Origin: Bradyrhizobium icense
Lineage (GTDB): Bacteria > Pseudomonadota > Alphaproteobacteria > Rhizobiales > Xanthobacteraceae
Direction: 5' to 3'
DNA length: 64,000 nt
Assembly (NCBI RefSeq): GCF_001693385.1
Contig: NZ_CP016428.1
Coordinates: forward strand, 1,054,001 to 1,118,000
Shown piece by piece: positions 1-64,000 of the stretch; position 1 is the stretch's first letter; each line of letters opens with the position of its first letter. Position numbers and translations under genes: made by a program. The notes under the pieces are model-generated. The model did no database searches. It had not been told where the DNA came from and saw nothing but the letters and a program-made list of their open reading frames with translations.

Positions 1-41
1 GAAATCGTGGGGGCATAGCGGCGGCCCGGTGCCGTCGCAAC

Positions 42-278
42 ATGGGCGACAATCCTGCGCTCAAGGCGATGGGTGACGTGGCCAAGGCGCGCGGCATGGC
101 GGAGGTCGCGAAGGCGTCCGGTCTTGGCCGGGAAAGCCTCTACAAGACGCTGGCACCGGGTGCCAAGCCGCGTTTCGAAACGATTGCCACCATCATGCGG
201 GCGCTGAATGTCGGGTTTTCAATCGAAAGCAGGTTGCCAGTGCGAGCGAAGAAGGCCCGCAAGCTGATACAGGCCTAG
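42..278 (+). CDS. HigA-like addiction module antitoxin, N-terminus uncertain
   Basis: Resembles the helix-turn-helix antitoxins that pair with HigB/RelE-type toxins. The family core is present: a GDVAKARGM segment, then an HTH with the hallmark GLGRESLYKTL, then a hydrophobic end. Relatives usually carry about 20-40 more residues at the N-terminus. The frame is open to the window edge but the upstream codons do not resemble that arm, so the true start may lie outside the window or be frameshifted. The toxin partner would sit to the left and is not visible. The gene converges on the MazF-type gene, with one base between the two stop codons. Confidence 0.7.
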   Translation: MGDNPALKAMGDVAKARGMAEVAKASGLGRESLYKTLAPGAKPRFETIATIMRALNVGFSIESRLPVRAKKARKLIQA

Positions 279-279
279 C

Positions 280-630
280 TCACCGCTTTTTGCTTCTCGG
301 AGACGTTGCCAGTCCGAGGAACACGAGCAATGCCTGATTGAGGCGCAAGACATCCTCATCGTCCAGGCGCCCGACGCGTGTTCCGATTTTGGATTTCGGA
401 ACGGTGGTGATCTTGTCCACCATGAGACGGCAAGGCGCGCGCAAGCCGTTGCGCTCATTCGGCGCGACAGCGAGCCGGAAGAGCGGTGCATTCGTCTCAT
501 CTGTCGTAAACGCGCAGATCGTGATGGAAGCAGTTGCGTCGAAACTGTCGTCCTGAACGATGACGACGGGCCTCGCCTTGCCCGCATCGTGTTTACCGCC
601 CGCCACAGTCCAGATGTCGCCGCGCTTCAT
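280..630 (-). CDS. MazF/PemK-family toxin
   Basis: A 116-residue protein with the PemK/MazF pattern: N-terminal MKRGDIWTV, a central RPVVIVQDD strand and a DKITTVPKSK segment near residue 75. Family members are ribosome-independent endoribonucleases neutralised by a cognate antitoxin. The start codon overlaps the stop of the upstream antitoxin in an ATGA junction (627-630), so the two are translationally coupled in the usual antitoxin-first order. The length is normal for the family and no truncation is visible. Confidence 0.88.
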   Translation of the reverse strand: MKRGDIWTVAGGKHDAGKARPVVIVQDDSFDATASITICAFTTDETNAPLFRLAVAPNERNGLRAPCRLMVDKITTVPKSKIGTRVGRLDDEDVLRLNQALLVFLGLATSPRSKKR

Positions 631-881
631 TCATTTCCATCCACATCATCACTGAATGCAGAGACGGAATCGATGAACGCCTGATCGTCGCGGCCATGAG
701 AACTGGCGGCAACGGCAAGCGACTGACGGTGCGCAGCCGAACGAAACGCCGGCGCACGTACGTCCGGGACCCAGATCTGGATCGGGCGTAGTCCTTGCCT
801 GCGCAGCCTTTCACGATGCTCCCGGACCTTCACTCGGGAAGGCTTCGCACGGGAAGACCCAGGCTTCGATGCCGACGCCAT
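627..881 (-). CDS. MazE-type antitoxin (DUF3018 family)
   Basis: An 84-residue basic protein matching the DUF3018 antitoxins found beside MazF in alphaproteobacteria. Recognisable parts are a VREHRERLRRQGLRPIQIWVPD block near residues 18-40 and the downstream AHRQSLAVA and DQAFIDS segments. It should bind and neutralise the toxin encoded by the overlapping downstream gene. It probably also binds DNA to repress its own operon: a perfect 14-bp palindrome lies 17 bp upstream of the start (898-911). Confidence 0.85.
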   Translation of the reverse strand: MASASKPGSSRAKPSRVKVREHRERLRRQGLRPIQIWVPDVRAPAFRSAAHRQSLAVAASSHGRDDQAFIDSVSAFSDDVDGNE

Positions 882-897
882 GACAAATTCCTCGAAT

Positions 898-911
898 GGT
901 TACATGTAACC
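898..911. promoter_or_regulatory. Palindromic operator candidate of the MazEF-type operon
   Basis: GGTTACATGTAACC is a perfect 14-bp palindrome placed 17-30 bp upstream of the antitoxin start codon. Toxin-antitoxin operons are commonly autorepressed through such palindromes, so this is the likely binding site. No experimental support is available. Confidence 0.55.
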
Positions 912-959
912 TAAGTGATGGAAAAGAATCTGACAAGGCCATCCTTTGCGACGGCTCAC

Positions 960-1226
960 TCACCTCATCTCTTCCAGCAGCCTCCGCGCTTCACCCAACA
1001 ACGCCTGAATCTGCCTTCGCTCGGCGATCGCATCCCTGGTGAACAGGCCGTGCTTGCGCGCGTTCTGGTTTGCCTTGAGCGCGCCGGATCCATGTGCACC
1101 GCCGTGCATGCGGCAGCGCTTCTTGCCTTGCACGGCCGGTGAGCGGCACGCGCCACTGGCGCGGGTTTTGGCGCCACAACGTGGGCTCGCCAGCATCGGG
1201 CCGGTGTTTCTGATGTGATCGCTCAT
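960..1226 (-). CDS. HGGxSTG-like small protein, copy 1
   Basis: An 88-residue basic protein with a cysteine-rich N-terminal segment (RCGAKTRASGACRSPA) and a CRMHGGAHGSGA motif, followed by an ARKHGLFT block and a helical C-terminus. This is the pattern of the HGGxSTG family, whose function is unknown. An 88-residue near-identical protein occurs at 21060-21326. In this copy the gene is intact, but the partner gene upstream is truncated and frameshifted, so its normal translational coupling is lost. A reading frame runs through from the broken upstream gene into this one, so a fused product is possible. Confidence 0.6.
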   Translation of the reverse strand: MSDHIRNTGPMLASPRCGAKTRASGACRSPAVQGKKRCRMHGGAHGSGALKANQNARKHGLFTRDAIAERRQIQALLGEARRLLEEMR

Positions 1227-1622
1227 GCCTGTGCTGCCTGCTTGGCGACAGCGGAAGGGGGCCTTCGCCTGGAGCCCGCGGCCTTCCGTGCCTTCCGCGC
1301 CGCGGATGCCGGGTTTTTGTCGGACACGATCACGCGCATGCTGCGTGACGTTGCCGACAATGGCCTTGCCGCCGTCGCCGACCGACACGTTCTGCACGGT
1401 GATCGCTGGCTCGCCATGGCTGCGGTAGCGGTTGAGCGCCTCGATCTGGGCTGGAAACGTGCGGGCGAGCCGGCCCAATGCGCGGGCGGCGCTGTCGTGC
1501 TGAGCGAGATCGTCCGCATTCGCAAGGTGATGGGCACATCGCATCGCCATCACATGAACCGAAACCATTTGCGCCACCAGCATGGCCTCGACGGAATCCC
1601 GTGGGCGAATGCTCTTCACCAT
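961..1622. repeat. Long direct repeat, copy 1 (pairs with 21061-21724)
   Basis: About 660 bp are closely similar to 21061-21724 in the same orientation. Both copies begin exactly at the stop codon of the HGGxSTG-like gene and end within a shared GCTCTTCACCAT stretch. The length difference of two bases matches the frameshift in this copy. No terminal inverted repeats or transposase were found at the borders. Confidence 0.85.
1223..1622 (-). pseudogene. Truncated and frameshifted copy of the gene at 21323-21985
   Basis: Encodes the middle part (MVKSIRPRDSVEAMLVAQ onward) of the protein that is intact at 21323-21985. The first roughly 95 residues are missing because homology to the second copy stops at 1622. 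A two-base deletion relative to copy 2 (near 1332, inside the NVTQHA segment) shifts the frame into that of the downstream HGGxSTG-like gene. The original C-terminal tail survives in another frame. This is degradation of a duplicated gene pair. Confidence 0.75.
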
Positions 1623-1918
1623 GCGCGCGGTCGATCGTCGAGGCGGGGCGCGTGACACGGTGGAGGGCAGCCCACATCAGAGACAATAGACGTGTTTTGC
1701 TGCGCCGCAGCAGGTGTGGCTGCGACCGCCTGTTGCTTGTCAGCAACCGGCGAAAGGCGCATCCTCGACACGTAAATTAATTTGAGCAAGTCCGGAATTA
1801 TCGGTTGGCACTGCCTGAAGGCCCGTCCCGTTCGAAGGACGCGCCGGAATGAAAATGACCCCGCAGCCAAGGGGTCTCGAGCGGCAAGTCCGCTTACGTA
1901 CCGATAGGGAGGACATCC
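1623..1918. other. Intergenic region upstream of the ABC operon
   Basis: About 300 bp without a supported gene. The right end holds a good ribosome binding site (AGGGAGG, about 8 bases before the ATG at 1919). A TGGCAC hexamer at 1806-1811 lacks the GC element of a sigma-54 site at the right spacing. No promoter could be assigned with confidence. Confidence 0.4.
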
Positions 1919-3262
1919 ATGGAAAGCCAGAAACCTCATCGTGGGCTATCGCGCCGCGATGCGATCATGACGGCGACTGCCGCGGGCGTCGCCGCAAGTA
2001 TCGGCCCGTTCTTCCATGTCACGCCTGCACGGGCCGCCAAGACACTGAAAATCCTGCAATGGAGCCACTTCGTCCCCGGTTACGACCGGTGGTTCAACAA
2101 CACCTACACCAAGGAATGGGGCAAGAAGAACGACACCGAGGTGATCGTCGACAACATCAATCTTGCTCTACTCGAGTCGCGCGCCGCAGCAGAGGTGTCC
2201 GCCCAGAAGGGCCACGACCTCTTCATGCTCCTCATGCCGCCTTCGGTGTTCGAGGATCAGGTTGTACCCATGAACGACGTCTATGCTGAATGCGAAAAGG
2301 CGAGTGGCAAGGCGATCGAACTCGGCATCAAGAGCACCTACAACCCGAAGACCAAGCAATACTTCGCCTTCTCCGACAGCTACGTGCCGGACCCGGTGAA
2401 CTACCGCACCGATCTCTGGGGTGACATTGGCATGAAGCCGGACACCTGGGACGACATCCGTGTCGGCGGCAAGAAGATCAAGGACAAGACCCGTATTCCG
2501 GTCGGCATCGGTCTCTCCGCCGAGATCGACACCGGCGTGGCCATGCGCGCGATCATGTATTCGTTCGGCGCGCATGAGCAGGACGAGGCCGGCAACCTCA
2601 CCATCAATTCCAAGAACACGTTGGAGGCCCTGCGCTTCGTTAAGGGACTCTTTGAGGACTGCATGACGGCGGAAGTGCTGGCTTGGGATGCCTCCTCCAA
2701 CAACCGGCAGATGCTCGCCGGCCGCTCCTCGCTGGTGCTCAACGCCATCTCGGTGACGCGCACCGGAGAGAATCAGAAGATGGCGATTCACGAGAAGATC
2801 GCCGTTGCCAAGGCCGCCAAGGGTCCTGTGCGTCGCATGGGCCTCGAGCATGTGATGGACTGCTACGTGATCTGGAAGTTCGCGGAGAATATCCCGGGCG
2901 CGCAGAAATTCCTGGTCGACTACATTGCCAACTTCAAGGAAGCCTTCCTGGCCAGCGAGTTCTACAACTTCCCGTGCTTCCCTCAGACCGTGCCAGACCT
3001 CAAGCAGCTCATCTCCCACGACAAGAAGGCGGTGCCGCCGGACAAGTACGCGGTGCTCGAGGACGTGCTCGATTGGGCGACCAACATTGGCTATCCCGGC
3101 TACTCCACTGCGCCCATTTCCGACACGTACCAGACCTGGCTGCTTAACACCGCCTTCGCCGAGGCGGCGACCGGCGCCGAGACGCCCGAAGACGCCTTGA
3201 AGAAGCTCGATACCAAGATGAAGGCGATCTGGGCAAAGTGGAAAGAGCGCGGGATGATCTGA
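1919..3262 (+). CDS. Extracellular solute-binding protein, Tat-exported, CUT1 type
   Basis: A 447-residue periplasmic binding protein of solute-binding family 1. The N-terminus is a twin-arginine signal (LSRRDAIMTA, arginines 12-13) with a hydrophobic stretch ending in ARA-AK near residue 40, so it is probably exported folded through Tat. The mature part starts with the KTLKILQWSHFVPGYD strand typical of sugar-binding members. It is the first gene of a four-gene importer and is followed by the ATPase and two permeases in the same orientation. The ligand is not evident from sequence; family substrates include sugars, polyols and glycerol-phosphate compounds. Confidence 0.85.
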   Translation: MESQKPHRGLSRRDAIMTATAAGVAASIGPFFHVTPARAAKTLKILQWSHFVPGYDRWFNNTYTKEWGKKNDTEVIVDNINLALLESRAAAEVSAQKGHDLFMLLMPPSVFEDQVVPMNDVYAECEKASGKAIELGIKSTYNPKTKQYFAFSDSYVPDPVNYRTDLWGDIGMKPDTWDDIRVGGKKIKDKTRIPVGIGLSAEIDTGVAMRAIMYSFGAHEQDEAGNLTINSKNTLEALRFVKGLFEDCMTAEVLAWDASSNNRQMLAGRSSLVLNAISVTRTGENQKMAIHEKIAVAKAAKGPVRRMGLEHVMDCYVIWKFAENIPGAQKFLVDYIANFKEAFLASEFYNFPCFPQTVPDLKQLISHDKKAVPPDKYAVLEDVLDWATNIGYPGYSTAPISDTYQTWLLNTAFAEAATGAETPEDALKKLDTKMKAIWAKWKERGMI

Positions 3263-3343
3263 TCGCGCGCGCATTGTGATCGGCGGGGCCCGGCGGCGGC
3301 CCGGCCTCGTTCGACGCCGACGCGAGAGAGCCGAGAGGCATTC

Positions 3344-4372
3344 ATGGCGACGGTCGAAGCACGGCACATATCGAAGCATTTTGACGAGGTGCGCGCGGTC
3401 GACGGCATCGACCTCCTCGCGCGCGAAGGCGAATTCCTCGTCCTGCTCGGCCCCTCCGGCTGCGGCAAGACCACGTTGATGCGGCTCATCGCCGGACTCG
3501 AACAACCGACTGCGGGCGATATCGTCATCGACGGCAGCGTCGTCACCGACCTGCCGCCGCGCGCGCGCAATGTCGCGATGGTGTTCCAGAGCTACGCGCT
3601 GTATCCGCATCTCACGGTCGCGAAGAACATCTCGTTTCCGCTGCGCGCGGTCGGCATGCAAAGGGACGCGATCCGCAAGAAGGTGGAATGGGCCGCGCGC
3701 ATGTTCGGGATCGAGCGCTTCCTCGATCGCAAGCCGCGCCAGCTCTCCGGCGGCGAACGTCAGCGCGTGGCGCTCGCACGCGCGGTGGTGCGTGAACCGG
3801 TGGTGTTCCTGCTCGACGAGCCTCTGTCCAATCTCGACGCCAAGTTGCGGAATTCCGCCCGCGACGAGCTCAAGCAGTTCCAGCGCGACCTCGCCACCAC
3901 CACCATTTACGTCACCCATGATCAGGCTGAAGCCATGGGGCTCGGCGATCGCATTGCAGTGCTGAACCAGGGCAAGGTGATCCAGATCGGCACGCCGCAG
4001 GAGATTTACGGCAAGCCGATGGACACCTTCGTCGCCACCTTCATCGGCTCGCCGCCGATGAATCTGGTGGAGGAGGGCGCCTTCTATGTCGGCTTTCGGC
4101 CGGAGGCGTTTCTGCCGCGCGAGGTAGGTAATTCGGACGACAGCATCGGCTTTCCCTTCCGCGTCACCCGCGTCGAATATCTGGGCGCCGATCGGCTGGT
4201 CTACGGCGTGCTCGAAGGCCGCACGGCCGAGGCGCATGTGATCTCGAAACTGCCGAACAACATCCGCGCCGAAGTCGTCGCAGGCGAGCGCTACGATTTC
4301 GTGGTGCGCAAGCGCGAGATTCATCGCTTCGACCGGAACAGCGGCCGGCACATCGACGGGAGCGGGCGATGA
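3344..4372 (+). CDS. ABC transporter ATP-binding protein, MalK/UgpC type
   Basis: A 342-residue importer ATPase. Walker A is GPSGCGKTT at residues 36-44, the signature is LSGGERQRVALARAVV and Walker B is [15 protein letters not shown], followed by the switch histidine in TIYVTHDQ. The C-terminal third is the TOBE-type regulatory domain usual for CUT1 ATPases. It lies between the binding protein and the permeases and its stop overlaps the next start (ATGA, 4369-4372). It would form the nucleotide-binding dimer of this importer. Confidence 0.92.
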   Translation: MATVEARHISKHFDEVRAVDGIDLLAREGEFLVLLGPSGCGKTTLMRLIAGLEQPTAGDIVIDGSVVTDLPPRARNVAMVFQSYALYPHLTVAKNISFPLRAVGMQRDAIRKKVEWAARMFGIERFLDRKPRQLSGGERQRVALARAVVREPVVFLLDEPLSNLDAKLRNSARDELKQFQRDLATTTIYVTHDQAEAMGLGDRIAVLNQGKVIQIGTPQEIYGKPMDTFVATFIGSPPMNLVEEGAFYVGFRPEAFLPREVGNSDDSIGFPFRVTRVEYLGADRLVYGVLEGRTAEAHVISKLPNNIRAEVVAGERYDFVVRKREIHRFDRNSGRHIDGSGR

Positions 4373-5304
4373 CGACGGCAACCGCTGACGCCTTCACCGC
4401 GAAAGCGGGCTGGCGCACGCGGCTTGCCGACAACGAGCGCCTGTTGTGGCCGCTGATGCTCGCGCCAGCGATCCTCTACATCGTATTGCTGGTCGGCTTT
4501 CCGTTCTTCCTCTCGCTGTTCTACAGCGTCTCCGATGTCACCGTCGGCAGCCGCAGCATGAGCTTCGTTGGTCTGGAAAACTTCCGCCGCGTGCTGGCGA
4601 CCGACACCTTCTGGACCTCGCTCTGGAACACGCTCATCTTCACCATCGTCTCGCAGTTCTTTGTTCTTGTCTTCGCCAATATCCTGGCAATGGCGCTGTC
4701 TGCCGATTTCCGTGGCAAGTGGCTGGTGCGCCTTCTGATCCTTCTGCCGTGGGTCGCCCCGATCTCGCTCGGCGCGATCGGCTGGCTGTGGATCTACGAT
4801 TCGATATATTCGGTGATCAACTGGACCGGGCAGGCCTTGCGCATCCTCGGTCCGAATGACTGGCCGATCTGGCTTGGCCAGCCCAACCTTGCGATGGCCT
4901 CGATCATCATCGTGCAGATCTGGCGCATCGTGCCGCTCGCCACCGTGATCCTGCTTGCAGGGCTCACCTCGATTCCCCAGGACATCCATGACGCCGCCGC
5001 TGTCGACGGCGCCGGCTTCTGGCGCCGCACCTTGCAGATCACATTCCCGCTGCTGCTGCCGATCACGCTCGTCGCCGTGCTGTTCGGGATCATCTTCACC
5101 TTCACCGATATGATCGTGGTGTTCTTGCTCACCCGCGGCGGCCCTTACGACCAGACCCAGGTGCTCGCGACCTGGGCCTTCTTCACCGGCATTCAGGGCG
5201 GCGATCTTGCGGGAGGTGCGGCGGTGTCGCTGTTCCTGTTCCCGGTATTGGTGGCGGTGGCGATCGTGTTCCTGTTGCTTGCGCGGCGTTCGGAGGTGAC
5301 GTGA
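4369..5304 (+). CDS. ABC transporter permease, MalF/UgpA type
   Basis: A 311-residue inner-membrane protein with about six membrane segments. The first follows a short cytoplasmic N-terminus (LLWPLMLAPAILYIVLLV near residue 25). The cytoplasmic EAA loop appears as DAAAVDGAGFWRRTLQITFP, the contact point for the ATPase. It overlaps the ATPase gene by four bases and is coupled to the next permease. It is the first of two permease subunits of the importer starting at 1919. Confidence 0.9.
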   Translation: MTTATADAFTAKAGWRTRLADNERLLWPLMLAPAILYIVLLVGFPFFLSLFYSVSDVTVGSRSMSFVGLENFRRVLATDTFWTSLWNTLIFTIVSQFFVLVFANILAMALSADFRGKWLVRLLILLPWVAPISLGAIGWLWIYDSIYSVINWTGQALRILGPNDWPIWLGQPNLAMASIIIVQIWRIVPLATVILLAGLTSIPQDIHDAAAVDGAGFWRRTLQITFPLLLPITLVAVLFGIIFTFTDMIVVFLLTRGGPYDQTQVLATWAFFTGIQGGDLAGGAAVSLFLFPVLVAVAIVFLLLARRSEVT

Positions 5305-6158
5305 TGGCGCGCCGTCCGTTCAAGCTGGTGCGCATCGCCAGGGCCGGCGGCCATGCCAGCGTCCTGGTCTTCTTCATCACCTTCCTCGCATTTCCGTTCT
5401 ATTGGATGCTGATGACGACATTCAAGACCACCATCGATCTGCACGACGTCAGCAAGAACCCGTTCCTGTTCAACGAGCCGCCGACGCTTGAGCATCTCGC
5501 CGTGCTGTTTCAGGACACCCAGTATCTGCAATGGCTGATCAATACCGGCGCGGTGGGGGTCGCAGTCGTCCTCATTACGCTTGTACTGGCGGTACCGGCG
5601 GGCTACGCACTCGCGCGCATGACCGGCCCCTGGGCGCAGACGCTCGGCATCGCTATCTTTCTAACCTATCTCGTGCCGCCGACCATCCTGTTCATCCCGT
5701 TCGCGCGCATCATCGCGACGCTTGGCCTGCAGGATTCGCTTTGGTCCTTGGTACTCGTCTATCCGAGCTTCACGGTGCCGTTCTGCACCTGGCTGCTTAT
5801 GGGATTCTTCAAGGCGATCCCGCGCGACCTTGAGGATGCGGCGATGATCGACGGGCTTTCACGGCTCGGCGCGTTCCTCAAGGTGGTGATGCCGATCTCG
5901 CTCGCGGGCGTGCTGACCGCAGTTATCTTCGCTTTCACGCTGGTGACGCAGGAATTCGTCTACGGCGTCACCTTCATCACCTCCGCATCGAGCTACACCG
6001 TCAGCGTCGGCGTGCCGACCTTCCTGGTGCGCGGCGACGTCTATTTCTGGGGCTCGATGATGGGCGCCTGCTTGATCGCAAGCGTTCCCATCGCAATTAT
6101 CTACAATCTCTTCGTCGACCGCTTCGTGGCCGGCTTTACGGTGGGGGCGGTGAAGTAG
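5304..6158 (+). CDS. ABC transporter permease, MalG/UgpE type
   Basis: A 284-residue membrane protein with about six spanning segments and a clear EAA loop (DLEDAAMIDGLSRLGAFLKV). The ATG at 5304 is preferred: a GGAGG lies seven bases upstream and the junction with the previous stop is TGATG. A GTG at 5301 would add one residue. The C-terminus FVAGFTVGAVK is typical of MalG-type subunits. It completes the importer. Confidence 0.9.
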   Translation: MARRPFKLVRIARAGGHASVLVFFITFLAFPFYWMLMTTFKTTIDLHDVSKNPFLFNEPPTLEHLAVLFQDTQYLQWLINTGAVGVAVVLITLVLAVPAGYALARMTGPWAQTLGIAIFLTYLVPPTILFIPFARIIATLGLQDSLWSLVLVYPSFTVPFCTWLLMGFFKAIPRDLEDAAMIDGLSRLGAFLKVVMPISLAGVLTAVIFAFTLVTQEFVYGVTFITSASSYTVSVGVPTFLVRGDVYFWGSMMGACLIASVPIAIIYNLFVDRFVAGFTVGAVK

Positions 6159-6169
6159 GGCGGTGGCGC

Positions 6170-6397
6170 ATGTCAGGCGCGAGCATGTCGGATCAGGAAC
6201 GCGAACTGCACGAGGTGAATGGCTGCCTTGAACTTCTTTTCACCTTGCGCTCGGAATTCGCGCAATGGCTGGGAGAGGCGCGGGACGGCTCCGCGCGCGA
6301 AGCGTTGGAGAATGTCCTGGGGCATATCGAGGCGCTGGAACGCGAGTACCGCACGCGTCAGAACGAACTGCGGGAGCATCAGGCTACGAGATCCTAG
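6170..6397 (+). CDS. Small conserved-looking protein of unknown function
   Basis: A 75-residue acidic, mostly helical protein with no membrane segment. It starts 11 bases after the permease stop, so it could be the last gene of the transport operon. A second ATG at 6185 would shorten it by five residues. The pattern of charged and leucine residues (LELLFTLRSEFAQWL, LGHIEALEREYRTR) suggests a short coiled coil. I do not recognise the family. Confidence 0.5.
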   Translation: MSGASMSDQERELHEVNGCLELLFTLRSEFAQWLGEARDGSAREALENVLGHIEALEREYRTRQNELREHQATRS

Positions 6398-6949
6398 CTC
6401 GCCGACCCGCGAGCGCGGACGGCCGTCCTCAATCTGAGAGCACGATCGGCAGCATGGCTTGATGGCCGCGCAATGAGGCGCTTCTTACCCCAAACAATTC
6501 CGTAAGACATTGAACTCATTGATTTATCTCGCTTTCCTAGGGTTTCTCGTCGCTCCATGATGGTATTCATAGGTCGCCGGTCCTGACCATCGGGCGACCG
6601 GTGTTGAAGCCGCTCGCTGCCAAAGATGAACCGCGGCTGGCCCGCGTTTTCGAAGGCGCAAGCGTTCTCGCGGTGCAGCAACCGGCGGAAACGAGCCTTC
6701 CTGCAACGTGCGACGTCCAACGAAGTCGAACCCGTGCGGCTGCCTCGCACGCACGGCACCGCAGCATGCTGCCGGATGCTCAGGATTCGTAATAGGTTAG
6801 GCAAGGACAAACAGGGGCGGAGCATGTAAAGTCAGTTCGCGCGACCTTGGAGGCCAGCAGTCTGGCTTGCTGCACGATCGGGGGTCGCTGCGTCATCGGG
6901 CGGGCTCGGCTGAGGTTTTGGGAGGGCGAGAGCGAAAACGGAGGAACCG
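6398..6949. other. Gene-free stretch
   Basis: About 550 bp. Several frames are open for 60-140 codons on both strands, but none has a convincing ribosome binding site, recognisable motif or typical codon bias. No terminator, repeat or RNA gene could be identified. A minus-strand frame around 6400-6825 may be old gene debris. Confidence 0.4.
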
Positions 6950-7084
6950 ATGAAAAAGGACATCTGGCAAGAAAACAAAGAGCGCTACTTCGAGTGGAAT
7001 CCTATCGAAGGCCTCGGTGCCAAGTTCACATGGGCTGCGATCGGGGCAGTTGCGGCTGTCATCGCCATGTACCTGCTGCGCTAG
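6950..7084 (+). CDS. Small single-pass membrane protein, 44 aa
   Basis: A 44-codon gene with a strong ribosome binding site (GGAGG at 6940-6944, five bases before the ATG). The protein has a charged N-terminal half (MKKDIWQENKERYFEWNP) and one C-terminal membrane segment (about residues 28-43, ending MYLLR). The combination of a good start site, an amphipathic head and a hydrophobic tail argues that it is real. It precedes the two-component genes by about 200 bp and is separated from them by a palindromic repeat. The function is unknown. Confidence 0.6.
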   Translation: MKKDIWQENKERYFEWNPIEGLGAKFTWAAIGAVAAVIAMYLLR

Positions 7085-7206
7085 AGCGCGATGGGATTAG
7101 ATGGACTTGCGATCGCGCTCCAGGTTTTGATTGAACATGATCTTTTCGGCAAACCGGTACCCACCCCCGACCACGTCGAGGGCAAGCTCTTCGGGATCAT
7201 GCTCTA
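7084..7206. repeat. Rhizobiales-type palindromic intergenic repeat
   Basis: Two nested hairpins form a pattern common between genes in Bradyrhizobium and relatives. GAGCGCGAT (7084-7092) pairs with ATCGCGCTC (7112-7120). GAACATGATC (7133-7142) pairs with GATCATGCTC (7195-7204), around a TTTTCGG..CCGGT core. The left arm overlaps the stop codon of the small gene, so it may also act as a transcript end or stabiliser. Confidence 0.7.
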
Positions 7207-7291
7207 GCTAACTGGCGCGGAGTGGGACGGAGCGCACTCTTCGCTTGCCGCGCTCTCGTGCGGTCGAGCAAGGCGACCCCTGGAGGATGCA

Positions 7292-7666
7292 ATGGCGCAA
7301 AGCGTGCTCGTGGTCGATGACGAGGCCAACATCCTGCTGTCCCTCGAATTCCTGATGAAAAAGGCCGGTTACGAAGTTCGCCTCGCCCGTGACGGCGAGG
7401 AGGCGCTCGCCGAGATAGGCAAGACGCGGCCGGATCTCGTGCTCCTCGATGTCATGATGCCGAAGCGCAACGGTTTCGACGTGTGCGAGGCCATCCGGGC
7501 CAATCCGGAGTGGCGGGCGGTGCGTGTCATCCTGCTGACAGCCAAGGGCCGTGACATCGAACGCGAAAAAGGCCTGGCGGTGGGCGCCGACGACTACATC
7601 ACCAAACCGTTCTCGACGCGCGAGGTCGTGGAACGGGTTACCGCTTGGATCGGGCCGGCCAAGTAA
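7292..7666 (+). CDS. Single-domain response regulator
   Basis: A 124-residue receiver domain and nothing else. The acidic pair D9-D10, phosphoacceptor D53 (LVLLDVMMP), T83 and K105 (DYITKPF) are all present, so it should be phosphorylatable. There is no DNA-binding or enzymatic output domain, so the signal must pass by protein contact. A GGAGG precedes the start. It is followed by a pseudokinase-exonuclease and a CrbS-like kinase; the latter, with an intact histidine, is the likely phosphodonor. CrbR partners known for CrbS kinases carry a LuxR HTH, which is absent here. Confidence 0.92.
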
Positions 7667-7686
7667 CCGGGCAACAAGGGCGAGCG

Positions 7687-9792
7687 ATGCAGGCTGCCGT
7701 TGCGATACCAATCCTCCTCGCAGCATTGGCGCTCGCCGCCTTCGCTGTGTCCGGCGTTGCGCTGTGGCAGGCGGTGCAACTTGGCGGAGCGGTCGGCGTT
7801 TACATGTCCATCGCATTTGCCGTCGTCGCCGCTTTGGTGGCGCTGGCTTGGGCTCTGCTGCATGTCAAGCTCCTCAAGCCCTTGGCCGCTCTGAAGCGGG
7901 AACTGCTGATGCAGTCGCAGATACGCGTCGATCGACCGCTCGCGGTCGATCGCGGCCACTTGCTCAATGGGCTCCCGACGGCGGTCGACAAAATACTCGG
8001 CACGCTCCGAGCTGCGCGTGGCGAGACACAGGAGGCCGTTGATGCTGCCACGCGGCGAGCGGAGGAACAGAAGAGCCGGCTCGAGGCCATCCTGCTCGAT
8101 CTCTCCGAAGGTGTGATCGTCTGCAATCTCGAGCACCGCATACTCCTCTACAACCAGGCTGCCGCCCGGATACTCAACGCGCGCGACACGCTTGGGCTTG
8201 CCCGCTCATTGTTTGGCGTGCTGACGCGAGAGCCCGTGCTATTGACGCTTGAGCTGCTCCTGCAACGGTCAGAGGACGCAGCCGGCGATGAAGCCCGGTC
8301 CACCGCAGAATCGACGCTCGATTCCACGACGCGCCGCTTCGTCTGTGCGTCGGTCGACCTTGCTACTTTGCTGCAGGCGAGGCTCAGCCTGGTGCGCGAA
8401 CCTTCGGGCCGCGCCTCAGGCTACGTGTTGACCTTTGCCGATGTCGGCGCCGAACTCGAGAACGTGGCCCAGCGCGATGCGCTCTTGCGTGAGGTCGCCA
8501 TGGAATGGCGACGGCCACTTGCAAGCTTGCGCGCCGCCGCCGAAATGCTGGCGGGAGAGCTCGAAGCGGGCGAGCGCCGCGTCTTTCAGGACATCGTTGG
8601 CAAGGAGATCGGAACCCTCGATCGGAGCTTTGCCGACGTTGCGCAGCGTTACGAACGCCTTGCGACGGGTCAGTGGCCGTTGGCCGACATTTACTCGCTG
8701 GATCTGTTCCGCGCCGTCCGCAGGCATTTGGCCGACGCCGACGGCATCCAGGTCACCCCCGTGGGCGTGCCGGTCTGGATTCATGCCGACAGCCACTCGC
8801 TGGTGCTTGCGCTCGAGCATCTCATCCGCGCCGTTGCCAGGCACACGGCGAAAGCCGCCTTCGATATCGGCGCCGTGGTGCGAGGCGAGTACGTCTACGT
8901 CGAGGTGGTTTGGGACGGCGCACCGCTCGCCTCGGCGATTATCGAAGCCTGGCTGGCGGAGCCGCTGAAGGGCACGATCGGCAACCGCACGGTCCACCAG
9001 ATCGTGGAGCGACATGGCAGCGAGCTATGGAGCCAGGCGCTGCCAGAGGGGCGCACGTGCCTCAGATTGCCGCTAAGGAAGACCGAGCAGCCACGCGTCC
9101 CGGAACGGTTGGACCGCGTTGCGCCGATGCCGGAGCTATATGACTTCGACTTGTTTGCTCCTTCGACTGAGGCAATCAGGGACACGCCGTTGCACAAGCT
9201 CAACCTGGTCGTCTTCGACACCGAGACCACCGGCCTCAGGCCCAACGAGGGCGATGAGCTCATCTCAGTCGGCGCGGTTCGTGTGGTCAATGGTCGCATC
9301 CTGACGGGCGAGACCTTCGAGCGGCTGATCAATCCGAGCCGCGTTATCCCGGCCAGCACCACGCGAATTCACGGCATCACCACCGAAATGGTGCGCGACA
9401 AGCCCCCTGCCCATGTCATCTTGCCACAGTTCAAGTCCTTCATCGGTGACTCCGTGCTCGTCGCCTACAACGCCGCGTTCGACATGAAATTCCTTGAGAA
9501 CGGAGCCGAGCAGGCAGGCGTCAAATTCGACAACCCGGTGCTCGATGCCCTGCTTCTGTCCATGTATCTGCAGCCGGATGTGTCCGATTTTTCGCTGACC
9601 GCCACTGCCGAACGACTGGGTGTCGAGGTCATTCGCAGGCACACCGCAATCGGCGACGCCATGACCACGGCCGCGATCTTCGTGAAGCTCCTGGATCTGT
9701 TGAAAGCCCGCGGGATCGAGACGCTCGGTCAAGCCGCCAGGATCTCAAGCCGGATGATGGAGCAGCGTCGTCAGCAGGCACAACTTACATGA
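7687..9792 (+). CDS. Membrane pseudokinase fused to a DEDDh 3'-5' exonuclease domain
   Basis: A 701-residue fusion. Residues 5-25 and 36-57 are membrane segments, about 131-235 resemble a PAS domain (RLEAILLDLSEGVIVCN) and about 255-460 resemble a histidine-kinase core. The kinase part looks inactive: M272 replaces the phosphoacceptor histidine in the MEWRRPL motif (active kinases have HExRxPL). The N-box lacks its asparagine (HLIRAVAR near 378-385). From about residue 505 there is a DNA polymerase III epsilon-like exonuclease with all five catalytic residues: D511, E513, D599, H652 and D657. The ATG at 7687 is chosen because an upstream start at 7645 would overlap the regulator gene. The role is unknown; it would tether a nuclease to the membrane in an acetate-response operon. 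Confidence 0.88.
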   Translation: MQAAVAIPILLAALALAAFAVSGVALWQAVQLGGAVGVYMSIAFAVVAALVALAWALLHVKLLKPLAALKRELLMQSQIRVDRPLAVDRGHLLNGLPTAVDKILGTLRAARGETQEAVDAATRRAEEQKSRLEAILLDLSEGVIVCNLEHRILLYNQAAARILNARDTLGLARSLFGVLTREPVLLTLELLLQRSEDAAGDEARSTAESTLDSTTRRFVCASVDLATLLQARLSLVREPSGRASGYVLTFADVGAELENVAQRDALLREVAMEWRRPLASLRAAAEMLAGELEAGERRVFQDIVGKEIGTLDRSFADVAQRYERLATGQWPLADIYSLDLFRAVRRHLADADGIQVTPVGVPVWIHADSHSLVLALEHLIRAVARHTAKAAFDIGAVVRGEYVYVEVVWDGAPLASAIIEAWLAEPLKGTIGNRTVHQIVERHGSELWSQALPEGRTCLRLPLRKTEQPRVPERLDRVAPMPELYDFDLFAPSTEAIRDTPLHKLNLVVFDTETTGLRPNEGDELISVGAVRVVNGRILTGETFERLINPSRVIPASTTRIHGITTEMVRDKPPAHVILPQFKSFIGDSVLVAYNAAFDMKFLENGAEQAGVKFDNPVLDALLLSMYLQPDVSDFSLTATAERLGVEVIRRHTAIGDAMTTAAIFVKLLDLLKARGIETLGQAARISSRMMEQRRQQAQLT

Positions 9793-9844
9793 TCGCGCGC
9801 CGCCGAGGCAGCAACGCAGCGAGGAGCGCATAGAGGTGACACAC

Positions 9845-10114
9845 ATGCCAAGGCGAGGATTGGTTGCCGAGCGCTTGATCGGCTTGTTCCTGTTCGGTTT
9901 GCTGCTGCTCACACCGCCGTTGATCGGCGCCTTCGATAAGGCCACCTTCGTGGGTGGGATACCACTGCTCTACCTCTATTTGTTTCTCTCCTGGGCGTTG
10001 CTGATCGCCCTCACGGCGTTGATCGTCGAGCGGCCCGACCCCGACGAGGAGATTGCCGAAAGCGAGCCTGGCGCGGATCCCGACCAAGTCACCAACCGCG
10101 CACCGCGAGGGTGA
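9845..10114 (+). CDS. Small membrane protein preceding the symporter kinase
   Basis: An 89-residue protein with two membrane segments (about residues 8-30 and 40-65, the second LYLYLFLSWALLIALTALIV) and an acidic cytoplasmic tail. AGAGG eight bases upstream favours the ATG at 9845; a GTG at 9836 is an alternative. It ends three bases before the symporter/kinase gene. Small two-pass proteins often precede sodium/acetate symporters (YjcH/DUF485 and DUF4212 types). This one occupies that position, but I cannot assign it to either family. Confidence 0.75.
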   Translation: MPRRGLVAERLIGLFLFGLLLLTPPLIGAFDKATFVGGIPLLYLYLFLSWALLIALTALIVERPDPDEEIAESEPGADPDQVTNRAPRG

Positions 10115-10117
10115 GCC

Positions 10118-12892
10118 ATGCTGGGCGGGTACGTCATAGTCACGGTCTCCTTCCTCTACCTCTCGATCCTGTTCGCCATCGCCTACTATGGTGACCGCCG
10201 CGCGGATCAGCGTAGGAGCATTATCGCGAGCCCCTACATCTTTGCGCTATCCATCGCCGTGTATGCCACAGCCTGGACCTTTTACGGTAGCGTCGGACGG
10301 GCTGCGTCCTCGGGCGTCAGTTTCCTGCCCATCTATCTTGGCCCGACGCTGACCTTCATCCTTGGCTGGTTTTTGATCCGCAAGATCATCCGCATCAGCA
10401 AGGTCAATCGCATTACCTCAATTGCCGACTTCGTTGCGTCGCGCTACGGCAAGAGTTCCTTCCTGGGCGGGCTGGTGACTATCATCGCGGTCGTCGGCAT
10501 CATGCCGTATATCTCGCTGCAGCTGAAGGCGATCTCGACGAGTTTCGCCGTGCTCCAGCATTACCCGGACATCGTGATGCCGGCCAAGCTTGGCTCGACT
10601 CCGGTCTTGCAGGATACAGCGCTATACGTCGCGGTGATCATGGCCGCATTTGCCATCTTGTTTGGCACGCGGCACATCGACGCCAGCGAGCGTCATGAGG
10701 GCATGGTGGCGGCGATTGCCTTCGAGTCGGTGGTCAAGCTGTTCGCTTTCCTAGCGGTTGGGCTATTCGTCACCTTCGGTATCTATGGCGGCTTCGGCGA
10801 AGTGTTCTCGCGCGCGGCCACCGATCCAGCCCTCGCGCGTCTCTTTACGCTCGAGGCAGCCGGCGGGTACACGAGCTGGATTTCGCTGACGCTGGTCTCG
10901 ATGGCAGCCATTGTCTTGCTGCCGCGCCAGTTTCAGGTGCTGGTGGTCGAGAATGTGGATGAGCGCCACATCAAGAAGGCCATCTGGCTGTTCCCGCTGT
11001 ACATGCTGCTCATCAACATTTTCGTCCTGCCGATCGCTTTTGGCGGGCTCCTCCACTTTCCCGGAAATACGGTCGATGCCGACACCTTCGTGTTGACCGT
11101 GCCAATGGCCGAGCATTTTTGGACCATCGCGTTGTTCGCATTCATCGGCGGCCTCTCCGCGGCAACGGGCATGATCATTGTCGAAACCATTGCCCTGGCC
11201 ACCATGGTGTCGAACGATCTCGTCATGCCGCTCCTCTTGCGTTTCGGCCGCCTGCATCTCTCGGAGCGCAAGGATCTGTCTGGCCTCATGCTCGCCATCC
11301 GCCGCAGCGCCATCATCTTCGTGATCCTGCTCGGCTACGCGTATGTCCGGTTGATCGGCGAATCTTACGCGCTCGTCTCCATCGGGCTGATGTCATTCGT
11401 CGCCGCCGCACAGTTCGCGCCCGCTATCCTCGGCGGCATCCTGTGGAAGGGAGCGACCCGCCTCGGCGCGCTGGCTGGAATGAGCGCCGGGTTCCTGGTG
11501 TGGATCTACACGCTGCTGCTGCCTTCGTTCGCACGATCGGGGTGGATCTCAGAGAGCTTTCTGCAGGATGGCCCGTGGGGGCTTGCGCTGTTCAGTCCCT
11601 ATGCGTTGCTCGGGCTTTCCGGTCTCGATCCCGTTGCACACGCCCTGTTCTGGACCATGGCGGTCAATGTCGGGTTGTACGTTGCTGTGTCGCTTGTGAC
11701 GACGCAGACCATGATCGAGCGCAGCCAGGCCGTACAGTTTGTCGACATCTTCAAGCAGCCATCCGAGGGCGCGCGCATTTGGCGTGGCACGGCCACCATT
11801 GGCGACCTCCGTCGCCTCTCGAACCGCTTCATCGGTGAGACCCTGACGGAACAAGCCCTCCAGCGCTTCGAGCGCGACCGAGGGCGCCGGCTCGACGATG
11901 CGCATGCGGCGGACGCGGACATCGTGCATTACGCGGAGCGGCAACTCGCCGGCGCCATTGGTGCGGCCTCCGCGCGGATCATGATCGCCTCAGTGTTGAG
12001 GGAGGAGATGCACGACATCGACGAGGTCATGCAGATCCTCGATGAGGCTTCTCAACTCGTTGTCTACAGCCGTCAACTGGAGGAGAAGTCGCAGCAGCTC
12101 GAGGCTGCGACGGCAGAGCTCAGGGCGGCCAACGAGCGGCTCAAGGAGCTCGACAAGATGAAGGATGACTTTGTCTCGACGATCAGCCATGAGTTCAGGA
12201 CACCGCTCACCTCGATCCGCTCCTTCAGTGAGATCGTGCACGACAATCCGGACATTCCCGTCGAGCAGCGCAAGATGTTCCTTGGTACTATCGTTCAGGA
12301 AACCGAGCGGCTGACCAGGCTTGTCAACGACATCCTCGACCTCGCCAAGATGGAGGCCGGCCAGACGGATTGGCAACTGGCCAGGATCGAGCCAAGGAAG
12401 GTGATCGACAACGCGCTCGCCGCAACGGCCGGCCTCTTCGCCAAGAACCCTCGCATCAAGCTCAAGTGTCGCGTGGCCGAGGACCTGCCGAGGATTCTCG
12501 TTGACGCCGACCGGATCACGCAAGTGCTGGTCAATCTGATTTCCAACGCGGTCAAGTTCTGCGACAAGGACGATGGTTTGATAACCATTGTGGGGCGAGC
12601 AGAAGCGGGATCCATCCTGGTCAGTGTGCGTGACAATGGTGTCGGTATCGCCAAGGAGGATCACAAGAAGATTTTCGAGCGCTTCCGCCAGGCGGGTGAC
12701 ACATTGATCGGCAAGCCGCAGGGCACCGGTCTGGGGCTGCCGATCAGCTTGCATATCCTTGAGCGCTTCGGGGGCACCATCTGGGTCGAAAGCGAACTCG
12801 GCAAGGGTGCGACTTTTTTCGTCCGCATCCCCTCGGCCGCCGCTTCGGCCGAGTTCCTCCACTCGGCCACCGCCGCTCGCGAAATCACTTGA
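10118..12892 (+). CDS. CrbS-like sodium/solute symporter fused to a histidine kinase
   Basis: A 924-residue protein. The N-terminal half (about 1-480) is an SLC5-type symporter with roughly 13 membrane segments. A linker with a STAC-like position follows, then a coiled coil (EEKSQQLEAATAELRAANE, near 650-675). The kinase core has H691 in TISHEFRTPLTSIRSF, the N-box NLISNAVKF, the DNGVGIAKED box and GTGLGLP. All catalytic features are intact. There is no PAS or receiver domain at the C-terminus, unlike some CrbS proteins. Known CrbS kinases sense or transport acetate and control acetyl-CoA synthetase; an acs gene 2.2 kb downstream supports the same job here. Confidence 0.92.
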   Translation: MLGGYVIVTVSFLYLSILFAIAYYGDRRADQRRSIIASPYIFALSIAVYATAWTFYGSVGRAASSGVSFLPIYLGPTLTFILGWFLIRKIIRISKVNRITSIADFVASRYGKSSFLGGLVTIIAVVGIMPYISLQLKAISTSFAVLQHYPDIVMPAKLGSTPVLQDTALYVAVIMAAFAILFGTRHIDASERHEGMVAAIAFESVVKLFAFLAVGLFVTFGIYGGFGEVFSRAATDPALARLFTLEAAGGYTSWISLTLVSMAAIVLLPRQFQVLVVENVDERHIKKAIWLFPLYMLLINIFVLPIAFGGLLHFPGNTVDADTFVLTVPMAEHFWTIALFAFIGGLSAATGMIIVETIALATMVSNDLVMPLLLRFGRLHLSERKDLSGLMLAIRRSAIIFVILLGYAYVRLIGESYALVSIGLMSFVAAAQFAPAILGGILWKGATRLGALAGMSAGFLVWIYTLLLPSFARSGWISESFLQDGPWGLALFSPYALLGLSGLDPVAHALFWTMAVNVGLYVAVSLVTTQTMIERSQAVQFVDIFKQPSEGARIWRGTATIGDLRRLSNRFIGETLTEQALQRFERDRGRRLDDAHAADADIVHYAERQLAGAIGAASARIMIASVLREEMHDIDEVMQILDEASQLVVYSRQLEEKSQQLEAATAELRAANERLKELDKMKDDFVSTISHEFRTPLTSIRSFSEIVHDNPDIPVEQRKMFLGTIVQETERLTRLVNDILDLAKMEAGQTDWQLARIEPRKVIDNALAATAGLFAKNPRIKLKCRVAEDLPRILVDADRITQVLVNLISNAVKFCDKDDGLITIVGRAEAGSILVSVRDNGVGIAKEDHKKIFERFRQAGDTLIGKPQGTGLGLPISLHILERFGGTIWVESELGKGATFFVRIPSAAASAEFLHSATAAREIT

Positions 12893-12923
12893 TCGCAACG
12901 TGGCGAGTTGCGCGCCAGCTAGT

Positions 12924-14408
12924 TCAGAGCGAGCGTTCCGCGAATTCCATATTCAGTGTTGCACGCAGGTTTTCGATGGCGCGGAAAGACGCCACGAGAT
13001 GTTTGTTTTCGCGTGGTGAGAGATCAGCCACGGGGACATAATTGGTGATCTTGCGCCCGGCCTTGAAGTCCTCCAGCTGCTGGCGCAGCAGGAGACGGGT
13101 TATATGCCTGAACGCGTCGGCAAGATCCTCATGGTCTCCAGCGCTGATGGCTCCCTTCTCCTTGAGGCAGTCAAGCCGGGTGAGAGTCGACGTGGCCGGA
13201 ATGCCGGCTTTAAGCGCAAGTAGCCGCGCACCCTCCACGAGCGGTAGCGTTCCACGAAGCTTCAGGTTCACCACACCCTGCCGATCCTCCCCATGGTACT
13301 CCTTGCGCAAGCGTCCGAACCAGCCGAGAGCCACCTTGTGTTCGGCTTCGATGGCGAACAGGTGTCGGAGGAACTGAGGGTACGCCGGTGTTACTGCAGT
13401 GACGTGGGTGCGGAGTTCGCTTGAGAGTGCGGGATCGCCGAACGCATGACGGAAATCGAAGAAGATATCGCAGTTCAACAGCATCTCGGACTCGCGCCGC
13501 CTGATCCAGTTGTCGATCTGCCGGCGCCAATCCGACAGGCTCTTGCGCCAGACGGGATTGGTGGCCATGACATCGCCGACGCAGAGGCGAAAGCCGATCG
13601 CGTCAAGCATCCGCGTCATGCGCTCGGCAAGCTCCAGAAAATATGCGTCCGCACGCTTGCCTTGGCCGCCGACGTCGTCAGCGAGGATGAAGCCATTGTC
13701 CTGGTCGGGCGCCAGAAAGTTTTCGCCGCGCCCACCCGACCCCATGATAATGAGAGCGAACCGCGCAGGAGGCTCCCCCCAGCCGTCGTCGCGCATCGCC
13801 GCTTCGACCAGCCTCAAGACACGTCGGTGGATATCGTTGTTGATCTCCGTGAGCAGCGACTGCACCTCCGGCGCCGGAACGTTGTTGTCCAACAGTGCGC
13901 TGGCAAGCTGGGCCTGCGCCTCCTTTATGAGGTGCAGGCCCTCGACGCTCTCCTCGTGCGTGAGTTGCTCGATGAGCGACATACTCTCGCTCGACAAAGA
14001 GGCGAGCGCTTCGTCCAGGGCGAGCATGCCGATCATCGCTCCGCTCCAGTCCACGACGGGGACATGCCGAAGCTTGCTACGGCGCATCAAGGCGACCGCC
14101 TGGAAAAGGTATTCGTCGGCCCCCGCCACGACGACCGGCGACGTCATCACCGACTCGACGCCTTGATCGGGCTCCGTACGCCACGCGATCCGACGCACGA
14201 CGTCTTGTTCCGTCACGATGCCCCTGGGCCGGCCCGCGCCATCGATGACGACAGCGCAGGACGCAGGCGTCGCCGTCATCAGGCTTACGACCTCGCTCAC
14301 CGTCGCGCTCGGTGCAACACGCACAGGCGGCGGTCGCATATGGTCGCGTACGAGGCGCCGGAAAATCTCGGTTTGCGTACTCAATGGTGGTTTGCTCCGT
14401 GGACCCAC
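12924..14408 (-). CDS. CBS-pair and DUF294 nucleotidyltransferase-like protein
   Basis: A 494-residue soluble protein. Two CBS domains fill about residues 22-140, followed by a helical region and a DUF294 nucleotidyltransferase-like domain with the hallmark MGSGGRGENFLAPDQDNG near residues 215-235. The C-terminal DUF294 substrate-binding domain follows. CBS pairs usually bind adenine nucleotides, so activity may respond to AMP/ATP or acetyl-adenylate status. It converges on the CrbS-like gene and lies on the same strand as acs. The GTG at 14408 gives the longest frame; a TTG at 14384 with GGAG ten bases upstream (start LSTQTEIFRR) is equally plausible. Confidence 0.88.
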   Translation of the reverse strand: MGPRSKPPLSTQTEIFRRLVRDHMRPPPVRVAPSATVSEVVSLMTATPASCAVVIDGAGRPRGIVTEQDVVRRIAWRTEPDQGVESVMTSPVVVAGADEYLFQAVALMRRSKLRHVPVVDWSGAMIGMLALDEALASLSSESMSLIEQLTHEESVEGLHLIKEAQAQLASALLDNNVPAPEVQSLLTEINNDIHRRVLRLVEAAMRDDGWGEPPARFALIIMGSGGRGENFLAPDQDNGFILADDVGGQGKRADAYFLELAERMTRMLDAIGFRLCVGDVMATNPVWRKSLSDWRRQIDNWIRRRESEMLLNCDIFFDFRHAFGDPALSSELRTHVTAVTPAYPQFLRHLFAIEAEHKVALGWFGRLRKEYHGEDRQGVVNLKLRGTLPLVEGARLLALKAGIPATSTLTRLDCLKEKGAISAGDHEDLADAFRHITRLLLRQQLEDFKAGRKITNYVPVADLSPRENKHLVASFRAIENLRATLNMEFAERSL

Positions 14409-14743
14409 ATGCTCCAGGCACGATCATCAGGCCACGATTTGAACCTACCACTACGCGGTTCGCGCTTATGGCCTCCGGCTACAGTCTAGATTATATTGTA
14501 GTTCACATGGGAGTTCGAAGTCTTGTTCTGGGTGGCGCGCCATGGCTCTGGACGCTCGGAATTTTCACGGTTTCAGCTAACGGTCCACTCTGTTTTGGCC
14601 GGGGGGAGCGCCACTATCTTTGATGCAGGTTTGTCACGCCGCACCTAGCTGGTGCTGAAATGTGTCAGCGACCGATCGCCCGCTGGACACCCAGCTCTCG
14701 CCGTCCGCGACTGCTGCGCGCTCCGTGGTTCCCGCGATTGGCG
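14409..14743. other. Gene-free stretch containing dispersed repeat copy A
   Basis: About 335 bp between two minus-strand genes. It holds one copy of a 32-bp dispersed repeat (14511-14542). No other gene, promoter or terminator could be supported. Confidence 0.4.
14511..14542. repeat. Dispersed 32-bp repeat ending in TGGCGCGCCA, copy A
   Basis: Starts GAGTTCG and ends with the perfect palindrome TGGCGCGCCA. Related copies lie at 17479-17510 (same length) and 20650-20680 (one base shorter). All three are in the same orientation and in intergenic DNA. Between copies A and B, 27 of 32 positions agree by eye. Confidence 0.7.
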
Positions 14744-15001
14744 CTACTGCGGCTGATATCCCTCAATGCGCGTCAGCAGTTGTTCTTCCAGCCCGGCCCG
14801 GCGCTTTTTGAGCCACTCAACTTCCGCCTCCTGATCAGCTTCCGCCTCGTAAACCTTAAGGAGATCAGTGACGCGGCAATATTGGTGGCAAAGCGCGTCG
14901 AAGGTTCCGTCCGTCGCCGCCAACCGGCGCACCACCTCTTCATCCTCGGAGAACCTCGCCAGCAATGGCCGGATGCACTCCACGATTTCGTTCGTTCCCA
15001 T
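14744..15001 (-). CDS. Small helical protein downstream of acs
   Basis: An 85-residue soluble protein with charged helices and two cysteines (LCHQYCRVTDLL). The ATG at 15001 (MGTNEIVECIRPLL) follows a GAGGAG and is preferred over a start at 15040. It begins 56 bases after the acs stop on the same strand and is probably cotranscribed with it. I do not recognise a named family. Confidence 0.65.
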   Translation of the reverse strand: MGTNEIVECIRPLLARFSEDEEVVRRLAATDGTFDALCHQYCRVTDLLKVYEAEADQEAEVEWLKKRRAGLEEQLLTRIEGYQPQ

Positions 15002-15057
15002 CGCTCCTCGCTGTTCTGTCCGACGCGTTTCGCGGGACAAGCCGCGAAGACCGCGGA

Positions 15058-17085
15058 CTAGGATTTCATCTTTCGAATCTCATCGACGATCTCGGGATTG
15101 GCCAGCGTCGAGATGTCGCCGGCGTCCTCGTCGTTCGAAATCGCCGCAAGCACACGGCGCATGATCTTGCCAGAACGGGTCTTTGGCATGTCGGGCACCA
15201 TCACGATACGGCGCGGGCGCGCGATGGCCCCAATCTCCCGGATTACGGAATCTTCTACTCGCTTGCGGATGGATTCGTTTGGTGCGAGTCCGGGCTTCAG
15301 CGATACGTAAAGGTCGGGGATCTTGCCTTTGATCTCGTCTCTGGCGGGGACGACTGCCGCTTCCGCGATCTCTTCAACAAGCAGGCTGGCGGATTCGATC
15401 TCCTTGGTCCCAAGCCTATGCCCGGCCACGTTGATGACATCGTCGATTCGACCCAGGATGCGATAATAGCCATCGGCCGCCTGCAGAGCGCCGTCGCCGG
15501 CCATGTACGGCCAATCGCGCCAGTCACGGCTCGTTCGGTCCTTGCAGTAGCGCGCGTAGTACTGTTGGACGAAGCGATCGGGGTCTTTCCAGATCGTCTG
15601 AAATGAGCCCGGCCAGGGGTTCTGGATGCAGATGTTTCCGGCACGGCCGGAGCGCGGTGGAATCTCGGCGCCTGCCTCGTCATAGATGATCGGGTGAATG
15701 CCGGGCACGGCCGGCCCCGCGCTTCCCGGCTTCATGGGATGAAGAGCCGGCACCGTGCTGCACAGAAAGCCGCCGTTCTCCGTTTGCCACCAGGTGTCGA
15801 CGATGGCCGCCTCGCCCTTGCCAACGACCTCGTGGTACCACTTCCACACTGCCGGTTCGATGGGCTCGCCCACCGTGGTCATATGCTTGAAGTGGTGATT
15901 GTACTTCGGCGGCTCGTCGGGCCCAGCGCGCCGAAGCGCCCGTATTGCTGTCGGCGAGGTGTGAAAGATGTTGACGTCGAGTTCTTCGGCGATGCGCCAC
16001 GGACGCCCCGCGTCGGGATAGGTAGGAAGCCCCTCGTACACCACCGAGGAGGCTGCGAGCGCCAGTGGCCCATAGACGATGTAGGAGTGACCTGTGATCC
16101 AGCCAATATCGGCCATGCACCAGTAGACATCCTCCGGATGGATGTCCTGAATGTATTTCGACGTTCCCGCGACGTAGGACAGATATCCACCGATGCTGTG
16201 CTGACATCCCTTCGGCCTCCCGGTGGTGCCGCTGGTGTACATCAGGAACAGCGGATCTTCCGCAGCCATTTCCACAGGGTCGACCCGGCGCCGCCGATAG
16301 GCCGACAACATCTCGTTCATGACGAAATCGCGGCCCCCAACCAGCGGCGTTTTGCTTGAATATCGCCCCGGATACCTCTGCCACACGAGCACCTTCTCGA
16401 CATTGACGCCTTCCTTCTCTGCCTCGCTGACGGCGACGTCGGCTTTCTCCTTGTGATCGAGAAGCTGGCCGCCACGGCAATAGGCGTCCATTGTGATCAG
16501 CACTCGGCTTTCGGAATCGACGATGCGATCTGCCGTGGCCTTCCCGCTGAAGCCGCTAAAGACTTGCGAGTGAATGACCCCGAGCCTGGCGCACGCGAGC
16601 ATCGTAATCGGAAGCTCTGGCACCATGGGCATGTGCAACGTCACCCGGTCGCCCTTCTTGAGACCGCAGCCATCTCGCAACAATGCGGCGACCTCGTTCA
16701 CGCGCACATAGAGATCCTGGTAGGTGACGTGCTGGATCGCTTCGTGCTCCGGCTCGGGGACGAAGTGGATCGCCGTCTTGTTCTTGTACTTGGCGAGATG
16801 GCGATCGACGCAGTTGTAACTGGCGTTGATCCTGCCGCCGACGAACCAGCGCCAGAACGGTGGATTGCTCGTATCGAGCGTGATGTCCCAGGGGCGGTAC
16901 CAGTCAAGAAGGTCGGCGTATTCCTTGAAGCAGTCCGGGACGTTATCGAGACTGAATCGATCGAAGACCGCTTTGTCGGTCAGGTTGGCCTGCGCGAGAA
17001 ATCTCTCCGGCGGGTTGACGTAGTTCTCTTCCTGCCAGTGGACCGCGATCTCGGCTTCCGACACTTCTGCTGTGCTTTGTGACAT
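15058..17085 (-). CDS. acs: Acetate-CoA ligase (acetyl-CoA synthetase), AMP-forming
   Basis: A 675-residue adenylate-forming enzyme converting acetate, ATP and CoA to acetyl-CoA, AMP and pyrophosphate. Visible signatures are the ATP-binding loop YTSGTTGRPKG, the acetate-pocket region DTWWQTENGG whose tryptophan limits acyl size, the YMAGDGA/GRIDDVINVAGHRLG core and the PKTRSGKIMRR lysine, a common acetylation target. The length and tryptophan favour acetate, but propionate or acrylate cannot be excluded. It is divergent from a UPF0182 gene. The neighbouring CrbS-like kinase and DUF294 protein suggest acetate-responsive control. Confidence 0.88.
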   Translation of the reverse strand: MSQSTAEVSEAEIAVHWQEENYVNPPERFLAQANLTDKAVFDRFSLDNVPDCFKEYADLLDWYRPWDITLDTSNPPFWRWFVGGRINASYNCVDRHLAKYKNKTAIHFVPEPEHEAIQHVTYQDLYVRVNEVAALLRDGCGLKKGDRVTLHMPMVPELPITMLACARLGVIHSQVFSGFSGKATADRIVDSESRVLITMDAYCRGGQLLDHKEKADVAVSEAEKEGVNVEKVLVWQRYPGRYSSKTPLVGGRDFVMNEMLSAYRRRRVDPVEMAAEDPLFLMYTSGTTGRPKGCQHSIGGYLSYVAGTSKYIQDIHPEDVYWCMADIGWITGHSYIVYGPLALAASSVVYEGLPTYPDAGRPWRIAEELDVNIFHTSPTAIRALRRAGPDEPPKYNHHFKHMTTVGEPIEPAVWKWYHEVVGKGEAAIVDTWWQTENGGFLCSTVPALHPMKPGSAGPAVPGIHPIIYDEAGAEIPPRSGRAGNICIQNPWPGSFQTIWKDPDRFVQQYYARYCKDRTSRDWRDWPYMAGDGALQAADGYYRILGRIDDVINVAGHRLGTKEIESASLLVEEIAEAAVVPARDEIKGKIPDLYVSLKPGLAPNESIRKRVEDSVIREIGAIARPRRIVMVPDMPKTRSGKIMRRVLAAISNDEDAGDISTLANPEIVDEIRKMKS

Positions 17086-17752
17086 ACGCTGTCTCCCAAG
17101 CTATCGCGGAGCCTCGAAATCACATGGGCCGCGTGGCGCTTTCGCGCAGACGGGCGCTGGCGGCGCTCGCAGCGCGAGGCCGTCTCAAGGATGCATGTCG
17201 AAGAAATTCAATCATCCGGCACTCCCTATGCCGTGGCGGGAGCGCAATTCATGCTGAACGCCCAGCAGGGGCGTTGCGAGCTCACAGCAAGTTTAGATCG
17301 TTTCAGTCGACTTGGCGAGACTCGATGGCCTCTCACGCAGACCGCTCCCGGCGAATAGCCTGGCTTGTGTGATGGAACCTGCCTGCCCCGCAGCGGACGT
17401 TACATTTCGACGCCAATTGAGATCGACGATCCCCTCAACGAAACGCCGCTGGATTGTGTCGGTATTTCAATGGCATACGAGTTCGCAGTTTTGTTCCGGG
17501 TGGCGCGCCAAATGTGCGCCATTCCACGACATTGTATGATACGGCTCCGCTTCGGGAGCGACATGTCGCTCGATGATTGACTGATGGCGGCGGCTGGATC
17601 AGCGGCGTTTGCTGCGTTGCGTCCGCTCGAATTGCTACTTTGCGCTGCTCCCGCGATCCTGGCGAAGCAGCTTCGAGCATCGCCCGCCTTGAGACGGAAT
17701 GCCGACCGCGAATCAAGCGGCGGGCTTCCCTCATTTCCGCTATGATCAAGCC
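17086..17752. other. Intergenic region between acs and the UPF0182 gene
   Basis: About 650 bp between divergent genes. It contains dispersed repeat copy B (17479-17510). Short open frames exist on the plus strand but have no motif or ribosome binding site support. I could not identify a sigma-54 or sigma-70 promoter for acs with confidence. Confidence 0.4.
17479..17510. repeat. Dispersed 32-bp repeat ending in TGGCGCGCCA, copy B
   Basis: Same element as at 14511-14542 and 20650-20680. The left flank TATTTCAAT is also shared, approximately, with copy C (GATTTCAAT), so the ancestral unit may be about 47 bp. Confidence 0.7.
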
Positions 17753-20539
17753 ATGACGATCGGGATTACCGGACCCGAACGGAAGGTACCAAGGCAGAGC
17801 GCCGTGGTCGGGTTCATCATTGCGGCCGTCTTCGCTGGGATTTGCCTGATCCTGCTCTGGCTCGCGAGCGACTTCCTGGTTGACTGGCTGTGGTTTTCCG
17901 CGATCGGCTATCCGCAGGTTTTTTGGACGACAATCGGCGCCAAAGCCGCCATCCTTTTTGCAGTCTGGACCGGAACTGCGGTTGTCCTTTGGTTGAACGG
18001 ATGGCTCGCGGTGCGCTTTGCCCGAAGGCAGCCGCCGCAATCCGTCGCGGACTTCGTTTCGAATCTTGCGGGCAATGTGCCGTCACCCGACCTTTTCGCG
18101 GTCGCGCGCGATCGGCTGCGGTGGCCCCGCATCATCGCGGGCGGTGCAGGTTTGCTCGCTCTGCTGGTTGCCGCGTTGGAAGTCGGCAATTGGGGCATCA
18201 TCCTGCAGTTTCTCTATCGCGTTCCCTACGGCGCAGAGGATCCGCTCTTCAACAAGGACATCAGTTTCTATCTCTTCGTGCTGCCGGTCTATATCCTCGT
18301 CAAAAACTGGATGCTGCTCACACTCGTTCTGAGCGCGCTTTTCGCCGGAGCGATCTACTGGGTGCACGGCGACATCGAATACGACGTTCAGCATCGATCG
18401 ATGTCGCCGACAGCAATCGCTCACGGCTCGGCGTTGCTGGCTCTCCTTTTCGTTGTGAAGGCTTGGTCGTACGTTCTCGACCGTTATCTGCTTCTATATG
18501 GCGACAACGGCGTCGTCGTCGGCGCCAGTTACACCGACGTGTATGTGGGGCTACCAGGCCTGTGGCTAATGATCGGGCTGTCGATCATCGCCGCGTTTGC
18601 TGCGTTGGCAAACCTCCGGGTGAGGACCTACCGGCTTCCTGCCGCCGCGGTCATGCTTCTCGTCATCGGCTCTTTCGTGCTGTCCGGCGTAGTCCCCGTG
18701 CTGTTCCGTCAGTTCTTCGTCAAACCAAGCGAGTTGGAGCTGGAGAAGCCCTACATCGAACGCAACATCGCGCTCACCCGGCAGGCATACAATCTCGATC
18801 AGATCGTAGCCAAGCCGTTTGCTGCCGAACAGAAGCTTACCTTCAAGACGCTCGACGACAACAAGGCGACAATCGACAATATCAGGCTGTGGGACTGGCA
18901 GCCCTTGTCGAACACCTACGCGCAGCTCCAAGAGATCCGCACTTACTACAAATTCCATCATCTTGACGTTGATCGCTATTGGCTCGATGGCTCCTACCAA
19001 AGCGTAATGATCTCGGCCCGCGAACTGCGACCCTCGCTGCTGCCGCCGAATGCCCAGACATGGGTCAACCGCCACGTGCTGTTTACCCACGGCACTGGCG
19101 CGGTGATGAGCCCGGTCACGCGCAAGACCACCGAGGGGCTGCCATTCCTATATTTGCGCGACATACCTCCTGTTGCGGACGGAGGCCCTCAGATCCGTGA
19201 ACCGCGCATCTATTACGGCGAGGAACCCGACAGCTATGTCATCGTCAAGGGAAGCACACCCGAGTTCGACTATCCGAAGGGAAAGGACAATGTCTACGCG
19301 GCCTATGACGGCACCGGTGGCGTTCCGATAGGAGCGATGGTGTGGAGAGGCCTGTTTGCCTATTACTTCAACGACCCCAACCTGGTGCTCACAAGCTACA
19401 TCACCACCGACAGCCGGATCATGATCCGCCGCAATATCCAGCAGCGGGTACGAACGATCGCTCCCTTCCTCAGGCTCGATCACGATCCCTATCTGGTCAT
19501 CAGCGATGGGCGGATGTTCTGGATGCAGGACGCCTATACGGTGAGTTCCTATTTCCCCTATGCACAGCCGGCGCAGAAGCAGGATCTCAACTACATTCGC
19601 AATTCAGTGAAGGTCATCGTCGATGCCTATAACGGAACCGTCGACTTTTATCTGATGGACACCGGTGATCCGGTCGCCGCAACCTTCCAGCGCATCTTTC
19701 CGAGCTTGTTCAAGCCATTCGCGGCGATGCCGCCAGACTTGCAGAAGCACATTCGCTATCCCGAGGACCTGTTCCTGATCCAGGCGCAACTCTATCAGAG
19801 CTACCACATGGAGGCGGCCGACGTTTTCTATAACCGCGAGGATCTCTGGCAGTTTCCGCGCCAGCCGGGCGGCGGTGGCGTTGCAACGATGGCCCCCTAT
19901 TACATCATCATGCGGCTGCCCGGCGAGCCGCAGGCCGAGTTCTTCCTGATGCTTCCGATGGTGCCTAGCCGCCGCGACAACATGATCGCGTGGCTCGCCG
20001 CGCGCTGCGACCCGCCCGACTACGGCAAGCTGATCGTCTACGAGTTTCCCAAGGAGAAGCTGGTCTATGGACCATTCCAGATCGAAGCGCGGATCAATCA
20101 GAACACCGAGATAACCCAACAAATCACGCTATGGAATCAAATGGGCTCGCGGGTGATACGCGGTGCGAACTTGCTTGTGATCCCGATCGAGAACTCGATC
20201 CTTTATGTAACGCCGCTCTATTTGCGAGCCGAGCATGGACACCTGCCGGAGCTGAAACGCGTGATCGCAGCCTACGGCGAACATGTGGTGATGAAAGAGA
20301 CGCTCGCCGAGGCTTTGTCAGCGCTGTTCATAGAGCCGGTCACCGCGCCGGCGGTTTCAACCGCGACAGGGGAGAGGCCCGCCACAGGCCCGGCGCCAAG
20401 TCAGGCGCGGGAGGCGCTCGATCGCTACAACCAGGCAGTGGAGCGATTGAAGTCCGGAGATTGGAAAGGCTTCGGCACGCAGTTCGATGCAATGCGCGAG
20501 CTTCTGGAGGAAATGAACCGACGCTCCACCGGCCACTAG
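17753..20539 (+). CDS. UPF0182-family membrane protein
   Basis: About 928 residues. The N-terminal third has about seven membrane segments, starting VVGFIIAAVFAGICLILLWLA. The rest is a large soluble part, probably extracytoplasmic, with family blocks such as IERNIALTRQAYNLD and the late segment VRTIAPFLRLDHDPYLV. The C-terminus is helical (ALDRYNQAVERLKSGDWKGFG). The function of UPF0182 is not known. The start at 17753 (MTIGITGPER) places the first membrane helix near the N-terminus as in relatives; an in-frame ATG at 17699 would add 18 hydrophilic residues. It is divergent from acs. Confidence 0.88.
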   Translation: MTIGITGPERKVPRQSAVVGFIIAAVFAGICLILLWLASDFLVDWLWFSAIGYPQVFWTTIGAKAAILFAVWTGTAVVLWLNGWLAVRFARRQPPQSVADFVSNLAGNVPSPDLFAVARDRLRWPRIIAGGAGLLALLVAALEVGNWGIILQFLYRVPYGAEDPLFNKDISFYLFVLPVYILVKNWMLLTLVLSALFAGAIYWVHGDIEYDVQHRSMSPTAIAHGSALLALLFVVKAWSYVLDRYLLLYGDNGVVVGASYTDVYVGLPGLWLMIGLSIIAAFAALANLRVRTYRLPAAAVMLLVIGSFVLSGVVPVLFRQFFVKPSELELEKPYIERNIALTRQAYNLDQIVAKPFAAEQKLTFKTLDDNKATIDNIRLWDWQPLSNTYAQLQEIRTYYKFHHLDVDRYWLDGSYQSVMISARELRPSLLPPNAQTWVNRHVLFTHGTGAVMSPVTRKTTEGLPFLYLRDIPPVADGGPQIREPRIYYGEEPDSYVIVKGSTPEFDYPKGKDNVYAAYDGTGGVPIGAMVWRGLFAYYFNDPNLVLTSYITTDSRIMIRRNIQQRVRTIAPFLRLDHDPYLVISDGRMFWMQDAYTVSSYFPYAQPAQKQDLNYIRNSVKVIVDAYNGTVDFYLMDTGDPVAATFQRIFPSLFKPFAAMPPDLQKHIRYPEDLFLIQAQLYQSYHMEAADVFYNREDLWQFPRQPGGGGVATMAPYYIIMRLPGEPQAEFFLMLPMVPSRRDNMIAWLAARCDPPDYGKLIVYEFPKEKLVYGPFQIEARINQNTEITQQITLWNQMGSRVIRGANLLVIPIENSILYVTPLYLRAEHGHLPELKRVIAAYGEHVVMKETLAEALSALFIEPVTAPAVSTATGERPATGPAPSQAREALDRYNQAVERLKSGDWKGFGTQFDAMRELLEEMNRRSTGH

Positions 20540-20649
20540 GGCCCCGAACCTGCAGCCCAACCCTGCCTTCGACCCGGAGAAGCGGAAATTGCGAACGCGG
20601 CGCCACGATTCAGCGTCGCTGAAAATCATGCGCGATTTCAATTACACAA

Positions 20650-20680
20650 GAGTTCGTGTTTTATCCCGAGTGGCGCGCCA
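20650..20680. repeat. Dispersed repeat ending in TGGCGCGCCA, copy C
   Basis: Third copy of the element at 14511 and 17479, one base shorter, starting GAGTTCG and ending in the same 10-bp palindrome. Confidence 0.65.
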
Positions 20681-20749
20681 AGTCCTCATCATAATTGCCG
20701 AGCAGTGAGTGGCGCTTCGACGGCGCATGGACGTCAGTCTTTGTTCCCG

Positions 20750-20957
20750 CTTGCCTCGACCTGAAATGCCCGAACGCCATCGCGATCGGCTTTGATGCGT
20801 CGTCCTGCCAGGCCTAGGCCTGGAAGGCGACGATGCGCTGGCCCTGCTTGACGATCGAGACGTTCGCAAAGCTGTCCAGCGCCCGCCCCGAACGCAGATA
20901 GTTGATGGTCAGGCCGATCGACTTGGGCGGCGCTGCGAAGTCGAGCTCGCGCGCTGC
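20750..20957 (-). pseudogene. Remnant of a hotdog-fold acyl-CoA thioesterase
   Basis: The minus strand encodes recognisable C-terminal thioesterase (PaaI-like) sequence: APPKSIGLTINYLRSG, then FANVSIVKQGQRIVAFQA, then AWQDDASKPIAMAFGHF. An in-frame TAG (20814-20816) interrupts it where relatives have a glutamate codon. An in-frame TAA (20958-20960) bounds it upstream, and no N-terminal half is present. It is a decayed fragment, not a functional gene. Confidence 0.7.
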
Positions 20958-21059
20958 TTACAGTCGCTGTTCCCTCCCGGAACGCCGGTGATGCGTCGTT
21001 GATGGGGGCGGGACCTGGTTGCCGATGATCCTTGGCGTGACTGAATGGGCAAAGCGGTA

Positions 21060-21326
21060 TCACTTCATCTCTTCCAGCAGCTTCCGCGCTTCACCCAACA
21101 ACACCTGAATCTGCCTTCGCTCGGCGATCGCATCCCTGGTGAAGAGGCTGTGCTTGCGCGCGTTCTGGTTTGCCCTTGGCGCGCCGGATTCCTGTGCGCC
21201 GCCGTGCATGCGGCAGCGCTTCTTGCCGTACACCGCCGGCGAACGGCACGCGCCACTGGTGCGGGTTTTGGCGCCACAGCGTGGGCTCGCCAGCATCGGG
21301 CCGGTATTGCGGGCGTGATCGCTCAT
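21060..21326 (-). CDS. HGGxSTG-like small protein, copy 2
   Basis: An 88-residue basic protein with the RCGAKTRTSGACRSPA segment and the CRMHGGAQESGAP motif of the HGGxSTG family, whose function is unknown. The spaced cysteines and histidine suggest metal or nucleic acid binding, but this is inference. The start overlaps the stop of the upstream gene in an ATGA junction (21323-21326), so the two form a translationally coupled pair. The first copy (960-1226) differs at about a dozen residues. Confidence 0.65.
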   Translation of the reverse strand: MSDHARNTGPMLASPRCGAKTRTSGACRSPAVYGKKRCRMHGGAQESGAPRANQNARKHSLFTRDAIAERRQIQVLLGEARKLLEEMK

Positions 21327-21724
21327 GCCTGTGCTTCCCGCTTGGCATCAGCGGAAGTGCGCCTTCGCCTGGAGCCCGAGGCCTTCGGCGCATTCCGCGC
21401 CGCGGATGTCGGCTTTTTGTCCGAAACGATCACGCTCGCATGCTGCGTGACGTTGCCGACAATGGCCTTGCCGCCGTCCCCGACCGATACGTTCTGCACG
21501 GTGATGGCCGGCTCGCCATGGCTCCGGTAGCGGTTGAGCGCCTCGATCTGGGCTGGAAACGTGCGGGCGAGCCGGCCCAATGCGCGCGCGGCACTGTCGT
21601 GCTGAGCGAGATCGTCCGCATTCGCAAGGTGATGGGCACATCGCATCGCCATCACATGAACGGAGACCATCTGCGCCACCAGCATGGCCTCGACGGAATC
21701 CCTGGGCTTGATGCTCTTCACCAT
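21061..21724. repeat. Long direct repeat, copy 2 (pairs with 961-1622)
   Basis: Intact version of the segment at 961-1622, covering the HGGxSTG-like gene and the 3' two-thirds of its upstream partner. The partner gene continues undisturbed beyond the repeat border here, which marks this as the parental arrangement. Confidence 0.85.
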
Positions 21725-21985
21725 CGAAATCATGAAGGAGAGGCTGACCTCGTCAGGACTCTCGCCGCTCACACTGGCCTTTACCAATTGTCGGAGAATG
21801 CCATGCATCGCTTCGCGGTCGGCGACCCCCAGTGTATCAGCCATGAGCTGTTCGCCGAGCTCCGGGTCTGGATGGTCGATGGAGAAGCCGTGCGACAGAA
21901 GCTTTATCCGCGGGGCGGCGGCAGCTTTGGTCTGGTCGGTTGCGGCGATCGTCGTTGGCATAGTGACGTCAGAAGCGGTGTTCAT
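21323..21985 (-). CDS. Conserved hypothetical protein paired with the HGGxSTG-like gene
   Basis: A 220-residue soluble protein starting MNTASDVTMP, with AGGGA eight bases upstream. The central part is helical (MVKSIKPRDSVEAMLVAQMVSVHVMAMRCAHHL) and the C-terminal 35 residues are basic and low in complexity. I do not recognise a named family. It is translationally coupled to the HGGxSTG-like gene and occurs truncated at 1223-1622, so the pair moves or duplicates together. A role linked to phage or plasmid DNA is possible but unproven. Confidence 0.65.
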   Translation of the reverse strand: MNTASDVTMPTTIAATDQTKAAAAPRIKLLSHGFSIDHPDPELGEQLMADTLGVADREAMHGILRQLVKASVSGESPDEVSLSFMISMVKSIKPRDSVEAMLVAQMVSVHVMAMRCAHHLANADDLAQHDSAARALGRLARTFPAQIEALNRYRSHGEPAITVQNVSVGDGGKAIVGNVTQHASVIVSDKKPTSAARNAPKASGSRRRRTSADAKREAQA

Positions 21986-22353
21986 GTCGAGATTCCCTGG
22001 CACGCGCGGCAAGCGCGGGGTTCGGCCACGCGCAGGCGATCGTTCGCTGCGGCGGTCCGGTGCATTTCAAATGTGGGTGAGGATTGGAGCCGCAATCGCA
22101 ACCGATGCGCCCGCTATTGCGGGGCGACGGGCGTCTACAAGATTGCGGGATAATGAAGAAATGCCGCTGATTTGCCCGACGTGTCAAGTTGCTTTCTCGA
22201 ATGCCGGCGGCCGCCTGCTACTTTGCATGGGGTTGTTTTCGATATTTTCGGGAGCGCGTATGTCGAGGCTCCCTTGCCATTGCAAGCGGTGGTGGGCAGG
22301 AGTCTTGCCGCTGGCCCGGTTTGCCAGCCATTTCGCCGCCGCACACGCTCTGC
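21986..22353. other. Intergenic region with a short dispersed repeat
   Basis: About 370 bp between two minus-strand genes. It contains a 24-base sequence (22218-22241) that recurs exactly at 60168-60191. Plus-strand open frames here overlap the neighbouring genes and lack support. Confidence 0.4.
22218..22241. repeat. 24-bp dispersed repeat, copy 1
   Basis: Identical to 60168-60191 in the same orientation. It contains CTACTTTGCATGG followed by GGTTGTTTTCG. Sequences of this kind recur between genes in Bradyrhizobium as I recall them. The surrounding bases are not conserved between the two copies. Confidence 0.6.
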
Positions 22354-23361
22354 TTATTCCCGCTCCATGATGTCGGCGATCGCCTTGATGCGGCTTCTGG
22401 CGTATTTCGGCAGGCCGGCGCTCAGCGAATCGCCGCTGTTGAAGGAGCTGTTGCCCATGAGCAGTTGCGCGGGCACGAGGTTTCGCAGCATGGGTGTATT
22501 GCTGTATTCCTTTTGCTTGTTCAGCACGTCGTTCCTGACCGCAATCAGGATGTAGACCGTCGCGATGGCGGCTTCCCGCTCGGTCGGATGCTGTTGCAGA
22601 ACCGCAAGCAGCTTGCCGAACTGGATGACCTGGTTGACCCAAAAGATGTTCTGCTCGAGCGCGCTGGTGACTGTGGAGTCGAGCCCGGTCAGGCTCGGCA
22701 GCTCGGCAAGGTGCGGCTGCGTGACCAACATGATCTCACTCTGGAACTCGATGAAATCCGGAATCGGCTTTTTGCTCTCCTCGCGCAGCTTGTTGGCAAG
22801 CTGAATGCCTGCCGGAATTTTCCCTTCGAACATGTAGCGGGACTGCACGCAGATCGCGTTTGCGTCCTCGCACCAGCGGCGATCCGGCGGACGGTTGTGC
22901 GCGGCGCCGGCGTCCTTGTTGGGAACAGCATCGGCGGCCGTGATCGTCCGGTGCTTGACTGCCGGATCGATCTGCTCGAGGAACGCGACATTCGCATACC
23001 GCGACAGATCCAATGCCGCTGCCGGTCTTGTTAGTCGAAACCGCGCCTCCGCCTGGTAGACCGAGAGCTTCAGCTTCGTTTGTTGTTTGAGCGTGGGCTC
23101 AACGAAGCTCGGGAAGAGCGAGAGGAAGCGCCGCTGAACCGGACGTGAGCGGGCCCAATCGTCGAAAGGAATGAGCCCGGTCGAGGAATCGGCGAGCTTG
23201 TCGTTGCGTTGGTCGGCGAAGATGACCGTGCGCGGTTTGATCTGTTCGATCGGAACGCTGGCGGCTGCCGGCACGTCCTCGAGCTGGAATTCCTGCGCGG
23301 CCGCGCCGTTGCAAGTAACCACGCAGGCAGCGATGAGGACAGCGGCACGGTGGAGGCTCAT
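22354..23361 (-). CDS. Secreted protein of unknown function coupled to a penicillin-binding protein
   Basis: About 335 residues with a signal peptide (MSLHRAAVLIAACVVTCNGAAAQ). No catalytic motif is recognised. The body alternates helices with conserved-looking blocks (RWCEDANAICVQSRYMFEGKIPAG, LEQNIFWVNQVIQFGK). The gene begins nine bases after the stop of the penicillin-binding protein gene; a TTG at 23373 would overlap that stop (TTGA). The pairing suggests a periplasmic role in cell-wall assembly, perhaps as a partner of that enzyme. This is inference from position only. Confidence 0.75.
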   Translation of the reverse strand: MSLHRAAVLIAACVVTCNGAAAQEFQLEDVPAAASVPIEQIKPRTVIFADQRNDKLADSSTGLIPFDDWARSRPVQRRFLSLFPSFVEPTLKQQTKLKLSVYQAEARFRLTRPAAALDLSRYANVAFLEQIDPAVKHRTITAADAVPNKDAGAAHNRPPDRRWCEDANAICVQSRYMFEGKIPAGIQLANKLREESKKPIPDFIEFQSEIMLVTQPHLAELPSLTGLDSTVTSALEQNIFWVNQVIQFGKLLAVLQQHPTEREAAIATVYILIAVRNDVLNKQKEYSNTPMLRNLVPAQLLMGNSSFNSGDSLSAGLPKYARSRIKAIADIMERE

Positions 23362-23369
23362 GTCAATGC

Positions 23370-26228
23370 TCAATTCAGCCGCCGCCAGAAATAATCGGGA
23401 TCGACTCGGAGCGGCGGTCGCGGGAGGCGGTCCTCGTCATCGGGATATTCGCGCCAGGAGGGATATCCGCGCGGATCAAGACGCCAGGCTGGGAAAGGAA
23501 AGGGCAGACGGTTATCGCCGTAAAGGCGATTGCCGTGGGACCACTGCTGGAATGGCCCGTCGTCTTCGTCACGACCGCCGCGATAGGTGTAGCTTTCTGC
23601 ACGTGAGACGATCCGAAATTGCGAATCATCGATTCTGCCCGCCGGATCCCTCTTGAAGTACTCGGTGAAAGCGCGCCCGGAGCCGGCCGGTACAGGATCG
23701 CCGGTATAGGGATCGATCGACAGAGTAGCGAGCTGGCGCATGGCTTCGCGTGAAGGGCCGTTCAATGCCGTCTTGGGAGCATGCAGCCCCCAGGCTGCCT
23801 GCACGATCGGCTCGAACATCGGCAGCGCCACTTTCCCCCCGGTCTGGCCGGGCCCAAGGGTACGGCGCCCGCCGTCGCTGTTGTCGTAGCCGACCCAGAT
23901 GGCGACGGTGACGTCATTTGTGAAACCGACGAACCAGGCATCGGCCGAATTATCAGTGGTGCCAGTCTTGCCGCCGACATAGGGCGACAGATGCTTCGCC
24001 GCGCGCGCGGTTCCGCGTGCGAGCACGCCCTGCAGCATTGATTTCAACTGGTAAAACGATGCGCGGTCGGCGAAGCCGATCCAGTCCACCGCACGCGGAT
24101 CGTGCCGGTAGATTGCGCGGCCGTCCTGTTCGATCGTTTCGATCGCATGCGGCTGGGGCCGTGCGCCTTCGTTGGCGATCGCTGCATAGAACGCCGCAAG
24201 GTCGATGAGCCGCACAGTTTGGGCACCGAGCACGAACGGGTAGTAGCGCATGCATTCCTTGTAGAGCTGCGCTTCCATCGCGAGCTCGCAGACTCGGTCG
24301 AGGCCTCGCTCGGCGCTTTCGTCGAGGCCGGTGGCGAGCAGTTGCGCGGTGGCGAGATTCCGGGAGTTTTCCAGCGCACGCCGCAGTGTAATGGCGCCCG
24401 AAGCGCCGCCGTCGTAGTTCTTCGGCGACCAGAAACCGCGCTGGCGCGCGTAGCCCGTCGCGCCGATCGGTGCCAGCGTAATGGGTTCGTCCATCACCAG
24501 CGTGTTGGGCTGCAATCCCTTCCGAAGGGCGGCGAGGTAGGTCAGCGGCTTAAAGGTCGAGCCGGGTTGCCGCTGGCTCTGGACGGCGCGGTTGAGCTGG
24601 CTTGCCGGATACGAAAAGCCGCCCGCCATCGCTAGAATGCGGCCGGTTTCGTTCCCGAGTACGAGCGCCGCTCCCTGCACGGTCGGTCGAATGCGCAGAT
24701 CGGCACGCGCCGCTTGCTTACCCTTGGCTTCGCGCACCTGCACATAGACCACGTCGTACGGCTTGAGACCGCGCCCGATCGCCGCGCTCCAGGTGTTCAG
24801 CGGCAGGACGCTTCCGTCGGTCAGACCGACGCGGATCGCATGGCCGCGCTTGCCACGCGCATTCTCCAGGACGACCGCCGACTGCCAATGAACGTCATAG
24901 AGCGGTAGCCGCGTCGTCTTCAACGCCGCGAGCCAAGCCGGTTCCGTGGCCCTCGGGTCAGCCGCACGGACAGCATCCGAAATGTTCGCCTCGGGTCCCT
25001 CAAATTTGTAACGACCGGTGTTCAGCTCGTATCGCGCGAGGCCCTCCTGCAATGTTGCTTCGACTACGCGCTGCAAGGCCGAGTTGACGGTCGAGTGCAC
25101 CGTGTAGGAGGAATTGGTGAGAGTATCGAGGCCCGCGACCGCCTTTGCCTCGCGGGCGATGTGATCGACGAAGTGAAAGGCGAAGTCCCGTCGCGTCGGC
25201 CGGTACTCGACGAGCTGCGGCAATACCGCTTGCGCCGCGGCGGCGTCGATCACGGCGTCGTCCTGCATGCGGCGCAGCACGTAAGCAAGGCGCTCGCGCG
25301 CACGCTCAGGGTGGCGGTCGGGATTGAAGTAGTTCGGTCCCTTGGCGAGCCCGGCGAGCAGCGCGCCCTCGACTGCGGAGAGCGCCTTGGCTGGTTTACC
25401 GAAATAGCTGCGCGCCGCCATCTCGATGCCCCAGGCTCCGCGACCGAGATAAATCGAGTTGAGATAGAGCTCGAGGATTTCCGCCTTGGTCAGGGCACGC
25501 TCCATCCGCGAGGCAACGATCATTTCGCGCAGTTTTCTTTCGTAAGTGACGTCGTTGCCCACCAGCAGGTTCTTGGCGACCTGCTGCGTAATGGTCGAGC
25601 CGCCCTGCGGCCGGCCCGGCTTCGTGAAGTTGCCGAGGAAGGCGCGGACCAGTCCGCGCTCGTCAATTCCGGAGTGTTGGAAGAAGCGCTTGTCCTCGGC
25701 GGCGATGAATGCGTTGCGTACCGCTTCCGGGATATCCGCAAGCTTGACCCAGATGCGGCGATTATTCGGCGCGTAAATCTCGGCAACGCGCTGGCTCTTG
25801 TTATCGAGGATTACGCTGGTGCCGGGAAGCCTGAGGTCTTTAAGCTGCCCAGCATCGGGCAGATCCTTGACCGCGCTGTTGTAGAAAGCGATCACCTGAC
25901 CGAGATCGACCGGAGATCCTTCCACTTTTTCGACCTTGCAGAACTCCCTGTAGGCCACGTGGAGGTCGGCCAGATTCAGTCCTTTGAGCGCCTTGATCTC
26001 GCCGCTCAACGCTTCCTTGTCATCCATGGCAGTGGCAATCAGATCGTCCAGGTTGATGTCCTCGATGTCGAAAGCCTTGCGCATGTGGGCGCAGCCGGCA
26101 CTCAAAAGCTGCGCCACCTCGGAGCGGTCGTGCACCGCATCGAACTCCGTCTTGACCCCATCCGGACGAGTGGTGACCTGGCTGAAGGCAAGCGCCGTGG
26201 CGAAGATCTTGATGAGAATCGAGTCCAT
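23370..26228 (-). CDS. Bifunctional penicillin-binding protein, class A
   Basis: A 952-residue peptidoglycan synthase. The glycosyltransferase domain (GT51) has E178 in AAEDKRFFQHSG and the GGSTITQQVAKNLL block. The transpeptidase has the active serine S557 in QPGSTFKPL, SRN in ENSRNLAT and K754 in GGKTGTTD. About 130 residues precede the glycosyltransferase and begin with a weak hydrophobic stretch (ILIKIFATALAFSQV). A clear membrane anchor like that of PBP1a is not visible. The C-terminal tail is rich in arginine, proline and tyrosine. A secreted protein gene follows at once. Confidence 0.92.
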   Translation of the reverse strand: MDSILIKIFATALAFSQVTTRPDGVKTEFDAVHDRSEVAQLLSAGCAHMRKAFDIEDINLDDLIATAMDDKEALSGEIKALKGLNLADLHVAYREFCKVEKVEGSPVDLGQVIAFYNSAVKDLPDAGQLKDLRLPGTSVILDNKSQRVAEIYAPNNRRIWVKLADIPEAVRNAFIAAEDKRFFQHSGIDERGLVRAFLGNFTKPGRPQGGSTITQQVAKNLLVGNDVTYERKLREMIVASRMERALTKAEILELYLNSIYLGRGAWGIEMAARSYFGKPAKALSAVEGALLAGLAKGPNYFNPDRHPERARERLAYVLRRMQDDAVIDAAAAQAVLPQLVEYRPTRRDFAFHFVDHIAREAKAVAGLDTLTNSSYTVHSTVNSALQRVVEATLQEGLARYELNTGRYKFEGPEANISDAVRAADPRATEPAWLAALKTTRLPLYDVHWQSAVVLENARGKRGHAIRVGLTDGSVLPLNTWSAAIGRGLKPYDVVYVQVREAKGKQAARADLRIRPTVQGAALVLGNETGRILAMAGGFSYPASQLNRAVQSQRQPGSTFKPLTYLAALRKGLQPNTLVMDEPITLAPIGATGYARQRGFWSPKNYDGGASGAITLRRALENSRNLATAQLLATGLDESAERGLDRVCELAMEAQLYKECMRYYPFVLGAQTVRLIDLAAFYAAIANEGARPQPHAIETIEQDGRAIYRHDPRAVDWIGFADRASFYQLKSMLQGVLARGTARAAKHLSPYVGGKTGTTDNSADAWFVGFTNDVTVAIWVGYDNSDGGRRTLGPGQTGGKVALPMFEPIVQAAWGLHAPKTALNGPSREAMRQLATLSIDPYTGDPVPAGSGRAFTEYFKRDPAGRIDDSQFRIVSRAESYTYRGGRDEDDGPFQQWSHGNRLYGDNRLPFPFPAWRLDPRGYPSWREYPDDEDRLPRPPLRVDPDYFWRRLN

Positions 26229-26624
26229 GACCTGCCGACGGTCGAAAACCGCCTCCGTAAGGTCCCTTATTGTAGGACAATATTAAACAAGGCTGTTTTG
26301 AGGAAAAAGTTCCCGCTAGCTCGCTTTGGCCGCGGTGAGATGCCGGTCATTCAGGAAAAGCCAGTCGGGACCTCTGGTACCGCCGGTGCATGGCGATGCG
26401 CATGTCGGGATTAGTCTTTCGAGCTACCTCGACAACATCCGGTCGGCTCAAGCCTGTGCAGCCGATTACATCGCCATAGCCAAAGAAGAGATCATCTACG
26501 GCTGAGCGCAAACATGCAATGGCGCGCGCCCCGGCCGCTTCTCGGGCCGTTCAGCACCGCTCCCGGCAGCGGAACCAACGCTGCCGCCAGTGCGTTTTAG
26601 AAGCACAGCATTGGCAGCGCACTC
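26229..26624. other. Intergenic region, possible ORF fragment
   Basis: About 400 bp between divergent genes. A plus-strand frame from a GTG at 26386 to the TGA at 26503-26505 encodes 39 residues with protein-like composition (SSYLDNIRSAQACAADYIAI). It has no ribosome binding site and may be the tail of a lost gene. The region probably also holds promoters for both neighbours, but none is clear. Confidence 0.35.
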
Positions 26625-27188
26625 ATGAATGCCCTTTTCCCGGTCGTGCTTGCCGCGGCGCTCTTCAGCGCCACCGCCACGATGCCTGCGGATGCCGCTC
26701 CTCGAAAAAAGAAGACCGCGGTCCCCCCTGCCGCTAGCGTCGCTCAGCCACCCACGGACAGATTTTTTGCCTGCGACGTCCGGGTGCGAGACTATCTTCG
26801 CGAAGGCGGAGCCGCGATACAGGTCACCAAGATCGAAGTGGATGATGCCCGACTGCAGTTGAACATTCATCATGAATACGGAGAGGCGGGAAAGTCGTCT
26901 CGAAAATACCTGCGCGGGGACAGTGAAGAAGAAATGCGAAAAAATCTGCGCGCAATATTGGATGAGTTCGCGGCGGCTGCGAAGGCCGCAGCGGCTGGTC
27001 GCGCTTGGTATGTGATTGCTGCTCGCAAGGTCATGCCGGACCTCCGCAACGGTTCGGGCGAGAACAGTAGCCCGTGGACGGCCATTGTCCTCGCGGATTT
27101 CGATGGAAAATGCAGACCCATCACGTTCTATCAGTCTGTCGATCGGAACAAGCTCAATCCTGAACTGAGCAAGAAATTGGATGAGTGA
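26625..27188 (+). CDS. Secreted hypothetical protein
   Basis: A 187-residue protein with a signal peptide (MNALFPVVLAAALFSATATMPADA) and a basic-proline linker (PRKKKTAVPPAA). A compact domain follows, containing two cysteines (FFACDVRVRDYL near residue 48 and DGKCRPITF near 166) that could form a disulfide. No family is recognised. It stands alone, divergent from the penicillin-binding protein and convergent with a methyltransferase gene. Confidence 0.75.
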   Translation: MNALFPVVLAAALFSATATMPADAAPRKKKTAVPPAASVAQPPTDRFFACDVRVRDYLREGGAAIQVTKIEVDDARLQLNIHHEYGEAGKSSRKYLRGDSEEEMRKNLRAILDEFAAAAKAAAAGRAWYVIAARKVMPDLRNGSGENSSPWTAIVLADFDGKCRPITFYQSVDRNKLNPELSKKLDE

Positions 27189-27410
27189 AGTTCTGCACTT
27201 GAAGTGATTTGCAGTCGTAGCGACGCCGCCAGGCGGCCGAGGTCAGTTCGCCCACAGGGTGGCCCGCGTGAGGTCGCATCGCAGCGGCGAGCTGTTGCTT
27301 CGAAGGCAGCGCGGAGCGAGCCCTCCTGTATGTCGACCCAGTCGCCGGCGCGCGCGCCCCAAAGCCATGATCTGCTCCTTCAGCGAAGCGGTGTCGTGAT
27401 CCTTCGCCGC

Positions 27411-28211
27411 CTAAGGTCGTCTGCAGGTCGCGAGATGCGCCGATATGCCGAAAGCAAGTCCATCGGCCGTGAGATAGCGAGCGAAGATTGATTCCGCCTC
27501 TGCCAAGATACGATTGATCTGCGGCTCCGGCAGCACAACTCCCATGACGGGCAGCCACCCCCTGAGTTCCGCCTCCACGAATTCGCGTATGTTAGGGAAC
27601 CGCGCCGTACCGTTAAGGGTCGTAAGATCTACCAGGCTGGCTCCGGCACCCTTGTACAACGCGGCGAGCCCCTGCCTGTCGCCCAGCACAAACGGTGCGC
27701 GAAGCGCGTCACCGGCGGGCTTTCCAGCGACGCGATCCAGCAGGTCCACGAGGGCAGCGAATGCGGGGGCGTGCTCGATGACATCCCAAACTGCGACGGC
27801 GCACCTGCCGCCAGGCACCATCACGCGCAGCATCTCCCGGACCGCCTTGTCGCGATCCGAAAAGAACATCAGACCGAATTGACAGACAACGACATCAAAC
27901 GAACGATCCGGAAACGGCAGCGCCTCCGCCGCTCCATCGCGCCAGTCGATGCCAGGCGCGAGGTCCCGCGCCACGGCCAGCATTCCTGCGTTTGGATCGA
28001 GCCCGGCGACACGAGCTGAGCTTCCGGTCCGCCTTGCAGCCTCGCGCGCCAGAACGCCGGTGCCGCAGGCAATATCCAGAACGCGATCGCCGCGCTCAAT
28101 CCTGGCGGCATCTGCCACCATCGGCGCCCATTGCTGAAAGAGTGCCGGAACGAACAGGGCCTCGTAGGCCCTCGCAGCGTCGATCAAGGTTTGCGAAACA
28201 GGTGAGGTCAT
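27411..28211 (-). CDS. Class I SAM-dependent methyltransferase
   Basis: A 266-residue protein of the UbiE/Methyltransferase_11 type. The SAM-binding motif I is RVLDIACGTGVLAREAA near residues 43-60, followed by an acidic GLDPNAGML, the motif DWRDGAAEALPFPDRSFDVVVC and the RVMVPGGRCAVAVW strand. The start at 28211 gives MTSPVSQTLIDAARAYEALFVPAL, typical of the family. The substrate is not predictable. It is the last gene of a likely minus-strand operon with the tautomerase and OsmC-like genes. Confidence 0.85.
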   Translation of the reverse strand: MTSPVSQTLIDAARAYEALFVPALFQQWAPMVADAARIERGDRVLDIACGTGVLAREAARRTGSSARVAGLDPNAGMLAVARDLAPGIDWRDGAAEALPFPDRSFDVVVCQFGLMFFSDRDKAVREMLRVMVPGGRCAVAVWDVIEHAPAFAALVDLLDRVAGKPAGDALRAPFVLGDRQGLAALYKGAGASLVDLTTLNGTARFPNIREFVEAELRGWLPVMGVVLPEPQINRILAEAESIFARYLTADGLAFGISAHLATCRRP

Positions 28212-28297
28212 CGTGTCACCTCGCTCAAGGCAAACTGGTGCTGGGAGACGGAAAAGCTTCATGGTCGGGGAAGCTGATGCCTCGATCCGGGAGGCCT

Positions 28298-28447
28298 TCA
28301 CAAGCCGGTATCGGGTTCGCTTGCCGACCAAGCTTTGACATCCTCGCGGAAGTCGTGTGGATCGGCAAGCACCATGGCGTGATAGAGCCGCGGAGGGTTC
28401 CGCTCCTGGACACCGTCTTTCCCTGTAAGGGCACCGTGGCCCGTCGG
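28298..28447 (-). other. Open in-frame extension after the tautomerase stop
   Basis: Directly after the tautomerase TAG the same frame stays open for 48 codons to a TGA. It encodes protein-like sequence (PPRLYHAMVLADPHDFRED, KAWSASEPDTGL). It has no obvious ribosome binding site. It may be a separate short gene starting at the internal ATG, the end of an ancestral longer gene, or chance. Confidence 0.3.
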
Positions 28448-28672
28448 CTATGCCGCCCGTCCGGCAGCGATGGCCTTCACCTTTTCGGACGTCAACCTCT
28501 CTCCGCCGATCGCCCAGTCGCCGCTTGCGACCTCGTTGATCTTCACCCAGGTGACGCCGCGCATGTTCTCGCCCTCTACGGCGACCATCGCTTCGGTCAC
28601 CTTCTCGATCAACTGTTGCTTCTGGGCCGGTGTGAAAACGTCGCGAATGACGTGAATATCGACGAGTGGCAT
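28448..28672 (-). CDS. 4-oxalocrotonate tautomerase-family protein
   Basis: A 74-residue protein. With the start at 28672 it begins MPLVDIHV, exposing the catalytic N-terminal proline after methionine removal. GGAG lies nine bases upstream. The rest follows the tautomerase pattern, with a first helix [18 protein letters not shown] and a [10 protein letters not shown] strand. A longer frame starting at 28699 would bury the proline and is unlikely. The substrate is unknown. It lies between OsmC-like and methyltransferase genes. Confidence 0.85.
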
Positions 28673-28726
28673 GGTCTGTTGCTCCTGTTCCAAGTTCACG
28701 TTTTGGATCGCCGCTCTCGACGCGGC

Positions 28727-29281
28727 TCATTCAGCGGACGCAATGGGTGCCGGTCCGCGGAATCTCGTGTCCACCGCGATGTCGCTACGCAAGGTCTGTA
28801 AGACGACGCAGCACCGCTCGGCGGTTGATGCAAGGTGACTGATCTGCGCCGGATCGGTGTGTTCGTCGGCCTCGATGAGCACGTCGACATCGATCCGCTG
28901 GAAACCGACGGGGACCTGACGATCCACCACCAGACAGCCGCGCACGTCGGCGAAGGCCCTCACCTCGACCGCCAGAGTCTTGAGTGCTACTCCCATGCGC
29001 GCCGCGATCATCCGAAGCGTGGAGTCCAGGCAGGCGGCCAGCGCTGCACACAGCATGTCGCCCGGATTCAGCAGATCATGGTCGCCGCCAATGGCTCGGT
29101 GGATGCCGAAACCCAGCGAGACCTCACCATCGCCTGCAACGACCGCACCATGGAAGGGATCCCGGTCTATGTTTGCAGCCCGTGCGTGATCTGCGATCTG
29201 CGCCTGTTCCGGCTTCTCGCGATAGCGTCGGCGCAGAGGCTCCTGACGCGGCGTTACCATATCGATCGTGCTTGCGCTCAT
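28727..29281 (-). CDS. OsmC-family protein
   Basis: A 184-residue protein matching the OsmC/Ohr superfamily, whose members reduce organic hydroperoxides through two cysteines or have related roles. The core block is NPGDMLCAALAACLDSTLRMIA near residues 75-95 and the second conserved site is AERCCVVLQTL near 155-165. The start MSASTIDMVTP at 29281 is chosen because the upstream part of the frame does not resemble the family. It is the first gene of the operon with the tautomerase and methyltransferase. Confidence 0.85.
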   Translation of the reverse strand: MSASTIDMVTPRQEPLRRRYREKPEQAQIADHARAANIDRDPFHGAVVAGDGEVSLGFGIHRAIGGDHDLLNPGDMLCAALAACLDSTLRMIAARMGVALKTLAVEVRAFADVRGCLVVDRQVPVGFQRIDVDVLIEADEHTDPAQISHLASTAERCCVVLQTLRSDIAVDTRFRGPAPIASAE

Positions 29282-29412
29282 CGGGCCGCTCCCATGTATG
29301 TTGGCGATGATGCGAACCATGCCGCAAGGCAGGTGAGGGTGCATGAGGCGCCAGTCCCATCGATGCGGATTATTTTTCGGTGAAAGGCGTCGACTCGGGA
29401 CGTTTGTCCCGT

Positions 29413-30483
29413 TCAGTTGCGGCCGAGGCCGGCCTCGCGCGCGGTGACGATCGCCTGCGCGCGGCTAGCAAGGCCGAGCTTGGCAAAGATCGTCGTCAAG
29501 TGATTTCGCACGGTCTTCTCGGAAATGCGCAGCAGCTTCGCGATCTCACCGTTGCTGAGCCCGCGGGCGACGCTGTCCAGTATCTCCCTTTCGCGTGACG
29601 TCAGACCGGACAACTCGCTGGTCGCGACTGTCTGGACAGGCTCATCAGCCTTGAGGAAGTCGTCGAGCTCTTTGCGGAATTCAGACCAGGCTTTCTCATA
29701 CGGAAGCAGAATGTGGTTATTGCTCTCAAGCGGCACGAACCGGGCATTCGGGATCATCCCCGCAACCTGTCGACCCGCCTCGAACGGCACCATCGCATCG
29801 CCGCGAACGTGAAAGACGAGTGTCGGCACGCTCACCTTGCCCGCCTCAGCACGTATGTCGAAGGCGTGGAAGGCATTCCAGAGCCGGCAAGCGGTCTCAG
29901 GCGAGGCGCTGCGCCGCTGCAGCTCGCCGATCCATTTGAGCTGCTCCTTGCCGCCGTCCGGCATCAGGAGATTGGCAAAGACCTCGCGGAACGCTCCGGC
30001 ATTCCGGCCCCAACCGATCTCGATCATCTGCGCGAGTGTCTGGGCCTGCCTGGCAGTTTTCTCTGCTGCACCGTCGACATAGGCACCGTGCGGATAGGCG
30101 CTGTAGAGGATGAGCCTGCTGACCCGGTCCGGGTGGCGTGCCGCGTAGGCAATCGCAACTGAGCCGCCCTGGCACAATCCAAAGAGCGGGAACCGGCGCA
30201 GGCCGGCAGCATCGACTACCGCTTCGAGGTCTGCCACCCAGGCATCCAGGGAGAAATCCGTCACGTTCCTGTCGGAAAGGCCCGAGCCTCTGGGATCGTG
30301 GCGGATAAGCGTGCGCTGCTGCACGAATGCCTCCAGCCAGTGTCGCCAGACCGGACTATCCCAATCGATCTCGAGGTGCGTGAACCAGTTATTCACGCGA
30401 ACAATGGGTGGTCCATGGCCGGCCGTGGCAAAGGCAATGCGTACTCCGTCGCGGGACGTGCAGAACCGTATCGTCTGCCTCAT
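29413..30483 (-). CDS. Alpha/beta hydrolase fused to a LuxR-type DNA-binding domain
   Basis: A 356-residue fusion. Residues 1-285 form an alpha/beta hydrolase and about 295-350 a LuxR HTH (LTSREREILDSVARGLSNGEIAKLL..EKTVRNHLTTIFAKLG). In the nucleophile elbow the motif is FGLCQGG, so C104 stands where most relatives have serine; the codon is TGC at 30174-30172. The acid (VRGDAMVPF) and histidine (SNNHILL) of the triad are present. PHA synthases also use a GxCxGG box. The protein could hydrolyse, covalently hold or sense an ester-like ligand and change transcription. It stands alone on its strand; its targets are unknown. Confidence 0.88.
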   Translation of the reverse strand: MRQTIRFCTSRDGVRIAFATAGHGPPIVRVNNWFTHLEIDWDSPVWRHWLEAFVQQRTLIRHDPRGSGLSDRNVTDFSLDAWVADLEAVVDAAGLRRFPLFGLCQGGSVAIAYAARHPDRVSRLILYSAYPHGAYVDGAAEKTARQAQTLAQMIEIGWGRNAGAFREVFANLLMPDGGKEQLKWIGELQRRSASPETACRLWNAFHAFDIRAEAGKVSVPTLVFHVRGDAMVPFEAGRQVAGMIPNARFVPLESNNHILLPYEKAWSEFRKELDDFLKADEPVQTVATSELSGLTSREREILDSVARGLSNGEIAKLLRISEKTVRNHLTTIFAKLGLASRAQAIVTAREAGLGRN

Positions 30484-30554
30484 CGTTGCTCCGTGGCCCG
30501 CCGTCCCCCTCGGCCATAATCATGGTACCATCTACGGAGCTGCGCGCCACATGG

Positions 30555-31625
30555 TCACCGGAACAGGTGGACGAGCCCGATGCTCAGGCCCAGCAGGAGG
30601 AGCAGCGACAGCGTGACCGCGGCGGTGACTCTTCCGCCCACGGTCGAGAGCACGCGTACGTCGACGCCAAGGCCAAGCGCAGCCATCGAGAGGACGGTCA
30701 GGATAGCCGCCGTCTTCGTCACCGGCGCAACCACCAGATCCGGCACGAGGTGGAGCGAGCGCAAGGCTGCGAGCACCAGAAAGCCGATGATAAACCAGGG
30801 CACCAGCTTGAATGGGCTGATGGCGGCGACCTTCGCTTGATCGGCGTGGAGCTTGCGGCGGCGCGCCGCGACCAGCGAGAGGGCGACCACGATCGGTCCC
30901 AGCATCAGCACGCGCACGAGCTTGACGAGCGTGCCAATTTGCGTGCTGACGATACCCGCGGGCACGGTCGCCGCCAGAACCTGCGGAACGGCATAAACGG
31001 TAAGGCCCGCCAGAATGCCGTACTGCGTCGCCGACAGGCCAAGCAAGGGAATCAAAAGCGGCAGGCCCAGCACCATCAACACGCCGAGAATGGCGGTGAA
31101 GGAGATCGACGAGGCGACGTCGTCGCTGTTGGCTCCGATCACTGGCGCGACGGCGGCGATTGCCGAGTTGCCGCAGATCGAATTGCCACAGGCGATCAGG
31201 ATCGACATTTTCGTAGGAAGCCCGAGCATACGGCTGAGGCTAAAGCTCACCGCAAGCATCACCACGACGGTGGCGACGATTGCGCCGACCAAGAGATAAC
31301 CGGAGGCCGCGATTGCGGCAAAGCTGACGGACGCGCCGAGCAGCATGACGGCGACCTCGAGCAGTTGCTTGGCGCTGAAGGCAATGCCGGAAAGCCAGCG
31401 TTCGGATGGCTGCCAGACGGTGCGAATCGCCATCCCGAGCAGGATCGCGATGACCAGCGCCTCGACGTATGGATGGATGAAGACGTGCTCTTCGAGGCGT
31501 TGCGCGCCGAGCGAAACGGCGGTGATGATGCCGCAGAGCGCGATACCGGGAATGAGAGCCAGGCCGCGACCGAGCATGCCGGGCCGTGGCTTTGCGTCGT
31601 CAGAACTGCTTTGGGGTGGCGGCAC
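30555..31625 (-). CDS. YeiH/UPF0324-family putative sulfate exporter
   Basis: A 356-residue inner-membrane protein with about ten membrane segments. The family hallmark CGNSICGNSAIAAVAPV is present near residues 165-180, with TVYAVPQVLAAT later. Members are annotated as putative sulfate exporters, mostly by association. It lies between the LuxR-fused hydrolase and a small membrane protein, all on the minus strand, but intergenic gaps suggest separate transcripts. Confidence 0.88.
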   Translation of the reverse strand: MPPPQSSSDDAKPRPGMLGRGLALIPGIALCGIITAVSLGAQRLEEHVFIHPYVEALVIAILLGMAIRTVWQPSERWLSGIAFSAKQLLEVAVMLLGASVSFAAIAASGYLLVGAIVATVVVMLAVSFSLSRMLGLPTKMSILIACGNSICGNSAIAAVAPVIGANSDDVASSISFTAILGVLMVLGLPLLIPLLGLSATQYGILAGLTVYAVPQVLAATVPAGIVSTQIGTLVKLVRVLMLGPIVVALSLVAARRRKLHADQAKVAAISPFKLVPWFIIGFLVLAALRSLHLVPDLVVAPVTKTAAILTVLSMAALGLGVDVRVLSTVGGRVTAAVTLSLLLLLGLSIGLVHLFR

Positions 31626-31877
31626 TTATCCTCCTTGGAGAATAATTTATGCGCCGGACCACGCGGGCTCGCTAGTCCATTTTCGGATTGTGCCCATACA
31701 GAGAGGTTATATCCCTCAACCTGTATTTGCAGGCGTCGGCGTGGCCGTCGCCCCGGTGGCGACCAATGACGATCAGATCAACTCGCGGTTCAAGGCAATC
31801 CTGCGGTCGCGTTCGAACGGATCATTGGATAGGGACGTCCGGGCAACTCAGCCCGTACAGCGCATGCCGGCAGGATA
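31626..31877. other. Intergenic region
   Basis: About 250 bp without a supported gene. A TAATTTAT-like AT-rich patch around 31641-31651 may belong to the promoter of the YeiH-type gene. Confidence 0.3.
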
Positions 31878-32099
31878 TTAAAGCGAGGCGAGCAAGCTCT
31901 GCGTCCACGCGACGGCGCGCTCGAAGCTGAGGTCGCCCGGCTCGAAGAAGACCGCACGCGCCAGCACGATGACGCCGACAAGTCCCCAGAACAAGCTTAC
32001 GCCGGCCGATTTCAGCCATTTGGACGCGCGTACCGGTGAGGTCGAAGGAACGACCGCCGGAACCGGCTCTCCAAAGGGATCGAATGCAGGCTGGATCAT
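31878..32099 (-). CDS. Small single-pass membrane protein
   Basis: A 73-residue protein with a proline-rich N-terminus, one membrane segment (VSLFWGLVGVIVLARAVFF, about residues 34-52) and a short helical tail (RAVAWTQSLLASL). No family is recognised. Composition and a single start favour a real gene. It has no close cotranscribed neighbour. Confidence 0.6.
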   Translation of the reverse strand: MIQPAFDPFGEPVPAVVPSTSPVRASKWLKSAGVSLFWGLVGVIVLARAVFFEPGDLSFERAVAWTQSLLASL

Positions 32100-32246
32100 G
32101 GTAGCTTCCGTTTCGCTGAGGCTAATGTCGCCAATAGCCGCGCGGAAGCAAGGGTAGAGGAATGCCTTTTGTGGTAGCGGCGTGGAAGCGCGTTTTCCGC
32201 TGCCGCCCCGGGGTAGGGTTTTCTTCTCTCGACCGGAATATCGCCC

Positions 32247-32981
32247 TCAGCCCGCGAGAAATCCGCCATCGACGGCGACAACTGTGCCGGTTGCATATTG
32301 CGACGCCGGCATGCAGAGAAATGCGACGGCCCCGGCAATGTCCTCCGGCTGTCCCCACCGTTTGAACGCCGTACGATCGGCAATGCGCTGGTAGTGCGCG
32401 CGATCGGATCGTCCTGCTGCATTGATCGCCGTCTCGATGTAGCCCGGCGCGACTGCATTGACGCGGATGCCTTCTTCCGCCCAGGCCAGTGCCAGCGCCT
32501 TGGTCAGCATGACGACGCCGCCCTTGCTCGCGCAATAGGCGGGGATGCGCGGCAGCGCGAGCGTCGCGTTCATCGACGCGATGTTCACGATCGAACCTTT
32601 GGTGTCGGCAAGCGCGGCCCGAAAGGCCATGCAGGTGCGGAACGTGCCGATGAGGTTGACATCGAGCACCTTTGTGAAGGTCTCGATCTCGAATTCCTTG
32701 TCGCGCGCCAATATACCGGCGCAGTTGACCAGCGCATCGACGCGTGCCTGTCGGCCTGCCAACGATGCGACTGCTTCGTCATTGGTGATATCGAGGGGAG
32801 CCAACTGCAATCCCGGCCGGGGCCGCAGCACGGTGCGCGCGATATCGGTCTCGTCGACGCCGGTGGCGGTTACCGTCGCGCCGAGCTCGCAGAACAGGTT
32901 GGCGATGGCAGCGCCGATATCGCCGGCGCCGCCGATCACCACGGCGTGGAATCCCGGAGCCAGCGCGAAGGGAGCGTTCAT
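32247..32981 (-). CDS. SDR-family NAD(P)-dependent oxidoreductase, sugar/polyol island
   Basis: A 244-residue classical short-chain dehydrogenase. The nucleotide-binding motif is [13 protein letters not shown] near residue 15, followed by NCAG near 88, a catalytic serine in VNIASM, the YxxxK pair in PAYCASKGG and a C-terminal AVDGGFLAG. It starts 14 bases after the LacI regulator stop on the same strand, so the two are probably cotranscribed. In this island it most likely oxidises a sugar, polyol or sugar acid; the exact substrate is unknown. Confidence 0.88.
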
Positions 32982-32995
32982 CGGATTGTTCCTTG

Positions 32996-34042
32996 CTATT
33001 TGGACGATCGCGTCGGCGATGCGGTCGACTCCCGGACGATCAGCGAATAGTCGACTTCGTGATGCATGATGGTCTGCTCGCCCGCGAGGTGACGCACGAG
33101 ATACTCGCCGGCGCGCTGCCAGGTATCTCCAGTCGGTACATGGATGGTCGTGAGGCTGGGGCGCAAATGCCGACTCCAGTCGAGGTCGTCGAAGCCGACC
33201 ACCGACAGATCGTCGGGTACCGAAAATCCGCTGCGTTCGGCCTCCAGCAGCACGCCATAGGCGATAACGTCATTGCCGCAGACCACCGCCGTCGGCCGGT
33301 CCTTGAGGCCAAGCAGGTAGCGGGCGGCTTCGCGCGCATCGTCCAGCGTATAGGGAACCTCGACATGCCATTGCGGGGGCATTTCGATGCCGTGTTCGGC
33401 CATCGCGCGGCGAAAGCCGGCGACGCGGGCGCTCGCCCGATCGTTATTACGCTGGAGTGCGGACACGATCCCGATTCGACGATGGCCGAGTTCGATCACA
33501 TGCAAGGCAGCGCGGTGCGCGGCGGCTTCATTGTCGGTGCCGACACAGGGATACGGCCGGTCGGGACGATAGATGCCGACGTTGATGAAGGGCACGGAGT
33601 AGTCGGCAAGCATCTTGCGCAAGCCGTCGTGATGGCAGTCGCCGCGCAGCACCAGGCCGTCGACGCCACGGCTGACGAGGTTGCGCGCCTGCTCCAGTTC
33701 GGCATCGAGGTCGTAGCCGCTCGTGGTCAGAAACAGCATGTAGCCGACGGAAGAGAGATACTTTTGCAGCGAGGCGATGCCGCGCGCGAACATGGTGTTG
33801 TCTATAGTCGGGACGATCGCACCAAGCGTGCGTGAACGGCGCGACGACAACTCGCGTGCCGGTGCGTGCGGAATATAGCCGACTGTCTCGACGGCGCGCG
33901 CAATGCGCGCCCGCAACGGCGCGCTCACCGAGTCCGGGTTGTTGAGGGCGCGCGATACCGAGGCGGTCGACACGCCGGCCTCGGCCGCCACCGCGCGAAT
34001 TCCCTGCTTTGCGGATCTTTCCATCACCATGTCGGTCGGCAT
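32996..34042 (-). CDS. LacI-family transcriptional regulator
   Basis: A 348-residue regulator. The N-terminal HTH and hinge read [22 protein letters not shown] through [15 protein letters not shown], and the rest is the periplasmic-binding-protein-like ligand domain. It is divergent from the ABC importer operon. A perfect palindrome TGTAACGTTACA lies six bases upstream of its start and a related site overlaps the importer promoter (34158-34171). This suggests autorepression plus control of the catabolic operon. The effector is probably the transported sugar or a pathway intermediate. Confidence 0.92.
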
Positions 34043-34047
34043 CTGGA

Positions 34048-34059
34048 TGTAACGTTACA
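34048..34059. promoter_or_regulatory. LacI-type operator palindrome
   Basis: TGTAACGTTACA is a perfect 12-bp palindrome with the central CG step typical of LacI-family operators. It sits next to the start of the lacI-type gene, where binding would block transcription or initiation of the regulator-SDR transcript. Confidence 0.7.
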
Positions 34060-34130
34060 AATGCAAGGATGGCGAATAGCGGGTGGAAAGTCCATCGATA
34101 TTTGCCTTCAAAGTTGTATTTTGCACCAAC

Positions 34131-34171
34131 TTGACAGCCAACTTCATCGGTCTAGTATGTAACCGTTTTCA
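34131..34171 (+). promoter_or_regulatory. Promoter and overlapping operator of the sugar importer operon
   Basis: TTGACA (34131-34136) is followed after 16 bases by TAGTAT (34153-34158), a good sigma-70 promoter. TGTAACCGTTTTCA (34158-34171) starts on the last base of the -10 box and resembles the palindrome at 34048-34059 in its left half. Repressor bound here would cover the transcription start. The first gene begins 55 bases further on with a GGGAGGAG ribosome site. Confidence 0.7.
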
Positions 34172-34226
34172 AGGAAAATCCGGTTGAGCCGGAACGAGGG
34201 CGTCAGCCCCATCAGGGAGGAGACCG

Positions 34227-35528
34227 ATGAAAGCCAGAGCCTTTGTGGCACACCTTGCGCTTGCCCTTGTCGCGACCGGTAACGCTGCCTCGGTAGCTTG
34301 CGCCGCTGATTTCGACTGGAAGAAATTCCAGGGCAAGACCGTTACCTTCCTCGCCAACAACAATCCGGTGTCGCAGGCGCTGCTGACGCACAAGGCTGAT
34401 TTCGAGAAGCTCACCGGCATCACGCTGAAGGTCGACGGCTATCAGGAGCAGCAGATGCGCCAGCGCCTGGTGACCGTGATGAACGCACGCAGCGACGAGG
34501 TCGACGTGTTCATGTCCTTGCCGTCGCGCGAAGGCCCACAATTCGCTGCCGCCGGCTGGTACGCCAATCTGACGCCCATGACCAAGGGCGCGGTTGCCGG
34601 CGACTACGACTATGCAGGTCTCAGCCAGGCTCTGTTGAAGGCGGCGACCTTCGAGGGCAAGCTTACGAGCATGCCGATGAACATCGAAGGGCCGATCCTC
34701 TATTATCGAACCGACATCCTCAAGAAATGCGGCGTCGAGCCGCCCGCGACCATCAAGGACATCGAGCCGGCGGCGAAGAAGCTGAAGGCGTGCGACGCCA
34801 ACATCACGCCGTTCGTCTCGCGCGGCCTGAAGCCTGCGATCGCCTATACCTTCAGCAACGTGCTGCACAATATCGGCGGCAATTACATCGCCAATGGCAA
34901 GTCCAATCTCTGCTCGGCCAAGGGCAAGGAAGCGCTCGAGACTTACAGCAGCCTGCTCAGGGACTATGGACCGCCCGGCGTCGTCAATTACAGCTTTCAG
35001 CAGATTTCGGCGCTCTATCGCAGCGGCCGCGCGGCCATGTCATTCGAATCCTCGAACGAGCTGCGCACCGTGATGGATGGCGGCGAGCGGCTGAAGGACA
35101 CCGCGCTTGTCCCGTTCCCGGCCGGCGATGCGGGCCAGGTCCCGACAGCGATCGGCTGGGGCTTGGCCGTCTCCGCCCACAGCAAGCAGCCCGAGGCTGC
35201 CTGGTATTTCGTGCAATGGGCAACGAGCCCGGAGATTCAGAAGCGCATGGCGCTGCAGGGGATTGCGCCGCCGCGCTCTGCAGTTGCCAACGATCCCGCG
35301 TATCGCAAGTGGATTGAGGAAGAGCCGGTGCGCAAGCAGTGGCAGGCCGCGCTCGATGTCCTGGCTGCGAAAGGCTCATCCGAGGTCGGCTATCCCATTG
35401 TCGCCAATCCGGAGTCGCGCGAATTCATCGGTCAGGCCGTGCAGGATTTGATCCTCAAGCAAAAGACCGTCGATCAGGCCTGCGCCGATGCCGACAAAGG
35501 GCTCGATGCCCTGATCGCACAGAAGTAG
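34227..35528 (+). CDS. Extracellular solute-binding protein, sugar island
   Basis: A 433-residue periplasmic binding protein of family 1 with a Sec signal peptide (MKARAFVAHLALALVATGNAASVACA-AD). The mature protein begins DFDWKKFQGKTVTFLANNNP and carries the domain-closing block KLTSMPMNIEGPILYYRTD typical of CUT1 binding proteins. It is the first gene of a long operon of two permeases, a dehydrogenase, an ATPase, a kinase, an aldolase and a dehydratase. The ligand should be the substrate of that pathway, probably a sugar, polyol or aldonate. Confidence 0.9.
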   Translation: MKARAFVAHLALALVATGNAASVACAADFDWKKFQGKTVTFLANNNPVSQALLTHKADFEKLTGITLKVDGYQEQQMRQRLVTVMNARSDEVDVFMSLPSREGPQFAAAGWYANLTPMTKGAVAGDYDYAGLSQALLKAATFEGKLTSMPMNIEGPILYYRTDILKKCGVEPPATIKDIEPAAKKLKACDANITPFVSRGLKPAIAYTFSNVLHNIGGNYIANGKSNLCSAKGKEALETYSSLLRDYGPPGVVNYSFQQISALYRSGRAAMSFESSNELRTVMDGGERLKDTALVPFPAGDAGQVPTAIGWGLAVSAHSKQPEAAWYFVQWATSPEIQKRMALQGIAPPRSAVANDPAYRKWIEEEPVRKQWQAALDVLAAKGSSEVGYPIVANPESREFIGQAVQDLILKQKTVDQACADADKGLDALIAQK

Positions 35529-35602
35529 TCCAAACCGCGTCGGCCGCATTGCTGCGGTCGACGCCTTTCGATTCCAGATTAAATCCGGGAAAACATGCAG
35601 GC

Positions 35603-36490
35603 ATGTCCGAGGCTGCCGCCACATTGACTGAAGATCGGCAGAGGCTGGAGTTGGCCGCGCTTTCGGCGCCGGCAGTGATTTTCACCGTCGCCATGATTGC
35701 GTTCCCGGTCGTCTATACGGTCTGGCTCGGGCTGCACAGCTTTTCCTCCACCGGGAAGCAGTCCTTCGTTGGTCTGGCGAATTATTCAAGGCTGGCCGCC
35801 GATACCGAATTCTGGCACGGGCTGTGGGTGACGATTGCGCTCTATGTTCTCTCGCTGGTGCTGCAACTCGTGTTCGGGGTGTGGCTGGCGCTGGTTCTGT
35901 TTCACGCCAAACGCCTTCCGGGCATCGTACGCTCGCTCTTCATCTCGCCATTCATGATGCCGCCGGTGGTCGCCGGCATGATGTGGCTCGTCATCCTCGA
36001 TCCGTCGCTCGGCGCCGCTAACTACATCCTGCAATCCCTCGGGTTGCCGCCGTCGGAGTGGCTGGCCTCGCCGGTCTGGGTGATCCCGACGGTTGCGCTG
36101 ATCGACACCTGGCAATGGACGCCCTATGTCGCGCTAATCGTACTGGGAGGTCTGCAGTCGCTGCCGGCGAGCGTTTACGAGGCGGCGCAAATCGATGGCG
36201 CCTCGGCGTTCAAGACCTTCCAGCGCATCACGTTGCCGCTGTTGTTGCCGACGATCGTCACGGCGACGATCCTGCGCAGTGTCGATCTGCTGCGCTTCTT
36301 CGACATCATCTACATCACGACCCAAGGCGGCCCCGGCAATGCGTCGAACACGCTCAACATCTACGGTTTCCGGGTCGGCTTCGAGTTCTTCAACATCGGC
36401 TATGCGAGCGCGCTGATGCTGACATTGACCGCGATCGTGTTCGGCGCCGTGCTGGCATTCAACCGCCTGCGTGGCGCAGTGGCCTGGTGA
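35603..36490 (+). CDS. ABC transporter permease, MalF type, sugar island
   Basis: A 295-residue inner-membrane protein with about six membrane segments and the EAA loop VYEAAQIDGASAFKTFQRITLP. The ATG at 35603 (MSEAAATLTEDR) places a short cytoplasmic N-terminus before the first helix; a longer frame upstream overlaps the binding-protein gene and is not used. It is followed after nine bases by the second permease. Confidence 0.9.
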   Translation: MSEAAATLTEDRQRLELAALSAPAVIFTVAMIAFPVVYTVWLGLHSFSSTGKQSFVGLANYSRLAADTEFWHGLWVTIALYVLSLVLQLVFGVWLALVLFHAKRLPGIVRSLFISPFMMPPVVAGMMWLVILDPSLGAANYILQSLGLPPSEWLASPVWVIPTVALIDTWQWTPYVALIVLGGLQSLPASVYEAAQIDGASAFKTFQRITLPLLLPTIVTATILRSVDLLRFFDIIYITTQGGPGNASNTLNIYGFRVGFEFFNIGYASALMLTLTAIVFGAVLAFNRLRGAVAW

Positions 36491-36499
36491 GGTGAAGCC

Positions 36500-37327
36500 A
36501 TGACCGACGCACCGATCACCGATGCCTGGATCCGCCGCCTCAACCTGCTTCAGCTCGTGGTCGCCGGCATCATCGTGCTGACGCCGACGCTCTGGATGGT
36601 GCTGTCCTCGCTGAAGCCGTCATTCGAGGTGACCGCCTATCCGCCGACCCTGATATTCGCGCCGACGCTGGAAAATTATGCGCAGCTTACGAAAACGACG
36701 CCCTTCCTGAGCTACGCAATCAACAGCCTGATCGTCACCATCGGCTCGACCGCCCTTGGCCTGTTGTTCGGGATTCCCGCGGCGTTTGCGGTATCGTGGA
36801 CGCGCATTTCATGGCCGGCGATATTGACGCTGGCGGCGCGGATGGCGCCCGGCACATTGTTCCTGCTGCCGTGGTACGTGATGTTCCGCCAGGTCGGCAT
36901 GATCGGCTCCTACACTGCGCTCATCCTGAGCCATGCCGTCATCACGCTTCCGATTGTCATATGGGTGCTGTTGCCGTCGTTCGACGGCATCCCGCGCAGC
37001 GTCTTTGAGGCAGCACAGGTCGATGGTTGCAGCGTCACGCGCATCCTCTGGCGGATCGCGCTGCCGCTGGTCGCCTCCGGCGTCGCGGTGGCATCCATCC
37101 TGGCCTTTGTGTTTTCCTGGAACTACTTCCTGTTTGCGCTGGTGCTCTCGAACGGCGACAGCAAGACGCTGATTGCAGCAGCATTCAATTTCATCGGCGA
37201 GGGATCGACGCAATGGGGCGCGTTGATGGCCGCGGCGACGCTGATTGCGCTGCCACCGCTGATTTTGGCGGCGCTGGTTCAGCGCTGGCTGGTATCCGGA
37301 CTGACGCTTGGCGCAGTGAAAGGCTAG
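36500..37327 (+). CDS. ABC transporter permease, MalG type, sugar island
   Basis: A 275-residue membrane protein with about six segments, EAA loop VFEAAQVDGCSVTRILWRIALP and the C-terminus LVSGLTLGAVKG typical of MalG-like subunits. It follows the first permease at nine bases and precedes the zinc dehydrogenase at seven. Confidence 0.9.
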   Translation: MTDAPITDAWIRRLNLLQLVVAGIIVLTPTLWMVLSSLKPSFEVTAYPPTLIFAPTLENYAQLTKTTPFLSYAINSLIVTIGSTALGLLFGIPAAFAVSWTRISWPAILTLAARMAPGTLFLLPWYVMFRQVGMIGSYTALILSHAVITLPIVIWVLLPSFDGIPRSVFEAAQVDGCSVTRILWRIALPLVASGVAVASILAFVFSWNYFLFALVLSNGDSKTLIAAAFNFIGEGSTQWGALMAAATLIALPPLILAALVQRWLVSGLTLGAVKG

Positions 37328-37334
37328 GGATTGG

Positions 37335-38339
37335 ATGAACGTCGTTCCGCTACCCAACTCGATCATGCAGGCTGCCGTGTTCCACGGCGGCGACCGCATC
37401 ACCATCGAGCGCATCGCAATGCCGGAAGTAGCGGCCGGCGAGGTGCTGGTGCGAGTCTCGCGAACCGCGCTGTGCGGCTCTGATTTCAAGCTCTGGCACA
37501 AGGGCGCCGAGTTTACCGCTGGCCATGAGATCTTCGGTGTGGTCGAGCAGCCCGACCATCCCATGCACGGCAAACGTTGCGCCGTCTACATCCCGCTGCA
37601 TTGCGACCGCTGTGCGGCGTGCCAACGCGGCGATACGCAGATGTGCCTGGAGATATCGAGCCTGATCGGCTGGAACAGGCCGGGCGGTTATGCCGAATAC
37701 GTGCCGGTCCCGGAAAATTGCCTGCTTCCGGTACCTGACGACATCGAGGACAGCCTGGCGCCGCTTCTGCTCGACGTGATCGGCACGTCGGGTCATGCCG
37801 TGCGTTTTGTCAGCCGTATTGTGCCGCCGCAAGAGGCGGGGCCGGTTCTGGTGATGGGCGCCGGGCCCGTTGGGCTCGGCGTGGTGCTGGCGCTCCGCGG
37901 CCTCGGCTATCGCGACGTTCACGTCGCCGATCCCAATGCGGCGCGCCTCAAGATCGCGCAGTCCTTCGGCGCAAAGGCGCACCCGGTCGGCGATACGTCG
38001 AGGCGATTTGCGCTGATCATGGAATGTTCGGGCGCGCATGCGGCCCGCAACCTCGGCATCGAGCTCGTCTTGCCGCGCGGAGCATTGGTGCTGGTTGGCG
38101 AGAACGCCGCGCCATGGACGATCGAGGAAGGCAAGGTGTTCCGGCGCAAGGATTTCTACATGATCCGCACGTTCTACTTCCCGATCGGCGATTTCGAGCC
38201 GAACGTGGCCTTGCTGCGCCAGTACAAGGAGGAATATCGCGTCCTGGTCGACGGCGAATTCGGGCTCTCGGCCCTGCCTGAAAACTTTGCGCGGTTCGCC
38301 CAGGGCGAATTGATCAAGCCCGTACTGGCGCTGGACTAG
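37335..38339 (+). CDS. Zinc-dependent alcohol/polyol dehydrogenase
   Basis: A 334-residue medium-chain dehydrogenase. The catalytic zinc region is ALCGSDF near residue 47 with GHEIFG about 20 residues later. The structural zinc is bound by a [15 protein letters not shown] cluster, and the nucleotide fold reads [14 protein letters not shown] near residue 172. Relatives oxidise polyols or sugars such as sorbitol, threonine-like or aldose substrates. It sits inside the importer operon, between permease and ATPase genes. An internal ATG at 37365 (MQAAVFHGG) is an alternative start. Confidence 0.88.
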
Positions 38340-38344
38340 CGGTC

Positions 38345-39418
38345 ATGGCCTCGATCTCGATCCGCAATCTCGTCAAGCGCTACGGCAACTTCACCGTCAT
38401 TCCCGATCTCAATCTCGAGATTGCGGACCACGAGTTTGTCGTTTTCGTCGGCCCGTCCGGATGCGGCAAGTCGACCTTGCTGCGGATCATCGCCGGCCTT
38501 GAACCGATCAGCGCCGGCGAGCTCTATATCGGCGACAATCGCGTCAACGGCGTTCCCGCCGCCCAGCGCGATATCGCCATGGTGTTTCAGGATTACGCGC
38601 TGTATCCGCACATGCGGGTCTACGAGAACATGTCCTTTGCGCTCGAACTGCGCGGTACGCCGAAGGCCGAGATCGATGCACGGGTCAAGCGCGCGGCGGC
38701 CTTGCTGCACATCGAGCCCTATCTCGACCGCAAGCCGAAGGAATTGTCAGGCGGCCAGCGGCAACGAGTGGCGATGGGGCGCGCGATCGTGCGCAATCCA
38801 AAAGCCTTTCTGTTCGACGAGCCGCTATCCAACCTCGACGCCAAACTGCGCGGGCAGGTGCGCGCCGAAATCAAGGCGCTGTCGCAGCAGCTCAAGACCA
38901 CGATGGTCTTCGTCACGCACGACCAGATCGAAGCCATGACCATGGCTGACCGCATCGTGGTGATGCAGAGCGGCACGGTTCAGCAATACGACGCGCCGGA
39001 AACGGTCTATGAGCGGCCGTCCAACCAATTCGTCGCCGGCTTCATTGGTTCGCCGGCGATGAATTTCTTTCCGGTGGAGCTGCGGGGGGAACAGATCGTC
39101 TTTTCGCAGGCCGGCACTGAAGCGCCGCTCGATGCGAAAAGCCGCGATCTGTTGCGCAAAGCCGGCCATGGCGTACTCGGAATCCGTCCTGAGCATTTTT
39201 CGGTGACGGCAGATGCCGCCGGAGCCGCAGCGGTGACGGTGAATCTGGTCGAGCCGCTCGGCTCGGATACGTTGATTCATTTCGACCTGGCCGGCGCATC
39301 GGCGATCGCGCGGGTCGATCCCTCGCTGCGGCCGAAGGTCGGCGATCGCCTAAACCTGCGCCCGCAGCCCGGCAGGACGCATCTGTTCGACAGCACCAGT
39401 GGCCAGGTGCTGCGGTGA
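38345..39418 (+). CDS. ABC transporter ATP-binding protein, MalK type, sugar island
   Basis: A 357-residue importer ATPase with Walker [10 protein letters not shown] at residues 36-44, signature [16 protein letters not shown], Walker [15 protein letters not shown] and switch histidine [10 protein letters not shown]-terminal TOBE domain follows. The stop overlaps the next start (GTGA). It would energise the permeases at 35603 and 36500. Confidence 0.92.
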
Positions 39419-40374
39419 ACGAGCACACCAATCCCGCGCTGCGGACGAGTTTGTCCGACATGGCCTCCAAAGCAAAGCGCGCGCGTGTGATCTGCCTCGG
39501 CCTCTCGGCGCTTGATCAGATCTGGCGCGTCGACCAAAGGTTTTCAGGCGAAAGCGAAAAGATCAGGAGTCTCGACTATTCCACACTGGGCGGTGGCATG
39601 GCCGCAAACGCTGCGGTCGCCATCGCGCGCCTCGGTGGATCCGCTGCTTTCTGGGGCCGTGGCGGCGATGACGCCGCCGGGCATGAGATGCGGTCAGCGC
39701 TATCAGCCGAAGGCATTGATGTTGCGAATTTCAAACTGTTTCCGGAAGGCCGCTCATCCGTATCGGGCGTGATCGTCGACAAGTCCGGTGAGCGGCAGAT
39801 CGTGAATTTTCGAGGGTCGTATCCCGAGCAAGCGGATTGGCTGCCGCTCGATGCCGTTGCAGGCGCTTCCGCCGTACTGGCCGATCCGCGCTGGCCGGAG
39901 GGAGCCGTTGCCCTGTTCGGTAGGGCGCGTGCACTGGGCATTCCGACCGTCCTCGACGGCGATGTCGCCGAAGCCGCCATATTCGAGCGCCTGCTTCCGC
40001 TCACCGATCACGCCGTATTCTCCGAACCGGCGCTTGCGGCCTTCCTTGGGTCGGCCGACGACGCGTCGCTGGCCAAAATGGCGCGCTTCAATTGCCGCAT
40101 CGTCGCGGTCACCCGCGGACATGAAGGGGTGAGTTGGTACGAAAATGGCAGCCTGCAAAAGCAGGCCGCCTTCCGCGTTAGCGTCGTGGACACGACGGGT
40201 GCCGGCGACGTCTTTCACGGCGCCTATGCCTTTGCGATCGGTATGGGTCTCGCCGTGCGCGACGCGATGCAGTTCGCTGCCGCCACGGCGGCGTTGAAAT
40301 GTGAGCATTCGGGCGGACGCGCCGGAATTCCCTCGATCGAAAATTGTCTTGCATTCATGAGGACGAACCAATGA
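39415..40374 (+). CDS. PfkB-family carbohydrate kinase
   Basis: A 319-residue ribokinase-type kinase. The substrate lid and glycine pair are in [15 protein letters not shown] near residue 60. The C-terminal signature with catalytic aspartate is [13 protein letters not shown] near residues 260-272. It starts with GTG overlapping the ATPase stop and ends in an ATGA junction with the aldolase. The order kinase-aldolase suggests it makes the phosphorylated ketose or keto-deoxy acid that the aldolase cleaves. The sugar specificity cannot be read from the sequence. Confidence 0.9.
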
Positions 40375-41408
40375 GAACAATTGGAAAGAACCGTGGGCTT
40401 GCGCGCCTGGCCGATGCGGAAGGGCACTTTCGCATGGTCGCGCTCGACCAGCGGCCGCCGCTGTTTGATGCCATAGCCCAGGCGAAAGGTATCACCAGGG
40501 ACCAGGTAGAGTATGCCGATGTAACCGCGGCCAAGCGGCTGCTGGTCGAGGCGTTGGCGCCACACTGCAGCTCGATGCTGTTTGATCCGAATTTTGCGGT
40601 ACCTGCGGCCATCGACCTCTTGCCGGCCCGCTGCGGCCTCATCATGACGCTGGAGGAGCATCGCGTCGAAGAAACTCCGGGTGGCCGCAAGTCGCGGGCC
40701 ATCACCGATTGGAGCGTGGAGAAGATCCGCGCGATCGGCGGCGATGCAGTGAAAGTGCTCGCCTGGTACCGGCCAGATGCCGATCCGGCCGTCAACGAAC
40801 ATCAGAAGCGCTTCGTGCGGTCGGTCGGCGAGGACTGCGCCCGTCACGACATCCCCTATGTGCTCGAGCTGCTGGTATACCCCTTCCTCGGGAGCGCCAA
40901 CCACACCGCCGACTATGTGGAATCGCCGGGCAAGCTGCCGAAGCTTGTCATCGATAGCGTGCAGGAGTTTGCGAAGCCCGAATATGGCGTCGATCTGCTG
41001 AAGCTCGAAAGTCCGCTTGCGGCCAACAGCCTGCCGCCGCGCGACGGAAGCGCTGCGTCCAAGGCTGCGCAGAAGGAGTTCGATGCAATCGGCGACATCT
41101 GTCGCCAACGCAACATCCCCTGGGTGCTGCTGTCAGGCGGTGCGGCACCGGAAAAATTCGAGCGCGTGCTGGACTTCGCCTACGCCGCCGGCGCCGGCGG
41201 CTTTCTGGCCGGCCGCACGATCTGGCTGGATGCCGTGCGCAGCCATTTCCCCGATCGCGCCGCAGTCGCCGCCAGCCTTCGCAAGGACGGTGTCGGCGTG
41301 CTCGAACGGCTCAACACACTCACCAAGGCCAAAGCAAAGGCCTGGACAGCGCGCTTTCCCGGCTTCAGCGAAATCAGGCAGGAAGGTGATTTCGCGCGAG
41401 CATATTGA
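40371..41408 (+). CDS. LacD-type class I aldolase
   Basis: A 345-residue protein related to tagatose-1,6-bisphosphate aldolase (LacD) and to sulfofructose-phosphate aldolase. The Schiff-base lysine is K211 in VDLLKLESPL, and other family blocks are VALDQRPPLFDA near the start and WVLLSGGAAPEKFERVL. It probably cleaves the product of the adjacent PfkB kinase into two three-carbon units. The start at 40371 overlaps the kinase stop (ATGA). It could act on tagatose, sulfofructose or another phosphorylated ketose. Confidence 0.85.
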   Translation: MRTIGKNRGLARLADAEGHFRMVALDQRPPLFDAIAQAKGITRDQVEYADVTAAKRLLVEALAPHCSSMLFDPNFAVPAAIDLLPARCGLIMTLEEHRVEETPGGRKSRAITDWSVEKIRAIGGDAVKVLAWYRPDADPAVNEHQKRFVRSVGEDCARHDIPYVLELLVYPFLGSANHTADYVESPGKLPKLVIDSVQEFAKPEYGVDLLKLESPLAANSLPPRDGSAASKAAQKEFDAIGDICRQRNIPWVLLSGGAAPEKFERVLDFAYAAGAGGFLAGRTIWLDAVRSHFPDRAAVAASLRKDGVGVLERLNTLTKAKAKAWTARFPGFSEIRQEGDFARAY

Positions 41409-41423
41409 TTTTCGGTTCCTGAC

Positions 41424-42551
41424 ATGACGTCGCAACCATTCACCGTCCGTAGCGTGCAGGCCTTCTGCTATCGTTACCCGTTGTCGACGCCGGTGGTTAC
41501 CTCCTTCGGCAAGATGCTTGACCGGCCGGCGGTATTCGTTCGCGTGGAAGACACTGACGGCAATGCCGGCTGGGGCGAGATTTGGTCAAACTTTCCATCG
41601 GTCGGAGCCGAACATCGAATGCGACTCGTCAACGAGGTTCTGGCGCCCGCGACATGCGGGCGCACAGTCAGCGCCCCCGAGGAAATCTTCGAGGCCCTGA
41701 CACAGGGCGCAGCCGTGCTGGCACTGCAATCCGGCGAGCCCGGTCCGTTCGCGCAGGCGATAGCCGGAATTGATCTTGCAATTTGGGATCTGTTCGCGCG
41801 GCGGCGGAAGCTGCCATTGTGGCGGTTGCTTGGTGGCAACGGCAAGACGATAAGGGTCTACGCCAGCGGAATTAATCCGACCGGTTCGCGGCAGGTGGCG
41901 GAAGCAGCCATCAAGCGCGGGCATCGCGCACTGAAACTGAAGATCGGCTTCGAACTGGCGACAGATCGCGCCAATCTGGCGTCGCTACGCGATCTGGTGG
42001 GCGACGGCGTGCTGGCAGCGGATGCCAATCAGGGCTGGTCGTTGGCCCGTGCGCTGGAGATTGCGCCGCATCTCCGTGAGTTCGATCTTGCCTGGCTGGA
42101 AGAGCCGATCCGTGCCGATCGGCCGTGGCGGGAATGGCAGGAGCTCCGTGAGAACGTCGGCATCCCGCTGGCGGCCGGAGAGAACATCGCGAGCCGCGCG
42201 GGGTTTGAGCAAGCGCTCGGTGACAACGTATTGCGCGTCGTCCAGCCCGACATCGCCAAATGGGGTGGCCTGAGCATGTGCCTAGGTATCGCGCGCGACA
42301 TCCTGGCATCGGGCAAGACCTTCTGCCCGCACTATCTCGGCGGCGGAATTGGTCTGCTCGCATCGGCGCATCTGCTTGCCGGGATCGGTGGCGACGGTCT
42401 GCTGGAAGTCGATTCAAACGACAATGTGCTGCGCGACCGACTTTGCGGACCGCTCATCGACGTGACGAACGGAACCGTGACCTTGGGCGATGAGCCGGGA
42501 TCGGGAATCGAGCCCGATCTGAGCCCGATCGAGCAGTACCGGACCGCTTGA
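41424..42551 (+). CDS. Enolase-superfamily sugar-acid dehydratase or racemase
   Basis: A 375-residue mandelate racemase/muconate lactonising-type protein. Visible catalytic elements are the KxK pair in ALKLKIGFE near residue 172, metal ligands in ADANQGW, LEEPI and AAGENI, the aspartate of QPDIAKWGG and the histidine of CPHYLGGGIG. The His-Asp dyad points to the mandelate racemase subgroup, mostly acid-sugar dehydratases. It is the last gene of the operon, 15 bases after the aldolase. A dehydratase implies that an aldonate enters or forms in the pathway. Confidence 0.88.
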   Translation: MTSQPFTVRSVQAFCYRYPLSTPVVTSFGKMLDRPAVFVRVEDTDGNAGWGEIWSNFPSVGAEHRMRLVNEVLAPATCGRTVSAPEEIFEALTQGAAVLALQSGEPGPFAQAIAGIDLAIWDLFARRRKLPLWRLLGGNGKTIRVYASGINPTGSRQVAEAAIKRGHRALKLKIGFELATDRANLASLRDLVGDGVLAADANQGWSLARALEIAPHLREFDLAWLEEPIRADRPWREWQELRENVGIPLAAGENIASRAGFEQALGDNVLRVVQPDIAKWGGLSMCLGIARDILASGKTFCPHYLGGGIGLLASAHLLAGIGGDGLLEVDSNDNVLRDRLCGPLIDVTNGTVTLGDEPGSGIEPDLSPIEQYRTA

Positions 42552-42604
42552 TCCGACGGGGCCGCATGCTTGGTGCGCTCCGTTGTCACTATCCCGGGAA
42601 TGAC

Positions 42605-42946
42605 TTACGCCGGTAACTTCGCTGCCCACTTCTTCGCCCAAACACCAAGAGGAACAAGAAGCGCATAAAGTTCATGTCCGGTCGGTGTAGCGCGATAACC
42701 CTCGTGCGAATGCTCGACCAGGCCTGCTTCGCGCAGTTCTTTCAGGCGCGAATTAAGAACCGTAGGCGAGATCGATTCGCAACGTTCCTGCAGTTCGCGG
42801 AACGTGCAGGATCCGTCTTTGCTGAGATTCCACAGAACGCCCAATGTCCAGCGTCGCCCCAACAGGTCCAGTAGCGCCATGACAGGGACGCCCGTCCGCG
42901 AGCCTCGGACAGGTCTCCCGGGTTTGGGTGTTCGGCTCATAGGCAT
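42605..42946 (-). CDS. HxlR-family transcriptional regulator
   Basis: A 113-residue winged-helix regulator with the HxlR pattern: LLGRRWTLGVLWNL, CTFRELQERCESISPTVLNSRLKELREAGLVEH and the wing YRATPTGHEL. These proteins often respond to electrophiles or redox signals, using a cysteine near the N-terminus. The only cysteines here are in CTFRELQERC. It converges on the dehydratase gene and has no obvious partner except the aldehyde dehydrogenase remnant. Confidence 0.85.
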   Translation of the reverse strand: MPMSRTPKPGRPVRGSRTGVPVMALLDLLGRRWTLGVLWNLSKDGSCTFRELQERCESISPTVLNSRLKELREAGLVEHSHEGYRATPTGHELYALLVPLGVWAKKWAAKLPA

Positions 42947-43135
42947 CCTTGCTACTAAATAGGTAGCGTTCCATCTGTCAAGCGTGAGGTTGCTGCGTGC
43001 GACCCTGCCAGGATTTTTGCAATCGCTTGCCTCTACTCCTGCAACGACGAGACACTTGCGGCAATATTGTCCGCCAGGGCATTCACGAGCGGCACGTAGC
43101 GTCCGACGACGTCCGTGCGGTCAAGCGCCGACGTG

Positions 43136-43565
43136 AAACATCATCCCTTGCCGATGCCGACCTGAAAGCGGCAGTGATCCAGGGCGTTCACGCCTGCTAC
43201 ACCAACGCCGGCCAGAACTGCCAGTCTCCCACACGCATGCTGATTCCGCGTGCGCAGCGCCGCAGATGAGGATTGCTCGTGAGGAGATCTTCGGCCCCGT
43301 GCTGTCGATCATGAGCTATGATAGCGAGGAGGAGGCGATCAAGATCGCCAATGACACGCCGTTCGGATTGGCAGGCTTCGTGCAGTCCAAGGATGTGGAG
43401 CGCGCTCGCATTGTCGCCAACCGTATCCGCGCAGGGCGCGTCAACGGTGCTCCGTTCGACCGCAGCCTGCCGTTTGGCGGCTACAAGCAGTCCGGCAATG
43501 GGCGCGAATTCGGAATCTTCGGATTTAAGGAATATCTCGAGGTGAAGGCGATACTCGGTCACTGA
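43136..43565 (+). pseudogene. Aldehyde dehydrogenase remnant with internal deletion
   Basis: Two in-order fragments of an aldehyde dehydrogenase. The first (about 43136-43260) has [18 protein letters not shown] and the active-site [11 protein letters not shown]. The second (43266-43565) has [14 protein letters not shown] and the C-terminal [14 protein letters not shown]. About 85 residues between them are missing and the N-terminal half is absent, so no active enzyme can be made. The second part alone is open for 99 codons and may look like a gene to automated tools. Confidence 0.85.
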
Positions 43566-43595
43566 GACTGGCGATGTCGCGGGCGAGTGAGACGC

Positions 43596-44525
43596 TCAGG
43601 CGACAGGGCGGAAATGTCCGGGCGGATGTTTCGTATCGCGCCGGATCAGCCGACGAAGCGTGGAGGGCTCCGCATATCCTACTTGGCGTGCGATCTGCTC
43701 GACCGACAGGCGCGTGGTCTCAAGCAGGAAGCGCGCCGTCTCCAGCCTGATCCGCTGCACGAACTGAATCGGTGACATGCCGCAGGTCGCAGCCGTTCGC
43801 CGGGCAAATGTCCGCGGCGCCAGCGCGACGGCCGCGGCCAGCTCCTCGATCGCAAAGTCGCGCGCGATGTTGTCGCGCACCCATTTCTCGGCCTTGGCTA
43901 TCCTGGCGTCCTGGCTTGCCAGATAGGTAATCGCCATGAATGGCGCCTGGGAGCGCCGCTCATCCAGCAAAAGATAATTGGCGCAGGCTTTCGCCAGGCC
44001 TGGTCCGGCAAACCGGCCAACGACTGCAAGCATCAGGTCCATCTGTGCCATGGCCGCGCCCGCGGTTGCGATCGGCCAATCGGCGACGACCATCTGCTCC
44101 GTCATGAGCTCGACTTGGGGATAGCGCTGCCGGAACAGCGGTGCGAGCCACCATGTCGTGGTCGCGCGCCGGCCGTCGAGCAGGCCCGCCTCTGCCAGCA
44201 AAAAGGTGCTGGCGCAGGGCGCGGCGAGCATGGCACTGCGCCCGAACGCGCGGCTAAGCATGTCGGCCGCGCGCCGGCATGCCGGGCTCTTCAACTTCGT
44301 CTCCAACTCGTCTGCCGACGCCGTGCCGAGACCGGGGACGATGACGAGCTCCACCCCGCTCAGATCGACGTTGTTGCGGCGGAATCCGCAACGCACCGTT
44401 ATCACATTGAATGGTGGAGCGCGTTTCGCAGCGCTGATCCGGTTCGCGGTCGCCAACACGTCGTGGGTGATGGCCGCGCTCGAGGCCATGCACCCATCGA
44501 TCTCGACAACCGCGACTTTGGTCAT
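43596..44525 (-). CDS. GlxA-type AraC-family regulator
   Basis: A 309-residue regulator with an N-terminal DJ-1/PfpI-like domain (TKVAVVEIDGCMASSAA.. and LVIVPGLG) and a C-terminal AraC DNA-binding domain (LAPRTFARRTAATCGMSPIQFVQRIRLETARFLLE, then ARQVGYAEPSTLRR). GlxA-type proteins control small-molecule catabolism. It is divergent from the dienelactone-hydrolase-like gene, its likely target, with an inverted repeat in the gap. Confidence 0.9.
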   Translation of the reverse strand: MTKVAVVEIDGCMASSAAITHDVLATANRISAAKRAPPFNVITVRCGFRRNNVDLSGVELVIVPGLGTASADELETKLKSPACRRAADMLSRAFGRSAMLAAPCASTFLLAEAGLLDGRRATTTWWLAPLFRQRYPQVELMTEQMVVADWPIATAGAAMAQMDLMLAVVGRFAGPGLAKACANYLLLDERRSQAPFMAITYLASQDARIAKAEKWVRDNIARDFAIEELAAAVALAPRTFARRTAATCGMSPIQFVQRIRLETARFLLETTRLSVEQIARQVGYAEPSTLRRLIRRDTKHPPGHFRPVA

Positions 44526-44558
44526 GTCAAAAAAAGCCCGAAGATGTCATTTTTGACA
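44525..44558. promoter_or_regulatory. Inverted repeat between glxA-type and hydrolase genes
   Basis: TGTCAAAAA (44525-44533) and TTTTTGACA (44550-44558) form perfect nine-base arms separated by 16 bases. The left arm touches the regulator start codon. The right arm contains a TTGACA that could serve as a -35 box for the plus-strand gene. It may bind the regulator or be a promoter feature. Confidence 0.45.
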
Positions 44559-44677
44559 CTAGCCCGGTGGCTCCGAAATCGCAACGATAACCACGAGAGC
44601 GGCGTTTGCAGGGATCTTCGGACGCTGGCACCGCTGCGCCTGCCTGAGCATCCATTGATTGACAAGGACTTGCGTTG

Positions 44678-45517
44678 ATGCCGAAACGGTCCATGAAGCA
44701 GGACGATCCGCTCGAGGATTTTACGCGCCGCGACATCGCGCTCGGTGGTGTCACCAAAGTCGTCTACGTCGCCGGCGCGGGGCCGGCTGTCATCGTGATG
44801 ACGGAGATGCCGGGGATCAGCCCGCATGTCGCGCGATTTGCGCGCTGGGTCCGCGACGCCGGCTTCACCGTCTACATGCCGTCGCTGTTCGGCCGCGACG
44901 GTGCCGTTCCAGGCGCGGAGGAGGGCGCTGCGATCTTTCAGCGCGCCTGTGTAAGCGCCGAGTTTCGCGCGTTGTCCTCGAACCAATCCAGTCCGGTGAC
45001 AAAATGGCTGCGGTCGCTGGCGCGATTGGCGCATGGCGAGTGCGGCGGTCCCGGCGTCGGCGCTATTGGGATGTGCTTTACGGGAAACTTTGCGCTGACC
45101 ATGATGCTTGAACCATCGATGCTGGCGCCGGTGCTTTCGCAGCCGTCGCTGCCGCTGAACGATCCGGCAGGCATCGAAATCACCCCGGACGAAGTCAGGG
45201 CCGTCCGCGAACGGCTGGAGCGGGAAGATCTGACGGTGATGGCCTATCGCTTCGAAGGCGACAAGTTCTGCATGGCGCAACGCTTCGCGGCTTATGCGGA
45301 AGCGCTCGGCGACCGTTTCGTCGGGCGGGTACTCCCGGACAGCGCGGCAAATACCGATCTTGCGCCGTTCTTCGCGCGTCACGTGACTACCCCGCATAGT
45401 GTCGTCACCGCGCACCTGATCGACGAGGCCGGCCAGCCGACGATCGCCGCCCGCGACGAGATCCTGGCTTTCTTCAAGCGCCGGCTCGCGCGTTCGGGAA
45501 GCGGCCGCAGCTCATAG
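44678..45517 (+). CDS. Dienelactone hydrolase-family protein
   Basis: A 279-residue alpha/beta hydrolase of the dienelactone hydrolase family. The nucleophile elbow is GAIGMCFTGNFAL, with cysteine as in dienelactone hydrolases, and the N-terminal VIVMTEMPGISPHVARFARW block is family-typical. Such enzymes open lactones in chlorocatechol and related pathways, but many act on other esters. The ATG at 44678 is used; a TTG three bases upstream is possible. It is probably controlled by the divergent GlxA-type gene. Confidence 0.82.
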   Translation: MPKRSMKQDDPLEDFTRRDIALGGVTKVVYVAGAGPAVIVMTEMPGISPHVARFARWVRDAGFTVYMPSLFGRDGAVPGAEEGAAIFQRACVSAEFRALSSNQSSPVTKWLRSLARLAHGECGGPGVGAIGMCFTGNFALTMMLEPSMLAPVLSQPSLPLNDPAGIEITPDEVRAVRERLEREDLTVMAYRFEGDKFCMAQRFAAYAEALGDRFVGRVLPDSAANTDLAPFFARHVTTPHSVVTAHLIDEAGQPTIAARDEILAFFKRRLARSGSGRSS

Positions 45518-45534
45518 CGCTTCAGGCCACTTGC

Positions 45535-45546
45535 GGCGGCGCCGCC
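45535..45546. terminator. GC-rich palindrome between convergent genes
   Basis: GGCGGCGCCGCC is a perfect 12-bp palindrome between the stop codons of two convergent genes. It could form a short hairpin in either transcript. There is no clear T-run, so a terminator role is only possible. Confidence 0.3.
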
Positions 45547-45557
45547 CGGAATTTGCG

Positions 45558-46094
45558 TCAGGCGTGCTTGTCGAGGCGACGCTTGAGCAGCGTCAAATGT
45601 TGCAGCAGGTCCGACTGCGCGACGGGCGATAGCTCGCCGATCAGCGCAATCACCCATTCCTCGTGCCGGCGCGCCATGCGGCCGAATTCCTTGGCGCCTT
45701 CCTGCGACAGGCGCAGGCGGAAGGTGCGACGGTCCTCGGAATCGACTTCACGATGGATAAAGCCGTCGGCTTCCAGCTTTTGCACCAGCGCGGTGATGGC
45801 GCCGTTTGAAACCATCAGGAGTTCGGAAACCTCGGACATGGTCGCGCCTGCAGGCTTGCGAGCGAGCTGCGCCAAAAGGTCGAAGCGGGCCAGCGTGGTG
45901 TTGAACTCCTTGCGCAGCCGTGCGTTCAGCGCCTTCTCGATCCGGGTGGCGCAGGAGAGCAGCCGCAGCCAGATGCGCAATTCAAGATGCGCGCCGTCGG
46001 ATTCGTGCGCCGGCTCGACTGGCTGCGGCGGCAGTGCACGCGCGCCCTTGGGAGATCGAGCCTTTCGTTTGACCGTGGCATCCATGGCTGACAT
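45558..46094 (-). CDS. MarR-family regulator of the aromatic island
   Basis: A 178-residue MarR-type repressor. The winged helix is TMSEVSELLMVSNGAITALVQKLEADGFIHRE with the wing DRRTFRLRLSQEG, preceded by a basic N-terminal arm. The start at 46094 is preferred, with 46085 as an alternative; a longer frame would overlap the SDR gene. It is the last gene of the minus-strand operon beginning with iorA. The operator candidate is the inverted repeat inside the iorA promoter (53406-53427), which would give feedback control. MarR proteins also govern known auxin-degradation loci of the iac and iad types. Confidence 0.9.
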   Translation of the reverse strand: MSAMDATVKRKARSPKGARALPPQPVEPAHESDGAHLELRIWLRLLSCATRIEKALNARLRKEFNTTLARFDLLAQLARKPAGATMSEVSELLMVSNGAITALVQKLEADGFIHREVDSEDRRTFRLRLSQEGAKEFGRMARRHEEWVIALIGELSPVAQSDLLQHLTLLKRRLDKHA

Positions 46095-46104
46095 CTCACC
46101 CAAG

Positions 46105-46839
46105 CTAGATGGAAATCGACCCGATGCTGGCTCCGCCGCAGACGTAAAGCGTCTGCCCGGTGATGAAGTCGGCATCCGGTGAACTGAAGAAACTGACCGC
46201 GCGGGCGACGTCGGTGGATTTACCGAGGCGGCCGAGCGGAATCGACTGCGCCAGCCTTTTGGCGCGTTCGGATTCCGGCGACATCACGCTTTCGAACATC
46301 TCGGTATCTCCGATCGGACCCGGCGCGACGACATTGACGGTGATTCCGAAGGGCGCAAGCTCGAGTGCCCAGGTTCGCGCCATGCCGATGATGCCCGCCT
46401 TGGTGGCCGAATAGACCGTGCGGGTGGCGGCGCCGAGCGCGGCGCGGGACGACAACAGCACGATGCGGCCGAAGCGGGCTTGCTTCATGTTCGGTAGCGC
46501 CGCCTGCGCCAGCGCGATTCCCGCGCCGAAATGAAGTTGCGCCAAGGCGCCGACGTCCTCGTCGTCAACCTCTTCCAGCGGCTTAGGCCGAATAGCGCCG
46601 GCATTGTGCACGACATGGGTGATCGCAAAACTCGCGGCGATGTCCGCCGCCGCCTGGCGCGTCGCCGTCGCATCGAGCAGGTCGACCTCGCGCGAGGAGA
46701 GCTTTGGATGGCTCCAGTCCGGTTTGCGCCGCGACAGCGAGATCACGTCGTAACCTTCATCCAGGAGGCCGCGCGCGATCGCGGCGCCAATGCCGGTGTT
46801 GCCGCCGGTTACGATCGCCGTGTATTGGGCCACGCTCAT
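46105..46839 (-). CDS. SDR-family oxidoreductase of the aromatic island
   Basis: A 244-residue short-chain dehydrogenase. The cofactor motif is VTGGNTGIGAAIA near residue 10, followed by HNAGA near 84, a catalytic serine in VLLSSRA and the YxxxK pair in VYSATKAG. It sits between the dioxygenase beta subunit (six-base gap) and MarR (ten-base gap). In this setting it likely oxidises a hydroxyl formed by the dioxygenase, such as a dihydrodiol or a dioxindole-type alcohol. The substrate is inferred only from context. Confidence 0.87.
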   Translation of the reverse strand: MSVAQYTAIVTGGNTGIGAAIARGLLDEGYDVISLSRRKPDWSHPKLSSREVDLLDATATRQAAADIAASFAITHVVHNAGAIRPKPLEEVDDEDVGALAQLHFGAGIALAQAALPNMKQARFGRIVLLSSRAALGAATRTVYSATKAGIIGMARTWALELAPFGITVNVVAPGPIGDTEMFESVMSPESERAKRLAQSIPLGRLGKSTDVARAVSFFSSPDADFITGQTLYVCGGASIGSISI

Positions 46840-46845
46840 CGTTCC

Positions 46846-47358
46846 TCACATGAAGAGCTGGATGTTGCCGAAGGCAGCATCGCAATTGATAAGGTCGACG
46901 CGCTTGAGCTTGATCTTCAACCTGCCGTTCTCGACGCCGAGATGATGCGTGGCCCAGGCCGCAAAGAGTGTCTGCTCGTCCATGCGGGTCTCGATGTAAT
47001 GCATCGGGGTCCAGGTGACATAGTTGTTCGCGGCGGGATCGCGCGAATCGACCTGCGGCGTCTGCAGCACATGATGGCAGCGGCTTTTCGGCTTCTGGCT
47101 GAACGTCCGCGCGCCCTTGAGCCGTTCGACCCGGATCGAGAGCAAAAGCTTGTCCTCATACATCAGCGAGCAGGTCAGCCGCGGATCGGTTTGATTCCAT
47201 TCCAGCGGCATCCAGTAATAGGCGTCGTCGGCGTAGAGATCGAGCCATTCGTCGAAACGCTGCTGATCGATCAGCCGCGCCTCGCGGACCACGAAGTCGA
47301 TCAATTCCTGATCGGTGGGAATCGCATTCTTGAGGGGAGCCTCGGCTACCATGCTCAT
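46846..47358 (-). CDS. Aromatic-ring-hydroxylating dioxygenase, beta subunit
   Basis: A 170-residue protein of the small-subunit family with a SnoaL/NTF2 fold. Family blocks are LIDFVVREARLIDQQRFDEWLDLYADDAYYW and the internal SRCHHVLQTPQV. It has a structural role in the alpha3-beta3 hexamer. It follows the alpha-subunit gene after a single base, so the two are translated together. Confidence 0.9.
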   Translation of the reverse strand: MSMVAEAPLKNAIPTDQELIDFVVREARLIDQQRFDEWLDLYADDAYYWMPLEWNQTDPRLTCSLMYEDKLLLSIRVERLKGARTFSQKPKSRCHHVLQTPQVDSRDPAANNYVTWTPMHYIETRMDEQTLFAAWATHHLGVENGRLKIKLKRVDLINCDAAFGNIQLFM

Positions 47359-47359
47359 G

Positions 47360-48673
47360 TCACATCCCCATCGTCATGAACTTGGTCCAGGCCCGGAACT
47401 GGTGGCGCATCGGCCACTCGCTGGTGCCGTTGACCGCTACGTTGGTCTGCCCAGCCTCGTCGGGACTGTAGAGGCGCTGGAGGTTCACCCATTCGTTGCC
47501 ATTCGAGTGCAGGCCCTCCTGCGCCCGTTCATACATTTCGAGATCGTCGTGGCCGACGATCGAGGTCGGCGCATTGATCAGCCGGTTGTACATCAGCGTG
47601 CGCTCGAGCAGCATGTCGGGCGCATCGACGAGCTGGAACGTCCAGGATTCGACCAGCGTCTTGTTGGCTGCGATCGGCTTGAAGTGCCGCAACAACTGGA
47701 TCGGCCCTTTGATCATGATGTTGGGGAAATAGACCGTGTTGTGCCGGTTCTCGCCGAGGATCGCCTTGGCGCGTTCCTCGCCGTAGGCGACTGTCATCTT
47801 CTCGAAATAGCCTGATACCGCCGAATAGTCGGAATGGATCGAGTGATGCACGCCGGTGTGGCCGTGACCGTTGTCCCAGATCCGGATGCCCATGTTCTCG
47901 AAGAACTCGTAGGGGCTCATGAAGGGGGCGATGATCTCGACCGCCATCGGCTTCTTGGTGCCGGGCGGGGCCTTCTTCCAGACCTCGACCACCGTTCCGG
48001 CGGAGGATTCGTGCGCCACCATCGGATGGCAGGTATCAGTCTGGTTTTCCACCAGCATCTTCCAATTGCAATTGTGCATGTAGCGCAGCACCCCGCCGGC
48101 GACCTTGAGCTGGCCGACCGGCGAGCGGTCGATCATGTTGTCGAAGCTCGACAGGCTGTCACCGAAGAACTCTTCGAAGTCGAGGCCGCCGTCGTTGATC
48201 TTGGCGAACACGAAGCCGCGGTAGTTGCGAACATGGCGTACCGGCGCCATTCCGCTTGCCGCATGGCTCTGTTCGAAGCCGGTATTCTCGTAGCCCTTCT
48301 TCAGGGGAATCGCGAGCAGCGAGCCGTCGGTCCTGAAGCTCCAGGCGTGGTAGGGGCAGCGGAAGAATTTTCCGGCGTTGCCGCAAGTCTCTGACGTGAT
48401 GCGCGTGCCCTTATGCGGGCAGCGGTTGTGCAGCACCTTTACCGTTCCGTCGGTGTGACGGACCATCAGAATCGGCTGCGTGCCGATCGTGGTGCCAAAA
48501 TAATCGCCGGCATTGGGGACCTGGCTGTCGTGGCCGACATAGACCCAGCTATTCGGGAACATGTGCTCCATCTCGAGCTGGAACACTTCCTCGCTGACAT
48601 ACACGTCGCGGTGAACCTCCTGGTCGCGGACCAGCGCGCGGAGTGCCGCGGCGTTGCCGGCATATCGGGTCAT
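47360..48673 (-). CDS. Rieske dioxygenase, alpha subunit
   Basis: A 437-residue catalytic subunit. The Rieske cluster ligands are C85 and H87 (NRCPHKG) and C106 and H109 (FRCPYHAW). The mononuclear iron site includes the two histidines of DTCHPMVAHESS. The start at 48673 (MTRYAGNAAAL) fits the family; the frame is open further upstream but has no similarity. The electron donor is probably the adjacent reductase. The substrate is an aromatic or heteroaromatic acid; the indole-acetate type is one possibility given the neighbours. Confidence 0.92.
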   Translation of the reverse strand: MTRYAGNAAALRALVRDQEVHRDVYVSEEVFQLEMEHMFPNSWVYVGHDSQVPNAGDYFGTTIGTQPILMVRHTDGTVKVLHNRCPHKGTRITSETCGNAGKFFRCPYHAWSFRTDGSLLAIPLKKGYENTGFEQSHAASGMAPVRHVRNYRGFVFAKINDGGLDFEEFFGDSLSSFDNMIDRSPVGQLKVAGGVLRYMHNCNWKMLVENQTDTCHPMVAHESSAGTVVEVWKKAPPGTKKPMAVEIIAPFMSPYEFFENMGIRIWDNGHGHTGVHHSIHSDYSAVSGYFEKMTVAYGEERAKAILGENRHNTVYFPNIMIKGPIQLLRHFKPIAANKTLVESWTFQLVDAPDMLLERTLMYNRLINAPTSIVGHDDLEMYERAQEGLHSNGNEWVNLQRLYSPDEAGQTNVAVNGTSEWPMRHQFRAWTKFMTMGM

Positions 48674-48684
48674 GCGTTCCTCCT

Positions 48685-49647
48685 TTACAGGTCGAGCACG
48701 AGTCGCTTGGTCTTCGCGCGGGAGATACAGATCTGCATCACCTTGTTCGATGCCTTTTCGCTGTCGCTCAAGATGTAGTCGCGATGATCGGGAATGCCGG
48801 AGATCACCGTGGTCTGGCAGATGCCGCAATCGCCGCGTTTGCAGTCATGCATTGGGTCTTCGCCGGCTTCGAGCAGCACGTCGAGGATGGTCTTGCCGGC
48901 AGGAATCTCATAGACGCGTCCGCTGCTCTTGAGTTCGACCTCGAAAGCGGAATCTCCGGATTTCTCTTCGGGCGCGGTGAAGATTTCGAAATGCAGCCGC
49001 CCCTGCGGCCAGTTCATCCGCTTGGCCAGCGCGATGGCCGCTTCGATCATCGGCAGCGGTCCGCAGAGATAGAGCGGCACGTCAGGCATGAGCCGGTTCA
49101 TCAAGCCCTCAAGGTCGAAGAAGCGGCCTGCTTCGTCATCGGCGTGGATGGTCGCGCTTGCACTGGCCAGCCGCTCGATCTCGCCGAGAAAGGCGAGTTC
49201 GCTGCGGCTGCGTCCGGCGTAGTAGAACGAGAATGGCCGCTTCGCCGCGTTCAATTCACAGGCCATGGTGAGCAGCGGCGTCACGCCGATGCCGCCCGCG
49301 ACAAGTGCGACTTCGCCGGCGCCCGAGCCGAGCGGAAAATTGTTCGCCGGCGGCGAAATCGTCAGGCGATCGCCGGCCTTGAGGCCGTGCATGAAGCTGG
49401 AGCCGCCGTGGCTTCTGCTTTCCTGCAGCACGGCGATGCGATAGGCGGTCGGATGTTCGGCCGCGCGCGGCGACGCCGTCTCAATCAGCGAATAGGAGCG
49501 ACGGCCGACATCGGGCAGATGGACATCGATATGGGCGCCGGCGGCCCAGCCCGGCATCGGCGCACCGTTGACGCGCGCAAGCACGAATTCGCGGATGCGC
49601 GGCGTGAGCGCCTCGGCCTTCGACACCACGACTTCGAATTGGTCCAT
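48685..49647 (-). CDS. Oxidoreductase with FAD/NAD and C-terminal 2Fe-2S domain
   Basis: A 320-residue reductase of the phthalate dioxygenase reductase/VanB type. The flavin motif is RRSYSLIE near residue 52, the nucleotide motif VALVAGGIGVTPLL near 110 and YLCGPLPMI near 205. The C-terminal plant-type ferredoxin has CKRGDCGICQTTV with a later cysteine in MQICISRA. It would carry electrons from NAD(P)H to the Rieske oxygenase encoded next. The gap to that gene is 11 bases. Confidence 0.92.
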   Translation of the reverse strand: MDQFEVVVSKAEALTPRIREFVLARVNGAPMPGWAAGAHIDVHLPDVGRRSYSLIETASPRAAEHPTAYRIAVLQESRSHGGSSFMHGLKAGDRLTISPPANNFPLGSGAGEVALVAGGIGVTPLLTMACELNAAKRPFSFYYAGRSRSELAFLGEIERLASASATIHADDEAGRFFDLEGLMNRLMPDVPLYLCGPLPMIEAAIALAKRMNWPQGRLHFEIFTAPEEKSGDSAFEVELKSSGRVYEIPAGKTILDVLLEAGEDPMHDCKRGDCGICQTTVISGIPDHRDYILSDSEKASNKVMQICISRAKTKRLVLDL

Positions 49648-49649
49648 CC

Positions 49650-51194
49650 TCAGGCGTCCTCGAACAGTGTCTCGACAGTGCGCAACGCACCGTCGAGTTC
49701 GGCGCCATCGGCGTCCTTCAGCGCGACCTTTGTCAGCCGCTGCACCCATTCGGCGGCATCTAGCCGGCCGGCCAGGCGCTCGGACGCAAGCATGACCTTG
49801 TCGAACTTCGATTCACCGCGCGAATGCGTGTCCGAGTAGCCGCCGACGAGACGGCGAGCCTCACAGAGGGCCGTGGCAAGCGCCGGATCGGTCGCGGCGA
49901 ATTTCCTGACGCGTTGAGCCCATTGGTCGAGATGACGCATCTCACGCGCGTGCCGCAGCGTGCCACGACGGAAGCGCCGCAGACCCGCAGCACAGTACAG
50001 CAGCAGGAATGACAACGGCGCGGTCGTGCGCAGTTTACGTCCACGATCGACAAGTCGGGCAAGCCGTTCGCTGCGCTCGACCTTCTCGCCGAGCCGAGGC
50101 GGCAAGAGGCCTGCCATTTCCTCGATCCGCGGATGGAAGAACTCGGTGATCGCGAGAACCTGGTCGTCGTCGGCCCGCACCTCGCGGCGCACCCGGTCGA
50201 ACCGCCCCGCGCGCGTCTTGAGGTCTGCCACGCGGATTACGTCATCATAGGCCATCGCGACCGCGAGATGCTTTGCAAACGCCTGCAGCAGGCCGGTCGC
50301 CTCGCGCGGCATCGCCTCCAGCCGGTCGAGATATTCGCCGCCATAGGCGACGTCCTGAAAATCGACCACGCGCCGCAGGCCGGCGGCAGCGATGCCGTGC
50401 ACCTCCGGCGGCAACTGCCGTGCCCGCGCAACCAGCGCGTCATAGCCGGCGTGGCCGATCGGCTCGAGGCGCGGAAAGCGTTTTGCGAGCGGCGGCTTCG
50501 CCACAGGCTTGATCTTGGGATCCTGCTTGAGCATGGCGGCGGCGCGTTCGCGGCCGGCGGCGAAGGCGCGCAGGCTGGCATCGACGCCGACTCCCGCTGC
50601 GCGTATCGTTTCCTCAAAATCCTCGACAGTGAAGGGTAGGGCGCCGGAGCCGGCGAGTGCGCCAAACAGCACCGAGGAGACCACGCTGCCGGTGGCGTCG
50701 GCGATCTCGGCCATGTCGAACGCGATGAAGCGATTGGCCGCGACGTTTGCCGCCTCATAGACCTGCGACGCATCGGCGGTACCATCGCCGGGCGCGGTCT
50801 TCTCGATCACCGCCAGGGAGCGGTGGGACGAGCCGATCAACAGCGTGCGGTCGGGTGAGACCAGCCCGCGCAGGATGGCGCGGCCGGCTTCCATCAATTC
50901 GGCGCCGATGACGATGTCGACCTTGCCCGGGGCCGGCATCAGCGACAGCACGGGTTGACGGTCGGGCTTGCTGGCGTCGGGTGCGATCATTTCGATGTAG
51001 TAGATCGTGGCGCCGGTGCGCTGGGCGACGCCGGGCACCGACGTCGATTGCGCGAACCAGCCGCGCCGCTCGGCCAATGCCACGATCCAGTCCACCAGCA
51101 CGCCGCCGCCCTGGCCGCCCATCGCGAGCACCGCGACGGTAATCGGGCGAGCCTGACTAAGCGCGATGGAGGAGGGCGCGACCGAGACGTTCAT
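49650..51194 (-). CDS. iorB: Indolepyruvate oxidoreductase, subunit beta-type
   Basis: A 514-residue subunit of a 2-oxo acid:ferredoxin oxidoreductase. The N-terminal gamma/beta-type domain starts TVAVLAMGGQGGGVLVDWIV and includes STSVPGVAQRTGATIYYIEM. About 300 further helical residues form the long alphaproteobacterial tail. The start at 51194 overlaps the iorA stop (ATGA). Together the subunits convert an arylpyruvate or arylglyoxylate plus CoA to an acyl-CoA with release of CO2. The function is inferred from the family. Confidence 0.88.
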   Translation of the reverse strand: MNVSVAPSSIALSQARPITVAVLAMGGQGGGVLVDWIVALAERRGWFAQSTSVPGVAQRTGATIYYIEMIAPDASKPDRQPVLSLMPAPGKVDIVIGAELMEAGRAILRGLVSPDRTLLIGSSHRSLAVIEKTAPGDGTADASQVYEAANVAANRFIAFDMAEIADATGSVVSSVLFGALAGSGALPFTVEDFEETIRAAGVGVDASLRAFAAGRERAAAMLKQDPKIKPVAKPPLAKRFPRLEPIGHAGYDALVARARQLPPEVHGIAAAGLRRVVDFQDVAYGGEYLDRLEAMPREATGLLQAFAKHLAVAMAYDDVIRVADLKTRAGRFDRVRREVRADDDQVLAITEFFHPRIEEMAGLLPPRLGEKVERSERLARLVDRGRKLRTTAPLSFLLLYCAAGLRRFRRGTLRHAREMRHLDQWAQRVRKFAATDPALATALCEARRLVGGYSDTHSRGESKFDKVMLASERLAGRLDAAEWVQRLTKVALKDADGAELDGALRTVETLFEDA

Positions 51195-53353
51195 GCCGCC
51201 TCCTGTTCGAACATGACGCGGCGTCCGGCGCGCCAGCGCTGCAACGCGCCGATCATCCGCTGCCAGAAGCGGTCGAGCCGCGCTTCGAATGCGGTCGGAT
51301 TGGAAACGATGTCGGCGCGATAGAACGAGGGACACAAGACAGCCGCGTCCGCGACCTCGCCGCAATGGCCGCAGCCGACGCAACTATTGTCGACGGCGGC
51401 TACCGGATTGTCCTTCAGCGGATCGCTGGTCGGTTTCACCGACAGCGAAGGGCAGCCGGACAGGCGGATACAGGCGTGGTCGCCGGAGCATACGTCTTCG
51501 TCGACGCCGAAGCGCTCGCGCACGATGCGCTCGCCGCGCTTTGCGGCAGCCGCGACCAGCGGCTTCACGCGCCGCTGCTTGTTCAGCATGCATTCCGACG
51601 AGGCGACAATGATCTTCGGACCCTTCTCGTCCGTGGTCAGCGCCTCGCGCAGCGTGTCGCGCATGCGCGTGACGTCATAGGTGCGATCGATCTGGCGCAC
51701 CCATTTGGCGCCGACGCCCTTCACCGCCTCGACGATCGGATGCTTGGTCGAACGCGAGCGGTTGTCGGCGCGCGAGGAGGGGATGTCCTGGCCGCCGGTC
51801 GCGGCGGAATAGTAATTGTCGACGACGACGATCACGCCGTCGTGCTGGTTGAAGACGGCGTTGCCGACGCCGCTGGTCAACCCATTGTGCCAGAAGCCGC
51901 CGTCGCCCATCATCGAGATCGGGCGCTTGCCTGCCGGCACGTTGAAAGCGGAGGCAGATGCCGGGCCGAGGCCGTAGCCCATGGTGGTGGCGCCGATATT
52001 GAACGGCGGCAGAATCGAGAACAAATGGCAGCCGATGTCGGCGGCGATGTGATGCGGACCGAGTTCCTTTTCCACCAGCTTCATTGCGGAAAAGATCGGC
52101 CGTTCCGGACAGCCGGTGCAAAAGCCCGGCGGCCGCGGCGGTACCACGTCGGCGAGCACACGGATTTTCTCATCGACCTCAGTGCGGTCGATGTTCGGTG
52201 CGCGCGCAGCATCCGATAAGGCGTCCGGGCGCCAGCGGCGGATGAACGCGCCGATCGCCTGGCCCATGACTTGCGCGGTGTATTCGCCGGCCATCGGGAA
52301 CAGGTCCTTGCCGTGCAGCCTGGCCGGAATGTCCGCGTTGCGCAGGATCTTGTGCAGCGCCTGCTCGATGAATTCGGGCTGGCCTTCCTCGACCATCAGT
52401 ACCGCCTTCTTGCCGCGGCAGAAGTCGATTACCTCGCGGTCGACGATCGGGTAGGTCACGTTCATCACATAGAGCGGTACGCGTGTCTCGCCCCAGATAT
52501 CGGCAAGCCCGGCCTCGCGCAGCGCGGTGATGACGCCATTATACATGCCGCCCTGCATGATGATGCCGATATCGTCGATGTCACCGTCGAACGTCTCGTT
52601 CATGCCGCGGGCGTGGATGAATTCGACCGCGGCGGGCCAGCGATGCTCGACCTTCTCCTTCTCGTGCAGGAACGAGGCCGGCGGCAGTACGATACGGTTG
52701 GTGTCGCGTGACGGCTGATCCAGCGCGCGGGACAGCGGAAACGCGGGACGGACATTGTTGCGGGTAGCGAAGCGGCCATGCACATGGCAAGCGCGTATCC
52801 GCACCTCCAGCATGACAGGCGTGTTCGATGCCTCCGACAGATCGAAAGAATCGTGCACCGCCTTGACGATCGACGCCACGTTGGGCCGCGGATCGACCAG
52901 CCAGAGCTGCGACTTCATCGCGAACGCATGCGAACGCTCCTGCATGATGGAGGAGCCTTCGCCGTAATCCTCGCCGATGATAATGAGCGCGCCGCCGGTC
53001 ACGCCGCCCGAGGAGAGGTTGGCGAGCGCGTCGGACGCGACGTTGATGCCGACCGGCGCCTTGAAGGTGACCGCGCCACGGATCGGATACATCACCGAGG
53101 CGGCCAGCGTTGCCGCGGCCGTCGCCTCGCTGGCGCTGGATTCGAAATGCACGTCGAGGTCGGAGAGAATATCCTGCGCGTCCGACAGCACATCCATCAG
53201 ATGCGAGATCGGCGCACCCTGGTAGCCGGCGACATAGCTGACGCCGCATTCGAGCAATGCCTTGGTGATAGCGAGGATGCCTTCGCCGCGAAACTCCTGG
53301 CCGGCGCCGAGCTTGAGGTCTTCGACCTCGCGCGCGAAAGAGCGTTCTGCCAT
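51191..53353 (-). CDS. iorA: Indolepyruvate oxidoreductase, subunit alpha-type
   Basis: A 720-residue catalytic subunit. The N-terminal pyrimidine-binding domain has GYQGAPISHLMDVL near residue 43, the thiamine diphosphate site is MMGDGGFWHNGLTSGVGNA with VVDNYYSAATGG, and a central FCTGCPERP lies just before it. The C-terminal region carries cysteines for iron-sulfur binding (NSCVGCGHCGEVADAAVLCPS). The start at 53353 has GGAGG six bases upstream and is preferred over 53413. It leads the minus-strand operon. The likely substrate is an aromatic 2-oxo acid. Confidence 0.92.
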   Translation of the reverse strand: MAERSFAREVEDLKLGAGQEFRGEGILAITKALLECGVSYVAGYQGAPISHLMDVLSDAQDILSDLDVHFESSASEATAAATLAASVMYPIRGAVTFKAPVGINVASDALANLSSGGVTGGALIIIGEDYGEGSSIMQERSHAFAMKSQLWLVDPRPNVASIVKAVHDSFDLSEASNTPVMLEVRIRACHVHGRFATRNNVRPAFPLSRALDQPSRDTNRIVLPPASFLHEKEKVEHRWPAAVEFIHARGMNETFDGDIDDIGIIMQGGMYNGVITALREAGLADIWGETRVPLYVMNVTYPIVDREVIDFCRGKKAVLMVEEGQPEFIEQALHKILRNADIPARLHGKDLFPMAGEYTAQVMGQAIGAFIRRWRPDALSDAARAPNIDRTEVDEKIRVLADVVPPRPPGFCTGCPERPIFSAMKLVEKELGPHHIAADIGCHLFSILPPFNIGATTMGYGLGPASASAFNVPAGKRPISMMGDGGFWHNGLTSGVGNAVFNQHDGVIVVVDNYYSAATGGQDIPSSRADNRSRSTKHPIVEAVKGVGAKWVRQIDRTYDVTRMRDTLREALTTDEKGPKIIVASSECMLNKQRRVKPLVAAAAKRGERIVRERFGVDEDVCSGDHACIRLSGCPSLSVKPTSDPLKDNPVAAVDNSCVGCGHCGEVADAAVLCPSFYRADIVSNPTAFEARLDRFWQRMIGALQRWRAGRRVMFEQEAA

Positions 53354-53399
53354 GCTCGCCTCCAAGGCCTCGTGCGGAACTACCGGACGACCGAATATA

Positions 53400-53429
53400 A
53401 TTTTAGACATCAAACAAAAATGATGTCAA
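53400..53429 (-). promoter_or_regulatory. iorA operon promoter with MarR operator in the spacer
   Basis: On the minus strand TTGACA (53429-53424) and TAAAAT (53405-53400) are separated by 18 bases, a good sigma-70 promoter 47 bases upstream of the iorA start. The inverted repeat GACATCA-N8-TGATGTC (53406-53427) fills the spacer exactly. A repressor bound there would exclude RNA polymerase. MarR dimers bind such near-palindromes, and the operon ends with a marR gene. Confidence 0.75.
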
Positions 53430-53545
53430 TCGGACCCGCGAGTTCTGAAGCAGCAAGATGCGTCGCGCGCATTTGAGCATAATTTTGAGCCTGTTTCATA
53501 GGCTTCGTGCTCAGCCGCCGGGCTTCCGACCGGCAGCCGGTTCGC

Positions 53546-53579
53546 TTGACAGGATATTTTAGCCATGAAACATTATTGA
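53546..53579 (+). promoter_or_regulatory. Second copy of the operator-like motif at the divergent promoter
   Basis: A 23-base motif at 53557-53579 matches 18 of 23 bases of 53401-53423 (shared TTTTAG-CAT-AAACA elements). It lies just downstream of a TTGACA (53546-53551), in front of the plus-strand operon. The -10 box is unclear. The arrangement suggests that both operons are controlled by the same regulator. Confidence 0.55.
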
Positions 53580-53634
53580 GGCGCGAGCTGCACCTGGCGG
53601 CGCACGTCGAGCCGGCCTTTGCGGGAGACTGACC

Positions 53635-54810
53635 ATGACTCCGGTTTCGCCATTACGCGGGCCGTCGCGTGAACACCTCGCGTGGCCGTTCTTCGATTCC
53701 CGCCACAGCGAATACGCTGCCGCGCTCGACGCATTTGCAGCCGATCTTGGCGATACGCACGGCGGTGACGTCGACGAAACCTGCCGTTCGCTGGTACGCC
53801 AGCTTGGCGCCGCCGGATTGCTGGAGGCCTCCGTTGCAGGCGATCGGCCCGACGCGGTGATCGACTCGCGGCTGATCTGTCTTGCCCGCGAAACGTTGGC
53901 CTGGCACAGCGGGCTCGCCGATTTCGCATTTGCGATGCAGGGACTTGGAACCGGTGCGGTAGCGATCGCCGGTTCGCCCGAATTGCGCGCGCTGGTGCTG
54001 CCGAAGGCGCGGCGTGGCGAATGGATTGCGGCCTTTGCCTTGTCGGAGAAAGAGGCCGGTTCCGACGTCGCTGCCATGGCCTGCAGCGCCCGCCGCGAGG
54101 GCGACCACTACCTCCTGGATGGCGAGAAGACCTGGATCTCCAACGGCGGCATTGCCGATGTGTACACGCTGTTTGCGCGAACCGGCGAGGCGCCGGGCGC
54201 GCGAGGCATTTCGGCCTTTGTGGTGCTGCCGGACGATCCCGGCTTTTCGATTGCCGACCGTATCGACGTGATGGCGCCGCACCCGCTGGCGACGCTGCGT
54301 TTCGAGGGCTGCCGGATTCCGGCGGCGCGGCTGCTGGGTTCGCCGGGCGAAGGTTTCAAGATCGCGATGCGCACCCTCGATATCTTCCGCGCATCGGTTG
54401 CAGCCGCCGCGCTGGGTTTTGCCCGCCGCGCGCTGGATGAGGCGGTGGCGCATGCCCTGTCACGGCGGATGTTCGGTGGCGTGCTGGCTGACCAGCAATT
54501 GACGCAGGCAGCCCTCGGCGACATGGCCGCAGGCGTCGATGCCAGCGCGCTTCTCACCTACCGCGCGGCGTGGCGGCGCGACGTGCAGAAAGCTTCCACG
54601 ACCCGTGAAGCGGCAATGGCCAAAATGGTCGCGACCGAAACCGCGCAAGCGGTGATCGACCGCGCCGTACAGATGTTCGGCGGCCGCGGCGTGCGCTCGG
54701 GCGAGGTCGTTGAGCAGCTCTACCGCGAGATCCGCGCGTTGCGCATCTATGAAGGCGCGACCGAAGTCCAGAAACTCATCATCGGACGCGACGTCCTGAA
54801 GGCGGTTTAG
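53635..54810 (+). CDS. Acyl-CoA dehydrogenase-family flavoprotein
   Basis: A 391-residue protein with the acyl-CoA dehydrogenase fold. The signatures are [15 protein letters not shown] near residue 137, [10 protein letters not shown] near 163 and the C-terminal [17 protein letters not shown] with the glutamate that serves as base in many members. It could oxidise an acyl-CoA formed by the 2-oxo acid oxidoreductase. Some proteins of this fold, such as the indole-acetate monooxygenase IacA, instead work with a flavin reductase, and a flavin reductase is encoded at 57357. It is the first gene of the plus operon. Confidence 0.88.
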
Positions 54811-54850
54811 CCGCGCGGTCGTCCAGTCGCGTCCTGCTACGGAGCGTGAA

Positions 54851-55255
54851 ATGTTCGAGGTCTTGCAGCCGCCCGGTTGGGCCAAGCCGCGCGGGTACGC
54901 GAACGGCATGGCCGCGCGCGGCAAGATGATCTTTGTCGCCGGCCAGATCGGCTGGAACGAACAATGCAGGTTCGAGTCCGATGATCTTGTAGATCAGATC
55001 GGCCAGATCCTGAAGAACGTCGCAGCCGTTTTGCGCGCCGGTGATGCCGCGCCCGAGCATGTGGTGTCGATGACCTGGTTCCTGCTCGATCGCAAGGAGT
55101 ATTCGGCGCGCCTGAAGGAAATCGGCGTGACCTATCGCGACGTCATGGGCCGGCACTTTCCGGCCATGACGGCGCTGCAGGTCTCGGGGCTGGTCGAGGA
55201 TCGCGCCAAGATCGAAATCCAGGCGATCGCGATGGTACCTGACCAGATGAATTGA
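54851..55255 (+). CDS. RidA-family protein lacking the catalytic arginine
   Basis: A 134-residue YjgF/YER057c/UK114-type protein with the typical FVAGQIGW, MTWFLLDRKEYSARL and AKIEIQAIAMV blocks. In imine deaminases an arginine sits in the FPAR(S/T) motif. Here the corresponding segment reads FPAMTALQV, so methionine replaces it and canonical enamine hydrolysis is doubtful. It may act on a ring-cleavage intermediate or bind a ligand. It lies between the acyl-CoA dehydrogenase and the cupin dioxygenase. Confidence 0.85.
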   Translation: MFEVLQPPGWAKPRGYANGMAARGKMIFVAGQIGWNEQCRFESDDLVDQIGQILKNVAAVLRAGDAAPEHVVSMTWFLLDRKEYSARLKEIGVTYRDVMGRHFPAMTALQVSGLVEDRAKIEIQAIAMVPDQMN

Positions 55256-55297
55256 CAACGCGACGCCGAAAGCGGCGCCAACTCTCAGGAGGGCGAC

Positions 55298-56425
55298 ATG
55301 GCAACGAAAGCTCGTGAAAACCATCGGGAAGACGTGGCCGGAAGGGCCAATGTCGAGGACACGCCTGAGCTGCTCGCCTATTACGACGAGCTCGAGAGGC
55401 TCGAGGCGGGCGCACTCTGGACGGTCGCGAACAAGATCGAGCCCTGGCAGCCCAAATCGTCCTCCGTTCCGGTGCTGTGGCGCTATGAGGACCTGCGCGC
55501 GCACGTGCTGCGTTCCGTTGAACTGGTGTCGCCCGAGAAGGCCGGGCGCCGCGTCATCTATCTGAACAATCCCGGACGCCGCGAGCACGCCGCCGCGGTC
55601 GGCTGGCTCTATTCCGGCCTGCAGGTGATGCACCCGGGCGAGGTCGCATCCGCCCACGCCCATTCGGCCTCTGCGCTCCGCTTCATCATGGAAGGCGAGG
55701 GCGCCTATACGATCGTCGACGGTCACAAGATGACGCTCGGCGCCAACGACTTTGTGCTAACGCCGAACGGCACCTGGCACGAGCACGGCGTCTCCAGCGA
55801 CGGCACGCCCTGCATCTGGCAGGACGGCCTCGACATTCCCCTCGTCAATACGCTCGAAGCCAACTTTTATGTGGTTCACCCCGACCTGCAGCAGAGCGTC
55901 GGCTATCCCGTCGACGACATGACGCATACCTGGGGCAATCCCGGCCTGCGCCCGGCGGGCGCCGATTGGTCCAAAGGATACTCGCCGCTGCTGAAATACG
56001 AATGGGCTCCGACTTACGAGGCGCTGCAGCGCTACGCCAAGGCCACCGATGGCTCGCCGTATGACGGCGTTCTCATGAATTACGTCAATCCGGTGACCGG
56101 CGGGCCGGTGATGCAGACGATCGGCGCGTCGATGCAGATGCTGCGGCCGGGCGAGAGCACACGCGCGCATCGTCACACCGGCAGCTTCATTTATCAGGTC
56201 GCAAAGGGGCGCGGTCACTCAATCATCGACGGCAAGCGCTTCGACTGGAAGGAGCGGGATATCTTCTGCGTTCCTTCCTGGGCCTGGCATGAACATGTCA
56301 ACGCTTCCGCCAGCGAGGACGCCTGCCTCTTCACCTTCAACGACCTGCCGGTCATGCACGCGCTCGGCCTCTATCGTGAGGAAGCTTTTGGCGACAATGG
56401 CGGCCGCCAGCCCCTCGTATCCTAG
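55298..56425 (+). CDS. Gentisate 1,2-dioxygenase-like bicupin
   Basis: A 375-residue double cupin. The N-terminal cupin has the iron-binding pattern HAHSASALRFIMEG with a third histidine in GTWHEHG; the C-terminal cupin has HRHTGSFIYQV and WAWHEHV. Gentisate dioxygenases (about 340-380 aa) open gentisate, and relatives open salicylates or 5-substituted anthranilates. The next gene is an FAH-family hydrolase, the usual partner for the ring-cleavage product. GGAGGGCGAC precedes the start. Confidence 0.88.
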   Translation: MATKARENHREDVAGRANVEDTPELLAYYDELERLEAGALWTVANKIEPWQPKSSSVPVLWRYEDLRAHVLRSVELVSPEKAGRRVIYLNNPGRREHAAAVGWLYSGLQVMHPGEVASAHAHSASALRFIMEGEGAYTIVDGHKMTLGANDFVLTPNGTWHEHGVSSDGTPCIWQDGLDIPLVNTLEANFYVVHPDLQQSVGYPVDDMTHTWGNPGLRPAGADWSKGYSPLLKYEWAPTYEALQRYAKATDGSPYDGVLMNYVNPVTGGPVMQTIGASMQMLRPGESTRAHRHTGSFIYQVAKGRGHSIIDGKRFDWKERDIFCVPSWAWHEHVNASASEDACLFTFNDLPVMHALGLYREEAFGDNGGRQPLVS

Positions 56426-56435
56426 GAGAGCAACG

Positions 56436-57347
56436 GTGCGTCTTGTTACCTATCGCGGCAATGTTGAAGCTGCCGCCCGTCTCGGCGCCGTCGTTGACGA
56501 TCTCGTCGTAGATGTCGCGAAGGCGGGCCACCATGCCGGTGTTTCGCTTCCGTCGTCGATGCTCGATTTCATCGATCTCGGACCGCCCGCCTTGGTGGCG
56601 CTCGAGAAGATATTGAACGAGGGCAAGGATAACTGGCCGGTCGGCGCGGCATTGCCGTTGGCGAATGTCAGGCTGCTCGCGCCGATCCCGCGCCCGCGCA
56701 AGAACATTTTCGGCATCGGCTTGAACTATGTCGAGCACGTCGCGGAATCCTCGCGCGCCCTCGACACTGCCAAGGACCTGCCCAAGCAACCGATCATCTT
56801 TTCGAAGCCGCCGACCAGCGTCATCGGGCCGGGCGACGCCATTCATCACAACAAGGCGATCACGCAGCAACTCGACTGGGAGGTCGAGCTTGCGGTCGTG
56901 ATGGGGCGAACCGCGCGGCGCGTGCCGGAAGCTGACGCGCTCGGCTTCGTGTTCGGCTACAGCGTGATGATCGACGTCAGCGCTCGCGACAACCGCCGCG
57001 CCGGCCAATGGATCTACTCCAAGGGGCAGGATACCTACGCGCCGTTCGGGCCGTGCATCGTCACGGCAGATGAAATCACCGATCCGCACACGCTCGATCT
57101 CTGGCTGACGGTGAACGGCGTCGAAAAGCAGCGCTCCAACACGCGCCACATGCTGTTCAAGGTGCCGCTCCTGATTGCCGACATTTCGGCCGCAATGACG
57201 CTGGAGCCGGGCGACATCATCGCGACGGGAACGCCCGAAGGCGTCGGCGCCGGGCGCTCGCCGCAGGAATGGCTGTGGCCGGGCGATGTGGTGGAAGCCG
57301 AAGTAACGGGTATCGGCCGGCTGCGTCATCCCGTGGTGGCGATCTGA
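56436..57347 (+). CDS. FAH-family hydrolase (fumarylpyruvate hydrolase type)
   Basis: A 303-residue protein. The catalytic domain starts RKNIFGIGLNYVEH, and the metal site includes an aspartate and glutamates in QQLDWEVELAVVMG and the later GDIIATGTPEGVG. The GTG start at 56436 is supported by AGGAG seven bases upstream; the frame is open further into the cupin gene but is not used. In the gentisate route such enzymes split fumarylpyruvate or maleylpyruvate to pyruvate and a C4 acid. Confidence 0.88.
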   Translation: MRLVTYRGNVEAAARLGAVVDDLVVDVAKAGHHAGVSLPSSMLDFIDLGPPALVALEKILNEGKDNWPVGAALPLANVRLLAPIPRPRKNIFGIGLNYVEHVAESSRALDTAKDLPKQPIIFSKPPTSVIGPGDAIHHNKAITQQLDWEVELAVVMGRTARRVPEADALGFVFGYSVMIDVSARDNRRAGQWIYSKGQDTYAPFGPCIVTADEITDPHTLDLWLTVNGVEKQRSNTRHMLFKVPLLIADISAAMTLEPGDIIATGTPEGVGAGRSPQEWLWPGDVVEAEVTGIGRLRHPVVAI

Positions 57348-57356
57348 GGGGCCGGC

Positions 57357-58004
57357 ATGATCTTCGACATGGAGACGCTGGAAGCGCAGAATCGCTACAA
57401 GATATTGACGGCGACGGTGACGCCGCGGCCGATCGCCTGGATCACCACGCTCTCCGCGAGCGGCGTCATCAATGCCGCGCCCTTCAGCTTCTTCAACGTG
57501 ATGGGGCACGAGCCGCCCACAGTTGCGATCGGCCTTCTGGCAGGCTCGGAGCGCTTCAAGGATACGGCGGCCAATATCCTCGATACCGGCGAGTTCGTCG
57601 TGAACCTCGTCGCCGAGCGCAACGCCGAGGCCATGAACATCACCTGTATCGACGCGCCGCCGGAGATCGACGAACTAGTGCTGGCGGGACTGACCCCGGC
57701 TGCCTCGCAGGCGGTGCGCCCGCCACGCATCGCGGAATCGCCGGTGTCATTCGAGTGCCGAGTGCTCACGTCGCTGGTGACGGGGCCGCGCCAGACCGCC
57801 GTCATCGGTCGTGTGGTTCGCGCCCATGTCGACGATGCGGTGATCCTGGACAAGGAGCGCTGCCACATCGATACGCAGGCGCTGCGGCTGATCGCCCGTA
57901 TGCACGGCAGCGGCTGGTACGCGCGCTCCACCGACCTGTTCCAGATCGATCGGCCAAGCTGGGCTGCGTGGCAGGAAAAGAACGTCAAGGCTGAACCTGC
58001 GTGA
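57357..58004 (+). CDS. Flavin reductase-like protein (DIM6/NTAB family)
   Basis: A 215-residue FMN-binding split-barrel protein. The family pattern is VTPRPIAWITTLSASGVINAAPFSFFN near residues 20-46, then FVVNLVAERNAEAMN. Members supply reduced flavin to two-component monooxygenases or bind FMN themselves. It starts nine bases after the FAH-type gene. No dedicated luciferase-like oxygenase is present in the window, which leaves the acyl-CoA-dehydrogenase-like protein as a possible partner. Confidence 0.82.
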   Translation: MIFDMETLEAQNRYKILTATVTPRPIAWITTLSASGVINAAPFSFFNVMGHEPPTVAIGLLAGSERFKDTAANILDTGEFVVNLVAERNAEAMNITCIDAPPEIDELVLAGLTPAASQAVRPPRIAESPVSFECRVLTSLVTGPRQTAVIGRVVRAHVDDAVILDKERCHIDTQALRLIARMHGSGWYARSTDLFQIDRPSWAAWQEKNVKAEPA

Positions 58005-58043
58005 AGGATTTCCGAGGCGCGAAGCGTTGAGGCGGAGGACATC

Positions 58044-59135
58044 TTGAAGATTGCAGTATTGGGTGGGGGAAACGGTTCGTTCGCGGCCGCAGGCGACCTC
58101 GCGTTGGCCGGCCATGAAGTCCGGCTGTGGCGGCGAAATCCCGGAGATGTCGAGGCGCATCGGGCGCAGGGCGGCACGATCACGGTCATCGATCGATCGG
58201 GCCGCCTCGATGCCAGGCTGGCTGTGGTCACGCCTTCGATCGCGGAAGCCATCGAAACCGCCGATCTCATCCTGTGTCCGGCGCCGGCCTTCGCGCAGCA
58301 GGCAATCGCGAATCTGGCCGCACCGCATTTGCGCGACGGCCAAGTCGTATTTTTGCCACCTGGCACATTCGGCTCCTACATCTTCGCCCGTGCCGCCCGC
58401 GACGCGGGTAACCGTGCGGAGATCGCAACCGCGGAGACGGGAACCCTGCCGTGGCTGGCGCGCAAGCAAGGTCCCTATGCGGTTCGTATTTCGGGCAGAG
58501 GCGCGCGGCTGCCGACCGGCGTGTTTCCGCAGCGCCTCGCCCCGCACGCGCTTGATGTGATCGAGCGCGCCTTTCCGAACGCCATCGAGCCATGCGGCGA
58601 CGCGCTGTCGGGCGCGCTGATGAATGCGGGCCCGATCATCCATCCGCCGCTGATCACCATGAACGCCGGTCCGATCGAACATTTCGACAAATGGGACATC
58701 CACAAGGAAGGAACGCAGCCGGCGATCCGCCGCGTCACGGATGCGCTCGATGCCGAACGCATCGCCATCCGCGAGGCGCTTGGTTATGGAGCGCCGCATT
58801 TTCCATTGGCCGACCATTATTCGCGCGACGGCGAACCCTGGATGTATGCGCGCGACGCGCACGAGCATCTCACCGATTCCGGCGATTGGTCCGAACGCCT
58901 CATTCTCACGGAGCACCGCTACATGCTGGAGGATTTGCGTCTCGGCCTGTCGTTCCTCGCGTCGGTGGCCGGTCTTGCGGGCGTAAAAACGCCGCTCGTC
59001 AAGGCGTTCCTTGCGATCGGCTCCGCCATTACCGGTGAGGATTTCGCGGTGACGGGCCGGAGCTTGTCCTCGCTCGGCCTCGGCAATCTTGACCGGGCGG
59101 CGTTGCAAAATCTTCTGGGTGAGGGTTTCCGATGA
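58044..59135 (+). CDS. NAD/NADP octopine/nopaline dehydrogenase-family protein
   Basis: A 363-residue protein with an N-terminal Rossmann motif (VLGGGNGSFAAAGDLALAGHEVRLW, residues 4-29) and an opine dehydrogenase-type C-terminal domain (LMNAGPIIHPPLI..NAGPIEHFDKW). It starts with TTG, supported by GGAGG five bases upstream. Opine dehydrogenases join or split amino acids and 2-oxo acids; many catabolic members have other substrates. Here it could process an amino- or oxo-acid conjugate. It overlaps the next gene by four bases. Confidence 0.83.
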   Translation: MKIAVLGGGNGSFAAAGDLALAGHEVRLWRRNPGDVEAHRAQGGTITVIDRSGRLDARLAVVTPSIAEAIETADLILCPAPAFAQQAIANLAAPHLRDGQVVFLPPGTFGSYIFARAARDAGNRAEIATAETGTLPWLARKQGPYAVRISGRGARLPTGVFPQRLAPHALDVIERAFPNAIEPCGDALSGALMNAGPIIHPPLITMNAGPIEHFDKWDIHKEGTQPAIRRVTDALDAERIAIREALGYGAPHFPLADHYSRDGEPWMYARDAHEHLTDSGDWSERLILTEHRYMLEDLRLGLSFLASVAGLAGVKTPLVKAFLAIGSAITGEDFAVTGRSLSSLGLGNLDRAALQNLLGEGFR

Positions 59136-60109
59136 AACCGGTTATCGGATGCCTCGGCGCTGGACGAATGGGCCGCGGCATTGCCGTCGTGTTCGCTTTC
59201 GCCGGTCACCAGGTTGTCGTCATCGATTTTAAGGAACGGGAGGCGTCGGCATTCGAGGCGTTAGCGGCCGAAGCTAAAGTGGAAGTTCGCTCAACGCTCG
59301 AGATACTCTCGCGCATCGGCCTGCTCCCGCCGGAACTAGTGCCCGTGATCGCCGGACGTATCACGGTCGTGTCCCGGGACGAGGCGGCTACGGTGTTGCC
59401 GCGCTGCGATGTCATCTTCGAGGGAATGCCGGAGATCCTCGCGTTAAAGCAGGCGGCGCTGGCCGAGGCCTCGCGGTTGGCGGGCGAGCGCCCGATCATC
59501 GCTTCGACGACCTCGACGATACTGGTCGACGATCTCGCGGGCTCGATCGAACATCCCGGCCGCTTCCTCAACGCGCACTGGCTCAATCCCGCTTACCTCG
59601 TGCCGCTGATCGAATTGTCTCCCGGGCGGCTCACCGTGCTGGAGACGACAGCGCGAATGAAGACGCTGCTCGAAGGCATCGGCAAGGTGCCGGTGGTCTG
59701 CGCGGCGCGTCCGGGCTTCATCGTTCCGCGAATCCAGACGCTGGCAATGAACGAAGCCGCCCGCATGGTGGAAGAGGGCGTTGCCTCGGCGGAAGATATC
59801 GACAAGGCCGTGATCTATGGTTTCGGATTCCGTTTCGCAGTGCTCGGCCTGCTCGAGTTCATCGACTGGGGCGGCGGCGATATCCTGCATCATGCGAGCC
59901 GCTATCTGGTCGAGGCGCTCGGCGATGAACGTTACGCCGCGCCTGACATCATCGCGACGAACATGCGCGAAGGACGCATCGGCATGAAGACCGGGCAGGG
60001 ATTCATGAATTATGAAGGCGTCGACCAGACCGCCTATCGCGAGCCGCGCCTCGCCGCTTTTGCCTCGGCGCTGCGGGCGATGGGCCTTGCGCGCGAACCC
60101 GTCGCTTAA
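59132..60109 (+). CDS. 3-hydroxyacyl-CoA dehydrogenase-family protein
   Basis: A 325-residue protein. The NAD site is CLGAGRMGRGIAVVFAFAGHQVVVID near residues 6-31, the catalytic-region HWLNPAYLVPLIEL lies near 150 and the C-terminal domain has GMKTGQGFMNYEG. It oxidises a 3-hydroxyacyl-CoA or a related 3-hydroxy acid. The start overlaps the opine-dehydrogenase-like gene (ATGA). It is the last gene of the plus operon and converges on livF. Confidence 0.87.
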   Translation: MKPVIGCLGAGRMGRGIAVVFAFAGHQVVVIDFKEREASAFEALAAEAKVEVRSTLEILSRIGLLPPELVPVIAGRITVVSRDEAATVLPRCDVIFEGMPEILALKQAALAEASRLAGERPIIASTTSTILVDDLAGSIEHPGRFLNAHWLNPAYLVPLIELSPGRLTVLETTARMKTLLEGIGKVPVVCAARPGFIVPRIQTLAMNEAARMVEEGVASAEDIDKAVIYGFGFRFAVLGLLEFIDWGGGDILHHASRYLVEALGDERYAAPDIIATNMREGRIGMKTGQGFMNYEGVDQTAYREPRLAAFASALRAMGLAREPVA

Positions 60110-60141
60110 CGCGCGCGTTGTCGTAGCTAGCTAGATCTAGC
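60108..60141. terminator. Two palindromes between convergent operons
   Basis: AACGCGCGCGTT (60108-60119, overlapping the stop codon) and GCTAGATCTAGC (60130-60141) are perfect palindromes in the gap between two convergent operons. They may form a bidirectional terminator or a stabilising structure. No T-run supports intrinsic termination strongly. Confidence 0.35.
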
Positions 60142-60167
60142 GTGTTCGGATGATTGAGGCCCCATTT

Positions 60168-60191
60168 CTACTTTGCATGGGGTTGTTTTCG
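60168..60191. repeat. 24-bp dispersed repeat, copy 2
   Basis: Identical to 22218-22241. It is followed by GCATTTTTTGG, so in the plus direction it resembles the end of a transcript unit. Confidence 0.6.
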
Positions 60192-60217
60192 CATTTTTTG
60201 GTCCGCTGTTAGTCGCT

Positions 60218-60931
60218 CTAATGCCCGCCTAGATAGGCTGCGATCAATTTCGGGTCGTGGATCAGGGTGTCCGCCGGCCCGGACTGGATGATCTCGCCGG
60301 TTTCCAGCACATAGCCGTAATCCGCGGTCTCCAGCGCGGCGCGGGCGTTCTGCTCGACGAGCAGGACCGATACGCCGAGGCTGCGCAGCGAGGCGATGGT
60401 GCGGAAGATTTCCCGGACGATGAGCGGGGCCAGGCCGAGGCTGGGTTCGTCGAGCACCAGGAGTTTCGGCTTCGCCATCAGCGCGCGGCCGAGCGCCAGC
60501 ATTTGCCGCTCGCCGCCTGACAGCGTACCGGCGGCCTGCTTGCTACGCTCCTTCAGCCGCGGAAAGCGGTCGAACACGTCATCGAGGCTTTTGCGCGTCG
60601 TCGAACGATCGCGCAGGCTGTAGGTGCCGAGCAAGAGATTGTCGGCGACCGACATGTCGGCGAACAGCTCGCGCTTTTCGGGGACGAGGCAAAGCCCACG
60701 CTCGACGCGGCCCTCGACGTCGATCCGCGCAAGATCGTTGCCTTGAAAGACCATCCGCCCCGTGGACTTCAGCAGACCGATGGCGGCCATCAACAGCGTT
60801 GTCTTGCCGGCGCCGTTCGGCCCGATCACGGTCACGATCTGCCCTTGCTCGACGGAAAGCGAGACGTTCCGCACCGCCTCCACCTTGCCATAGGCGACCG
60901 ACACATTCTCGATCGAGAACATCTGCGTCAC
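60218..60931 (-). CDS. livF: Branched-chain-type ABC transporter ATPase, LivF
   Basis: A 237-residue ATPase with Walker A GPNGAGKTTL near residue 38, signature LSGGERQMLALGRAL and Walker B LLVLDEPSLGLAP. The length and the short C-terminus (ALIHDPKLIAAYLGGH) are those of LivF. The start overlaps the stop of the fused permease-ATPase gene by four bases. It belongs to the importer next to the aromatic island; such systems often carry aromatic acids rather than branched-chain amino acids. Confidence 0.9.
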   Translation of the reverse strand: MTQMFSIENVSVAYGKVEAVRNVSLSVEQGQIVTVIGPNGAGKTTLLMAAIGLLKSTGRMVFQGNDLARIDVEGRVERGLCLVPEKRELFADMSVADNLLLGTYSLRDRSTTRKSLDDVFDRFPRLKERSKQAAGTLSGGERQMLALGRALMAKPKLLVLDEPSLGLAPLIVREIFRTIASLRSLGVSVLLVEQNARAALETADYGYVLETGEIIQSGPADTLIHDPKLIAAYLGGH

Positions 60932-62697
60932 GCGACACCTCCAAGATAGGCTTCCTGGACGCGGGCGTCGTTGCGTATTGCCGCCGGTTCGCCTTCGCAG
61001 AGCTTGGAGCCGAAATCGAGCACGACGATGCGGTCGACCAGCGACATCACGAATTCCATGTCGTGCTCGACCAAGAGGATCGTCAGATGGTCGGCGCGCA
61101 GCGACCGCAGCAATTCGGCCAGCTTGAGCTTTTCCTGACGACGCAGACCGGCCGCCGGCTCGTCGAGAACGAGCAGTGTCGGATCGGCCGCGAGCGCGCG
61201 GGCGATCTCGAGCACGCGCTGATTGCCGAGCGGAAGGTTGCCGGCGAGTTCGAACGGTTTGTCGCTGAGCCCGACCCGCTCGAGTTGCTGCAACGCCTCG
61301 TAGCGCGCGCTGGCCTCTTCCGCCTGATTCAGGCGGAGCGCGCCGGCGAGCAGGCCGGTCTTGGTGCGCGAATAGGTGCCGAGCAGCACGTTGTCGAGCA
61401 GTGTCATGCGCGGGCGCAGCTTGACGTGCTGGAAGGTGCGGGAGATGCCGGAGCGGGCGATGTGGAATTGCTGGTCGCGGGTGATCGAGCGTCCCGCAAA
61501 AGCGATCTCGCCGCTGTTGGTGCGCAGCGCCCCTGTGAGCAGGTTGAACATCGTGGTCTTGCCGGCACCATTCGGCCCGATCAGCCCGAGGATCTCGCCG
61601 GACCTCACCTCGAAGCTGACATTGTTGACGGCGACGAGACCGCCAAACCGCCGTTGCGCGCCGTTCACTTTAAGAAGAAGCGTGCCGGGCGCCGGTTGCT
61701 CGCGGCGCGGCAGCGGAGCTGCCGGCTTCGGACGGGACTGTTTCAGCTCCGGCAGAAAACCCGCGAGGAACGGCACGATGCCTTGCCGGGCCCGCTGCAG
61801 GAACAGGATGAACAGCGCCGAGAACGCCACGATCTCGAGCTGGCCGGAAGCGCCCTTCGCGATCAGCGGCAGGTAGTCCTGCACGCTGTCTTTCAGGAGC
61901 GTCACGATTGCCGCGCCGACCACGCCGCCCAGAATGCTGCCGGCCCCTCCGACCATCGCCATCATCAGATATTCGATGCCCATGATGGCTTCGAACGGTC
62001 CAGGGCTGACAAAACGGCCGAGATGGGCATAGAGCCATCCGGACAGGGCGCCGAAGAATGCGGCGATCACGAATGTCACCAGCTTGATCCGGAATGCGCT
62101 GATGCCGAGGCTTTCGACCAGGGTATTGCCGCCGCGCATCGCGCGCATCGCGCGGCCGATGCGGGAGTCGAGAAGGTTGTAGCAGACGAGAAGCACCGCG
62201 ACGACGATCGCCCAGATCAGGAAATAGATCTGCCGGCTCTCGACCAAAGCGACCGGGCCAATCGAAATCGGCGGAATGCCCGAGATGCCGTTGTGTTGAC
62301 CAAGGCCATCGATGTTGCCGAACAGGAACGCAATCGCCAGCCCCCAGGCGACCGTGCTCAGCGACAGAAAGTGGCCCCCAAGGCGCAGTGTCACGAAGCC
62401 CAGGATCGCCGCGATGCTGCACGTAAGAATAACGGCCAGCACCAGTCCGAGCCAGGGCGAAAAGCCGTTCAGAGCCGTGGCCCATGCCGTCGCATAAGCC
62501 GCCACGCCGACAAAGGCCGCCTGGCCGAACGACACGATGCCGCCGACGCCGGTCAATAGCGCCAGTCCGATGGCCGCAAGCGAGTAGATGCCGATGTAGT
62601 TCAGCAAGGTAATGCTGAACGGATTGAGCACGAAGGGCGCCGTCACGAGGCAGGCGATCGCCGCGGCAATGATGAGACGGATCTGCTGCAGGGTCAT
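60928..62697 (-). CDS. Fused LivM permease and LivG ATPase
   Basis: A 589-residue fusion. Residues 1-300 are a LivM-type permease with about eight to ten membrane segments (VGGIVSFGQAAFVGVAAYA near residue 50). After a linker near 310-340 comes a LivG-type ATPase with GPNGAGKTTMFNLLTG, LPLGNQRVLEIARAL and LLVLDEPAAGL. Both parts look intact. Such fusions are common in Bradyrhizobium. The gene overlaps livF and livH by four bases on each side. Confidence 0.9.
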   Translation of the reverse strand: MTLQQIRLIIAAAIACLVTAPFVLNPFSITLLNYIGIYSLAAIGLALLTGVGGIVSFGQAAFVGVAAYATAWATALNGFSPWLGLVLAVILTCSIAAILGFVTLRLGGHFLSLSTVAWGLAIAFLFGNIDGLGQHNGISGIPPISIGPVALVESRQIYFLIWAIVVAVLLVCYNLLDSRIGRAMRAMRGGNTLVESLGISAFRIKLVTFVIAAFFGALSGWLYAHLGRFVSPGPFEAIMGIEYLMMAMVGGAGSILGGVVGAAIVTLLKDSVQDYLPLIAKGASGQLEIVAFSALFILFLQRARQGIVPFLAGFLPELKQSRPKPAAPLPRREQPAPGTLLLKVNGAQRRFGGLVAVNNVSFEVRSGEILGLIGPNGAGKTTMFNLLTGALRTNSGEIAFAGRSITRDQQFHIARSGISRTFQHVKLRPRMTLLDNVLLGTYSRTKTGLLAGALRLNQAEEASARYEALQQLERVGLSDKPFELAGNLPLGNQRVLEIARALAADPTLLVLDEPAAGLRRQEKLKLAELLRSLRADHLTILLVEHDMEFVMSLVDRIVVLDFGSKLCEGEPAAIRNDARVQEAYLGGVA

Positions 62698-63737
62698 TCC
62701 TCGACTTCCTCTTCGGAATGCTGCGAAGCGAGCGAACGCCAGAGCAGGACGGGAACCAGCAGAGAAAAGACGATGACGTCCTTCAAGGTGCTGCTCTGGA
62801 ACGAAGCGAAGCTTTCGAGAAGGCCGACGCCGAACGCGCCGAGCGCAGCCCCCGGATAGCTCGTCATGCCGCCCACGATGGCGCCGACAAAGGCTTTCAG
62901 GCCGAGCAGGAACCCGGAATCATAGAAGATCGTGTTCACCGGCGCGATCAGGATACCGGAAACGCCCGCCATCAGCGATCCCAGCAGATAGGCGATGGTC
63001 CCGGCGCGCGCGGGCCTGATGCCCATCAGCCGGGCGCCGGTCCGGTTCAGGGCGGTTGCGCGCAGCGCCTTGCCGATCAGCGTGAAGTCGAAGAATAGAA
63101 ACAGCAGGCCGCTGAATACCAGCGCAGCGGTAAGGATCAGCACCGTCTGTCCGGAGACGTGTACGCCGGCGATCTCGATTGCCATCGAGGTCAGCGGCTC
63201 GGTCCGGACGCCTTCGGGACCGAAGAACAGCAGGCCAAGTCCGACCAGCGCAAAGTGCAGCGCGACCGAGACTGTCAGCAACAACAGGACCGAGGCGTCC
63301 GCGATCGGGCGAAACACGATCCGGTCCAAGAGCGGCGAGATCGGCATGATCAAGAGCAGCGCCAGCACGATTCTGACCGGCATCGGTGGCGTGAAGCGCA
63401 TCGTCAGCCAGACGATCCCGACGACGATCAGGGGAAGCACGAGATAGCCGAGCACGGCTTTCGGCACCGCACGAAGTTCGCCGGCTCGCGCCAGCGAAGT
63501 GACCTCCATCGAACAGGCCATGCAGGCCAGCACGACAACCAATCCGACTGTTCCGGGAATCTGCCTGGCGTCGAGCGCCGCCAACGTCAGCGCTGTGAAC
63601 GCTGCGATGTCGCCGAACGGAATGAAGATGACCCGCGTCACGGTGAAGATCAGCACGGTTCCGATCGCCACCAGGGCGTAGACTGCCCCGGTGGCTATTC
63701 CGTCGATCGCAAGGATCGCTGCGATGTCTGCCGTCAT
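62694..63737 (-). CDS. livH: Branched-chain-type ABC transporter permease, LivH
   Basis: A 347-residue inner-membrane protein of the LivH type. The start DGIATGAVYALVAIGTVLIFTVTRVI is typical, followed by about eight further membrane segments and a GGMTSYPGAALGAFGVGLLESF block near the end. It precedes the fused LivM-LivG gene with a four-base overlap and follows the binding-protein gene after 38 bases. Confidence 0.9.
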   Translation of the reverse strand: MTADIAAILAIDGIATGAVYALVAIGTVLIFTVTRVIFIPFGDIAAFTALTLAALDARQIPGTVGLVVVLACMACSMEVTSLARAGELRAVPKAVLGYLVLPLIVVGIVWLTMRFTPPMPVRIVLALLLIMPISPLLDRIVFRPIADASVLLLLTVSVALHFALVGLGLLFFGPEGVRTEPLTSMAIEIAGVHVSGQTVLILTAALVFSGLLFLFFDFTLIGKALRATALNRTGARLMGIRPARAGTIAYLLGSLMAGVSGILIAPVNTIFYDSGFLLGLKAFVGAIVGGMTSYPGAALGAFGVGLLESFASFQSSTLKDVIVFSLLVPVLLWRSLASQHSEEEVEE

Positions 63738-63775
63738 ACCGTCGGCCGTCCTTCCGTGTTACGCCTCGGCTTGGC

Positions 63776-64000
63776 TCAGGGCTGGTAGGTCCAGGCGCCG
63801 TTGACCAGGCGGACGATCACAAGAGCGCGCTCGTCCACGCCGTGATAGGCGCCGGGCTTGAAGTTGTAGACCGCGTGGACGCCGGAGAGCTCCTTGGTGC
63901 TGAGGATCTCGTCGCGCAGGGCTTTTCGGAATTCAACGGTTCCGGGTTTCGCGGTCTTCAGCGCGCGCGCCGCGGCTGACGTGAAGATCATCCAGCCGTC
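63776..64000 (-). CDS. ABC transporter substrate-binding protein, C-terminal part
   Basis: The last 74 codons of a minus-strand gene that runs off the right edge; the start is not in the window. The visible part (TAKPGTVEFRKALRDEIL, YNFKPGAYHGVDERALVIVRLVNG) resembles the end of Leu/Ile/Val-type periplasmic binding proteins. Its position directly before livH supports this. It would determine the substrate of the importer. Confidence 0.8.
   Translation of the reverse strand, partial: DGWMIFTSAAARALKTAKPGTVEFRKALRDEILSTKELSGVHAVYNFKPGAYHGVDERALVIVRLVNGAWTYQP

Follow-up and report, generated by a model that had tools for sequence, protein, structure and literature searches.

A membrane-anchored pseudo-histidine-kinase joined to a predicted DEDDh exonuclease, encoded beside a CrbS-like kinase in Bradyrhizobium icense

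Most known two-component systems act on transcription, on enzymes of second-messenger metabolism or on further kinases. In Bradyrhizobium icense, one gene appears to join a nuclease to a histidine kinase core without its catalytic residues, and it lies between genes for a single-domain response regulator and a kinase resembling CrbS, which raises the question of what a nuclease might do in such a system and what the kinase remnant might do for the nuclease. Here we address this question within a stretch of 64,000 nucleotides (the window; contig NZ_CP016428.1, positions 1,054,001 to 1,118,000), using alignments of homologues, profile and fold comparisons, and gene neighbourhoods.

The gene runs on the forward strand from ATG 7687 to a stop at 9792 and encodes 701 amino acids; its longest open frame begins at TTG 7645, but because this codon falls inside the regulator gene, ATG 7687 is the likelier start. 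Sequence and model comparisons confirmed that the predicted product consists of a membrane hairpin, a PAS domain, a degenerate histidine-kinase core and a DEDDh exonuclease, all encoded on the same strand. The transmembrane hairpin and the start of a signalling helix take up residues 3-78 (7693..7920), with hydropathy peaks at residues 3-21 and 40-58 and model helices at residues 3-32 and 36-78. The PAS domain (residues 131-255; 8077..8451) is matched weakly in the window protein by PF00989/PF08448 (E 4e-4), and PAS_4 is matched by 52 of 65 aligned family members at E up to 0.1. A DHp-like two-helix domain, recognised by profile, model and alignment (residues 253-326; 8443..8664), aligns M272 (codon 8500-8502) with the phosphoacceptor histidine, and the CA (ATPase) domain that follows (residues 333-466; 8683..9084) has lost the N-box and the glycine motif. 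An aligned, conserved linker (residues 481-490; 9127..9156), in which D486 is invariant in 72 sequences and E483, Y485, F487 and L489 are kept in 90% or more, leads to the DEDDh 3'-5' exonuclease domain at residues 508-665 (9208..9681). Hydropathy, the structural model, profiles and alignments agree with a preliminary description of the locus on the membrane helices, the PAS domain and a kinase core with M272 in place of the phosphoacceptor and no N-box.

Relatives of this protein are widely but unevenly distributed. In a scan of GTDB genomes, at least 577 stretches were found to code for a relative of the query. The best 80 loci (L004-L083) were kept, and counts on these describe the nearest relatives only. 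The 80 come from Alpha-, Beta- and Gammaproteobacteria, Magnetococcales, one Nitrospirota and one Acidobacteriota metagenome-assembled genome, and 79 were aligned (L015, with no intact frame, was left out) and are referred to as distant homologues. A set of close homologues was drawn from the best 120 matches and, once P0027 and sequences outside 690-725 amino acids had been dropped, held 111 proteins including the query. The fusion occurs in 37 of 299 sampled Pseudomonadota genomes (E 1e-50) and in 15 of 385 sampled Alphaproteobacteria (E 1e-60), three of the latter matching over the exonuclease part only. Its distribution is patchy even within the window's genus, where two of the seven genomes in the 299-genome sample have it, B. 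icense included. A recent local pseudogene or an accidental fusion is ruled out by the 80 kept relatives together with the conserved nuclease residues described below.

The kinase core seems to be dead throughout this family. In Pfam, neither HisKA nor HATPase matched the full window protein at E 0.1; the kinase fragment alone matched HisKA at E 0.088, and across the 65 aligned members HisKA was matched in 24 and HATPase in one. A profile of these 65 members nevertheless aligned over PAS, DHp and CA with the solved VicK/WalK-type kinase 4i5s (E 1.6e-19) and also matched the pseudokinase DivL (4q20, E 1e-8), and the predicted fold of the kinase part, DHp and CA alike, resembles histidine kinases, DivL among them. 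A functional histidine, which would speak against a dead kinase, was found in none of the 110 close full-length homologues (V in 88, I in 8, Q in 7, M and L in 2 each, N, T and E in 1 each) and none of the 79 distant homologues from the best 80 of 577 loci (E in 57, D in 7, R and A in 3 each, I, S and T in 2 each, M, N and K in 1 each). It was likewise absent from 106 regulator-fusion pairs, which include the window and 67 of the distant loci. The N-box asparagine was not found in columns 377-385 in 73 of the 79 distant homologues, and the CA glycine motif was found in the kinase region of none of the 79, as against 44 of 46 neighbouring CrbS-like kinases searched over the whole frame. The fusion protein is therefore without the phosphoacceptor histidine, N-box and glycine motif of an active HisKA/HATPase kinase. 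Among the 46 neighbouring kinases the histidine is kept in 45 and the N, D and G motifs in 44, the remaining cells being gaps. Two other residues of the fusion's kinase core are kept almost throughout the 79 distant homologues (W409 in 77, G411 in 76), so the core is not simply decaying. Judged from these alignments, the fusion is a standing pseudokinase family adjoining kinases that look alive.

The other half of the protein apparently is an intact-looking DEDDh exonuclease with putative 3'-5' activity, in line with the epsilon-type domain described earlier. It matches PF00929 at E 8.5e-36, and its predicted fold is close to PolC and epsilon. All five catalytic residues, D511, E513, D599, H652 and D657, are present in 79 of 79 distant homologues (from the best 80 of 577 loci) and 109 of 110 close ones (the exception being P0102), although this conservation is in part by construction, since the genome scan used two patterns and one of them contains D511 and E513; D599, H652 and D657 lie outside both patterns. 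The fold and the five residues are shared with the DEDDh exonucleases DnaQ epsilon, the PolC exonuclease, RNase T and TREX, from which the fusion differs in its membrane anchor, its attachment to a pseudokinase and, for the nine DnaQ rows compared, its place in a separate clade. It passes the cut-off of the broad epsilon-family model TIGR00573 (100.5 versus 71.5 bits) and falls below that of the proteobacterial DnaQ model TIGR01406 (114.9 versus 222.7 bits), which the genome's own DnaQ gene (C1:2124-2603) passes. In an exonuclease tree, the pseudokinase-linked domains group together in a single clade (98/96), separate from the nine DnaQ rows, all of which pass the TIGR01406 cut-off. Stand-alone relatives were sought with the exonuclease domain, but many of the best 120 of 1141 matches were apparently pieces of the same fusion, and neighbourhoods were used instead.

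Directly upstream lies the regulator gene (7292..7666, +), encoding 124 amino acids with a receiver match (Response_reg, E 3.8e-30), the receiver residues Asp53 and Lys105, and no DNA-binding domain. Such a regulator immediately precedes the fusion in 67 of 75 testable loci from the best 80 of 577, testable meaning that enough flanking sequence was present (75 of 79 loci for the regulator, 45 or 43 for other neighbours), and it was not found there in the other eight; this makes it the most constant neighbour counted. Asp53 is kept in 66 of these 67 regulators (one has E) and Lys105 in all of them. A second count, which may share genomes with the first, found the regulator directly upstream in 38 of 46 loci and not in eight; its receiver residues are intact in this set too.

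Downstream, a small hydrophobic protein of 92 amino acids (9836..10114, +; sub-threshold DUF3311, E 0.061) precedes the CrbS-like kinase (10118..12892, +), which has 924 amino acids, HisKA and HATPase domains by Pfam and no REC. Over residues 2-655, the N-terminus of this kinase shares 43% identity with the genome's hybrid kinase (C1:623739-625673), and it aligns with an SSF transporter by hhalign (probability 86.6, E 4.5e-6, 145 columns) and BLASTP (E 2e-4); Pfam gave no SSF match in the kinase, and we accept its likeness to a transporter on this weaker evidence. The next gene, on the reverse strand (12924..14408), encodes a nucleotidyltransferase-like protein of 494 amino acids with the Pfam layout CBS-CBS-DUF294-DUF294_C. 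Within 5 kb of the fusion, a CrbS-like kinase occurs in 33 and a CBS-DUF294 protein in 31 of 45 testable loci from the best 80 of 577. As first described, the fusion thus has a single-domain regulator on one side and a CrbS-like kinase on the other, and much of the neighbourhood is conserved.

The association with the kinase, which had been suggested as a check along with that of CBS-DUF294 proteins, also extends to whole genomes. Of the 299 Pseudomonadota genomes sampled, the fusion is present in 37, a non-hybrid CrbS-like kinase scoring over 900 bits in 27 and both in 25 (Fisher p 3e-25); with any such kinase at E 1e-100 the figures are 30 of 37 genomes with the fusion versus 85 of 262 without (p 2e-8), these p values being guides, as the 900-bit threshold was chosen with the scores already in view, the genomes are related and two to three candidates per genome were fully scored. 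Kinases outside the over-900-bit group are negatively associated with the fusion (5 of 37 versus 83 of 262). Seven of the 37 fusion genomes have no CrbS-like kinase at E 1e-100, and in one of the sampled genomes, G290, whose completeness is rated at 100%, no regulator was found upstream of the fusion and no such kinase at that threshold.

The locus had also been described as an acetate-sensing operon, a claim that stands in part. A gene for acetyl-CoA synthetase (acs; 15058-17085, −) lies nearby and exceeds the TIGR02188 cut-off (749.4 bits, cut-off 724.95), but it is on the other strand from the fusion and outside the conserved unit. A 7.9-kb block (6543..14419) recurs in Bradyrhizobium sp. 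LMTR 3 (match 97.9%) between flanks that differ on either side, and holds a 44-aa ORF, the regulator, the fusion, the small hydrophobic protein, the kinase and the DUF294 gene. The counterpart of the LMTR 3 left flank lies elsewhere on the B. icense chromosome, at C1:538.6-541.7 kb, and the right flank matches that chromosome in pieces only, one of them at C1:547.2 kb. A second close genome, G237, has its left flank in common with the window, and its match on the right ends at 14555, before acs, which thus lies outside the stretches shared with two close Bradyrhizobium-type genomes. From these comparisons the block behaves as a unit to which acs does not belong. It could be a mobile or translocated cassette. 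The 44-aa ORF (6950-7084), preceded by a GGAGG-like site and ending in a hydrophobic stretch, has clear matches only in L004 and G237 (L195, L212) among the loci searched.

An acs-like gene within 8 kb of the fusion was found in nine of 43 loci from the best 80 of 577 and in none of the others, and this count, together with the position of acs outside the shared block, weakens the case for acs as part of the module. In eight loci (L042, L043, L057, L060, L066, L072, L077 and L079), mostly betaproteobacterial, an acs-like gene, kinase, regulator and fusion follow one another on one strand, and a link to acetate is therefore likely in part of the family, although these acs-like genes could encode acetyl- or propionyl-CoA synthetases.

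Each half of the fusion has known relatives, and the pairing of an exonuclease with a CBS protein in a CrbS/R-type regulon is already published. CrbS/CrbR (MxtR/ErdR), the acetate switch, and RpuS/RpuR have kinases with a transporter-like N-terminus and are linked to acetate or pyruvate use (PMC5715377, PMC5436829, PMC9100948). The window kinase shares such an N-terminus and the kinase core with CrbS. CrbS/CrbR is described, in the passages seen, as a hybrid kinase with a LuxR-family regulator (PMC5715377, PMC9100948), unlike the window kinase, which has no REC by Pfam, and its candidate partner, which has no DNA-binding domain. In Pseudomonas putida, PP_0353 (an exonuclease) and PP_0354 (a CBS protein) form an operon tied to the CrbS/R-type system MxtR/ErdR; in the sections of that report consulted, a PP_0353 mutant is delayed in growth on pyruvate and has no phenotype on acetate at 20 mM, and a role in mRNA decay is raised as a speculation (PMC9927547). 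That operon and the window have in common an RNase_T-family exonuclease with a CBS protein and an SSS/STAC kinase system. The same sections describe PP_0353 as a putative stand-alone exonuclease, with no PAS domain, kinase core or adjacent single-domain regulator, unlike the fusion (PMC9927547). The nearest precedent for the other half is DivL of Caulobacter crescentus, a binding partner of DivK~P that lacks both kinase and phosphatase activity, according to the parts of the source consulted (PMC4211667). DivL, in that account, acts on the kinase CckA and has no reported nuclease, unlike the fusion (PMC4211667). With DivL the fusion shares the missing phosphoacceptor histidine, a PAS input and a single-domain regulator as candidate partner, the partner being identified by adjacency of the genes. 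The earlier opinion that the mechanism is undescribed must therefore be narrowed by PP_0353/PP_0354 and DivL; it holds for the fusion itself, in that among the titles, abstract openings and passages of open-licence PubMed Central articles, a corpus without subscription papers and preprints, we recognised neither the fusion, nor a regulator-fusion-kinase-DUF294 neighbourhood, nor a two-component output of this type.

A second locus in the same genome (C1:615-626 kb) brings the same components together in another layout, with an SSF transporter and a DUF4212 protein, a 710-aa DEDDh exonuclease-CBS-CBS-DUF294-DUF294_C fusion (L088:6451-8583, equal to G000:C1:618450-620582), a LuxR-type regulator and a hybrid kinase of 1170 amino acids with PAS, HisKA, HATPase and REC domains. 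Its hybrid kinase and LuxR-type regulator recall CrbS/CrbR. Exonuclease and DUF294 are thus one protein at this locus, neighbours in several sampled genomes and separate genes of the block in the window. In the exonuclease tree, which did not include PP_0353, the pseudokinase-linked clade groups (84/83) with 13 of 23 DUF294-linked exonucleases, fusions included; the other ten fall elsewhere, and the pairing of exonuclease with DUF294 may therefore have arisen more than once.

The simplest reading, by analogy with DivL, is that the kinase core may have been turned from an output into an input. The fusion protein would be a membrane-anchored, presumably dimeric pseudo-histidine-kinase serving as the input module of a DEDDh 3'-5' exonuclease. 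The CrbS-like kinase may sense acetate or a related monocarboxylate and phosphorylate the single-domain regulator, which would then bind the fusion at its DHp helices, much as DivK~P binds DivL, the PAS domain providing a second input, and the resulting change would reach the exonuclease by way of the conserved linker. A more speculative idea is that the nuclease acts on a product connected with the CBS-DUF294 protein, a link suggested by genome context, as the two are neighbours and, at the second locus, one fused protein. We put forward the DivL-like reader of a phosphorylated regulator, gating an attached nuclease, tentatively and at a little short of an even chance. It is supported by the loss of kinase residues across the family with the fold kept, by the conserved nuclease residues and the intact receiver residues, and further by the regulator directly upstream, the co-occurrence of the kinase, the second locus, the exonuclease tree and the DivL precedent; the loci with no upstream regulator, G290, the seven fusion genomes with no CrbS-like kinase and the position of acs outside the block count against it.

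Also against it, coevolution of the regulator with the DHp domain did not stand clearly above that with other protein parts. In runs on 68, 106 and 93 pairs, 35 of 423 windows scored as high with 106 pairs, and, under clade-preserving shuffles of 93 pairs, 54 and 134 of 367 windows did so. In the 106-pair test the regulator windows that cover helix alpha-1 (7-18 and 13-24) ranked top among 19 values for the DHp block; in the 93-pair test other segments were higher. Such an outcome would also suit a kinase core that is a mere dimerisation or linker module, with a membrane-tethered nuclease either controlled by a PAS ligand or constitutive and a regulator that serves the CrbS-like kinase for another output, adjacent through the operon. 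Consistent with such a module, the PAS domain is among the best conserved parts of the protein (mean identity to the query 0.88 at residues 126-150 and 0.78 at 151-175 in 21 representatives; N156 invariant in 72 sequences), and G290 and other loci have no regulator that was found upstream. We nevertheless consider it somewhat unlikely, as the regulator is the most constant neighbour and a mere linker would not need the CA fold, which is kept despite the loss of the ATP motifs.

The pseudokinase might instead form a dimer with the CrbS-like kinase encoded nearby, or inhibit it, as RetS does with GacS; its signalling role would then be on that kinase, with the exonuclease as a separate, membrane-held output. 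Foldseek matches of the fusion protein include structures of the RetS kinase region, and the co-occurrence with the non-hybrid kinase and its proximity agree with such a role, which we still regard as unlikely: the kinase is absent within 5 kb in 12 of the 45 long-flank loci, whereas the regulator is so seldom missing, and the consensus of DHp helix 1 differs from that of the neighbour, so that a mixed helical bundle, while possible, is not favoured. Much less probable still is an ordinary DnaQ/PolC-type replication or repair exonuclease fused to a decaying kinase gene with no regulatory meaning. The fold near PolC and epsilon, the TIGR00573 score and the name DNA polymerase III subunit epsilon, which sources give to homologues, would suit it; the TIGR01406 score, missed by the fusion and reached by the genome's own DnaQ, the clade apart from DnaQ, the recurrence of the fusion and much of its neighbourhood across classes, and the retention of W409 and G411 do not. 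The cut-off, the tree and the conservation of the locus equally disfavour an ordinary DnaQ duplicate.

Returning to the DivL-like reader, a bolder extension, which we think doubtful, is that binding of the phosphorylated regulator to the dead kinase would open or close the exonuclease, which would oppose a DUF294 nucleotidyltransferase under CBS control. The two would share a substrate, be it an RNA end, a nucleotidylated protein or an oligonucleotide messenger, and form a writer-eraser pair set by the carbon and energy state. If a dead kinase is indeed wired to a nuclease in this family, nutrient sensing would have a direct route to RNA, DNA or nucleotide turnover instead of transcription, and the principle of DivL would be extended from one cell-cycle protein to a family across several classes. 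The fusion family also provides a way to approach DUF294 proteins and the pyruvate phenotype of PP_0353, which is so far without explanation.

Some further features of the family and of the window may be recorded here. Eleven relatives (L014-L016, L049, L051, L055, L057, L064, L070, L075 and L082) are labelled Accumulibacter, Propionivibrio, Contendobacter or Competibacteraceae, L049 being labelled Pseudomonadota only; these are groups known from acetate-fed wastewater. P0027, a metagenomic protein of 1154 amino acids, joins the pseudokinase-exonuclease to CBS-DUF294, and may be an assembly chimera, given that the junction falls within the exonuclease domain, which has lost its end. Near the start of the window, at 280-630 on the reverse strand, there is a PemK/MazF-like toxin gene (PF02452, E 1e-21).
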